NCBI GenBank assembly: GCA_014730175.1
Contig: WJIR01000255.1
Span: 1-43,835 of the forward strand
DNA length: 43,835 nt
DNA from: Candidatus Zixiibacteriota bacterium
GTDB taxonomy: Bacteria > Zixibacteria > MSB-5A5 > UM-FILTER-46-8
Direction: 5' to 3'
Part shown: one piece after another, positions 1 to 43,835 of the stretch
Position numbering within the stretch: position 1 is the stretch's first letter
Layout: each line of letters starts with the position of its first letter
Notes under the pieces: model-generated
Told to the model about the DNA's origin: nothing
Database searches by the model: none
The model's input: the letters and a program-made list of their open reading frames with translations, nothing else
Translations under genes and position numbers: made by a program

Positions 1-1529
1 ATCTTGTACTCATCGAAATTATAAACGAAATTACCCCAGATTACAATGGTATCCCCAATACCGGTGAAGAATTGCTCCCCGTGATAAACTATAACTGTAT
101 TCTCACCGTCAAGATCCTGAATAGTCCAGTTCCCATTTTCATCTGGCTCGGTTAGAATCTCCATTTCTTCATCAATTTTAACCAGAACGCCCTCGTACCA
201 TTCCGCTCTTGGAGAATCATTGGTTAAATCGGCAGCGCCTACTTCCGTGGGCAAAATTTCAGGCCCATTGCCTAAAGCTTCGTAATATTTAATATCGCCG
301 ATCTCTGTTTCGTTGAAATACTCCTGAACCAATCCTGCAATCACCAGCGTATCGCCGCGCTGAGGATTCGCATCATTGGAATTATAAATCTTTATTCCAT
401 TAAAGGTGCTGTAACTTTCATCCTGCACGAAGAAATAGTAGGAGATATGATCGGCGGTATCGGCGGTTACTACAGCCTTAACGGTCACATATTCCCCGGC
501 TAATTGTGAGCTATCATTTTCAGAGGAGATCGGTTGCTGAACGGTGGCAATACCGGTGAACCCACCGTAAAAAGTACTCACATCCGGCTCCGGCATCGGC
601 GTACCGCCTTCGCTTTCTATATCTTCGCAGGTCAAAGTATACTCGTGTCCGTTATCCTGCTGTGTAGTCGTTAATCTCACCTTCGAGTGGTCGCCATCAT
701 AAAATTCGGCATCGGTAGCTTCCAGCCCGTCGGAGAAATTATAATTGTCAGTATCCAAGCCTGTACCCGAGTCAACATTCATGTTGAATGTAACAAGTAA
801 GTGAGTTCTGTCCAATGGGAACGAAAACTTAACTGAAGGAGCGCCTCCCACAGCTACCACATCGGCTGCAAAACGTGGATTTATTTTATACTCATCGTAG
901 TTGTACCAGACTAAACCGACGATATCATAAGTTAAGCCGATTTCAATCTCCGGCGTATCATCGCCCCATCTATACATCTCATCATCGATCTTGCATGAAT
1001 CACCCGAACCATCGTATATCCAGTGGGAACCATACCCGGCGTCGCCGGTAACCGTGGCGCCTTCCACTTTTACGATTATACTCTCATACTTTTCCTGATC
1101 CAAACCGCATCCGCCGGCAAGGTCAGCGGTGGTTATCAGCAGTGTGTCGAAGGTTTTTCCGCTGGAGATAATATTATGGCTGGAGAGATTCTTAATTTCG
1201 GTCCAACCATAGTATTCATCCACCTCACATGTTATAGTCACGGAATCGCCTATCGCCGGATCCACGCTTTCATCGTAAATGTAGACTCCGTTCCAGGTGG
1301 TTGAATCCGGATTCTGGAGGAAAAAATTAGGATAATTACCCTGGTTAACTCCGGTAACAACGCCGCTGATTGTTACTTCGTCACCATAGTAGTCTGACGG
1401 GTAACAATCATCCCCGCTTCCTTGCTGCGTTGTATATTGGATTTCGTAAATTGATTCGGCATGTAGAACAGAAGCCGCTAACAAGCATATAAAGCTTGTC
1501 ATCAATGATAGTTTTAACAATCGATACAT
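1..1529 (-). CDS. Secreted OB-fold/Ig-like repeat protein, 3' end beyond the window
   Basis: An open minus-strand frame starts at ATG 1529-1527 and stays open for 509 codons to the left edge, so the C-terminus is missing. An SD-like GAGGTG lies 6 bases before the ATG. The first ~25 residues are a classical signal peptide (LLKLSLMTSFICLLAASV, then HAES), so the protein is exported. Two similar modules follow, at roughly residues 35-110 and 330-430. Each reads as an OB-fold strand pattern (DEVTISGVVTGV...FFLQNPD...WNGVYIYD...GDSVTITCEV, and GEYVTVKAVVTA...YYFFVQDE...FNGIKIYN...GDTLVIAGLV). This pattern is known from OB-folds of extracellular nucleases and adhesins. Between them is an SbsA-like Ig domain (FSFPLDRTHLLVTFNMNVD). 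A third OB-like module begins before the edge. No catalytic domain is visible. A surface or binding role is inferred. The missing end could hold a nuclease domain or a sorting tail. Confidence 0.8.
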   Translation of the reverse strand, partial: MYRLLKLSLMTSFICLLAASVLHAESIYEIQYTTQQGSGDDCYPSDYYGDEVTISGVVTGVNQGNYPNFFLQNPDSTTWNGVYIYDESVDPAIGDSVTITCEVDEYYGWTEIKNLSSHNIISSGKTFDTLLITTADLAGGCGLDQEKYESIIVKVEGATVTGDAGYGSHWIYDGSGDSCKIDDEMYRWGDDTPEIEIGLTYDIVGLVWYNYDEYKINPRFAADVVAVGGAPSVKFSFPLDRTHLLVTFNMNVDSGTGLDTDNYNFSDGLEATDAEFYDGDHSKVRLTTTQQDNGHEYTLTCEDIESEGGTPMPEPDVSTFYGGFTGIATVQQPISSENDSSQLAGEYVTVKAVVTADTADHISYYFFVQDESYSTFNGIKIYNSNDANPQRGDTLVIAGLVQEYFNETEIGDIKYYEALGNGPEILPTEVGAADLTNDSPRAEWYEGVLVKIDEEMEILTEPDENGNWTIQDLDGENTVIVYHGEQFFTGIGDTIVIWGNFVYNFDEYK

Positions 1530-1616
1530 GTTTTGCACCTCATTTATGTTTTTTCTCATTTGTTGCCCAAACCAAATTTCAATGACGAATTTAGGAACAT
1601 TTTTTAAAATATTCAA

Positions 1617-1644
1617 TTGTATTTTTAGGTTATTTTGTTAGTAT
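1617..1644 (+). promoter_or_regulatory. Possible sigma70-type promoter of the MBL lipoprotein gene
   Basis: TTGTAT (1617-1622) and TAGTAT (1639-1644) are separated by 16 bases in AT-rich DNA between two divergent genes. Transcription would start about 2-5 bases before ATG 1654, so the mRNA would be nearly leaderless. That would explain why no SD is seen. The match is moderate and AT-rich DNA gives chance hits. Confidence 0.35.
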
Positions 1645-1653
1645 TTAATTACC

Positions 1654-2862
1654 ATGAATTCTTCGCATTTTAAACATATTCGATTCGCCGGTGTCCCGAT
1701 AATTTTAGCTCTCATATTCCTATCCTGCGGACAAAAAGAACCAACCTCCAGCCAGGATTATGCACCAAGGAATATCGAAATCAGGTATAACCTGGGAAGA
1801 CCACATATTTCATGGAATACGGATGAACCAACTTACGGGTCTGTATTCTACGGAAAAATCCCTGAAGATTATGATCACTTCACTTATGAATCCTCGGGAT
1901 TAAAAGAAAATCACAGCATAAAAGTTCTCGATGCCGATTCCGGATTCACTTATTTCTTTCGGATACGCGTTCATGCCGACGATGAGATCGTTGCAATTTC
2001 CTCCGAGAAAACATTCATTCCGCAAAGCGCTCCGCACGAAGAAGTACTGGAATGGACTATGCTGAATATCTCAGAGGGCATTGCTATCGGCGACTGCCAT
2101 TTCATCGAAACCCCAAACGGTTACAGGGCTGTCATCGATTCCGGTTCGGACGACACGGTGCGGAAATTCTACGACTTTTGTACCGACCGGAACCTGCAGC
2201 AATTCAATGCCGCTATTGCCACACATCTTCATTGGGATCACTATGGCGGTTTCATAAGCGGGATACTGGACAGATACAGTTTCGATTCGCTTTTCATACC
2301 ACATAGTCATACATCCGATTATAGCTGGGCATATTCCGAAATCCTTTCCGAGGCGAACTCCAATGATATCGGATTTGGAAAAATCTATCCCAATACCGAA
2401 TTGGAATGGGACCCGCTGGTCAACATCACGGTTTTGCACAGCGGAACCATCGGCGACGGCGATGAAAACAATTCTTCTGCCGTAATCAAGTTCTCGTATG
2501 GAGAGATTGATTTCATTCTCACCGGAGATGCCGAAAATCCCGCGGAATCGGTTATCCTGGAACATTATTCCCCAGCGTTGGTTGATTGCGAAATCCTCAA
2601 GGTCGGTCATCATGGCAGACATGATGCAACTTCGGCAGAATGGTTGAATGCCACTAATCCCGAAGCGGCGCTTATTTCCGTCGATCAGAAGTCATCTTAT
2701 GACGGAAACTCCTTACCATCCGAGTCCGTAATTAGACTGCTAACCGAGCAAGGAATAGACATCTACCGGAGTGACAAAAACTATCCCAATGGTGAATCCT
2801 ATCGATATGGGCACGTCAAAGTGATCACCGACGGAGAAGTTTTCGAAATCATAATAAATTAA
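1654..2862 (+). CDS. Metallo-beta-lactamase-fold lipoprotein, ComEC/Rec2 C-terminal-like
   Basis: A 402-residue protein. The N-terminus is a lipoprotein signal peptide ending at FLSC (about residue 25), so it should be anchored on the outside of a membrane. Residues ~37-115 look like a fibronectin-III-type domain (PHISWNTDEPTYGSVFYG). From ~130 there is a metallo-beta-lactamase fold with the metal motif THLHWDH (residues 190-196), a second-metal Asp in ILTGDAEN (~292) and GHHGRHD (~319). ALISVDQ and the final strand complete the ComEC-like pattern. In ComEC this domain is thought to act as a nuclease. Free-standing relatives are hydrolases of unknown substrate. All metal ligands seem present, so an active enzyme is likely. 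The gene stands alone, divergent from the OB-fold gene. A nuclease, phosphodiesterase or lactonase activity cannot be told apart from sequence. Confidence 0.85.
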   Translation: MNSSHFKHIRFAGVPIILALIFLSCGQKEPTSSQDYAPRNIEIRYNLGRPHISWNTDEPTYGSVFYGKIPEDYDHFTYESSGLKENHSIKVLDADSGFTYFFRIRVHADDEIVAISSEKTFIPQSAPHEEVLEWTMLNISEGIAIGDCHFIETPNGYRAVIDSGSDDTVRKFYDFCTDRNLQQFNAAIATHLHWDHYGGFISGILDRYSFDSLFIPHSHTSDYSWAYSEILSEANSNDIGFGKIYPNTELEWDPLVNITVLHSGTIGDGDENNSSAVIKFSYGEIDFILTGDAENPAESVILEHYSPALVDCEILKVGHHGRHDATSAEWLNATNPEAALISVDQKSSYDGNSLPSESVIRLLTEQGIDIYRSDKNYPNGESYRYGHVKVITDGEVFEIIIN

Positions 2863-3228
2863 GTTGTCAAAGAGCTACACCATAATATAATAAATTCATG
2901 AAAATAATAAAGCTTTTTTTGCTCTCTTTCCCCCAAATTACGGTGTTCAACCCACTTAACCGGATAAACTACCCTGTATTATTCACAAATTAAATTATCG
3001 GTGGTTGAAGGTTTACCCACCTCTGGAGCGCTTGCGCCTCCGAAGTTTATTTGTAATTTTCAATTCCAATCCGTAAATGATCTGCTGTTTTTAACTCCCG
3101 AAGGATAAACATTCGGCTACCTATTTTGGGTGGCTTCCGCGGTAAAATATATCAAGAAGCCACACCTGTCCTAATCGTATTCGCTGTCGGATACGAACAC
3201 GATATTCTCAGGAATGCATTACTATTTA
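2863..3228. other. Intergenic stretch with small hairpins, no gene seen
   Basis: No credible coding frame is present. An imperfect hairpin GGAGCGC-TT-GCGCCTCC lies near 3025-3042. A short CCGAA...TTCGG hairpin at 3098-3116 resembles the GTAGCCGAAGG repeats elsewhere in the window. GGTGG/CCACC sequences near 3001-3021 could also pair. I see no tRNA or riboswitch. Confidence 0.4.
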
Positions 3229-3411
3229 TCAGCTTTCACCCCTCGAGATCAAAGAGGCTATCACCAGCCCAAGACCGATTCCGACTAAGATAGATGCGAC
3301 GAAGTAGAAGACCGATGTTTCAAGGAAAATGAATCCAACACCTACGCCGATGAGAGTGCCCCCGCCTATTGCCCATGAGCTTTTATCACTTGTGATATCA
3401 GAACTACTCAC
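3229..3411 (-). CDS. Small protein with two predicted membrane helices
   Basis: A 60-residue protein. The start is GTG at 3411, preceded by a strong SD (GGAGGAG, about 3 bases upstream), which is the best reason to call this a real gene. Residues ~13-30 (WAIGGGTLIGVGVGFIFL) and ~33-55 (VFYFVASILVGIGLGLVIAS) are Gly-rich hydrophobic helices forming a hairpin. A short polar N-terminus and the end SRGES flank them. It is probably an inner-membrane miniprotein. I do not recognise a family and assign no function. The neighbours do not form an operon with it. Confidence 0.6.
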   Translation of the reverse strand: MSSSDITSDKSSWAIGGGTLIGVGVGFIFLETSVFYFVASILVGIGLGLVIASLISRGES

Positions 3412-3523
3412 TATCTCCTCCGCATTTATTATTTAAAAGCTTATTTTCCTGTCTACATACATCATTAAATGCCGCAGCTTGACGACAAAGTTAAGTTATG
3501 TGCTATTCTAATAGCCAGACAAT

Positions 3524-3608
3524 CCCGATTAATCGGGGCAGGCTCACTAATCTTGGTAGAGCAGACATTCTTGTCTGCGAATATATGCGCGGGACATGAA
3601 TGTCCCGC
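3524..3608. repeat. Cluster of three perfect palindromes
   Basis: CCCGATTAATCGGG is a perfect palindrome at 3524-3537. GCAGACATTCTTGTCTGC at 3561-3578 has 7-bp arms. At 3589-3608 arms GCGGGACAT and ATGTCCCGC are separated by two bases. Three palindromes within 85 bases in a gap with no convincing gene look like members of a dispersed intergenic repeat family. A plus-strand 70-codon frame runs through them and is not supported as a gene. Confidence 0.7.
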
Positions 3609-3740
3609 CTCCCTGCTTTCAGTAGGGTGGAAACTTCCAAACCCATTGCTTATTCCAGTCCACGTATTTTGGCTTTGCTAAAAATATCGCTTTATAGCCG
3701 GTTTTATCATTACTCTCAAATTTTATGAAGCGCATCTGTT

Positions 3741-4715
3741 CTATGCAATATTTATTACGATTTTCCCCCGGGCATGTTTTTCTTCCATATAACGGATAGC
3801 ATCGGGAACCTGACTCAACGGGTAACTTCTGTCAATCACAGGCTTAACTTTGCCGGCGTTGATAAGCTCGGTTATGAATTCCAAATCCTTTCGGTTCGGC
3901 TGCGCGATGAACGCACCCATTTTCTTCCCATCCTTTTTTGACATCAACGGTCCCAAAAGCATCGCCTGGAACATTTGCGCCATGCTGCCGCCGGCTACCG
4001 TATAAACACCGGTGGGAGTCAGCGCCCGTTTGTACGCTGATATCGGGTGGTACCCATTGACCGCAAAGATCAGATCATACCGTTGCCCATTCTTCGTAAA
4101 GTTCTCCCTGGTGTAATCGATGACATGGTCGGCGCCGAGTGAACGGATCATATCCAGATTCCTCGTGCTGCATACAGCGGTAACTTCGGTGTCAAACGAT
4201 TTTGCTATCTGCACCGCATGGGTGCCGACTCCGCCCGATGCGCCATTTATCAGAACCTTTTGTCCTTGCCGAATCTTTCCATTGTCGCGAAGTCCCTGCA
4301 GAGCGGTAACCGCACCCAGAGGAACAGCCGCCGCTTCATCGTATGACAAACTTTCCGGCTTAAATGCCAGCGCGTTTTCGCTAACGCACACATATTCAGC
4401 GAAGCCGCCGCCACCGGTGCCCGAAGTGTCGCCGTAAACCTGATCACCCTTTTTAAATTTTTTCACGTTTTTTCCAAGCGCTTCAACTTCCCCCGCTATG
4501 TCAACTCCAAGGATCCGGTTTTTCGGTTTCAGCAATCCCCCTCCTGCAAATCGAACTATAAACGGTTTCGCTCGAAGCATACGCCAGTCATAAGCATTAA
4601 GAGAGGCGGCATGGATTTTGACGAGTACTTCGTTTTCCTTTGGAATGGGATTTTCGATTTCCTCGTATCGAAGAACATCCGGGGAGCCGTATTTTGAATA
4701 AGTTATCGCTTTCAT
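3741..4715 (-). CDS. Zinc-independent MDR oxidoreductase, quinone oxidoreductase-like
   Basis: A 324-residue medium-chain dehydrogenase/reductase of normal length for NAD(P)H:quinone oxidoreductase-like proteins. The start ATG at 4715 has AGGAAG 5 bases upstream. The N-terminal GroES-like domain carries ILGVDIAGEVEALGKNV and GDQVYGDTSGTG. It lacks the Cys/His ligands of the catalytic zinc in alcohol dehydrogenases. The Rossmann fold follows with INGASGGVGTHAVQIAK (NADPH-binding loop) and GADHVIDYT. The C-terminus ARGKIVINIA is typical. It probably reduces quinones or enone-type electrophiles with NADPH in the cytoplasm. It lies 57 bases after the C_GCAxxG gene on the same strand and may be co-transcribed. 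The substrate is not predictable. Confidence 0.9.
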   Translation of the reverse strand: MKAITYSKYGSPDVLRYEEIENPIPKENEVLVKIHAASLNAYDWRMLRAKPFIVRFAGGGLLKPKNRILGVDIAGEVEALGKNVKKFKKGDQVYGDTSGTGGGGFAEYVCVSENALAFKPESLSYDEAAAVPLGAVTALQGLRDNGKIRQGQKVLINGASGGVGTHAVQIAKSFDTEVTAVCSTRNLDMIRSLGADHVIDYTRENFTKNGQRYDLIFAVNGYHPISAYKRALTPTGVYTVAGGSMAQMFQAMLLGPLMSKKDGKKMGAFIAQPNRKDLEFITELINAGKVKPVIDRSYPLSQVPDAIRYMEEKHARGKIVINIA

Positions 4716-4772
4716 TTGTCTTCCTGCTATTCCTAAAATAGTTGAACCTGTTGAGCCCCAGGTGGATCTGAC

Positions 4773-5609
4773 TTACGACTTAGTTCGGACGAGTGTTTCT
4801 ATCAACTCCCTGCAACCGCCATTCCCGATAAACTCCGAATGATCGGCTATTGTTTCAAAACGTTTTCCACACACTGCTTGACAGAGAACTTCATAATCAG
4901 TTGTTTCATAAAATGTTTCCAGTGTTTTCATTGCTGCGGGGTTGGTATATCCGGACTTGCCGCCATTTTCCCTACGCCAGGAGAGGCTGTTCAACCATAT
5001 AGCAGCGGCTAACGCGCCGCAGGCATTGCCGCTCAAGCCAAGACCGCCGGCGAATCCGGCAACGCTAATCCTCTCCTCGTCACTTGCTCCCATCTTCCGG
5101 GCAACTTCCGAAGCGCAGCTTAGAGATTGTGCAGGTATACCACTCGAACAGGCCGATAATCCCTCATGCGCGGCACGGATTGCTTCCGGAGCCCATTTTT
5201 GGGCGAGGTTAAAGCAGGCTAAAAACCTCCCTGTGATAAAATATTTGGCTATACTGAGTTTGCTTGACCAGGTGCAATCAGTGATATCCATGCAATCGGC
5301 GCTATTAGTTCGGTTTACAAACGATTCCATCAGGTGTTGGGTAGCGATGATGGCGGCTGCGGTAGCTTGATTGCGATCCGAATATCTTCGATGCGACTCC
5401 GCCCCCACTGCCAGCGAAGTTCCCCATAACATCCCGCATTGATAGCCCTTCTGAATTATGCCCCCCGCCAACGGGTCTGCAGCTTTTTCTTCGTTTTCTT
5501 TCAGATGCCCGAATTCGCGGTTCAATATAAAGAAGAAGGTGCGGGAGCAGGAACCCATCTTCCTGAATAGCTTCCTGGCATCATCTGGATATGTATCTTG
5601 CTTGTTCAT
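4773..5609 (-). CDS. C_GCAxxG_C_C family putative redox protein
   Basis: A 278-residue, Cys-rich protein with the spaced-Cys pattern of the C_GCAxxG_C_C family: YQCGMLWG near residue 57, paired CMDITDC near 106-112, LSACSSGIP and LSCASEV in the middle, and GNACGALAAAIW near 195. AGFAGGLGLSGNACG is the most diagnostic stretch. The family is putatively redox-active or metal-binding and its biochemical role is not established. AGGAGG lies about 11 bases before ATG 5609. The gene starts 78 bases after gyrB on the same strand. It may share transcripts with gyrB, but the link is probably positional. At 278 residues it is longer than the ~130-150-residue minimal family members. Confidence 0.75.
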   Translation of the reverse strand: MNKQDTYPDDARKLFRKMGSCSRTFFFILNREFGHLKENEEKAADPLAGGIIQKGYQCGMLWGTSLAVGAESHRRYSDRNQATAAAIIATQHLMESFVNRTNSADCMDITDCTWSSKLSIAKYFITGRFLACFNLAQKWAPEAIRAAHEGLSACSSGIPAQSLSCASEVARKMGASDEERISVAGFAGGLGLSGNACGALAAAIWLNSLSWRRENGGKSGYTNPAAMKTLETFYETTDYEVLCQAVCGKRFETIADHSEFIGNGGCRELIETLVRTKS

Positions 5610-5687
5610 TTTATAGTGATACCTCCTGAGAAACTGCCAAGAACTGCGGCGCTGCCGCTTAATGTTTAATGGCGGATTTGGGCTGCT

Positions 5688-7646
<1,959 letters not shown>

Positions 7647-7654
7647 TCACTTTC

Positions 7655-7969
7655 TTAGCGAAAAATTATATCCTCTACGCCACTGTCGGGAACCTCGCTA
7701 CGGAGTTTCTCCAGCAGGTCCGGCTTTAAAAAGGTTAATTCATTCCTCAGTATGGGTGAATCGACGATAACCAGCAGTCGCCGTTCATGCACTTTAACCG
7801 CTCTGGTATGCCTGGCTAATTTCTCGCCTGCTATTTCCTCCCATTTAATTACCGCTTGTTGTTCATTTAGCTTGCGAGTAAGTCCGGTTCTTTTTAACTG
7901 CTCACTGAGAATCTCACCGAGCTTAAAAAAACCTTTTCCCGGCTTTTTGTTGTTTTTTTCACCCGTCAA
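7655..7969 (-). CDS. DUF721 / DciA-like protein
   Basis: A 104-residue DUF721 protein. The core is KWEEIAGEKLARHTRAVKV..RRLLVIVDSPILRNELTFLKPDLLEKL. This matches the family of DciA, the helicase loader/operator used by bacteria that lack DnaC or DnaI. The KH-like fold with W-x3-AG and the late strand-helix are visible. The first ~25 residues are Lys-rich and probably flexible. The only in-frame start I find is TTG at 7969, with a weak GAGAA upstream, so the start is less certain. It is first in the block with gyrB, a known arrangement in many bacteria, and divergent from ruvA. Replicative-helicase loading is inferred from family. Confidence 0.85.
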   Translation of the reverse strand: MTGEKNNKKPGKGFFKLGEILSEQLKRTGLTRKLNEQQAVIKWEEIAGEKLARHTRAVKVHERRLLVIVDSPILRNELTFLKPDLLEKLRSEVPDSGVEDIIFR

Positions 7970-8084
7970 TTTTCGGTTATTCTCATTTATATACAGTCTT
8001 AAAATATAGCATAAATCATACTATTTTGCAAATACTATTATCAAATATTCCATATATCTATCCGGTAAGGATAATTCCCTTTGC

Positions 8085-8113
8085 TTGCGAAGAACTTAGC
8101 GATATGTTATACT
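8085..8113 (+). promoter_or_regulatory. Sigma70-type promoter for ruvA-ruvB-queH
   Basis: TTGCGA at 8085-8090 and TATACT at 8108-8113 are separated by exactly 17 bases in the gap between the divergent DUF721 and ruvA genes. The predicted start of transcription near 8120 leaves a ~65-base leader before ATG 8185. This is one of the best promoter matches I saw in the window. Confidence 0.55.
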
Positions 8114-8184
8114 ATATAAAAGCGATAATATGCTTTGATTTTTGATTAACGATAGAAACCGGTCATCAACTTGCTGGTTAGGCA

Positions 8185-8835
8185 ATGATAACAAGAATTG
8201 ACGGAACAATAGAAAAATTCACCGATAACTCGGTAATCCTCAAAGTATTTCCCGGGGTCTTCTGGAATGTATTCGTACCGTCGGGAGTGCTCAAACGACT
8301 GAAATCATCTCATCTCAACGGCTCCGAGCTGACAATGCATACCCTGGAATATATAGAATCACCCTCCGGTGGTGGGAACGCATTTCCACATCTTATCGGT
8401 TTTACCGATGAGAATGACCGGGAGTTTTTTCAGCTTTTCACCACGGTTGATGGAGTTGGATTCAAGAAGGCTCTAAAGGCGCTTACAAAACCTGTCAAGG
8501 ATGTCGCCAACGCCATAGAAACAGGAGACACCGCCGCCATTAGACAGATGCCGGGAATGGGAGGACGAACAGCGGAGAAAGTGGTTGCGGCTCTTCATGG
8601 AAAGGTAACCAAATTCGCACTGCTCAAAGAAAGCCAGCCGCTGGTGGCTGAAAAGGCAAAGCCGGATATTACTACTCTGGAGAAGGATGCTATCGCTATT
8701 CTAAGGCAGTTAGGTTATTCCGAACGTGAAGCCGGCGGAATGATAGAAAAGATAATGGTCGATAGCCCTAAGGCGAAGTCTCCGGAGGAGCTTATTAGTC
8801 TCATCTTTAAGAAGGGGATAAATAAGGCGGAATAA
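8185..8835 (+). CDS. ruvA: Holliday junction branch migration protein RuvA
   Basis: A 216-residue RuvA, the junction-binding tetramer that loads RuvB on Holliday junctions. The N-terminal OB domain (MITRIDGTIEKF...VILKV..VFWNVFVP) has the family start pattern. The first helix-hairpin-helix is VDGVGFKKALKAL (~residues 92-104) and the second is MPGMGGRTAEKVVAAL (~117-132). The C-terminal domain that touches RuvB is EKDAIAILRQLGYSEREAGGMI. The N-terminal third is more divergent than usual (PSGVLKRL rather than VPxSTxxxL). ruvC is not adjacent. The gene ends 1 base before ruvB, so translation is likely coupled. Confidence 0.95.
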   Translation: MITRIDGTIEKFTDNSVILKVFPGVFWNVFVPSGVLKRLKSSHLNGSELTMHTLEYIESPSGGGNAFPHLIGFTDENDREFFQLFTTVDGVGFKKALKALTKPVKDVANAIETGDTAAIRQMPGMGGRTAEKVVAALHGKVTKFALLKESQPLVAEKAKPDITTLEKDAIAILRQLGYSEREAGGMIEKIMVDSPKAKSPEELISLIFKKGINKAE

Positions 8836-8836
8836 T

Positions 8837-9862
8837 ATGGCTCGTGAAAGATTGGTGACGCCAAAACCTACCACACCTGAAGACGAAAATCTCTCCTGGG
8901 CGCTCAGACCCCGCAAGCTTTCGGATTATATTGGTCAGGGTAAGCTGGTGGAGAAACTGAAGCTTTCCATTACAGCAGCTAAAAAACGCAAAGAGTCATT
9001 GGAGCATGCCCTGTTCCACGGTCCAGCAGGCTTGGGGAAAACAACTCTGGCGCACATTATCGCCAATGAGATGGGCACCAAGCTGGTTACCACCACCGGA
9101 CCGAGTTTAACCAAGCCGGGCGACCTGATGGGCATCCTCACCAATCTTAAAACCGGTGATGTGCTGTTTATCGATGAGGTTCATCGTATGAACGCCGCTG
9201 TGGAGGAATTCCTCTATCCCGCCATAGAGGATTTCGCCGTCGATTTTCTGGTCGATTCAGGTCCTCACTCCCGCTTGATAAAATTTAAATTAGAGAAATT
9301 TACGCTGGTAGGCGCGACAACTCGTGCCGGTTTACTCTCCGCTCCCTTGCGCGACAGGTTCGGCATGACGTTTCATCTCGATTTTTATCCGCCGGGGGAA
9401 CTCGCCAACATCGTTTTGCGCTCCTCCAAACTCCTGAATGTGGCTATTGATTCGGCAGGCGCGATGGAGATCGCCAAACGAAGCCGCGGCACTCCGAGAA
9501 TTGCCAACAGGCTGCTCCGAAGGGTGCGCGACTATTGTGAGGTTAAAGCCGATGGCGATATCAACCAAACTCTGGCGGTCGAAGCGTTAAAACTCGAAGG
9601 CGTGGATGAAATTGGCCTGGATGATATGGATAAGGCTTATCTTAAGATTATCATCAAGAATTACGTCGGCGGCCCGGTGGGAATCGAAGCGATTGCAGCT
9701 ACATTAAATGAAGAATCAGACACTCTGCAGGACGTGGTGGAACCGTATCTACTTAAGATAGGCTTTCTCCGGAGAACCCGGAAGGGGAGGATGGTTTCCA
9801 ATATCGGTTATCAGCACCTGGGATATGCACTACCTGAAAGAAGGCAACAGGATCTGTTTTGA
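8837..9862 (+). CDS. ruvB: Holliday junction branch migration helicase RuvB
   Basis: A 341-residue AAA+ motor that drives branch migration with RuvA. The N-terminus has LRPRKLSDYIGQ, the RuvB signature. Walker A is HGPAGLGKTT (~61-70) and Walker B is LFIDEVHRM. Sensor 1 is LVGATTRAGLLSAPLRDRFG with the arginine-finger region. Sensor 2 is RGTPRIANRLLRRVRD. The winged helix ends RTRKGRMVSNIGYQHLG. Length and motifs are complete. The stop overlaps the TTG start of queH by 4 bases. Confidence 0.98.
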   Translation: MARERLVTPKPTTPEDENLSWALRPRKLSDYIGQGKLVEKLKLSITAAKKRKESLEHALFHGPAGLGKTTLAHIIANEMGTKLVTTTGPSLTKPGDLMGILTNLKTGDVLFIDEVHRMNAAVEEFLYPAIEDFAVDFLVDSGPHSRLIKFKLEKFTLVGATTRAGLLSAPLRDRFGMTFHLDFYPPGELANIVLRSSKLLNVAIDSAGAMEIAKRSRGTPRIANRLLRRVRDYCEVKADGDINQTLAVEALKLEGVDEIGLDDMDKAYLKIIIKNYVGGPVGIEAIAATLNEESDTLQDVVEPYLLKIGFLRRTRKGRMVSNIGYQHLGYALPERRQQDLF

Positions 9863-10428
9863 ACAAAGATATCGTCATTCACATTTGCTGCGCCGCCTGC
9901 GCAGTTTATCCGGTGGAAAAATTGGTAAAGGACGGCTACTCCGTAACCGGATTTTGGTACAACCCAAACATCCATCCCTATGTGGAATATACAAAACGAT
10001 TGCAATCTTTAAAGCACTATTCGGAATTAATCGATTTGGACACGGTTTATGACGAGAGTTACGATCTTGACGAATTCTTACGCCAGGTTTCCTCAAACCC
10101 ATCGGTACCGGAACGCTGTTACCATTGCTACCGAATGCGATTGCAGCGAACCGCTGAGTTCACCAAACAGGAAGGATTGGAGCTTTTTACATCGACGCTT
10201 TCAGTATCGCCTTACCAAAATCATAACCTACTGATTGCAGTTGCGAATGAAGCGGCGAAAAGGGTCGGCGTTAAGTTTAAATATATCGATTTTCGCGAAG
10301 GTTACCGGCAGGGACATAACAAAGCCCGCGAACTGGGGCTATATATGCAGAAATATTGCGGCTGCATATACTCCGAGCGGGATAGATTCATCGACATGAA
10401 ACCGGAGAATATAGTAAAGAAATTCTAA
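9859..10428 (+). CDS. queH: Epoxyqueuosine reductase QueH
   Basis: A 189-residue member of the DUF208/QueH family, the non-B12 enzyme that reduces epoxyqueuosine to queuosine in tRNA. The N-terminus VIHICCAACAVYP carries the CC-x2-C cluster motif (usually CCAPC, here CCAAC). GFWYNPNIHPYVEYTKR and the PERCYHCYRMRL pair follow, then FTSTLSVSPYQNH and the C-terminal KYCGCIYSERDR. All expected cysteines for the Fe-S/metal site appear present. The start is TTG, overlapping the ruvB stop, so the gene is translationally coupled. Linkage of queuosine genes with ruvAB is common. queC lies about 26 kb away in the same window. Confidence 0.93.
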   Translation: MNKDIVIHICCAACAVYPVEKLVKDGYSVTGFWYNPNIHPYVEYTKRLQSLKHYSELIDLDTVYDESYDLDEFLRQVSSNPSVPERCYHCYRMRLQRTAEFTKQEGLELFTSTLSVSPYQNHNLLIAVANEAAKRVGVKFKYIDFREGYRQGHNKARELGLYMQKYCGCIYSERDRFIDMKPENIVKKF

Positions 10429-10469
10429 TTTCCTGAATTGATTCCCCATTGGCTTCAACTGCTACCTCA

Positions 10470-10590
10470 AACAGGTAGGTGTCCTAACCTGTTCCGCAGA
10501 ATTCGGGATTCATCGTGCGGTCAGGTGCCCTCACCTGACCGCGCCGTAGTTCAAGTTCCGGCATCCGGCGATAGCCGAATGGAGAAATCC
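10470..10590. repeat. Intergenic hairpin repeats between queH and the giant gene
   Basis: Three elements fill the convergent gap. An imperfect inverted repeat AACAGGT...ACCTGTT lies at 10470-10493. A perfect hairpin at 10517-10542 has arms GCGGTCAGGTG and CACCTGACCGC around CCCT. A copy of the composite element GTTCCGG..CGGCGATAGCCG..TGGAG lies at 10555-10590. The 26-base hairpin recurs exactly at 43703-43728. These may end transcription from both sides, but no U-run follows them. Confidence 0.8.
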
Positions 10591-10637
10591 AGGCTTCAAC
10601 CATTTGGGTAGAGCCGGGCTATGATACCTTTCTCGGC

Positions 10638-13600
10638 TTAATCGGCGTATCCGATATAATAGTATCCAGACCAGTAGTAGGGATGGGATCTCCCTGAATT
10701 AGTCATCTCCTGTTTGATATTTAAGATTGCGTTTCCGGAGGGTGTGGTTTCAATGGCTCTTAAGTAGTGTTTTAAGTACAGCCCCTTTTCCAATTCTCTC
10801 TGTTCCCATCGCGGCAGAATGGCTCCTTCAAGTCCACTGCTTAGTAGAATACGCCACAATAGCAGTTTATTGTTCGCAAATTCAGATTCCCGTTTCCAAT
10901 CAAAATTCTCGAGTTGGAAAATCGAAGCGCTATCAGGATACATCTCCAATAATTCTTTAAGCCGCATCCGGGAATTATCCTCCCCCGAAGGATTACTTGA
11001 GAAGTAGAATTCCAGCAAAGGCGCATCGGACTCATTTATCCGAATGTCGGAAACCAGGCAGTTGAGATTTTGAGTGGCGAGTATACTTGAAACATTCTCC
11101 ACTCGTTCGATGGGATATACGGCTCTGGATACCTGCTGACTAACTGCTTTGTCGATGAAATCCACGGAAGCGCCATCTTCGATTTCTTCGGGAGCAATAA
11201 GGTGGAGTGATTCGATAGGTTTATTATTCGAATTAGGTATGAAGAGGTCATAGATAGAGGGGAAAGCGTTAATCTCGAGTTCATTAGTTGGCACGTCGCT
11301 GAATTTAGAAAGTAGGTAGTCGAGGGGGAAATTGACCACCTCACCGATAGGGATAACGTTTAGCTCGCCTGTTTCGGTATCTATTTCCCAATCCCCGAGT
11401 AAAATCGGTTTTGATACTGAGTCCAGACGCTCGGTATTTCCAATCGTTGAGATGGTTGTCACGTATTGTTGGAATATGTTATTAAGGTTATGTTCGAGAA
11501 CTATTTTATATCCCTGAGTACCGGAAGTGTTAACAAGAAATCTATATAGTTCATCGGAAGTCTGATAATAAAGGAGGGTCGGATCTGCATCCAACCGGGC
11601 ATTGAGATCTTCAGAGTTTATATCCGGGACTGTAAGGGCGAGGGCGAGTGGCGGATAGGTCTCCTGTAATCTGGCAGAAGCAAGGATGAATTCCGAATTC
11701 GATTGCTCCATTCGCCGCCTGCATTCCGAAACGGATTCCTCTTCATCGCCTTTTCTCAACCTGTTGCTGCATGCAAAATAAGTGATTCGAGCCTCCTGCA
11801 ATCTTGAGACCAACGTATCGATGGCAGGCTCTGCGAATCTGTAATAGTAGTTCGATAAGAGAGCTGTTTGCCGGTACTGATTAGCTTTTTGGAAACCGAT
11901 CACCGATTCGTTATAATCATTCTGAGCATAATTCGCTTTAGCCAGTAACTCATAAGCTTGCCAGGGATAGTGAGGTAAGCGGGTGCGCATTATCTCTCCA
12001 TTATTAATAATCGGTATTCCGTCCAGTATCTCGGTTGACTGGCTAAGGTATCGGAGGGATGCTTCTTCATTCTCTCTCTGGTAATAGCACTTGGCGAGGA
12101 TATAGAATTGACGCCAGAGCAGTAGCGGGAATTCCGCGATATCAGATTCCTCCAGACTATTTTCGCTCGACTTTATTGCCTGGGAGAAATCGCCAAGCGC
12201 CATCAGCGATGAGGAATAAATCAGGTCCCTTTTAGCTTGCAGGAAAGCCGACCGGGATTTGTCCAGTAATGAATCGAGGCGAGTGAAGGTGTTTTCGAAT
12301 TGCTCGGGATTGCCTGCATTGGCGTAAGCCAATGCTAAGTCCAGTAGCGACTCGATTTTATCATCTTTGTTACCCTCATCGTTCATCTGCGAGATAGCCA
12401 GACGCAAAAACTCTATCGCCTTATCGAATTCGCCCTCCCGTAGATAAAAGCGCCCCATATTATCTGCGAAAACCATTTTGTGAAGAGATGAATTAATTCT
12501 TTCGGCTAATGAATATCCGTTTATCATTATTCGTTCCCCTTCGGTTGAATAACCGGAATATATTTTAATCAAAGCCTTGATGAGTATGGCGTCAAGCTGG
12601 CTATGACTGTTTCCCAGTTTTTTGTTGAATTCGATTGCAAGGTCAGCATGCGCATTTGCCGAATCAAAATCGCCTATAATCCACTCTGCCGAAGCCAATG
12701 ACCGGGAGCATTCAGCCAGACTCCCGGAATTATTCTCATCATACAGCGCAAATGCCCGGGAAAGGAATGACCTGGCATCGAAGTACCGGTTCTGTTGAAA
12801 ATATGCCCAGCCCAGAAGCTGGTATGCTTTTGCGGTCTCAGCCGACGAGACGGATTCAAAGGATCCAACGGACTCTTCCAGCGCGGAAGCGGCATCCCTG
12901 AATCTTTCCAGGTTGATCAATATCCGCCCCCTGATATACATGGCGGTCCCGTACTCCTCGGGATAGCGTACGTTGTCGGTGTATGCCAGAGAGGTATCGA
13001 TTGCGGAAAGCGCTTCTCGGAATTTACCGCCGGAATCAAGCAGTGATGCGATATTCCTGAATCCTTCGGCGGCTCGTGCCGAATCGCTCATCGCACCGGT
13101 GAGGTCCATGTATTGCCGCTGATAATCGGCGGCATGCTCATAATCACCAGCCTGCGAAGCGATATTCCTGAGCAATAGAATAGCCTCGGCGCTTTTTTCT
13201 CTATTATTATCCTCCCTTGCTAATTTAAGCGTCTCCTTCTGATATTCCTCGGCTATAGAATACTCCCCCGCGCGGAATGCTGACAGAACTATACGCTGCA
13301 GAATTATCTCGATTTTCGACTTGTCGATTCCCAATAAGGAAGCCAAACTGTGAGCTTCACGGAAATACGAAAGGGCATCCTGCCAGTCGCTTTGATTGGC
13401 AGCTAATATCCCTTTTTGCATAATGATCCCGAAATTATGTTGAGCGAAGGATTTTTCCTCCTGCCGATTCATCCCTTTGTATCCAATCTGCTCAAATGCT
13501 GCCCAATGGTACGTATTCGGATATGCCTTCTTCAACCGCGCTCTGCTCTGCCCCAACGCGGACGCTACATCGTAATCATCAAGAAGGGGAATAAAGGTAT

Positions 13601-16600
13601 TCAAGAACTCACTAAAAACCGAATCGAGAATATCCCAGCGAAGAAAAATAACCGAAGGCGAACCGGCATAGTTGAAAGTTGCCTGCAGCACAGGCATTAG
13701 TTCCGCAAGATCCTCAATTTTATTAGAGCGAAGGATTACCGTTTTGCTTTTTAGATTATAGGTGAAAAGCCGGCTCAATTTCGGAGGATTGTCTATCGGG
13801 ACATCAAGCCGGGAGCCCAAGGGATAACCTGCCTGCTGTTTTATTCCTTGCTCGAATATGACAACGCCGTATTCCGATAACGATTTGGTTAAACTATCCG
13901 GAATTGCTTCGGTTATATCCAAACCGATTTCGTCATCACCCGGTAAATCGGACAGCCTAATGGTTCCGCTTGCGGGTATCCTGCGGTTCTCATAACCGTT
14001 TATGATCATCTCCACGCTGGACGATATCGAATAGTCACATATATCGTTTAACGCAATATACCCGTTATTCAGAAGGGCAAATGGTATCTCATAAAGTTCA
14101 CCGTCCGGGATTATTGTCACATATCCGGAATTCTCCAGTCCTTCCCGAAAATCGCTGAAGAGGGTTTCGAAAAGGAATTCCTGCGCTTCCTGAGAAGTGA
14201 CAACCTCATCAATAGCGGCTTGTAGAGAGTCCATATCGATAGGCTTAAAAATAAACTTCCAGTCCTGATCATTTATCAGCCATATTCCAACTCCATCCCG
14301 AAATAGATAATAATCCAGGACTATCTCACCCCCGGAGAATACTTCCTTGAGTTTATCCCACCTGGGCTTCGAGGCGTAAACCATCGGGGATAAGGCAGGG
14401 AATTCCTCCTGTATCCTATCCAGAGAATTAACGAGTTCCGTGCGGATATCCTCGAGTTCAACGTTCAGGGAATCCGCCATTCTCTTTGATTGTATATCCT
14501 CCTGTGTTTGCAGGGAGCGGATTGTCGAGGTCAGGGAATCAACCATTTCATCCAGATATTTGACCTTTAGCCAGTAAACTTTATGTAATTCGCTGCGGAA
14601 TTCCCTTAACGGGAAACGGGATATCTCGCCCACCAGTTTCATGGAACGCAGCAATTCAATCGAATTTAAGGCTTCATCGCTTCTTCCTGATTCGATCAGG
14701 ATTCTAAGGTAATGCTTAAAACTCTCGTCAATCTCATCGGTTTGCAGGTAGGAGCCTAACGGGTTGCGTTCACCTCTCAACGTCCGCAGGTTGTTCACTG
14801 CGTCGTTCATACTTGCCTCGATAACGTTGATGTTGGAATCGAGTAATCCCTCCATCAATGAAATCCTCACCAGTATATCGCCGAAACCATTCTCTATGGC
14901 AATATCCTCGGTGGTTGCGAGTATTTCGGCAAGCTCGGAGTAGTGTCCGAATTCCAGATACATAGCCGCCAAACTCAAATTGATGGCACAGTAAGCATGT
15001 TCATCAAGAATTATCCCTGCGATGTTCAGGGCTTCTTTATAGTAATTTTCAGCCAGTTCTAATTCCGCTCCGGTTTGCTGGAATTGGTCAAGGTAGGTTG
15101 AAATTGCATCCCGATAGCTATCCGCAGAATTTAGTTGATTATCAATAGTAATCATTCGTTCTTCGAGGTATTTCTGATATCGAATGAAATACCAGTTCCC
15201 CGAAGCAGCGTAGAGATACATCTTTAATGCCGATACGGTACCCGGTAATTGCTGCAAAGTTCGGCTCATTAACTCTTCATGAGAAACGACCTCCTCAGGC
15301 AGCATTTGATAGATATATTCCGGAAATGACAAAAGTAGGTTGGTGAGATTAACAACGCCAGTTCCGATCCCGGATACGAGCTCCGCATCCTGCGATAATT
15401 CAATCGACTCCCGATAATAGGCAATGGCGGAATCTGGATTGCCGGCTTGAGTGTATATGTTTCCGATTTTATTGGCAATAATCGCCGCTGACCTTTTATC
15501 CCCCGATTTCTCTGCTAATACCATTTTCCTGCGAAGGCTCGTGGTTGCTTTTTCGATTTCACCCAGCCGCATTTCACTGACACCCTCAAGCTCCCTGAGC
15601 AGGCGGCGGTTTTCGTTGCGGGGAAAGCCTCTGGGATAGAATGAACCGCCAATTTTAAATTCCTCCATGGAGGCGAGTTGGAAATCAAAGGGTAAGAACA
15701 CCAACCTGCCCAGAAGTAAGCCGGAGGTTTGCAGGTCATCGGAAGTACCCAAAGCCGAATATACCGAATCGGATTCAGTAGCATAAGAAATGGATGGATT
15801 CGGTTCTTCATCCATGAAATTTACTACTGCCAACGCCTTAAGCATCTCCGCTTCACCTTTTAAATCTACCCTGGCTTTGTATATCTCCAGCGCCATTCGG
15901 AAATAACGACGGGTTTCATCGTAATCCTCATCCAGCATGTAGACGAATCCCAGCTTCTTCATTAATCGAAGCTTCAGTTCGGTATCCGCTCTTTCCTCAG
16001 CGATCTCCAGCAACTTTCCGAAACTGGAGGAAGCGATATCCAGGCTATCTGTCTGCAATGCGCTCTCCCCGTAATTCCATAGATAATCCACCAACAGCTC
16101 CTCATCAGCTTGCCGGATTATATAATCATAACAATCATCATAGTAGGTGAAAGCATGTTGATACTGATTTATGAAATAATACCCGGATGCCATATTCAAC
16201 TTAAGATGGAATTCCTGCTGAGGAGGTGCATCCTTCGAAAGGTAATTGAGTCCCATCAGCGATATATCGATCGCCCTTTCGGAAAAACCACCCCCGTCCT
16301 GATCCACTTGACCTCGCTCGAACTCAAGATAGGTTTTACCCAGCGCTATATAAGGTAGTATCCATTCAAAATATTCGTCATTCAGATTCTCCAGTAAATC
16401 CCGAGCTTCTCTCAGTTCGTCTTCTTTACGGTGCTTAATATAACGTTCCAGGGCAAGCAGGCTTTTGCCGTAGGTTATACCTCGTTGGTTCTCAATGGAA
16501 TCGGGTATACTTCGATAAAAGTCACGGGCATAATCAAGGTCGCCGATACGAGAACAACTCCTGATGAATCCCCAATTGCAGTCGCCGCGTTCGGTAAAAT

Positions 16601-18587
16601 CGGAGATCAGCTCTTCGAAGATAGCGCGTGATTTATGAATATCCCCCACAAAAAACATAGAATCAGCCATGCTGATATAGTAGCGGTATAAAGCCTTACC
16701 CGCCTCTCGCTGAATATCTTCGTTGATCGCATCGGACTTATGTAGCGAGTCCAAAACCGCCACTGCTTCGTCGGTTTCGCCGACGAGGAGGTTAAGCCTT
16801 GCCGATTGTAGGATAGCCTGTTGAGCATATTGCGCAAAATCATCGTATGAGATCTGAACCAGCCGGTATTGGTCAACCGCGCTGAGATATTTACCGCCGG
16901 CTTCCAATGACTCCGCGATATAGTACTCTCCCGCCACCTGTAACCGCCGAATATCCTCAAACCTCCCCAGCAAATTGCGCACACCTTCGATACGTACGGT
17001 TAATGGTAGTTTGTCATACTGGTTCAACGAATAGGTCACAGCGCTGTCTGCGTAATCGTTCTCTGACGGATACTGTGATAACACCCGGATATAGTTGGAT
17101 GCATTAGATATCCGGTCATCGGGATTGAGTGTTCCGTAATTATCGCCTAACCTTAGCAAAGCCTTACAGCCATCATCGGTTACTCCCGGGAAACTATCGA
17201 TAATGGTTGTAAAAGCGCGCATCGCCTCCGCGAATTTACCATACCGCGACAACAATAGCCCCTCCACATAGTAGGTTTTTGCTAAAACCTCAGGTATTTC
17301 GGCTCCGCGTTCTCTAATTTTGTTCAGCGAAGTAAGCGCCTTCCTCAGCGCAGACCTCCTGTCCAGTTCCCATTGATTGTTAGCGGTTAGTTCGATGCTG
17401 TATATCTGAGCTATCAGAGATTGCGCCGGATCGGCCTGTAGCTTCTCAATGCTTCGCCAGGATAGTTCCGCTTCCCGGCTGAATCCCAATCGAAGGTATA
17501 GCTCGCCGCACTTAAGAAGAGCATCGGCTGCCCGTTCACTCGATGGATAAAGCGCGGCATAGCTTTCGAGATATTGGATAGCTGCGTATGTAGCTTGCTC
17601 ATCCGATGAACTTGACAACCGAAGCCCGTATTGATATAGAGAGTCGGGGATTTCCAATATCCGCTTCAACGAGCCGAAATCCATCCTCGCCAGGTCCGTA
17701 TTTCCGCCTTCCTCATGTACAAAATACAGCCATTTGGAGTTGTTATCCAGACGGGGATAATAAACACTTTGCGCATTGAACAGCAGCTTAATTTTCTTGC
17801 CGGATTCAGGGTAGATGGCCGAAATGGTCGGTGTATCATTTATAGTCAATATTCCATCTCTATCTGTATCCACATCGTATTTCGTAAACAGAATCAAATC
17901 GCCATCAGGTGAAAAGGAGGGATTCATAACAGGTCCGTTTCCGGTTTCAGGATATTCTATGTTTCCGCTGGTATCGACAATTGCCAAACGGTTTTCGGCT
18001 CCTAATCCGGTCATATCCAGCGCCACATAAGCTAATCTATCACCGCGTGGAGACCATGCCGGATTCATAGCTCCGCCGTTTGTCAGCCTTCGGATAATAT
18101 CACCATTGGTTTTCGCGATAAATATTTCCGGATAGCCGGTTTCCCTATCCGAACAAAAGGCAAGGATTTTCCCATCGGGTGATACTACCGGGTCTGTGTC
18201 GTAACCCTGATATTTTGTCAGACGTTTGGTTGAACCGATATCAGTGTCCATCCTGTATATATCTCCGAGAGCATCATCTCGGCGCGATACGAAGAATATC
18301 TCGCTGTTATCCTTACCGTAGGCGGGGCTGAAATCAGCCGAGGAATGCGAAGTCAGCTTAACAGGTAAACCACGTGTAGTAGGTTTGAGGTAAATATTGA
18401 AATCACCATCGCGAAAGGTGGTGTAAGCTATCCACTGACCATCCGAAGATACAGCCGGTTCAAAATCGATGTCGGGGTGGCCGGTCAGCTTTATTACCGT
18501 TGGGATTGGCGCCGAAAAACCTTGGGAACCTAACCACAACAGCGAGACGAGAATTAGCGTGAAGATTTTATTGAGGCTTTTTTTCAT
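10638..18587 (-). CDS. Giant exported TolB-propeller/TPR protein with two degenerate CHAT domains
   Basis: A 2649-residue protein, the largest in the window. Residues 1-26 form a signal peptide (KIFTLILVSLLWLG). Residues ~30-330 are PD40/TolB-type blades (FEPAVSSDGQWIAYTT, DPVVSPDGKILAFCSD, NPSFSPDGDLILFTK). Two long TPR stretches cover ~340-1330 and ~1720-2290. Each is followed by a CHAT-like domain, at ~1395-1700 (IVLDYYLF, VTIIPDGELYEIPFALLNN, end YHWAAFEQIG) and ~2310-2649 (LLYYQTSDELYRFLV, end HPYYWSGYYYIGY). CHAT proteases need His (HFATHG-like) and Cys (LSACET-like). Here those places read VVIFEQGIKQQ and VILRSNKIED in the first copy, and NCLVSDIRIN and SIFQLENFDW in the second, so neither looks catalytic. 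It starts 7 bases after the DUF1318 gene and is last in the operon. A periplasmic scaffold role is inferred, with no known function. Confidence 0.85.
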   Translation of the reverse strand: MKKSLNKIFTLILVSLLWLGSQGFSAPIPTVIKLTGHPDIDFEPAVSSDGQWIAYTTFRDGDFNIYLKPTTRGLPVKLTSHSSADFSPAYGKDNSEIFFVSRRDDALGDIYRMDTDIGSTKRLTKYQGYDTDPVVSPDGKILAFCSDRETGYPEIFIAKTNGDIIRRLTNGGAMNPAWSPRGDRLAYVALDMTGLGAENRLAIVDTSGNIEYPETGNGPVMNPSFSPDGDLILFTKYDVDTDRDGILTINDTPTISAIYPESGKKIKLLFNAQSVYYPRLDNNSKWLYFVHEEGGNTDLARMDFGSLKRILEIPDSLYQYGLRLSSSSDEQATYAAIQYLESYAALYPSSERAADALLKCGELYLRLGFSREAELSWRSIEKLQADPAQSLIAQIYSIELTANNQWELDRRSALRKALTSLNKIRERGAEIPEVLAKTYYVEGLLLSRYGKFAEAMRAFTTIIDSFPGVTDDGCKALLRLGDNYGTLNPDDRISNASNYIRVLSQYPSENDYADSAVTYSLNQYDKLPLTVRIEGVRNLLGRFEDIRRLQVAGEYYIAESLEAGGKYLSAVDQYRLVQISYDDFAQYAQQAILQSARLNLLVGETDEAVAVLDSLHKSDAINEDIQREAGKALYRYYISMADSMFFVGDIHKSRAIFEELISDFTERGDCNWGFIRSCSRIGDLDYARDFYRSIPDSIENQRGITYGKSLLALERYIKHRKEDELREARDLLENLNDEYFEWILPYIALGKTYLEFERGQVDQDGGGFSERAIDISLMGLNYLSKDAPPQQEFHLKLNMASGYYFINQYQHAFTYYDDCYDYIIRQADEELLVDYLWNYGESALQTDSLDIASSSFGKLLEIAEERADTELKLRLMKKLGFVYMLDEDYDETRRYFRMALEIYKARVDLKGEAEMLKALAVVNFMDEEPNPSISYATESDSVYSALGTSDDLQTSGLLLGRLVFLPFDFQLASMEEFKIGGSFYPRGFPRNENRRLLRELEGVSEMRLGEIEKATTSLRRKMVLAEKSGDKRSAAIIANKIGNIYTQAGNPDSAIAYYRESIELSQDAELVSGIGTGVVNLTNLLLSFPEYIYQMLPEEVVSHEELMSRTLQQLPGTVSALKMYLYAASGNWYFIRYQKYLEERMITIDNQLNSADSYRDAISTYLDQFQQTGAELELAENYYKEALNIAGIILDEHAYCAINLSLAAMYLEFGHYSELAEILATTEDIAIENGFGDILVRISLMEGLLDSNINVIEASMNDAVNNLRTLRGERNPLGSYLQTDEIDESFKHYLRILIESGRSDEALNSIELLRSMKLVGEISRFPLREFRSELHKVYWLKVKYLDEMVDSLTSTIRSLQTQEDIQSKRMADSLNVELEDIRTELVNSLDRIQEEFPALSPMVYASKPRWDKLKEVFSGGEIVLDYYLFRDGVGIWLINDQDWKFIFKPIDMDSLQAAIDEVVTSQEAQEFLFETLFSDFREGLENSGYVTIIPDGELYEIPFALLNNGYIALNDICDYSISSSVEMIINGYENRRIPASGTIRLSDLPGDDEIGLDITEAIPDSLTKSLSEYGVVIFEQGIKQQAGYPLGSRLDVPIDNPPKLSRLFTYNLKSKTVILRSNKIEDLAELMPVLQATFNYAGSPSVIFLRWDILDSVFSEFLNTFIPLLDDYDVASALGQSRARLKKAYPNTYHWAAFEQIGYKGMNRQEEKSFAQHNFGIIMQKGILAANQSDWQDALSYFREAHSLASLLGIDKSKIEIILQRIVLSAFRAGEYSIAEEYQKETLKLAREDNNREKSAEAILLLRNIASQAGDYEHAADYQRQYMDLTGAMSDSARAAEGFRNIASLLDSGGKFREALSAIDTSLAYTDNVRYPEEYGTAMYIRGRILINLERFRDAASALEESVGSFESVSSAETAKAYQLLGWAYFQQNRYFDARSFLSRAFALYDENNSGSLAECSRSLASAEWIIGDFDSANAHADLAIEFNKKLGNSHSQLDAILIKALIKIYSGYSTEGERIMINGYSLAERINSSLHKMVFADNMGRFYLREGEFDKAIEFLRLAISQMNDEGNKDDKIESLLDLALAYANAGNPEQFENTFTRLDSLLDKSRSAFLQAKRDLIYSSSLMALGDFSQAIKSSENSLEESDIAEFPLLLWRQFYILAKCYYQRENEEASLRYLSQSTEILDGIPIINNGEIMRTRLPHYPWQAYELLAKANYAQNDYNESVIGFQKANQYRQTALLSNYYYRFAEPAIDTLVSRLQEARITYFACSNRLRKGDEEESVSECRRRMEQSNSEFILASARLQETYPPLALALTVPDINSEDLNARLDADPTLLYYQTSDELYRFLVNTSGTQGYKIVLEHNLNNIFQQYVTTISTIGNTERLDSVSKPILLGDWEIDTETGELNVIPIGEVVNFPLDYLLSKFSDVPTNELEINAFPSIYDLFIPNSNNKPIESLHLIAPEEIEDGASVDFIDKAVSQQVSRAVYPIERVENVSSILATQNLNCLVSDIRINESDAPLLEFYFSSNPSGEDNSRMRLKELLEMYPDSASIFQLENFDWKRESEFANNKLLLWRILLSSGLEGAILPRWEQRELEKGLYLKHYLRAIETTPSGNAILNIKQEMTNSGRSHPYYWSGYYYIGYAD

Positions 18588-18594
18588 GAGCGCA

Positions 18595-19200
18595 TTACTG
18601 CTTGACCACCCATTCGCCGTTGTCCAGTTGAATCATCCTACCAGGTTTTTCCTCAGCGATATTTCTCTGGCTGAACACCCGCTCTATCTCCGGGAGGTTC
18701 TCCTCGGTGAGATCAGCTCTTAATCTGATAACATGCATCATAATTATCCGCCTGCCTTCGTTTTCCTCGGCGACGATCTGATTGAGGATAGTTTGATCGG
18801 GCGGTGCAAGTTTGGAGGTTTTCTCCTCGAAGATATGAAGGTATCCCTCATTGTTTTCCCCTATCACCTGCTGGTCTTTGAACCGGTTTATATCATCTAA
18901 GTTGAAGCGATGATTAGCTAATGCTGTCAGGTATTCACGTCTTCCTGCGGGAACCCGTTCGACCCGTTCGATGGTAGCTTCACTGATACGAGTTGTATCA
19001 GTAGCTAATTCCTCACCGGCGTAATATATTCCACCGCTTACGGCGGGTAGAAATACCGCATCCTCCTGCAGTTCATACTCCCCCAGCAGTTGTCTTTCCA
19101 GCACCGTCTTCTCACCGGTAACCGTGATCTCGGGAGGTTTGATAGTGCAGGAGCTCAAGCCAGCAATAATTAAAAAGAATAAAATTGAATATATGCGCAT
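18595..19200 (-). CDS. DUF1318 (YdbL-like) lipoprotein
   Basis: A 201-residue protein. I place the start at ATG 19200, with GAGGAG 6 bases before it. An in-frame start at 19365 would lie inside the upstream gene. The N-terminus YSILFFLIIAGLSSC is a lipoprotein signal with Cys18 as lipid site. The C-terminal half is DUF1318-like: RFNLDDINRFKDQQVIGENNEGYL, the IVAEENEGRRIIM helix and the ending GRMIQLDNGEWVVKQ, which parallels the GxYVQxxNGxWxxK end of Escherichia coli YdbL. In E. coli, YdbL is encoded with YdbH and YnbE, which act in phospholipid movement across the envelope. The gene follows a YdbH/AsmA-like gene by 10 bases, which strengthens the call. The ~65 residues after the Cys are family-specific. 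Confidence 0.8.
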   Translation of the reverse strand: MRIYSILFFLIIAGLSSCTIKPPEITVTGEKTVLERQLLGEYELQEDAVFLPAVSGGIYYAGEELATDTTRISEATIERVERVPAGRREYLTALANHRFNLDDINRFKDQQVIGENNEGYLHIFEEKTSKLAPPDQTILNQIVAEENEGRRIIMMHVIRLRADLTEENLPEIERVFSQRNIAEEKPGRMIQLDNGEWVVKQ

Positions 19201-19210
19201 AGATAACTCC

Positions 19211-22200
19211 TCATTGTTCCTCTTCAATGGGCGTTGCCGCCGCCGCTTTAAGCATAGCATCCAGTTGCTTTCGGTCGTACTCCACAGGCATGGTGACCAC
19301 GCCGATACGGAGATATTTGGCGAAAAACGGTTGATCCATATCGATAGACGGGTTGATATTTCCATGTTTTATTTTCATAGATAGGCTTTTCGGTTGGTAA
19401 CTGATATCCAGAAACAACAGCCTTCTATCCATCAGTTTGCGTGTTTCCGCAATACTGATATCGCTTCCGGTGGGATCAAGGAAATCCAGAAGTTTCTTAG
19501 TTGCTCTGGGACCGATTTTGGTGATATTCACCTGCCCCTCAAGCTCGAAATCCGTTTCGGGGTCGACAATCCCTCTTCCAACCAATGAAAGATCACCGCT
19601 GATATCCGCCCTTTCAGATACTTTATCGCTTCCAGCCAGACGATCGAAATTTATTCCGGAAGCCTGAATGTTGGCAGCATATCTCAAACTATCCATCTCC
19701 ATAACCTCCGCGGCGAAATCCAGACTCCGTAAATCCAGATAGAAATCACCCAGCAGATTTCCACCGTATATGTCGGAATAGAGCCTATGTCCTATTATCT
19801 GCCCCTGATTGATTTCCAAAATCATGCTAAAATCATCGATGTGTATTCTCCCCGCGGTCAATCTGCGGAACTTTATGTTCCCCTCCGATCCGATCCTCCT
19901 GAAATACTTATCCTGCTCATAGTTCAGGATATTCAATTCCGGAAAGTAATCCACATCACCGAGTAATCGCATATTCGCCAGCGAAATAGATTGCTCAAAA
20001 GGTACAGAGCCTGAGATGGATTGTATAGTGAAAAACTCCGGCGATATTACGGAAAGGAGTATCGGATTAAAATATCCGCGCAGATTCATCAGGCTGTCAT
20101 CCATGGTGATCTCCATTGAACCGTCAAACCTGCCGGTCATCCCCACTCCTTTCATCACCTCGATAGTATCTGCCGCGCGGAATTCCATATTGCTGCTTAA
20201 AGTCATAGTTGGATTGTCACTCACAAGATAACTGCCCCGCGCATTCAGCTTTAGTTTGTGAGAATTTATATTGAGCGATGCATCGTTCCAGGTAATGGTG
20301 GAATCATAATATCCGAAAAATGTCTCGCCGGAAATATCCCCCAACGGCAGGAGAAGCGTATCTTCCAATGCCAACTGCTCGGAGTTAAACTGCGATCTAC
20401 CACGAAACCTATTCTCTGCATAGGTGAAATCGGTTTTCAGTTCCGTATTGTTAGCTGCAAAGGCATATAACTCCACCGATAACGTATCGATTACCGATTT
20501 CAAATTCCCTTCGGCTTTTGTCTCCGATTCGCCCTCTTCATTCATGACAGCTTCAATATCCAGGTCCATTGAACTTTCGCCGGTGAATTCAACCGCTCCC
20601 AGGGAATCCCTCAGCTCGGTTGGTATGAAATCCTCCAGGAGGTGATGATAAACAGTAGCATCAAGCTCAGTATTAATCTTCGTAATTTCGCCGATAGTCA
20701 GCTCTCCGCTGCCGGTGCAAGTAAAATACTCCTCGGAATCCAGACTAAAATTCAACAAATTATAGCTCAAGAAATCCTCGCTGTAATTGATATCTGCACC
20801 AAGGTTAAACACCATCTCAGGTATGAAAAGGTTATCTTCCTCGAGCTGCAGCATGACTTCAGTTATCGAAGCCTGCCCGGTTACGTTTATTCTATCTTTC
20901 AGGGAAGAAGCATGCATATTGATCGACCATTTACCATCATACTCCATATAAGGAATAGCGCTCAATTGCGCTTCCGGTAAGGATATTGATAAATCGATCG
21001 TCCCTTGCGGAGGGATTCCATTGTTTATCTCTATATTGCCGGTGAGAGTGTCTCCGAAAAGTCCATTTAGTGATACCTGCCCGTGTACCATTACCGGCTG
21101 ATAAAGCGAGTCCAGCGCACCATCGAATTCCATGCTGGTGGATGGTATCACCACGGTGGTAGTTTCATCGAGCGCATAGAAAATCGAATCGGTATCGCCT
21201 GTCATATCGAAGTCATAACCCGCATCCATTCCGAACAGATCGCCTTTGAAATTCGAAGACAGGTTTAAGTTGCGCAGCTCAATTCCGTACTCCGAACTCG
21301 CCAGATTAATATCCTCCAATGTAATCTCCCCGGTAGTATTCATTCCCGGGAATTCCGGACCGCTGTTAAGTTGTACATTTCTGGCATTTATCCGTCCGCT
21401 TAACGCTATTCCCAGCATTAGAGACTCAATAAGCGGCTGAAATTCTGAGAAATCTATTTGTGCCGATGAAACGGATAACTCCATAGGAAACATCGTGTCG
21501 CTTTCGGTGATTCTCATGCTGAAATCAGCATGTAGCAATTCGTTCCCGTTTAGTACGGTTTCGATAGAGGAGATCGCCAATTCCCCCGTGTTTATACTGT
21601 AACTGACACCGGATCTATAAAGGAATTCGGATTGGTAATCATAGCCGTAAGCGGAAATACGAATCGGTTTCAATTCAGAAAAGATGGTTCCTTCGATTTC
21701 ATTGTCCGGGGATATTTCCAGGGAAACATCGAGATTCAGATTGGCAACTGCAGAAAACTCACCAAGCGTATCGGAATAGGAGTAAGCGAAATCTATTCCA
21801 TCCGGTTCGGATGAATAAATTTTCATCTTCCCTGAAACCGAGTCAATCTCCGCAATCTCCATATCCGAAACGGTTAGATATAACCCGTCGAGGAAAATGC
21901 TCTGCGCGCCTGTTAAAGATATTGATGCTTTATTGATATTGAAATCCCTTAATTCGACGGTTATCGGTAGTTCTGTTGCCGCGGTCGTGTCTGTGGTGAC
22001 GTCAACGAGGGTCGTATCTTCGGTCATTTTTATCCAGGAGAGGTCTAATTCGCCATCAGGCTTTGTCTTGAGGTTCACAACGGGATTATCAAGAGTCACA
22101 CCGGTTATCCGTAACTCTTTGGAGAGAATCTTACTAAGGCTGTAGTCGACTACGATATTACTGCACCCCAAAAGAGTATCATCGCTGTCAATAACGTAGA

Positions 22201-22432
22201 CGCTATCCAAAGCTATTGAGGAAAAAACACTGATATTCAGATCCGCTATTTTTAACTCCGCATCCAGATAATCCGATGCCATGCCCATCGCCATCTCGCG
22301 AAGCTTTTCATCATCAAAATAAAGACGCAATCCGATACTCAGGATTACAATAGCAACGATGAAGGCTAAACCCGAAATAAGTAGAATTTTCAATACCTTT
22401 TTGGGCAATGATTGAGAACTACGCATTTCCAT
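19211..22432 (-). CDS. AsmA/YdbH-like envelope protein, putative lipid-transfer bridge
   Basis: About 1073 residues from ATG 22432. GTG 22450 and ATG 22426 are alternative starts, and GTG 22450 would overlap a predicted -10 box. One N-terminal membrane helix (VLKILLISGLAFIVAIVILSIGL) is followed by the AsmA-family opening YLDAELKIADLNISVFSSIALDSVYV. Nearly 900 residues of alternating beta-strand then follow, with the repeat-beta-groove look of AsmA, TamB and YdbH. The C-terminus (DISGDLSLVGRGIVD...VNITKIG...DRRLLFLDISYQPKSLSMKIKHG) is typical of YdbH-type ends. E. coli YdbH, TamB and YhdP are redundant carriers of phospholipid between inner and outer membrane. The adjacent DUF1318 gene makes YdbH the best relative. 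The tie to a giant TPR/CHAT-like protein is unusual. Homology is by pattern, so the exact subfamily is uncertain. Confidence 0.8.
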   Translation of the reverse strand: MEMRSSQSLPKKVLKILLISGLAFIVAIVILSIGLRLYFDDEKLREMAMGMASDYLDAELKIADLNISVFSSIALDSVYVIDSDDTLLGCSNIVVDYSLSKILSKELRITGVTLDNPVVNLKTKPDGELDLSWIKMTEDTTLVDVTTDTTAATELPITVELRDFNINKASISLTGAQSIFLDGLYLTVSDMEIAEIDSVSGKMKIYSSEPDGIDFAYSYSDTLGEFSAVANLNLDVSLEISPDNEIEGTIFSELKPIRISAYGYDYQSEFLYRSGVSYSINTGELAISSIETVLNGNELLHADFSMRITESDTMFPMELSVSSAQIDFSEFQPLIESLMLGIALSGRINARNVQLNSGPEFPGMNTTGEITLEDINLASSEYGIELRNLNLSSNFKGDLFGMDAGYDFDMTGDTDSIFYALDETTTVVIPSTSMEFDGALDSLYQPVMVHGQVSLNGLFGDTLTGNIEINNGIPPQGTIDLSISLPEAQLSAIPYMEYDGKWSINMHASSLKDRINVTGQASITEVMLQLEEDNLFIPEMVFNLGADINYSEDFLSYNLLNFSLDSEEYFTCTGSGELTIGEITKINTELDATVYHHLLEDFIPTELRDSLGAVEFTGESSMDLDIEAVMNEEGESETKAEGNLKSVIDTLSVELYAFAANNTELKTDFTYAENRFRGRSQFNSEQLALEDTLLLPLGDISGETFFGYYDSTITWNDASLNINSHKLKLNARGSYLVSDNPTMTLSSNMEFRAADTIEVMKGVGMTGRFDGSMEITMDDSLMNLRGYFNPILLSVISPEFFTIQSISGSVPFEQSISLANMRLLGDVDYFPELNILNYEQDKYFRRIGSEGNIKFRRLTAGRIHIDDFSMILEINQGQIIGHRLYSDIYGGNLLGDFYLDLRSLDFAAEVMEMDSLRYAANIQASGINFDRLAGSDKVSERADISGDLSLVGRGIVDPETDFELEGQVNITKIGPRATKKLLDFLDPTGSDISIAETRKLMDRRLLFLDISYQPKSLSMKIKHGNINPSIDMDQPFFAKYLRIGVVTMPVEYDRKQLDAMLKAAAATPIEEEQ

Positions 22433-22440
22433 CAGGCTAA

Positions 22441-22469
22441 AGATAACCACCCCAAAATATGAATGTCAA
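22441..22469 (-). promoter_or_regulatory. Possible promoter of the YdbH-like/DUF1318/giant operon
   Basis: On the minus strand TTGACA (complement of 22464-22469) and TTATCT (complement of 22441-22446) are 17 bases apart. The -35 box is a perfect consensus and the -10 matches 4 of 6. Transcription would begin near 22434, next to ATG 22432, giving a leaderless or nearly leaderless mRNA. This speaks against the upstream GTG start at 22450. Confidence 0.45.
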
Positions 22470-22641
22470 TTACTATCGGGTTAATAATCAACCAATGGCA
22501 GAGAATTTGTCGAAAATCCAAGGATTTCAACTCGGTTTGATGATAAAGTATGATAGGAATTCAGATCCCCCGGACTTCAGCCCTCGTAACATCTTAAATG
22601 GCAGCATGATGCAAGACGGATAAAACCCATCGTTATTAAAA

Positions 22642-23481
22642 TCAGTAATCCTCCCCGCGCTTGTCCGCCTCCGCAAGGCTAAAAGCGGGGGCTGGATTAC
22701 CGTAACAATAAAGACATCCATGCGGACATGAATACCATTGACCGATGTCATACGACTTTATACAATTGCAGTATTCTCTCTGGGAACGATCTTTGGACCG
22801 AGAAGCCGGTAGTTGAAGCGGGTGAATTGACTTTAGAATCTGCGAATCAATACAACCCCGGTTTGTCAAATTTGGTGAAACACAGCAGCTTAATAGTATA
22901 TTCCTTTCCCATGTCATTTTAGACAATCCATCACGGATAAACTCTTCCGCTTCCTGTTTGTAGTGGTCGTGAAATCTCAGCCCATGTTTTTTTAAGCGTA
23001 ATTCAGCTTTTTTGTAGTCTTGGGCAATCGATGTGATAAACCTGCTTATACGATTAGACCTCATATTCTCCAATATTTCGATTGCTGTTTTTTCTGTTAT
23101 ATTTGAAACTTCATAAGTTTTCTCAGGGTTAATAATATGTATTAGCGGGTCATAACGAATTGCGATATGCTCAGCGGTCTTCAAGCGTTCGACCAATGCT
23201 GGCAGCATTTTAAACATGTCATCTAAGTTGGGAACATTCGGCTCTAAAATGGAACCGCCTAAACCGGTTAGCGTAAGTAGTAGATAAATGTTATCGAATC
23301 TTCCCAGCTCCCGATTCAGTTGGTCGTTCGTAAGAATGTTTAAAGGATTTTTCGTCCACAGAACAATGGTGTGGATATCTTCCGGCTCTAATTTCGACAG
23401 TGATTGACAAAGATAGTCAGGATAATGCGCAACTAAATCGCATCGGCGGCTGGCTGAGATTACATTTCGATATTTTCGCAT
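22642..23481 (-). CDS. DUF1848 family protein, radical-SAM-like
   Basis: A 279-residue protein of the DUF1848 family. The opening VISASRRCDLVAHYPDYL corresponds to the family's ISASRRTDIPAFY motif. VLWTKNP, LLLTLTG and YDPLIHI in the first half are also characteristic. The C-terminal signature is CNCIKSYDIGQWYSCPHGCLYCYGN, given here only as its Cys pattern: C-x-C, then C-x3-C-x2-C. This resembles a radical SAM cluster site placed at the C-terminus. Function is not established. The gene is transcribed alone, divergent from the metalloprotease, and has only a weak SD. Canonical CxxxCxxC SAM binding at the end of the chain would be unusual, so whether it uses SAM is open. Confidence 0.88.
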   Translation of the reverse strand: MRKYRNVISASRRCDLVAHYPDYLCQSLSKLEPEDIHTIVLWTKNPLNILTNDQLNRELGRFDNIYLLLTLTGLGGSILEPNVPNLDDMFKMLPALVERLKTAEHIAIRYDPLIHIINPEKTYEVSNITEKTAIEILENMRSNRISRFITSIAQDYKKAELRLKKHGLRFHDHYKQEAEEFIRDGLSKMTWERNILLSCCVSPNLTNRGCIDSQILKSIHPLQLPASRSKDRSQREYCNCIKSYDIGQWYSCPHGCLYCYGNPAPAFSLAEADKRGEDY

Positions 23482-23522
23482 TCAATGTCGCTAATTGAAG
23501 GTAACTGTCATCAGTTTCGCAC

Positions 23523-23550
23523 TTGCTAATTTAGGAAATTTTATTATAAT
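23523..23550 (+). promoter_or_regulatory. Sigma70-type promoter of the metalloprotease gene
   Basis: TTGCTA at 23523-23528 and a perfect TATAAT at 23545-23550 are 16 bases apart. The predicted transcript starts near 23557. It would exclude the in-frame ATG at 23495 and fits the GTG start at 23594, which has AGGAG 6-7 bases upstream. Confidence 0.6.
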
Positions 23551-23593
23551 TGGAAAAGAAATTATTAATCCCATCCATAACAAGGAGAAAATC

Positions 23594-26500
23594 GTGTACA
23601 AAAAGATTCTGCTTTCCTTATTGATGATTTTGTTGATATCATCACACTCCTACAGTTTTGCACCAAAGGACGGCACAGACTATTCAATTGATCTTACAGG
23701 AACGGATATGCCGATACCGGATAATCCTGAAATTCAGACAATGATCCGGAATTCCTCTAACTGGGAGAATTTTGTCAGAAACAATGGGGATTGGAAGGTG
23801 ACCTTCGATGAGATATCGCAAGTCCCCGAGAACGCTTTCGGACACCCCATTTCCTTAGAGGGCGTCGGATTTGTTAATGCTAACAACATAGAAGATGTTT
23901 CACTTACCTATGCTGAGTATCTTTCTGATGTTACCGGAACATCTGCTGATGATTTAGGGCTGGGAAAAGCCAACCTGCTTGGTTTTAAATGGTTTGTAAC
24001 TCTTGATCAGTATTACCAGGATGTCCCGGTATATGATCGCCGACTGCGATTGAGAATAACCGATGACGGCAATCTGTTTTTCTTCGGATCTTCAACCATC
24101 CCGGATTTATCGGTCAATGTAACACCGTCATTGTCGGAAAAGGAAGCGCTCTCCATAGGCGTCTCAGGCATCGGTTACGATGAACAACGAGACAGTTATG
24201 AAAACAAAGGGCTCTGGATACTGCCGATAATTCAGGCCGATAAATATGTCGGGAAGCTCTGCTACAGGTTCCTGGTAAATGTTAAAGATCCGAGAGGCAG
24301 ATACGAGATATTCGTTGATGCCCATTCCGGCAGAACGCTTCTCCGCTTTGATACCATCCGTTATGTGGATATAACCGGTACCGTTAGCGGAATGATACAG
24401 CACGACACACCATTCGATGAATGGGTAGAAGAACCGTTTAAAGACCTGCGGGTTACGGTTAACGGCACCGATGATGCGATTACCGATGAAAACGGCGATT
24501 TTGTAATTCCGTGGGGCGGTACCGAACCGGTTGATCTGGAAGCGGAACTCAAGGGTCCTTTCAGCCGAGTCCTTAATCAGGCGGGCGCTGATGCCAGAAT
24601 TGATGAAGAAGTAACTCCCGGGGATGACATTATTTTAGTCTGGGATGATGATAACTCTCATCCGGCGGAAAGGGATGGATTCTATCACCATATTATTTCC
24701 CACAGCGAGATTAAGATAATCGATCCCGGATTGACATCCCTGGATTACGACATGTACTGCAGGGTTAACATCAATGACGCATGCAATGCATATTATGATT
24801 ACAACGGTATAAATTTCTATATTGCCGCCGGAGGCTGTTCCAATACGGCACAGATAGCCGATGTGGTATATCATGAATATGGTCACGGGGTCACCCACAG
24901 AACTTATGAGCCTTACAGTCCCAACGGCGCGCAGCATGAGGGATGGTCGGACTACTACGCAGCCACCATCACCGATCAGCCGCTCATAGGACGCGGGTTT
25001 TATTCCAACAATCCCAACAGCTATCTGCGGACCTGCGATAACGACAATCGCTACCCCGAGGATTGGATCGGACAGGTTCATCACGATGGTATGATTATGT
25101 CCGGCGCTTTGTGGCATTTACGCCAGGATCTCAATGATCGGGTGCTGGTTGATTCCCTGTTCCATTATGCTCGTTACGGGTATTCCACCAATTACGAAGA
25201 TTACTTTTATGATGTATTGGTAGTGGATGATGATGATGGCAATCTGGAGAATGGCACCCCCCACGCCGCGGAGATTTATTATAACTTCGGTAACCGGCAC
25301 GGCATAGGCCCCGGCGTTTATGTGGAAGTAACGCATACGCCGCTTCAGGATAGCGAAGATACCCAGAATCCTATACCGGTAGATGCCGAATTCTTCGGTA
25401 TATTCGATCTTAATCCGGACTCGATAATCTGCTTCTATGATAACGGTTCAGGTTTCGTACCGTTGACCATGACCCACACCGAAGCGGATACTTACTACAC
25501 TGAGATACCGGCTCAGAATTCGGGAACGACAGTCAACTATTACCTGCTTGGTGTTGATGAAATCGGAGTGCGCGGACTTGCTCCGGATAACGCTCCGGAT
25601 GAAACCTACAGTTTCTATGTCGGTCCCGATGTTATTCCGCCGGCATTCGAGCTGATTTCCGCTCCGGATGAGACTATCGACCTGTTCGGACCTTACGGTC
25701 CTTTCGTTATCACGGCTACCGACGTGAATGATATAGATCCGAATTCGGTTTATATTCATTACAAAATCAATGACGGGAGCGAGCAGGAACCGGTTCTGAT
25801 GCTTCAGACCGGTAATCCCGACGAATACCTCGCTGATATTGATACCGGTCAGCAATTGGAAATGGGCGATGTTATCAACTTTTATTTCACTGCTACCGAT
25901 ATGGCGAATGATCCCAATGATGGACGTTTCCCGGACGAGGGCTTTTTCACGCTGACGATGACCCGCGATGAACTGGTCGATGGTTTCGAGAACGGCACGG
26001 ACAAATGGGATCTCGGTACCGGTTGGGTGCTTGACGAAACTCAACATTACGAGGGCGACTTCTCCATTACCGACAGTGAGGATAATTACGGCAACAACGA
26101 GAACAACCCGTTGACGTTGCTCGATGGTTATAACATGACGCCTTTTGAACATGGAAGTATCAGCTTCATGTACAAAGCCGTGCTGCTGGAAGGCGATTAC
26201 TGCGCGGTTGAGGTTACCGATGACGGCGGTAATACTTTTACCGAACTGGGAAGGATCACCGGTGTAAACAACTGGCAGCAGGGACAGTATTCGCTTGATG
26301 AATTCGTTGGCGTCGGTAATGAAAACGTGCAGTTAGTATTCCGAATGGTAACCGACGAGGAAGGCACATCGTTTGGAGTATTCATCGACAATGTCCGTAT
26401 CTCGACTTTCCCGGTAGCGGATGTAGACGATGAAGATAATATTAATACTCCAAAACGATTCGCATTGGATCAGAACTACCCGAATCCTTTCAATCCGGCA

Positions 26501-26731
26501 ACTTCGATATCATACAGCCTGGACAGACAGGACAAGGTATCTTTGGAGATATATAACATCTTGGGACAGAAGGTGCGCACATTTGATGAAGGAATCAAAT
26601 CGGTCGGTTCGCACCTGATATTCTGGGATGGAAGCGACGAAAACGGTAAAGCGGTGGCATCCGGTGTGTATTTCTATCGCCTGCAGGCAGGTGAAAGAAC
26701 GGCAACCAAGCGGATGCTGTTGTTGAAGTAA
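23594..26731 (+). CDS. Secreted thermolysin/fungalysin-like metalloprotease with sorting tail
   Basis: 1045 residues from GTG 23594, chosen because AGGAG precedes it, a good promoter lies just upstream, and it puts the signal peptide (KKILLSLLMILLISSHSYS) at the N-terminus. Residues ~60-270 look like an FTP/PepSY-type inhibitory propeptide. The zinc site is HEYGHGVTH (427-435) with the third ligand in EGWSDYYAA (Glu449), a gluzincin pattern as in families M4 and M36. GNLENGTPHAAEIYYNFGNRHG closes the peptidase domain. Ig-like and jelly-roll-like domains follow. Residues ~955-1045 form a type IX-like sorting tail (RFALDQNYPNPFNP, LEIYNILGQKV, ASGVYFYRL, KRMLLLK). The protein is probably secreted or surface-bound and degrades protein outside the cell. 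Exact peptidase family remains open. Confidence 0.93.
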   Translation: MYKKILLSLLMILLISSHSYSFAPKDGTDYSIDLTGTDMPIPDNPEIQTMIRNSSNWENFVRNNGDWKVTFDEISQVPENAFGHPISLEGVGFVNANNIEDVSLTYAEYLSDVTGTSADDLGLGKANLLGFKWFVTLDQYYQDVPVYDRRLRLRITDDGNLFFFGSSTIPDLSVNVTPSLSEKEALSIGVSGIGYDEQRDSYENKGLWILPIIQADKYVGKLCYRFLVNVKDPRGRYEIFVDAHSGRTLLRFDTIRYVDITGTVSGMIQHDTPFDEWVEEPFKDLRVTVNGTDDAITDENGDFVIPWGGTEPVDLEAELKGPFSRVLNQAGADARIDEEVTPGDDIILVWDDDNSHPAERDGFYHHIISHSEIKIIDPGLTSLDYDMYCRVNINDACNAYYDYNGINFYIAAGGCSNTAQIADVVYHEYGHGVTHRTYEPYSPNGAQHEGWSDYYAATITDQPLIGRGFYSNNPNSYLRTCDNDNRYPEDWIGQVHHDGMIMSGALWHLRQDLNDRVLVDSLFHYARYGYSTNYEDYFYDVLVVDDDDGNLENGTPHAAEIYYNFGNRHGIGPGVYVEVTHTPLQDSEDTQNPIPVDAEFFGIFDLNPDSIICFYDNGSGFVPLTMTHTEADTYYTEIPAQNSGTTVNYYLLGVDEIGVRGLAPDNAPDETYSFYVGPDVIPPAFELISAPDETIDLFGPYGPFVITATDVNDIDPNSVYIHYKINDGSEQEPVLMLQTGNPDEYLADIDTGQQLEMGDVINFYFTATDMANDPNDGRFPDEGFFTLTMTRDELVDGFENGTDKWDLGTGWVLDETQHYEGDFSITDSEDNYGNNENNPLTLLDGYNMTPFEHGSISFMYKAVLLEGDYCAVEVTDDGGNTFTELGRITGVNNWQQGQYSLDEFVGVGNENVQLVFRMVTDEEGTSFGVFIDNVRISTFPVADVDDEDNINTPKRFALDQNYPNPFNPATSISYSLDRQDKVSLEIYNILGQKVRTFDEGIKSVGSHLIFWDGSDENGKAVASGVYFYRLQAGERTATKRMLLLK

Positions 26732-26740
26732 ACTACGTAG

Positions 26741-26913
26741 CCGAAGGCGTATCCTTCGGGGACATATCGTGCGCGGCAGACCTCCCGGCCTGTCGCGCTA
26801 TTGGGGATTGTCCCGCCGCTTTCTATCATGCGGTTTCCGATATCATCGGGACCACATCAGATAGCCTCGTGGGTCAGGTTCCGGAGTTCGGCGATAGCCG
26901 AATGGAGAAACCC
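26741..26913. repeat. Intergenic hairpin repeats between two convergent secreted-protein genes
   Basis: A hairpin CCGAAGG-CGTAT-CCTTCGG lies at 26741-26759, 9 bases after the protease stop. The composite element with GTTCCGG, then TTCGGC-GATA-GCCGAA, then TGGAGAAACCC lies at 26878-26913. Its central hairpin is identical to the copy near 43660. Neither is followed by a run of T, so a role as terminator is possible but not shown. Confidence 0.8.
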
Positions 26914-26938
26914 AACATGTTTACTAACGACAAGATAG

Positions 26939-28957
26939 CTATTTTAAAAGCGTCATCCGTCCGGTTATAACCTCATCGCCAAAAGTAAGCTTATATAAAT
27001 ATACCCCGCTGGAATGTTCGGATGCATCCCAACTGCAAGTATGTTTACCCAATTCCCTGAATCCTTCGACAATCGTTGCCACCTTTTGACCCAGTAAGTT
27101 GAACACCTCCAGAGAGATATCTCCATCGGTACGTAAGTTAAGGCTGATTCGAGTCGTGGAATTAAATGGGTTTGGGTGAATATTAACAAGACGGTTCGAC
27201 GACTTAACCTCCACGCTTCTTCCAAAAGTTTGCGGTATCGCTTCTACAATCAGACTACTTGGGAAATAATCGTGCTTATAGTAATCACTTTGAGCATCCT
27301 CGGTAATAAAAAAAGGTTCCATCCAGGTTTTCCCATTATTAAAACTAATTAGGTCGATAATTTCATAATTCTGGCTATGAGTCCAAAAGGAATTCGTGGA
27401 TACGAGAAAATCGGTGTCTGCCGATGTCACAGCGCATTGCTGAGCTCCTGACCAACCGAGCGGAACATTGTATCTCTGATTCCAAATATTAGAAGGCCGC
27501 CCTTTTAAAATGCTAATATCTCCAAGCAGGTACTTAGTGCCACAATCCGACCCATGACAGATGCCTACAATTGCGAATGGTCCATGTTCATCTTCGCCCA
27601 TATCAATATCCGCATACATGGATGGTACCTCGGATATGGCATCGGTTATCGGCGTCCAGTTAGTACCGCCATCATATGAAGAAGTCATCTCCAGATACCA
27701 GTTTTTAAATCCAGAGCATTTAACCTTATATGTCTCCCAGCATACAAGTATAACGCTGTCTTTTGCAGTAATGCGAGGTGTCTTCAATAATTGGGAATCG
27801 CTACATTGAACACGCATCCTTTGCGACCAGATTCCGTTTTGATAAATGCCGCAGACAACAGCTCTATCATCTTCGCACCAAACTGAATACACCTTGCCAT
27901 TATCCAATGTGGTAAAATCGGGATAACTGCAATTCGCTTCCGGATCGGACACCGAACTACCCCCTCCCTTTTGGGGTAACCAACGCTCTATCTCCGGATT
28001 TTTCAACCATTCATATCTTATTTTGGAAGTGCGTGCATGAGGAGCTTTAAGACCCAGTAAATGAGCGAATGTATGTGCGAAATCAGTTTGATATACAGCA
28101 TCGTCCACAACCAGACCGTTGCGGAAATCGGGTCCCCATAACAGTCCAGCGACATGACGGCAACCGTCACAATCGCATCCGTGACCGGCGATACCATTAT
28201 TCACTCCATCGGTATGTCTTCCGTGATCGCTGGTGATGAGGACATTGGTTTTATTCCGGTACTTGGGATGATTAGGAATGTAATCATTCAGAATTACCCA
28301 TGTGATAGAATCAACGATTTCGATTTTCCTATTATACTCGATAATTCCCGAATCGGGATTCTCCGGATCAATTTTATGTCCGTAAGTGTCGACCTTGTGA
28401 AAATCAACATAGAACATATCCGGTTGATACTCATCCAGTACAGGTTTAATAACCTGTTCCCAAAGTTCTTCATCAGGCATTTCCAATATCTTCCGCGCCG
28501 CATGGATTGAAACGGACGGATCCGAATCGGGGTAATCGGGATGACGGCTGTATCCCCAAGACCAATCATTAGCGCAGTTTCCGAATACCCAGCTCAATAC
28601 GCTATCCTGCGGCGATCCCCCTCTTTCCCTAACCAATGTTTCCATAAGCGATGGAAGGTAATGAATAGCATAAGAAGATCCCATCTGCGAAAAGTGGTTG
28701 GGGCAATACTGGGGATTACCCGTGTGGATGTTGGCATGCCCCGGGCTTGTAAAAGTATGCCAGGCATTATTCAGATTCGTGAAGAATATCCCCTGTTGGG
28801 ATAAGGAATCCACCAGGAATTTCGGGATGGAGTCGTCAATGGCGTCATATCTCATCCCATCCCAGTTAATGATAAATAAATTCTCGCCCTCATAAGCCCA
28901 CGTAGATGAGTAACACAGGATCAGAATGAGAAAGCTAATCAGTATTGATTTCTTCAT
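26939..28957 (-). CDS. Secreted alkaline-phosphatase-superfamily hydrolase with sorting tail
   Basis: 672 residues. The start ATG 28957 has GGAGG about 7 bases upstream. A signal peptide covers residues 1-21. Residues ~25-320 are an alkaline phosphatase/phosphodiesterase fold: IINWDG with metal ligand Asp33, the nucleophile region TFTSPGHANIHTG with probable Thr70, DFHKVDTYGH with Asp190 and His194, and SDHGRH with Asp244 and His245. An unusual Cys-rich insert HGCDCDGCRH follows. Residues ~340-580 look like sialidase/BNR-type beta-propeller blades (TSSYDGGTNWTPITD, SFNNGKTWMEPF). The end is a sorting tail (NIHPNPFNSTTRIS, LEVFNLLGQKV, SGVYLYKL, GRMTLLK). Probably a surface phosphomonoesterase or phosphodiesterase, with unknown substrate. 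Its start overlaps the upstream 168-residue gene by 23 bases. Confidence 0.88.
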   Translation of the reverse strand: MKKSILISFLILILCYSSTWAYEGENLFIINWDGMRYDAIDDSIPKFLVDSLSQQGIFFTNLNNAWHTFTSPGHANIHTGNPQYCPNHFSQMGSSYAIHYLPSLMETLVRERGGSPQDSVLSWVFGNCANDWSWGYSRHPDYPDSDPSVSIHAARKILEMPDEELWEQVIKPVLDEYQPDMFYVDFHKVDTYGHKIDPENPDSGIIEYNRKIEIVDSITWVILNDYIPNHPKYRNKTNVLITSDHGRHTDGVNNGIAGHGCDCDGCRHVAGLLWGPDFRNGLVVDDAVYQTDFAHTFAHLLGLKAPHARTSKIRYEWLKNPEIERWLPQKGGGSSVSDPEANCSYPDFTTLDNGKVYSVWCEDDRAVVCGIYQNGIWSQRMRVQCSDSQLLKTPRITAKDSVILVCWETYKVKCSGFKNWYLEMTSSYDGGTNWTPITDAISEVPSMYADIDMGEDEHGPFAIVGICHGSDCGTKYLLGDISILKGRPSNIWNQRYNVPLGWSGAQQCAVTSADTDFLVSTNSFWTHSQNYEIIDLISFNNGKTWMEPFFITEDAQSDYYKHDYFPSSLIVEAIPQTFGRSVEVKSSNRLVNIHPNPFNSTTRISLNLRTDGDISLEVFNLLGQKVATIVEGFRELGKHTCSWDASEHSSGVYLYKLTFGDEVITGRMTLLK

Positions 28958-29441
28958 AATATATCCTCCAATAGCCGTCCCGGCAGTCCTCCCACATCAA
29001 CCGGATTACCCCGTTTTTGTATTCGGCGGCAAGGTGCCGGGCAATCGCTTGTTCTTTGCCGACAGTTGCATCAATCTCCCAGGTGTCTCCCACATCGATA
29101 CTTTTCATCACCAGAATATAAGCGGAATCGCCTACAACCTGTTTGTGCGCCAGCATAGCACAATAGATAACAGAGCCATCCCCCATTAAAATGGGTTCGC
29201 TGTATCCCATTCTTTGATCGTAAACATCCACCTCGGGGCTGATACGAATGCTATCTACCTGCCCGCTACAATACCTTTTGCAATAGATATGCCATATCCT
29301 GTCATCATTCGATTGATAGGCTGTCAAATATGTTTTGTTAAGTTTTTCCATTGTAAGCGCTTCTGCTGATACCGGTTTTGTCAGGCTGATTACCGGTATG
29401 AGAACTAATAGAAGCAATAGACTCAGTTTTGGGTCTCTCAT
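28935..29441 (-). CDS. Small secreted protein with sialidase-like (BNR) blades
   Basis: 168 residues starting at ATG 29441 with GAGGT about 9 bases upstream. Residues 1-27 form a signal peptide (LSLLLLLVLIPVISL). The rest reads as two or three beta-propeller blades of the BNR/sialidase kind (RIWHIYCKRY, SVIYCAMLAH, YILVMKSIDVGDTWEID, GVIRLMWEDCRDGYWRIYY). These resemble the C-terminal half of the phosphatase that follows. It is too short for a closed propeller and has no catalytic residues I can name. It overlaps the phosphatase start by 23 bases, so the two are co-translated. It may be a partner protein or a remnant of a longer gene. Confidence 0.7.
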   Translation of the reverse strand: MRDPKLSLLLLLVLIPVISLTKPVSAEALTMEKLNKTYLTAYQSNDDRIWHIYCKRYCSGQVDSIRISPEVDVYDQRMGYSEPILMGDGSVIYCAMLAHKQVVGDSAYILVMKSIDVGDTWEIDATVGKEQAIARHLAAEYKNGVIRLMWEDCRDGYWRIYYEEINTD

Positions 29442-29986
29442 GATTATCTTACCTCAGTTATAGGTTATCTGCTTCTCGGAATTCGCGCTCATAACGAGGA
29501 TGTAATAATTTCGCAAAATATTCTAAATACTATATCCGTACCGTGTAATTATTGAATTAGCCTACTATCTGGCATTATCTTCAGCCCGTGTCTCCTGATG
29601 TTTAACCCTTGATAACCTACCAGTTGATACCGCCGATTCGAGAAGGCAGAAATCCACTTTTACCTCTTATTTTGCACAGGAATCTTCAGCATATATCACC
29701 TCCTTTAGATTCTACTGGAACGAATCGATCGTGCGATGTTCGCCTACAAAACGCGCCGGTAGATATTAATCCGATAGTATATCGCCTCTTCCCTGATACT
29801 TTGCCTTTTTGCCTCTAAAGCTTTGGCATCCTTTTTGACAATCGAGTCTTTACTTATTTGTGACAGAATGGCTTCGAATCTAACAAAAATTTCTGGGGAT
29901 TTTTCGAGTAGATGAAACTTCCCTGCTCCAGCGGGCAATAACTAAAATTCTCTTTCCTTTTAGCCGCGAAACAATACTTTGTCACT
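29442..29986. other. Divergent intergenic region with a strong SD but no convincing gene
   Basis: 545 bases between a minus-strand and a plus-strand gene. On the minus strand AAAGGAGGTGAT, a near-perfect anti-SD match, stands directly before ATG 29692, yet that frame stops after 10 codons (stop at 29660-29662). A 64-codon minus frame (29938-29744, TTG start) lies upstream of it without an SD. The pieces could be the remains of a decayed small gene, or a leader peptide. Promoters for both flanking genes should be here, but I see no clear consensus. Confidence 0.4.
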
Positions 29987-31537
29987 ATGACTAAGGGATA
30001 TAATCAATTCGTTGCTGATCTGATTGAAAGTGAGATTAATCCCTATCCGGGATTTGTAAAGCCTGCCGCTGCCATTTGCTTTCCCAATCATTACGAAGTC
30101 GCTACCGCTAATCTGGGATTTTCTCACCTGGCGTATTTCTTCAGCGAGTATGGCGGATTCGAACGATTCTTCTATTTCAAAAAATACCCCGACTATGCCG
30201 GTCTATCATTCGAGTCAGGAAGAAAACTAAAGGATTTTCCGATAATCGCCTTTTCGATTCCTTATGAATTCGATATTATCAATACTTTGAAAATGATGGA
30301 TAGAGGCGGCGTCCTTGACGATCTCTCTAATCTGCGGATTGCGGGAGGTGCGGCTGTTACGCTTAATCCATATCCTTTCAAACCGTTTTTTGATATTATT
30401 GTATTGGGTGAAGGGGAGATGTTTTTCAGGCAATTCTCTAACATCCTAAATAAACTTGGTGTGGGTATCGGTAAGGAACGGATTTTAGAAGAAGTCCGCT
30501 CTATTCAGAGTGTTATGATCCCCGGGAAAAAAGAATCTGGGATTGAAATAGCCTTAAGCGGAGAGGATGATTTGTCAGACGTAATTCCACAGATTATTTC
30601 AACCAAAGCGCATTTCGGGGATATGCATCTAATAGATATATGTCGCGGATGCCGTTTCAAATGCAACTTTTGCGCCAGTGGTAACATCCGCGCCAAACCT
30701 CTTTACAGGGAAATGAACAATCTGACCGGAGATGCCTCCGATACTCCTGAGATGAGTAAAGTTGGTTTGATCGGTTCCATAGTCTCAGACCATCCTGATT
30801 TTAGTAGAATTGTAACTGATTACGCAAAGCTTGGCGTCAGGTTGGGGATTTCTTCCCTGCGGGCAGATATGCTTGATGATGATATATTGAATATCCTGTA
30901 CAACTCCGGGGTGAAGAGTCTAACATTGGCGCCGGAAGCCGGCAATGACGCCCTCCGCAAAAGAATCGGTAAAGCTATAACGGATGAGGAATTCATTGCT
31001 TGCGCACGGAGAATAAGTAAGCTCGGTTTCAATTCTATTAAACTTTATTTTATGATAGGGTTGCCGGGTGAAAGCAATGATGATATCCATTCCATTACAA
31101 CATTGTGCGGAAGGATCTTAAAGGCATTAAATTCCACCAGGCTACAGGTATCAATTTCGGTCTTTACACCAAAAGCGCATACGCCATTTCAATTTGCGCC
31201 GTTTATGTCAAATGAGTTTTACAGGGAGCGAACAGGTATTTTAAGACAGGAGCTGACAAAGCTCAAATGCAGGTTTTCAATATCAGGATATAGAGAAGCC
31301 TTTATCTCTGCGCTGCTTTCATTAGGTGATAAGAGGATAGGAGAGATAATGAAGACTTTTGCGATCGAGGGCAAAAACCTTAAATCGGAGCTAAAAAGGC
31401 AAAAAATCGATTTTGAATCGCTTCTTTTCAGCGAAAAAGATTTGGATTACAGGTTTCCATGGGATAAAATAAAAGGAGTATTTTCAAAAGGGAGTTTATA
31501 CAGCCGGTATGAACGGGCAAGAAAAAACCCGACATAG
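29987..31537 (+). CDS. Radical SAM protein with B12-binding-like N-terminal domain
   Basis: A 516-residue protein. Residues ~1-195 look like the Rossmann-type cobalamin-binding region common in this class (GGAAVTLNPYPFKPFFDIIVLGEGE), without a clear DxHxxG motif. The radical SAM barrel begins with ICRGCRFKCNFCASG, where C-x3-C-x2-C binds the 4Fe-4S cluster. Typical strands follow: LTLAPEAGNDALRKRIGK and KLYFMIGLPGESNDDI, then VSISVFTPKAHTPFQF. It belongs to the YgiQ/methylthiotransferase-like uncharacterised group (TIGR03960-like), whose reactions are mostly unknown. The start ATG lacks an SD. The stop codon TAG lies inside the hairpin that ends rpmB on the other strand. It stands alone on the plus strand, so context gives no substrate. 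Confidence 0.87.
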   Translation: MTKGYNQFVADLIESEINPYPGFVKPAAAICFPNHYEVATANLGFSHLAYFFSEYGGFERFFYFKKYPDYAGLSFESGRKLKDFPIIAFSIPYEFDIINTLKMMDRGGVLDDLSNLRIAGGAAVTLNPYPFKPFFDIIVLGEGEMFFRQFSNILNKLGVGIGKERILEEVRSIQSVMIPGKKESGIEIALSGEDDLSDVIPQIISTKAHFGDMHLIDICRGCRFKCNFCASGNIRAKPLYREMNNLTGDASDTPEMSKVGLIGSIVSDHPDFSRIVTDYAKLGVRLGISSLRADMLDDDILNILYNSGVKSLTLAPEAGNDALRKRIGKAITDEEFIACARRISKLGFNSIKLYFMIGLPGESNDDIHSITTLCGRILKALNSTRLQVSISVFTPKAHTPFQFAPFMSNEFYRERTGILRQELTKLKCRFSISGYREAFISALLSLGDKRIGEIMKTFAIEGKNLKSELKRQKIDFESLLFSEKDLDYRFPWDKIKGVFSKGSLYSRYERARKNPT

Positions 31538-31548
31538 TCGGGTTAAAA
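31521..31548 (-). terminator. Rho-independent terminator of rpmB
   Basis: Read on the minus strand, arms AACCCGAC and GTCGGGTT (complement of 31526-31544) enclose a 3-base loop and are followed by TTTT. The hairpin begins about 12 bases after the rpmB stop. It overlaps the last codons and the stop of the convergent radical SAM gene. On the plus strand it is followed by AAAA, so it should work mainly for rpmB. Confidence 0.85.
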
Positions 31549-31555
31549 CTAAGAA

Positions 31556-31768
31556 CTATGCGGGTTTATATACTCTCGGTTTCGCTTTGGTAACTTTCCC
31601 GGCTTTCAAGCAGGAGGTGCAGACCAATATTCGTTTGTTCACGCCATCCACCGAAGCCCGAACTTTTTGCAAATTCGGTTCCCATCGCCTGGGGGTTGCC
31701 CTGTGAGAATGGCTTATCTTGTTGCCATAAAGAGGTTTCTTACCGCATATTTCACATACTTTAGACAT
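31556..31768 (-). CDS. rpmB: Large ribosomal subunit protein bL28
   Basis: A 70-residue L28. SKVCEICGKKPLYGNKISHSH is the family opening and RRWEPNLQKVRA the basic core. Two CxxC pairs (CEIC and CTSC) show the zinc-ribbon, cysteine-containing version of the protein. The start ATG 31768 has GAGGA 4-6 bases upstream. It is a single-gene unit with its own terminator, divergent from recG, as in many genomes. Many bacteria keep a zinc-free paralogue for zinc starvation. None is visible here. Confidence 0.98.
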   Translation of the reverse strand: MSKVCEICGKKPLYGNKISHSHRATPRRWEPNLQKVRASVDGVNKRILVCTSCLKAGKVTKAKPRVYKPA

Positions 31769-31861
31769 ATTTTCCTCATCTTTCTATTTGTCAGAAACCA
31801 TTATTATAAGTATTATCGAAAATAATGCAACCATTTTTTAACGCAAAACCACTTTTTTGAG

Positions 31862-33958
31862 ATGAACGATAAGCCTTTTGAGGACATAAACAGCGACGTA
31901 CAATATGTTAAAGGGATAGGTCCGAAAAGAGCCGAAATCCTTAAAGAGACCGGGATTAATACTGTGCGGGATCTTTTATTATATATTCCCAGAGATTATC
32001 TCGACAGGACGAAACTAAAGAAAATAGACCAACTCCAACCGAATGAGAAAGCCACAGTAATGGCGGAAGTGGAATCGTACGGTATTAAATATAGGCGCAA
32101 AGGGGGACCGATATATATCACCAATGTAACCGATAGAACCGCAACGCTGGAGCTGGTGTGGTTCAGGAATATTAAATACGTGGATGGGCTTTTTGAGGAA
32201 GGGGATTTACTTTATATCAGCGGAAAGACCTCCAAGATGGTCTATCCTCAAATGCCGCATCCTGAATTCGAGTTCGTCTCCGATAAAAGTCAACCCATAC
32301 ATACCAAAGGGATTGTGCCATTATATCCGACGACAGCTAAATTGAAAGAAATCAACCTTGACAGCCGTGGATTCCGCAGAATTATTGCGGCGGCTCTGGA
32401 GAGATATTCTGCATCGATAGAGGATGAATTAAACGAGGATATCATAAAGAAATTTGATTTAATATCGTTACGGGATGCAATTTCGACGATCCATTTTCCC
32501 GAATCCAAAGAGGCTCTTGAGCAAGCCAGAAATCGTCTGGCATTTTCCGAGTTGTTTTATCTCGAGCTTCTGATGGCGATCCGTAAAAACCGGTATAAAA
32601 TGGCTCAGGAGGGGATAAGATTCCGGAAACCCGGGGAGTTAGTTAAAGAATTGGGTCAAAATTTACCGTTCGAGCTAACCAGGGCACAACGGACTGTAGT
32701 ATCCGAGATTTTCAAGGACTCAAGTTCCGGATACTGCATGCGTCGTCTTATACAGGGCGATGTTGGGTCCGGGAAGACAGTTGTGGCGGCGTTGGCTGCC
32801 GTCTATGCTGTGGAAAACGGTTTTAAGGCGGCATTGATGGTTCCCACCGAGATATTAGCGGAGCAGCATTATATCAATCTTCGCAAGCTATTTTCAGCTC
32901 TGGAGCTGGAAACGCTCCTGCTAACCGGCGGGACAGCTGGCAAGGATTCGGTGCGGGAGAAACTCGAGGGCGAAACTCCTTGCATAGCAATCGGGACCCA
33001 TGCTTTGATTCAAAAAAATGTACGGATTAACAAGCTTGGATTGGCTGTAATCGATGAGCAGCACCGTTTCGGTGTGGAGCAACGGCTGCAGCTACTTGAA
33101 AATAATCCCAATACCCACCTGTTACTTATGACCGCCACGCCAATCCCTCGAACATTGGCAATGACTTTATACGGTGACTATGATTATTCCGTAATCAATG
33201 AGCTCCCTCCCGGAAAACAACCGGTCGACACCATTGTTATCGAGGAAGGGGATGAAAGGCGTGTTTTTGAGGAAATCTTAAAAACGGTAGAACGTAATGA
33301 ACAAGTTTATATCGTTTATCCCCTGGTGGAGATATCAGAGAAAGTCGATCTACGCGCCGCTACGGATGCGTATGAAAAACTAACACGGGGACCACTCGGT
33401 CGCTACGGTATCGGTTTGCTTCATGGCCGTCTGACAACCGATCAGAAGGAACAAACACTCAATGATTTCAACGAGGGCGCAATCAAAATCCTGGTTTCCA
33501 CCACAGTCATTGAAGTCGGTATAGATAATCCATGCGTTACATTAATCGTGGTGGTTGGTGCCGAGCGATACGGTCTTTCGCAGCTTCATCAGTTACGGGG
33601 CAGAGTAGGCAGACGCGGATTGAAATCCCGCTGTATCCTGAAGATCACGGGAAACCTTACACAAGAGGGCAAGCGGAGAATCGACGCAATGGTTTCGACC
33701 AACGACGGTTTCGCTATTGCCGAAATGGATTTGCAGATTCGCGGACCGGGCGAGTTTTTGGGAACGCGCCAGCATGGATTTCCCGATTTGAAATTCGCCA
33801 ATATATCCTCCGACGTGGAACTGATGAAAGACGCCAGAAAGGCAGCTTTTGGCATTATAGAAAACGACCCCAAATTGAAACAGGAAGAAAATCAGGTGAT
33901 CAGGGAGCACCTGAAGAAGAATTATAAAGATCTATTTCGGTTCGCTGATTCGGGATAA
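31862..33958 (+). CDS. recG: ATP-dependent DNA helicase RecG
   Basis: A 698-residue RecG, the fork-remodelling helicase that reverses stalled forks and moves branched DNA. The N-terminal wedge region opens with VKGIGPKRAEILKETGI and TVRDLLLYIPRDYLDR. The OB strand set is in ATLELVWFRN. The motor has Walker A QGDVGSGKTVVA (~299), DEQHRFGVEQR (motif II with QH), MTATPIPRTLAMTLYGD (motif III) and STTVIEVGIDNP. The TRG region QLRGRVGRRGLKS and the end GPGEFLGTRQHGFP are intact. Length is normal. No SD is evident before ATG 31862. The following short gene and hflX lie on the same strand. Confidence 0.98.
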   Translation: MNDKPFEDINSDVQYVKGIGPKRAEILKETGINTVRDLLLYIPRDYLDRTKLKKIDQLQPNEKATVMAEVESYGIKYRRKGGPIYITNVTDRTATLELVWFRNIKYVDGLFEEGDLLYISGKTSKMVYPQMPHPEFEFVSDKSQPIHTKGIVPLYPTTAKLKEINLDSRGFRRIIAAALERYSASIEDELNEDIIKKFDLISLRDAISTIHFPESKEALEQARNRLAFSELFYLELLMAIRKNRYKMAQEGIRFRKPGELVKELGQNLPFELTRAQRTVVSEIFKDSSSGYCMRRLIQGDVGSGKTVVAALAAVYAVENGFKAALMVPTEILAEQHYINLRKLFSALELETLLLTGGTAGKDSVREKLEGETPCIAIGTHALIQKNVRINKLGLAVIDEQHRFGVEQRLQLLENNPNTHLLLMTATPIPRTLAMTLYGDYDYSVINELPPGKQPVDTIVIEEGDERRVFEEILKTVERNEQVYIVYPLVEISEKVDLRAATDAYEKLTRGPLGRYGIGLLHGRLTTDQKEQTLNDFNEGAIKILVSTTVIEVGIDNPCVTLIVVVGAERYGLSQLHQLRGRVGRRGLKSRCILKITGNLTQEGKRRIDAMVSTNDGFAIAEMDLQIRGPGEFLGTRQHGFPDLKFANISSDVELMKDARKAAFGIIENDPKLKQEENQVIREHLKKNYKDLFRFADSG

Positions 33959-34024
33959 GTTGACAATTTTCACATTTATTAGTATATTACACTGAGCCGA
34001 TTTTGACGAAGGGAACTACTCATA

Positions 34025-34234
34025 GTGGATACTATAAGAAAACTAAAGGAACTGAGTGAAAAAGCCAACGAGATGGGAGACCTCATCAGGGAGGTGAAAC
34101 ATATCGTCGGCAGCAAGGATTATGATCTGGAAAGGCTGCTTAAAAGTATTGAAGCCGATTATATGGATATGAAACATAAGATCAATATATCCGTTAGATT
34201 AGGTGAGGACCTTGACCGGGAGGTACAAAGCTGA
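34025..34234 (+). CDS. Short coiled-coil protein between recG and hflX
   Basis: 69 residues starting at GTG 34025, with AAGGGA 11 bases upstream. The whole protein is charged and helical with heptad-like spacing of Leu, Ile and Met (LKELSEKANEMGDLIREVKHIV, then LERLLKSIEADYMDMKHKI), given here as two pieces. There is no signal peptide, membrane segment or Cys. I do not recognise a family. Its place, 66 bases after recG and 41 before hflX, makes co-transcription likely. It is reminiscent in shape only of small coiled-coil regulators. Codon use looks like its neighbours, which supports a real gene. Confidence 0.65.
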   Translation: MDTIRKLKELSEKANEMGDLIREVKHIVGSKDYDLERLLKSIEADYMDMKHKINISVRLGEDLDREVQS

Positions 34235-34275
34235 GCATAACATTCAACTCCAATTGCGAGACTGATAGATATTAG

Positions 34276-35568
34276 ATGGCAACAGTCGAATTCCTGAGGA
34301 AAGATTATCAAAAAGCTGTATTAGGGGCGGTGAATCTAAACCACCAGGTTGATGTTATCAATGGAAACTCTTTGAAGGAATTGAAAGCATTGGCGACCAC
34401 TGCCGGCGCTGACGTTGTGGGGGAAATATCCCAGAGACGCGAAAGTCCCAATTCCACATATTATTTCGGGAAAGGTAAGGTTAATGAGATCAGGCAGCTT
34501 GTGCGTGACACGAATGCAAATCTTTTTATATTCGATGATGATCTAACGCCGGCGCAGGTACGGAACCTGGAAGAACGGCTGGAGATTCCGGTGGTGGATC
34601 GGAGCGGATTGATACTGGATATCTTTGCGCTACACGCCCGTACTGTCGAGTCCCGCGTTCAGGTTAAGTTGGCTCAACTTAAATACCTGCTTCCCCGTTT
34701 GGCTGGGCGCTGGTCACATCTTGAAAGACAGGAAGGAGCTATCGGAACGCGCGGTCCCGGTGAGACTCAGCTCGAGACCGACAGAAGACTGATAACAAAG
34801 GAAATCTCGGGGCTTGAAAAAAAATTAAAACAGATAGACAGGGAACGCGCCACTCAGCGGAAACGACGGGAGAATCTCTTTAAGGTTACACTGGTCGGTT
34901 ATACCAATTCCGGAAAATCGACGATATTAAATCGCATGACCGACGCCGATGTACTCGCCGAAGACAAACTTTTCGCCACACTCGATTCCACCACCCGTCG
35001 TCTCGAGTTGGGTGACGGTGAGATAGCTTTGTTGACCGATACCGTCGGATTCATATCGAAATTGCCGGCGCATCTGGTGGCATCATTCCGTTCGACACTT
35101 GTAGATGTTCAAGATGCCGATCTCTTGCTGCACGTCGTAGATGCCGCAGACTCCCGGATGGAGCAAAAGATAGCTACCGTTAACGAGGAATTATCTGAGC
35201 TCTGTTCGGACAAAGCTAAAACCGTTATGGTTTTCAATAAGATCGATTTGCTGAATAATAATCAAGAGGTGGAGGATATCAAAAGACGTTTTCCGGGAGC
35301 CATCTTTGTTTCCGCTCTTAATACCAATGGTTTGGAATACATAACGGGGGTGTTGAAAAGGGAGCAAGGGAGGTTTACATCGGAGCTGATAATTCGAATC
35401 GAGCAAGAGCAATTTCCGATTTTAGCGGAGCTATCCAGGACAGGGAGGATAACGAGCACTTCATCGGAAGGTGATTCCATTATTGTACGTTTCGTGGGGT
35501 CGAGGGAAGTTACCGATCGAATAATGAGAAAATACCCTCAATTGGGAATCACACCGGTGGTTAGTTAG
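34276..35568 (+). CDS. hflX: Ribosome-associated GTPase HflX
   Basis: A 430-residue HflX, a GTPase that splits stalled or heat-damaged 70S ribosomes. The N-terminal HflX domain carries TYYFGKGKVNEI and FDDDLTPAQVRNLEE, then VVDRSGLILDIFALHARTVE and the conserved GTRGPGETQLETDRR. The coiled-coil linker (KEISGLEKKLKQIDRERATQRKRR, in part) precedes the G domain: G1 GYTNSGKST (~208), G2 TLDSTTR, G3 DTVGFI, G4 FNKIDLL and G5 VSALN. A ~60-residue C-terminal domain follows. Everything expected is present. No SD stands before ATG 34276. Confidence 0.97.
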   Translation: MATVEFLRKDYQKAVLGAVNLNHQVDVINGNSLKELKALATTAGADVVGEISQRRESPNSTYYFGKGKVNEIRQLVRDTNANLFIFDDDLTPAQVRNLEERLEIPVVDRSGLILDIFALHARTVESRVQVKLAQLKYLLPRLAGRWSHLERQEGAIGTRGPGETQLETDRRLITKEISGLEKKLKQIDRERATQRKRRENLFKVTLVGYTNSGKSTILNRMTDADVLAEDKLFATLDSTTRRLELGDGEIALLTDTVGFISKLPAHLVASFRSTLVDVQDADLLLHVVDAADSRMEQKIATVNEELSELCSDKAKTVMVFNKIDLLNNNQEVEDIKRRFPGAIFVSALNTNGLEYITGVLKREQGRFTSELIIRIEQEQFPILAELSRTGRITSTSSEGDSIIVRFVGSREVTDRIMRKYPQLGITPVVS

Positions 35569-35975
35569 AATCGTTTACAACTTCGTAAGCATTTTGTATA
35601 CAAGAATAAATCCGCAGCGCAAAAAGGCTGGTTTTCAAATTCGGCGACAGCCGAATGGAGATACCCGACACTATCGCACTTGTCGTTGCGAGCAAATCGA
35701 AGCAATCCTCTTCTTCGTGCCGTCGGGTGCCCCCACCCACATCACAACAACTTCCATCGTTTAACCCACCTTCCTTGAATCCCATGAAATGGTGGGTCAA
35801 ATTATGGATACCTCCCAGTCTGTGATGTTGTTCAGAAACTAATTTCGGAACCGCTATGATATTTACGTCGACCCATCCTACCCATGGGGGCGCCCTGTCC
35901 TGTTTCGCAGACAAGATTAAACCAGAGGTTTATAAGTGTCTGCACTGTTATTGCAGGTATGTCGACAGACCCCGG
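35569..35975. repeat. Intergenic region with repeat copies, no gene
   Basis: A diverged copy of the composite repeat (TTCGGCGACAGCCGAA, then TGGAGATACCCGAC) lies at 35630-35669. A partial copy of the GTCGGGTGCCCCCACCC hairpin lies near 35721-35738, with the last bases changed so the stem is incomplete. CACCCACCTTCC-like and GGTGGGTC sequences near 35766-35797 can also pair. No open frame here looks coding. The region separates convergent hflX and the Lys-rich gene. Confidence 0.65.
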
Positions 35976-36008
35976 ATAAAAAAAGCGGTTGGTTTCCCAA
36001 CCGCTTCA
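35976..36008 (-). terminator. Rho-independent terminator of the Lys-rich small gene
   Basis: Read on the minus strand, arms AAGCGGTTGG and CCAACCGCTT close on a GAAA tetraloop and run into TTTTTTT. The arms are the complement of 35997-36006 and 35983-35992. The hairpin starts a few bases past the gene stop at 36013. It is a textbook intrinsic terminator. Confidence 0.92.
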
Positions 36009-36012
36009 TCAC

Positions 36013-36195
36013 TTAGCTCTTTTTCTTCCGCTTGGGTGAATGCGCATAGCAGTACTTAGCCGGAGGGGTCACCATAAGTTTGCATCTTTTACCCTCTTTG
36101 GTTTTCCCTGCACAGCGCACTTTTCTCGCTGTTTTCTTCTTTGCGGTTTTTTTCTTCTTCGTGGTTTTTTTCGTAGCTTTTTTCTTAGCAGGCAT
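36013..36195 (-). CDS. Small Lys-rich protein with a C-terminal Cys/His motif
   Basis: 60 residues from ATG 36195 with AAGGAG 7 bases upstream. The first ~25 residues are almost pure Lys, Ala and Thr (AKKKATKKTTKKKKTAKKK), like histone H1-type tails of bacterial nucleoid proteins. Residues ~28-54 form a compact Cys/His motif, CAGKTKEGKRCK...YCYAH, the C-x7-C-x10-C-x3-H pattern seen in small DUF5763-like domains, which probably binds zinc. The mix suggests a nucleic-acid-binding protein. It has its own strong terminator, so it is likely well expressed. The function is unknown and binding to DNA or RNA is inferred. Confidence 0.8.
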   Translation of the reverse strand: MPAKKKATKKTTKKKKTAKKKTARKVRCAGKTKEGKRCKLMVTPPAKYCYAHSPKRKKKS

Positions 36196-36358
36196 ATAGC
36201 GCTCCTTTTTTAGGTGAATTATTGTCTAATAGTTATGTTTTTCTATCACAGAACAAAAAGCTTGTCAACAAAAAACTGAAAGATTTTTAATAAAAAACTC
36301 ATTTATTTTGTCTGATGTGTAAAGTAGGTCCGGAGGTGCAGGTAGTAGAGTAGCTTAG

Positions 36359-37057
36359 TTATTGATGTATATAGTCAAGGGGATCTGTTATACCTGCTTG
36401 TGCGAAGCCTCTTAAACGTAACCTGCACGCATCGCATCTTCCGCAAGCTAAACCATCCGGAGATGGATCATAGCAGGTATGGGTCAGGGAATAATCAACA
36501 CCGAGTGTGATTCCTTTCTTTATGATATCCGACTTGGTCATCGAACTCAAGGGGGTATGTATCTTAATCCGGTGTTTGCTTTCAACACCGGCTTTGGTTG
36601 CCAACTGTGCCATTCGTTGGAATGCTTCGATAAACTCGGGACGGCAATCCGGGTAACCGCTGTAATCGACGGCATTCACTCCGATGAATATGTCTTCCGC
36701 CTCTAAAACCTCCGCCCATGCCAGAGCATACGACAGGAATATTGTGTTTCTCGCCGGTACATACGTATCCGGTATCTCCGAGCGCATCGAATCTTCGACC
36801 CTATCCTTCGGGATCGGCATATCATCGGTTAACGCAGAACCTCCTATCGCATTTAGGTCAATCCTGATTATAAGATGCTTGTCTACCCGGAAGTATTCAG
36901 CGACCGCTTTAGCTGCCTTTATCTCAAGGTCATGGTGCTGGCCGTATTGAAATGACAGCGCGAATAATTTATAACCAAGACTCCTGGCGATAGCCAGTGT
37001 CGTCGTAGAGTCCAGCCCTCCACTCAGCAGCACCACGGCTTTTTTCTTTTTAATCAT
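36359..37057 (-). CDS. queC: 7-cyano-7-deazaguanine synthase QueC
   Basis: A 232-residue QueC, which uses ATP and ammonia to turn 7-carboxy-7-deazaguanine into preQ0 for queuosine. The PP-loop is [10 protein letters not shown] (Ser12-Ser17). [14 protein letters not shown] and the substrate region [18 protein letters not shown] are typical. The zinc site is [22 protein letters not shown], whose four Cys are present. Start ATG 37057 follows the ECF ATPase stop by 9 bases, so queC ends an operon after lipoprotein, radA and ecfA. queD and queE are not in the window. I see no preQ1 riboswitch before this gene, and the short gap leaves no room for one. Confidence 0.97.
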
Positions 37058-37066
37058 AATTAGTCT

Positions 37067-38719
37067 TTAAATATACGGTAATGACTTCAGTCTTATACCG
37101 TTTGATTTCCCGAATTCAATAGTATACTCTATGTAAGGGGACAACGTAACATTAAAACGTCTCAAATCGCAATCACCGTTTAAAATGGAGGGTACCGAGA
37201 CATCCTCTGCGATTTCACCATTTGAGAACACCATTATTCTATCGCATACCGTTAACAAGAACTCCATGTTATGGGAGATGATGAACACAGTTTTAGATTC
37301 ACTCCTTAGTTTTTCAATAAGCTGTATGAGGTAGTCTATTCCAGCGCCATCCAATCCGGATGTAGGTTCATCCAGAATAAGCACATCGGGCTCCAAAGCC
37401 AGGGTGATAGCAATTCCAACCCGACGTTTTTCGCCGCCTGAGAGCGAGAACGGATCGCGACCGGTAAACAGTTCGGGAGTTAATCCTACCATGTTCAAGG
37501 AATCGGTAACTAAATGTTCAATATTCTTCTTGCTCTCTTCGCGTAGTTTCAAACCGAATGCTATTTCATCAAAGACAGTATCACAAAAGAATTGCTTCTC
37601 CGGAAATTGAAAAGACATCCCTATATTCCTCTTAAGTTCAATAGGAGCGCTCTTTCGGATTGTCTGTCCGGCAAAAGCGACAGTCCCCTTATCGGGATAC
37701 ATCAAAAAAGCCATCAGATACGCCAGAGTACTTTTTCCCGAACCGGTAGAACCGACCGCGCCGATAACGCTCCCTTTTTGAATGGAGCCTGTTACGCTTT
37801 TTAGAGCCGAAACTGTCTCTCCCCATGGTAATCTGTATGAATAAGCTATACCGGAGAACTCATAAATCCTCGACTCGTCGGCTTCACGAAGGTCATCCCC
37901 TGTGTGTTGGGAATTATCCAAAACGCTACTTATTTCGAGCTTTTGCGCTTTGAATAATTTGGGAACCGATACGAAGTAGGCGTTGTCTTTAAGTGCTTTT
38001 GCGAATACTTCGTCCGGTGTACTGTCATAACATACCTTTCCTTCTTTGAATATGATCAGTCTATCCCCCTTTTGAGCCTCTTCGGCGAACTGCGTAATAT
38101 GAATTATGGTAGGCCTGGTGCGTGTACTACTCTCGGAATCGGTAAACTTGCCTTTACCGCGGTAAATATACTCAATCAACTCCATAATGCGCGACCGCGC
38201 AACCGGATCGAGGAGTGAGGTGGGTTCATCCAGTATCAAATACTCCGGCTCCATGATGATAACCGATGCAATCACCAGTTTCTGTCGTTCTCCTCCGGAC
38301 AGAGTATGCGGAGGACGGTTCAAGAGGCGTTCTAATTCAAAAACCTCGATCACTTCGTCAACTCTTTTTCGTATCAAAGACGGCGGGAGGGCTCGATTCT
38401 CGAGTGCGAATGCTAACTCGCTTTCAACTGTCATACCAACCATCTGGTTATCAGGATTCTGAAACACCATCCCGACTCTCTCCGACAGTTGCTCAGGATA
38501 TGAATCCGAATCGACAGTCACACCGTCGAATGAGAAATCACCGCTAAATCCGCCCACAATTCCGGAGATAATCTTCGCCAGAGTAGATTTACCCGAGCCG
38601 TTAGGTCCCATTATCGCCACATATTCTCCGGCGTTAATCTGCAAATTGATCCCATTAAGGGACCTTATTTCTTCCTCCGATGTCACATAACTATGTGTGA
38701 GATTCTTGACAGATATCAT
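37067..38719 (-). CDS. Energy-coupling factor ATPase with two fused ABC domains (EcfA1A2-like)
   Basis: A 550-residue protein made of two ABC ATPase domains. The first (~1-240) has GPNGSGKSTLAK, the Q-loop MVFQNPDNQMVG, signature LSGGERQKLVIA and LILDEPTSLLDP. The second (~290-520) has GSTGSGKSTLAYL, MSFQFPEKQFFCDTVFDEIAFG, signature LSGGEKRRVGIA and LILDEPTSGLDG. FQ-P-x-Q and FDEIAFGLK are marks of the ECF/cobalt-type (CbiO) group, which powers vitamin uptake together with EcfT and an S component. Usually EcfA1 and EcfA2 are separate proteins. Neither EcfT nor an S component lies in the window. It overlaps radA by 4 bases (ATGA) and precedes queC by 9. A queuosine-precursor or other vitamin substrate is only a guess. 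Confidence 0.9.
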   Translation of the reverse strand: MISVKNLTHSYVTSEEEIRSLNGINLQINAGEYVAIMGPNGSGKSTLAKIISGIVGGFSGDFSFDGVTVDSDSYPEQLSERVGMVFQNPDNQMVGMTVESELAFALENRALPPSLIRKRVDEVIEVFELERLLNRPPHTLSGGERQKLVIASVIIMEPEYLILDEPTSLLDPVARSRIMELIEYIYRGKGKFTDSESSTRTRPTIIHITQFAEEAQKGDRLIIFKEGKVCYDSTPDEVFAKALKDNAYFVSVPKLFKAQKLEISSVLDNSQHTGDDLREADESRIYEFSGIAYSYRLPWGETVSALKSVTGSIQKGSVIGAVGSTGSGKSTLAYLMAFLMYPDKGTVAFAGQTIRKSAPIELKRNIGMSFQFPEKQFFCDTVFDEIAFGLKLREESKKNIEHLVTDSLNMVGLTPELFTGRDPFSLSGGEKRRVGIAITLALEPDVLILDEPTSGLDGAGIDYLIQLIEKLRSESKTVFIISHNMEFLLTVCDRIMVFSNGEIAEDVSVPSILNGDCDLRRFNVTLSPYIEYTIEFGKSNGIRLKSLPYI

Positions 38720-40080
38720 TTACTGAGAATCTCAAAAGCGCCGTTTATATCTTGCACCGCAATTATATTCATCTTGTCCGACGGCGGAATGGTAGAGACG
38801 TTTGCTTTCGGAATAATTAGATTACGGAATCCCAATCGTACGGCTTCAGCAGACCTTCTTTCCGCATTAGCCACACCGCGAACTTCACCGGATAGTCCCA
38901 ACTCACCGAAAATGGCAGCATTTGCAGGAAGCTCTATATTTCTTACGCTGCTATAAAGAGCCACGGCAACCGGTAGATCCACTGCGGCTTCTTCGGCTCG
39001 AACTCCGCCCAACATCTTAACGAAAATATCCATGCCGGCAAGCTGAAGCCCGCCCTTCTTTTCGCAGATGGCGGCTATCAATGAGAGCTTTCGACCGTCC
39101 AGACCGACGGATACTCGTTGAGGAACATTATAATTGCTGAATACCACCAAGCCTTGGACTTCAATCAAGAACGGTCGGGAACCTTCCATCATCGGCGAGA
39201 TCACCGATCCGCTCCCCATGGTGGAATCACTGAGGAAAATGCCCGAAGGATCGCTCACCTCCATCAAACCTTGAGATTTCATTTCAAATATGCCGATCTC
39301 TCCGGCAGGTCCGAAGCGATTCTTGGTTCCCCGGATAATCCTATAGAGGAAATCCCTGTCACCTTCGAAATAAAGAACACTGTCCACCATATGCTCCAGT
39401 AGTTTGGGACCGGCAATATTGCCCTCTTTGGTTATGTGCCCCGCTAATATAAATATGGTGCCGGTCTTTTTAGCATATTCGATAAACGACGCAGTACATT
39501 CCCTTATCTGTCCGACCGTGCCGGGATACCCTCCGATATCCGGATTATGAATGGTTTGGATCGAATCAATTAAAACCAGTGTCGGTTTTAAACCGGAAAT
39601 GTAATCTATAATGTCATATACATTCGTTTCGGTTGCAATCAATATACCCGAATCATTGATGCCGAGACGGTCGGCACGATTCTTGACCTGGACGGTTGAT
39701 TCCTCCCCCGTAACATAGAGAACTTTGCTTTCCAAATTGCTCAAATTCTGAGCTACCTGCATAAGCAGCGTCGATTTCCCTATCCCCGGTTCGCCGCCGA
39801 TTAGATTCACCGATCCATGAGCGAATCCTCCGCCAAGCACCCTGTCGAGTTCGCCATAACCGCTGGAAAACTTCCTGAAATCCTCCGAACCTATCTCGGA
39901 AAGTACCGCAGCATCAATCCGCTTATCAGAATTAATCGCACCGCGTCGATTCCTATCCTTTACTCTCTGCTCGGTCATCGAATCCCAACTGCCGCATTGA
40001 GGGCATTTCCCCAGCCACTTGGGTGAACTATGCCCGCAATTCTCACAAACGAAGAACGTTTTGTGTTTTTTTGCGCTCAT
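38716..40080 (-). CDS. radA: DNA repair protein RadA (Sms)
   Basis: A 454-residue RadA, a RecA-like motor that helps branch migration during recombination. The N-terminal zinc finger is FVCENCGHSSPKWLGKCPQCGSW, here described by its CxxC-x11-CxxC spacing. The RecA core has GGEPGIGKSTLLMQ (~97) and LVLIDSIQT. The RadA-specific KNRFG motif is in RGTKNRFGPAGEIG (~254). The C-terminal Lon-like domain has GLDGRKLSLIAA and PVAVALYSS, ending AIFGELGLSGEVRGV. Everything is complete. The start lies 1 base after the lipoprotein stop, and the end overlaps the ECF ATPase start. Confidence 0.97.
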   Translation of the reverse strand: MSAKKHKTFFVCENCGHSSPKWLGKCPQCGSWDSMTEQRVKDRNRRGAINSDKRIDAAVLSEIGSEDFRKFSSGYGELDRVLGGGFAHGSVNLIGGEPGIGKSTLLMQVAQNLSNLESKVLYVTGEESTVQVKNRADRLGINDSGILIATETNVYDIIDYISGLKPTLVLIDSIQTIHNPDIGGYPGTVGQIRECTASFIEYAKKTGTIFILAGHITKEGNIAGPKLLEHMVDSVLYFEGDRDFLYRIIRGTKNRFGPAGEIGIFEMKSQGLMEVSDPSGIFLSDSTMGSGSVISPMMEGSRPFLIEVQGLVVFSNYNVPQRVSVGLDGRKLSLIAAICEKKGGLQLAGMDIFVKMLGGVRAEEAAVDLPVAVALYSSVRNIELPANAAIFGELGLSGEVRGVANAERRSAEAVRLGFRNLIIPKANVSTIPPSDKMNIIAVQDINGAFEILSK

Positions 40081-40081
40081 C

Positions 40082-40864
40082 TTAATTACTCAGCATTGAT
40101 GATTTAATATCGCTGCCGATATCATACCGGGATACCCGGCAGAGATTCTTTCCTTCCTTGCTGTCACCATAGTATAGAGGAATGTCATATTCGTCCGTCC
40201 AGATGAACCTTGCCCAACGTCCATGGAGATCTTCGATTCGGTATAAATTTCCAACTATCTTCTCCCGCTGAACCTGAATCGAATCGCTCTCAAGGAATGT
40301 ATAGCGGAATTTCGCATCAAATACTTTCAGTGTGAGAGTTTCCACAAGTATCGTGTTTACGACCTTTGTTTGCCCTGCCCCAAGGTGAAGAGCCTTTAAA
40401 ATCGGTATTTTGAATGCGAAAAGGTCAAATTGAATAACATAGTCCAATGTATCAGCAAAAGTGTAGCTCTCTCTCCTACCATCCCCGAAAGATAACTCAC
40501 AGGAATAAATGCTATCTTTATATTCAATAACTAAGGTGCGAGTTAATCCTCCGCTATGACATCTGAATTTGGCAAAATCGATTCTCCAATCCGGTCGGAC
40601 AGCAAATTCCGCATCATGCTGATACTTATAACCCCTGTCTATTATAGCATCAGAATCTATAAGCAGTCTCTCCGAATCCATGGATTGGATTGTTATAGTC
40701 TCCACTCCAATCGGCGATGCCTGCTTATAAAGCCTATATTCTCCATCAAAAAGAATTGGCTGATAACCAGCCTTTTGGTGCTTTTCCTCCGGGTCGCTGT
40801 TACAACCAGGGAGAAGAAAAATGAAGAATACAGCTAATACTGTTATACTAAATCGTATTCTCAT
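40082..40864 (-). CDS. Lipoprotein of unknown function preceding radA
   Basis: 260 residues. The N-terminus FSITVLAVFFIFLLPGC is a lipoprotein signal with Cys21 as lipid site. The mature part is strand-rich (PIGVETITIQSMDSERLLID, then WRIDFAKFRCHSG and TRTLVIEYKDSIYSC, LYRIEDLHGRWARFIWTDEYDIPLYY). This loosely resembles DUF3108/DUF6134-like envelope proteins that bind lipid, but I do not claim a family. ATG 40864 has no SD and begins about 8 bases after the T-run of a terminator. That is an odd position for the first gene of an operon. It lies 1 base before radA, so the genes are probably translationally coupled. Confidence 0.8.
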   Translation of the reverse strand: MRIRFSITVLAVFFIFLLPGCNSDPEEKHQKAGYQPILFDGEYRLYKQASPIGVETITIQSMDSERLLIDSDAIIDRGYKYQHDAEFAVRPDWRIDFAKFRCHSGGLTRTLVIEYKDSIYSCELSFGDGRRESYTFADTLDYVIQFDLFAFKIPILKALHLGAGQTKVVNTILVETLTLKVFDAKFRYTFLESDSIQVQREKIVGNLYRIEDLHGRWARFIWTDEYDIPLYYGDSKEGKNLCRVSRYDIGSDIKSSMLSN

Positions 40865-40871
40865 AACCCGA

Positions 40872-40906
40872 AAATAAAAAAGGTCGGCAGCAACCGACCT
40901 TTTAGA
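40872..40906 (-). terminator. Rho-independent terminator between the barrel gene and the radA operon
   Basis: On the minus strand arms AAAAGGTCGG and CCGACCTTTT (complement of 40894-40903 and 40878-40887) enclose a small loop and run into TTTTTTATTTT. It starts about 17 bases after the barrel gene stop and ends close to ATG 40864 of the lipoprotein gene. Confidence 0.88.
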
Positions 40907-40920
40907 GAATATGCGCTAAA

Positions 40921-41514
40921 CTATTCAGTGCTCAACAAGCTGAACATCACATCGAAGGTTATGTAGTGAATAAAATACTCCTCCGATGTATTATATATAT
41001 TATATCTCAGCAATAGATCGGCTTTTCCTGTGTGCCAGCCGAAACCGAAATTCACACCGGGAGCCCATTCTTCCGGTAATATATTCGGAGCGCTGGGATC
41101 GCCCGGGATGTAAAAATATGGCAGGAAGCCACTTGCTCCGACTTCAACGAATGAACTTGGAGCTTCATCGCTGATATATATCCTGGGCGCAAGCGATACC
41201 GAATGTATTCGGTATTCAGCATATCCGCCGGTATATCCCGTTGGTGGCGACACAAAATGGGTGTCGAACCATCTGAAATTGTAATGGGCTGCTAATGCGA
41301 ACTTCTCAGCAACTTGATACTCGATTTGAGCGCCACCGCTCCAGCCAACTGCTGCTGCCAGCGTATACTGGTCAGAAAAATCAAGCAAGGGTACGTTGAA
41401 TCCCCCGCCTATTCCAAAATCGAAGGTACCCGGCTCAAATGCAAAAGTCGATGGACTTAATAATAGGCAAATTGTGACAGTTATTCCTACAACTCCGGTA
41501 ACATTTCCTCTCAC
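40921..41514 (-). CDS. Predicted outer-membrane beta-barrel protein
   Basis: 197 residues from GTG 41514, chosen because AAGGAGG stands 5 bases before it. An in-frame ATG at 41532 lies upstream of that SD. The signal peptide is VVGITVTICLLLSPSTFAFE. The rest alternates short hydrophobic strands and turns: FDFGIGGGFNVPL, LAAAVGWSGGAQIEYQV, FALAAHYNFRWF, SVSLAPRIYIS, SFVEVGASGFLPYFY, VNFGFGWHTG, ADLLLRYNIYN and ITFDVMFSLL. This fits an eight-stranded OmpX/OmpW-like barrel. The last residue is not aromatic, contrary to the usual barrel end. Function is unknown. It has its own terminator. Confidence 0.78.
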   Translation of the reverse strand: MRGNVTGVVGITVTICLLLSPSTFAFEPGTFDFGIGGGFNVPLLDFSDQYTLAAAVGWSGGAQIEYQVAEKFALAAHYNFRWFDTHFVSPPTGYTGGYAEYRIHSVSLAPRIYISDEAPSSFVEVGASGFLPYFYIPGDPSAPNILPEEWAPGVNFGFGWHTGKADLLLRYNIYNTSEEYFIHYITFDVMFSLLSTE

Positions 41515-41648
41515 ATATACCTCCTTCATCACCTTTATGTCGATTGTCTGTTTCTTTCCACGATAATCACTATCTAAAATTACTTGAACGTTAATCTAAT
41601 CTATCCTGAAATCCTTTGCAAATATTTTTTAGAAGTTTCCCAAATTAT

Positions 41649-42083
41649 TTATAGCTTGCTAAATAGCCGCAAAATTGCCCTGTGGAGATTATGAGGAAAC
41701 TTCGCTGATGGCAAATATAACAATAAGCATCTACCATAATAAGCATTTATCGAAGATTCCTCAAGTGTCTTTAACTGCTCGGCATTAACAGATCCCGTTT
41801 GAAACCAGATATCATTAATGTCTGATTCCCTACATTGCCTTAGCACCTCTTCGGTGTTTGACGGCGACGTAACCACCACGGCAGCGTCTGCTCTTTCGGG
41901 CAAAGATTCCGGAGAACCATAAACCTCTTTCCGACCGGTTCCACTGGGATTTATTCCGTATGCCGAAAAACCTGAATTTATAAGATGTTCCAGTATCAGA
42001 TTTCCGAACTTCTTCTTCTTTAAGGATACGCCAAAGACTGCGTAGGTTTTTTCTTTGTCAAGGAATTGTTGATATGAAGTCAA
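41649..42083 (-). CDS. CoA-binding domain protein (YccU-like)
   Basis: A Rossmann-fold CoA_binding_2 protein of about 144 residues from TTG 42083, 4 bases after the cupin stop with GGAG 8 bases upstream. An in-frame ATG at 42122 would give 157 residues and overlap the cupin gene by 35 bases. TYAVFGVSLKKKKFGNLILEHL, read as VFGVS..KKKFGN, is the nucleotide-binding loop. GFSAYGINPSG, ADAAVVVTSPSNTEEVLRQC, DIWFQTGSVN and YYGRCLLL complete the family signature (the last Cys aligns with the GRC motif). The family binds CoA or a similar nucleotide, and its cellular role is unknown. It is the last gene of a four-gene cassette of small ligand-binding proteins. Confidence 0.85.
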   Translation of the reverse strand: MTSYQQFLDKEKTYAVFGVSLKKKKFGNLILEHLINSGFSAYGINPSGTGRKEVYGSPESLPERADAAVVVTSPSNTEEVLRQCRESDINDIWFQTGSVNAEQLKTLEESSINAYYGRCLLLYLPSAKFPHNLHRAILRLFSKL

Positions 42084-42087
42084 TGCA

Positions 42088-42423
42088 CTACTCCATCGCT
42101 TGATATCTATCCGGATCCGCAAAGAAATCCAGAACTACCGATTTCGAGAGAATCTTAGCGGAATGTGCAGCGCCAGCAGGAATATAATAACTATCTCCCG
42201 ACTTGAGATTCTTTTCGTTCCCTTCGATCTTCAGCGCCATACTCCCTGCCAGTACGATTCCCCACTGTGCTCCATGACTATGCTCAGGTATTTCACCAAT
42301 CGGTTCGATTTCAAAAAAGACCGCTTGACCGTGTTTAGAAGGTAAAAGATATCCTGTAACTCCCTCGAGTGGGATATTGGCTCGAGGGAGTTTCTTGATA
42401 AACTCAGGTAGCTGATAATCCAT
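42088..42423 (-). CDS. Single-domain cupin protein
   Basis: A 111-residue cupin from ATG 42423. The first cupin motif is IPEHSHGAQWGIVLAGSMAL, where His-x-His and the later Gly are visible, but the usual Glu is replaced by Gln. The second motif is YIPAGAAHSAKI with the His ligand. So a metal site with about three His is likely. The substrate is unknown. It lies 4 bases after the AsnC-type gene and 4 bases before the likely CoA-binding start. A perfect 10-bp inverted repeat (CTCCCTCGAG and CTCGAGGGAG, 42360-42390) lies inside the coding region near its N-terminus. Confidence 0.85.
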   Translation of the reverse strand: MDYQLPEFIKKLPRANIPLEGVTGYLLPSKHGQAVFFEIEPIGEIPEHSHGAQWGIVLAGSMALKIEGNEKNLKSGDSYYIPAGAAHSAKILSKSVVLDFFADPDRYQAME

Positions 42424-42427
42424 GTGA

Positions 42428-42664
42428 TTACTCTAAGTCGAAGGCAATCAACGTAGTCGTTTTAACCAATCCCTCTATCTCATGGATATCTTCGGTGATT
42501 ATCTGAGATAACGAATTGTGGTTGGGTGCGTCCACCTCCACCACGATGTCATAAGCGCCGGCAACAGCGGTAGCCTTCTTGATTCGAGGATTGCTGCCCA
42601 ACAACGCCACCGCCTCCCTCACCTTACCCGGCGCCACTTCCATCAGAACATAAGAGGTCTGCAT
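42428..42664 (-). CDS. Stand-alone Lrp/AsnC ligand-binding (RAM) domain protein
   Basis: A 78-residue protein that is just the alpha-beta effector domain of Lrp/AsnC regulators. SYVLMEVAPGKVREAVALL, AGAYDIVVEVDAPNHNSL and LVKTTTLIAFDLE are the family strands. The DNA-binding helix-turn-helix is absent. Such stand-alone domains form dimers or octamers and bind amino acids or related effectors. They may titrate or modulate full regulators, but this is not established for this protein. ATG 42664 has AAGGAG 5 bases upstream. It is the second gene of the cassette. Confidence 0.92.
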   Translation of the reverse strand: MQTSYVLMEVAPGKVREAVALLGSNPRIKKATAVAGAYDIVVEVDAPNHNSLSQIITEDIHEIEGLVKTTTLIAFDLE

Positions 42665-42694
42665 GGTATCTCCTTTTCATCTAAGGTTACAGTA

Positions 42695-43096
42695 TTACTC
42701 AGTTACAATTTTCCGAACCGTATCGGGATTATCTAAATCGTATTCCCTATCGTAATATGACATCACATAAATCGTATCATCGCCGGTGTTCTTCAGAGCA
42801 TGGGCGATACCGGCAGCTATAGAAATCCCCAGCAACTCCGATTCATCCACATCCCTGCAGCTGGTTTCGCCATCAGTTACATAATAAAATCGGTATCCTC
42901 CGCCGAAAACAAATATCACCTCATTAGCATGAGCATGATAATGGTTACCTCGTACTGATCCCGCTTTCACCGAAGTGATATGCAGATGACCGAAACCTTC
43001 CTCTCCGATTAAGTACTCGGGCAATGGATTTACCACCCACCCGCGGTGGTCCTCATATCCGTCATCTTTTAAGTCGAAAAAATTTACAGCATCCAT
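42695..43096 (-). CDS. Cupin/RmlC-like protein
   Basis: A 133-residue protein from ATG 43096 (a TTG codon just upstream is less likely). DHRGWVVNPL near the start is reminiscent of WxcM/RmlC sugar-epimerase-like cupins. LHITSVKAGSVRGNHYHAHANEVIFVFGG carries the first cupin motif with His-x-His-x-His and Glu. ISIAAGIAHALKNTG carries the second. It probably binds a metal. It could act on nucleotide-sugars or related ligands, but RmlC catalytic residues are not clearly present. It is the first gene of the cassette, 30 bases before the AsnC-type gene. The promoter is not obvious. Confidence 0.82.
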   Translation of the reverse strand: MDAVNFFDLKDDGYEDHRGWVVNPLPEYLIGEEGFGHLHITSVKAGSVRGNHYHAHANEVIFVFGGGYRFYYVTDGETSCRDVDESELLGISIAAGIAHALKNTGDDTIYVMSYYDREYDLDNPDTVRKIVTE

Positions 43097-43500
43097 CAAA
43101 CTTAAAAATAATCGATTCCCGATTTTTTATCAAGCTAATTTTGTCCGATTAAATCGCTTTCCGTGGAATCTCGATTTTGCTCCTGTGCTGGCGAAAATTT
43201 GTTAGAAGACTGTTAGCCGGAAATATGCATCGGGTTATGGTCACGCCTCCAAGTATCGGTTTCGAGATTTCGAATCGGGGCGGCAGGACAGAGTCATAAA
43301 GACTATGAATCCTTTTTTAAGGAGCGCCTATATTATTTATTTGTGACGTAACGCGCTGTTTTATTTTCGAACGGTAGGCGGCTCTATTCACATAATAAGC
43401 ACGCAGATTCCAGATTCAACTTATAATCTCCCGCAATTAGACAGGCATATTTTCATCCTCCATGAGTAGCAATTCTTAATCCGCATAATTCATAAAAGAC
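43097..43500. other. Gene-free AT-rich stretch upstream of the cupin cassette
   Basis: About 400 bases with no credible coding frame on either strand and no recognisable RNA gene. It should hold the promoter of the cupin cassette, but I do not see a convincing -35/-10 pair. A CCTTTTTTAAGG palindrome lies near 43312-43323. Confidence 0.35.
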
Positions 43501-43506
43501 ATAAAT

Positions 43507-43809
43507 CGGTAGCCGAAGGCTTGCCCGCCCGGGCGCGAATGTCTACCGTATTCAATTGTGGCGTCGGGTGCCCTCACCCGACGCTAAAATAAGTGCGTGC
43601 TGTCGGGTGCCCCCACCCGACAGCAAATGTCAACGCAGCGCGGTAGGTCGGGTTCCGGAATTCGGCGATAGCCGAATGGAGAAACCCGACACCATTCAAA
43701 ATGCGGTCAGGTGCCCTCACCTGACCGCTTTCAGCGAAAACCTGTAGCCGAAGGCTTGCCCTTCGGTGACTATCATACGGGGTGCTGTCGGGTCGCCGTA
43801 CCCGACAGC
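43507..43809. repeat. Dense cluster of palindromic intergenic repeats
   Basis: Seven hairpin units in 300 bases. 43507-43548 has outer arms CGGTAG and CTACCG. 43561-43584 has arms GCGTCGGGTG and CACCCGACGC around CCCT. 43599-43624 has GCTGTCGGGTG and CACCCGACAGC. 43647-43690 is the composite element: outer arms GTCGGGTT and AACCCGAC, inner hairpin TTCGGC-GATA-GCCGAA. 43703-43728 is identical to 10517-10542. 43748-43766 is CCGAAGG-loop-CCTTCGG. 43784-43809 has GCTGTCGGGT and ACCCGACAGC. They share a plan of GTCGGGTG or GTCAGGTG arms around CCCT/CCCC. Spacing is irregular, so this is not a CRISPR array. It resembles REP/MITE-like families. No REP-associated transposase is in the window. Confidence 0.88.
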
Positions 43810-43835
43810 GAAGGGTGGCATGCTTAGCTCGAAGC

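Follow-up and report, generated by a model that had tools for sequence, protein, structure and literature searches.

A giant exported protein of a Candidatus Zixiibacteriota bacterium carries two domains of a protease family, both apparently without catalytic residues, and raises the question of what such a protein does. Its gene lies in a 43,835-nucleotide stretch of DNA (GenBank assembly GCA_014730175.1, contig WJIR01000255.1), the whole of which is called the window here. We propose that the giant is the third part of an envelope unit and serves, in the periplasm, as scaffold or sensor for a lipid bridge of YdbH/YnbE/YdbL-like type from the inner to the outer membrane, and assign this reading a probability of roughly 55%.

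AsmA-family proteins are periplasmic tubes anchored in the inner membrane (PMC8593681). In Escherichia coli, YdbH, YhdP, and TamB are redundant and jointly essential for outer-membrane lipid homeostasis, and a plasmid-borne ydbH-ynbE-ydbL locus lets a tamB yhdP mutant grow again on agar with bile salts (PMC8593681). The locus functions in phospholipid homeostasis (PMC8593681, PMC11784454), and YdbH has the outer-membrane lipoprotein YnbE as its partner (PMC11784454, PMC12045153). Partners of lipid bridges of the AsmA/YdbL family are largely unknown (PMC12977461).

Domain layout and orthologues

The giant is encoded at 10638–18587 on the minus strand, as are all of its features below, and is 2649 aa long (open reading frame and homology). 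Its N-terminus, MKKSLNKIFTLILVSLLWLGSQGFSA (18510–18587), reads by eye as a Sec-type signal peptide region without a lipobox. A TolB-like PD40 beta-propeller follows (residues 32–315; 17643–18494), assigned from profile matches: residues 36–238 match the TolB model TIGR02800 at an E value of 9e-39, and PD40 is matched as well. The propeller is thus homologous to that of TolB in Tol-Pal, but the giant differs from TolB itself, scoring 133.6 bits against an equivalog cut-off of 343.15 for TIGR02800 and having no tol genes near. Shorter, separate TolB-like proteins are encoded in the same genome. Within the propeller, residues 240–251 form a predicted EF-hand-like calcium loop, DTDRDGILTIND (17835–17870), picked out as a motif by eye; its D240, T241, G245, and D251 are invariant across seven orthologues. 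Profile matches place a first TPR region at residues 316–1100 (15288–17642) and a second at residues 1718–2210 (11958–13436). Pseudo-CHAT1 spans residues 1396–1705 (13473–14402) and pseudo-CHAT2 residues 2331–2649 (10641–11597), with the C-terminal end HPYYWSGYYYIG. The order given in the initial annotation, a signal peptide and a TolB-type propeller followed by two TPR stretches that each end in a CHAT, is borne out by the reading frame and the profile matches, and its view of the protein as an exported tandem pseudo-CHAT on such a propeller is supported.

Orthologues of 2465–2750 aa occur in further genera and families at 19–45% identity, so the giant is neither a chance open reading frame nor a recent fusion. 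The orthologue of the nearest named relative (G003, PFXJ01000024.1) is 45% identical to the window copy over its full length. In genome G128, the giant (L070, L071) is in two pieces that lie far apart on the single contig of the assembly, one of them by an N run; this is probably a scaffolding error. The propeller is the most conserved domain of the giant and CHAT2 the least, as would be expected of a platform for binding whose CHATs are under relaxed constraint.

CHAT homology and dyad loss

Window CHAT1 matches Pfam PF12770 at 36.7 bits (cut-off 24), and CHAT1 matched this model in all five orthologues tested, at best with an E value of 2.8e-28. Window CHAT2 has no match to Pfam CHAT, which is matched by CHAT2 in six of seven aligned members (best 1.3e-21). 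Profile comparison aligned CHAT2 with the CHAT domains of the window's own genome at 98% probability over 258 columns, CHAT1 with the same domains at 96% over its last 89 columns, and CHAT1 with CHAT2 at 98% over 315 columns. These matches identify CHAT1 and CHAT2 as true CHAT homologues and members of one old, conserved family. AlphaFold models built from two-row alignments had a low pLDDT of 49.5 for CHAT1 (residues 1290–1720) and 31.8 for CHAT2 (residues 2270–2649), and the assignment of the fold therefore rests on sequence homology. A Foldseek search with the CHAT1 model of pLDDT 49.5 returned nothing significant, with Craspase 7xsq at rank 5 (E 0.11), and PDB profile searches with the CHAT1 and CHAT2 alignments gave no real match.

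The initial annotation had read FEQG and RSN in CHAT1, and SDI and LEN in CHAT2, at the His and Cys places. The alignment agrees: these places hold F1578-E-Q-G and R1620-S-N1622 in CHAT1, and S2513-D-I and L2559-E-N in CHAT2. The only His and Cys residues within the window domains, C1517 and H1694 in CHAT1 and H2366, H2462, C2510, H2607, and H2635 in CHAT2, sit off the dyad places. As a control, the genome's other CHAT proteins, seven in number, all retain both residues (e.g., HLATHGFF and LSACETG). An alignment of homologues at the His and Cys columns had been proposed as a check; none of the orthologues aligned at both places has a complete dyad, and no aligned orthologue has a His at the expected place. 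An HMM built from intact CHATs matches the giant's domains only at either end and leaves out the central part, where the dyad belongs.

Relics of the active site are found in CHAT2 of some orthologues, where the placement of single residues hinges on the alignment. G005 has YLHLATPG in place of the VLHLATHG of active CHATs, a change of His to Pro, and G012 has VVCET in place of LSACET, without the His. G019 retains ACT and G128 ACM at or near the catalytic Cys place, and ICQ in G001 is a possible further Cys there. As aligned, the loss of the dyad is family-wide, with a Cys surviving at or near its CHAT2 place in three to four orthologues. Because of the relics in G005 and G012, protease activity is taken to have been lost from an active ancestor; in the proposed reading, the giant's CHATs would descend from an active exported TPR-CHAT protease. 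Since the residues at the dyad places differ among orthologues, an alternative binding site in the CHATs cannot be named.

Proteins of the presumed ancestral kind are present in the same genome. Six further TPR-CHAT proteins (L083–L088) all have His and Cys, and most have a signal peptide or a hydrophobic N-terminal segment. Like the giant, they combine such an N-terminus with TPRs and a C-terminal CHAT; unlike the giant, they are 900–1035 aa long, with a single intact CHAT and no propeller seen. Exported TPR-CHATs, at least five in number, are ordinary in this genome, and the bacterium seems from these sequences to export several active CHAT proteases. The giant's ancestor was likely an exported TPR-CHAT of this type. 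On the contig of one of the six (L087; G000, C100), 12 kb off the exported TPR-CHAT gene, a 593-aa product open at the contig end has an intact CHAT and an ATPase-like region.

Gene unit and distribution

The giant is the last gene of a three-gene unit, in the order AsmA-like protein, DUF1318 lipoprotein, giant. The AsmA-like protein (19211–22450, minus strand; start at GTG 22450 or a later ATG) is about 1080 aa long and has an N-terminal membrane helix. It is followed after 10 bases by a YdbL-like DUF1318 lipoprotein of about 200 aa (18595–19200, minus strand) with the lipobox SSC-TIKPPE, and after a further 7 bases by the giant. The C-terminal half of the lipoprotein scored 43 against E. coli YdbL (20 shuffles, at most 16). 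Its similarity to E. coli YnbE is confined to the lipobox region (score 24, shuffles up to 14), and no Pfam match of YnbE type was found. The AsmA-like protein scored 16 in a profile comparison with E. coli YdbH, below shuffles that reached 21, and Pfam YdbH (PF11739) listed one orthologue, below cut-off, and not the window copy; these comparisons do not identify it as YdbH itself.

Among 133 Zixibacteria genomes, the giant is present in nine. The same nine came back with the lipoprotein profile, with the DUF1318 family PF07027, for which E. coli served as positive control, and with the AsmA-like protein matched over its full length; elsewhere, only the first 130–250 or so residues of the AsmA-like protein match. 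LptD is present in 125 of the 133. In eight of nine carriers, lptD directly precedes the unit and shares its strand, and where the intervening gene is visible it is HU; contig breaks in two of these (G003 and G126) were bridged by inference. The gene ftsK lies downstream of the unit in six of nine, and the order lptD-HU-AsmA-DUF1318-giant(-ftsK) holds on one strand wherever contigs permit. Two unit-less relatives have lptD-HU-ftsK (G018) and lptD-ftsK (G020). In another genome without the unit (G036), L079 (12617–14104, minus strand) encodes a 495-aa product between HU and ftsK that is unlike the three unit proteins.

The window's own genome has lptD-HU on another contig, and its complete unit lies between a DUF1848 gene and queH-ruvB-ruvA. 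The DUF1848 gene (22642–23481, minus strand) immediately precedes the AsmA-like gene and so occupies the place of HU and lptD in other carriers. An LptD tree with 25 proteins, only 16 of them from non-carriers, placed the carriers in three groups, and its well-supported branches force at least three changes of unit state. Because the nine carriers are identical for all three genes and the unit changed state at least three times on this tree, the genes are gained or lost together.

Proposed role and alternatives

By analogy with E. coli YdbH-YnbE-YdbL, the task of the unit would be transport of lipid (or LPS). The AsmA-like protein would be the bridge, spanning the periplasm from the inner membrane, and the DUF1318 lipoprotein would be its partner, probably at the outer membrane. 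The giant would couple or position these two as a periplasmic scaffold or sensor, its propeller with the putative calcium loop and its TPRs binding partners, and the pseudo-CHATs, their His/Cys dyad gone, would act only as folded binding modules. Both the outer-membrane location of the lipoprotein and the scaffold or sensor role of the giant are inferred. The loss of both active sites and the constant company of two outer-membrane building proteins suggest a former protease turned structural part of a lipid-transport machine. The initial annotation had put forward an envelope protein with a structural or sensing role; the operon with AsmA-like and DUF1318 genes, usually behind lptD, sharpens that direction, short of proof.

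The position of the unit allows another task, LPS export or LptD assembly in place of phospholipids, in which the giant would aid LptD folding or docking of the Lpt bridge. Location right behind lptD on the same strand in eight of nine carriers, with HU between where seen, favors it, yet 125 of 133 genomes have LptD without needing the unit, the unit is apart from lptD in the window's genome, and the partner types point to AsmA/YdbL systems; we consider this task unlikely. Far less credible, and nearly negligible, is a defense or signaling TPR-CHAT protein that lies here by chance. TPR-CHAT proteins such as Csx29 do act in CRISPR defense (PMC10028731, PMC9729208), but the giant has a signal peptide and dead dyads, is linked one to one with two envelope proteins in three clades, and matches PADLOC models only as generic TPR. 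The defense framing of the initial annotation falls with that PADLOC result and with the neighbors, which are envelope-biogenesis and housekeeping genes.

The domains themselves leave two further alternatives to a non-catalytic binding role. We give little credence to a giant that is still an enzyme, with a His or other residue from elsewhere completing the Cys site, at least where CHAT2 keeps its Cys, or with a new active site. The Cys at or near its CHAT2 place in G012 (VCET), G019 (ACT), G128 (ACM), and G001 (ICQ) would suit such an enzyme; however, the aligned orthologues are without His at the expected place, window CHAT2 is without Cys there, the dyad-carrying middle is unmatched by the intact-CHAT HMM, and no domain of the giant is less conserved than CHAT2. 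Hardly more probable is it that the CHATs are decaying remnants without a role and that only propeller and TPRs work. The conservation ranking, with the propeller at its top and CHAT2 at its bottom, and the barely recognizable CHAT1 of family f10 and CHAT2 of G126 are consistent with decay. Against it, both CHATs are full length and in frame in families f1 and f3, CHAT1 identity within f1 is 43%, on par with the protein average of 41%, and a C-terminal HPYYW element persists in most orthologues.

Relation to known systems

The scaffold or sensor reading places the unit beside E. coli YdbH-YnbE-YdbL, where adjoining genes likewise encode an inner-membrane protein of the AsmA family, a lipoprotein, and a DUF1318 domain. 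It differs in that DUF1318 here lies within the lipoprotein, the AsmA-like protein cannot be equated with YdbH on the evidence, and the 2649-aa giant is absent from the E. coli operon. Like TPR-CHAT proteases such as Csx29 of Craspase (CHAT family PF12770), the giant has TPRs that lead into a CHAT at the C-terminus. Unlike them, it is exported, has tandem CHATs that have lost the dyad and a propeller in front, and is encoded in an envelope operon, not a CRISPR locus; no CRISPR effector genes were found among the window proteins scanned.

The system is best filed as an AsmA/YdbL-type envelope system with a giant pseudoprotease added. Literature searches found no described exported pseudo-CHAT, and neither the propeller-TPR-pseudoCHAT-TPR-pseudoCHAT layout nor its constant association with AsmA and DUF1318 genes was found described; no paper was found that contradicts the earlier statement that no system with this layout is known. 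It is a tentative possibility, somewhat short of even odds, that AsmA-like protein, DUF1318 lipoprotein, and giant form a class of bridge between the membranes that has not been described before, with inactive domains of the caspase fold recruited to a structural or regulatory part in outer-membrane lipid transport, possibly in response to calcium. If the proposed role is true, a caspase-like protease fold has been repurposed as a non-catalytic envelope part, and AsmA/YdbL lipid bridges gain a giant obligate partner. The strict co-occurrence of the three genes defines a concrete, testable complex.

Two other window proteins share a type IX secretion/FlgD-Ig-like C-terminal tail. One (23495–26731, plus strand) has weak metallopeptidase (M36/M4) matches, and the other (26939–28957, minus strand) is phosphodiesterase-like.
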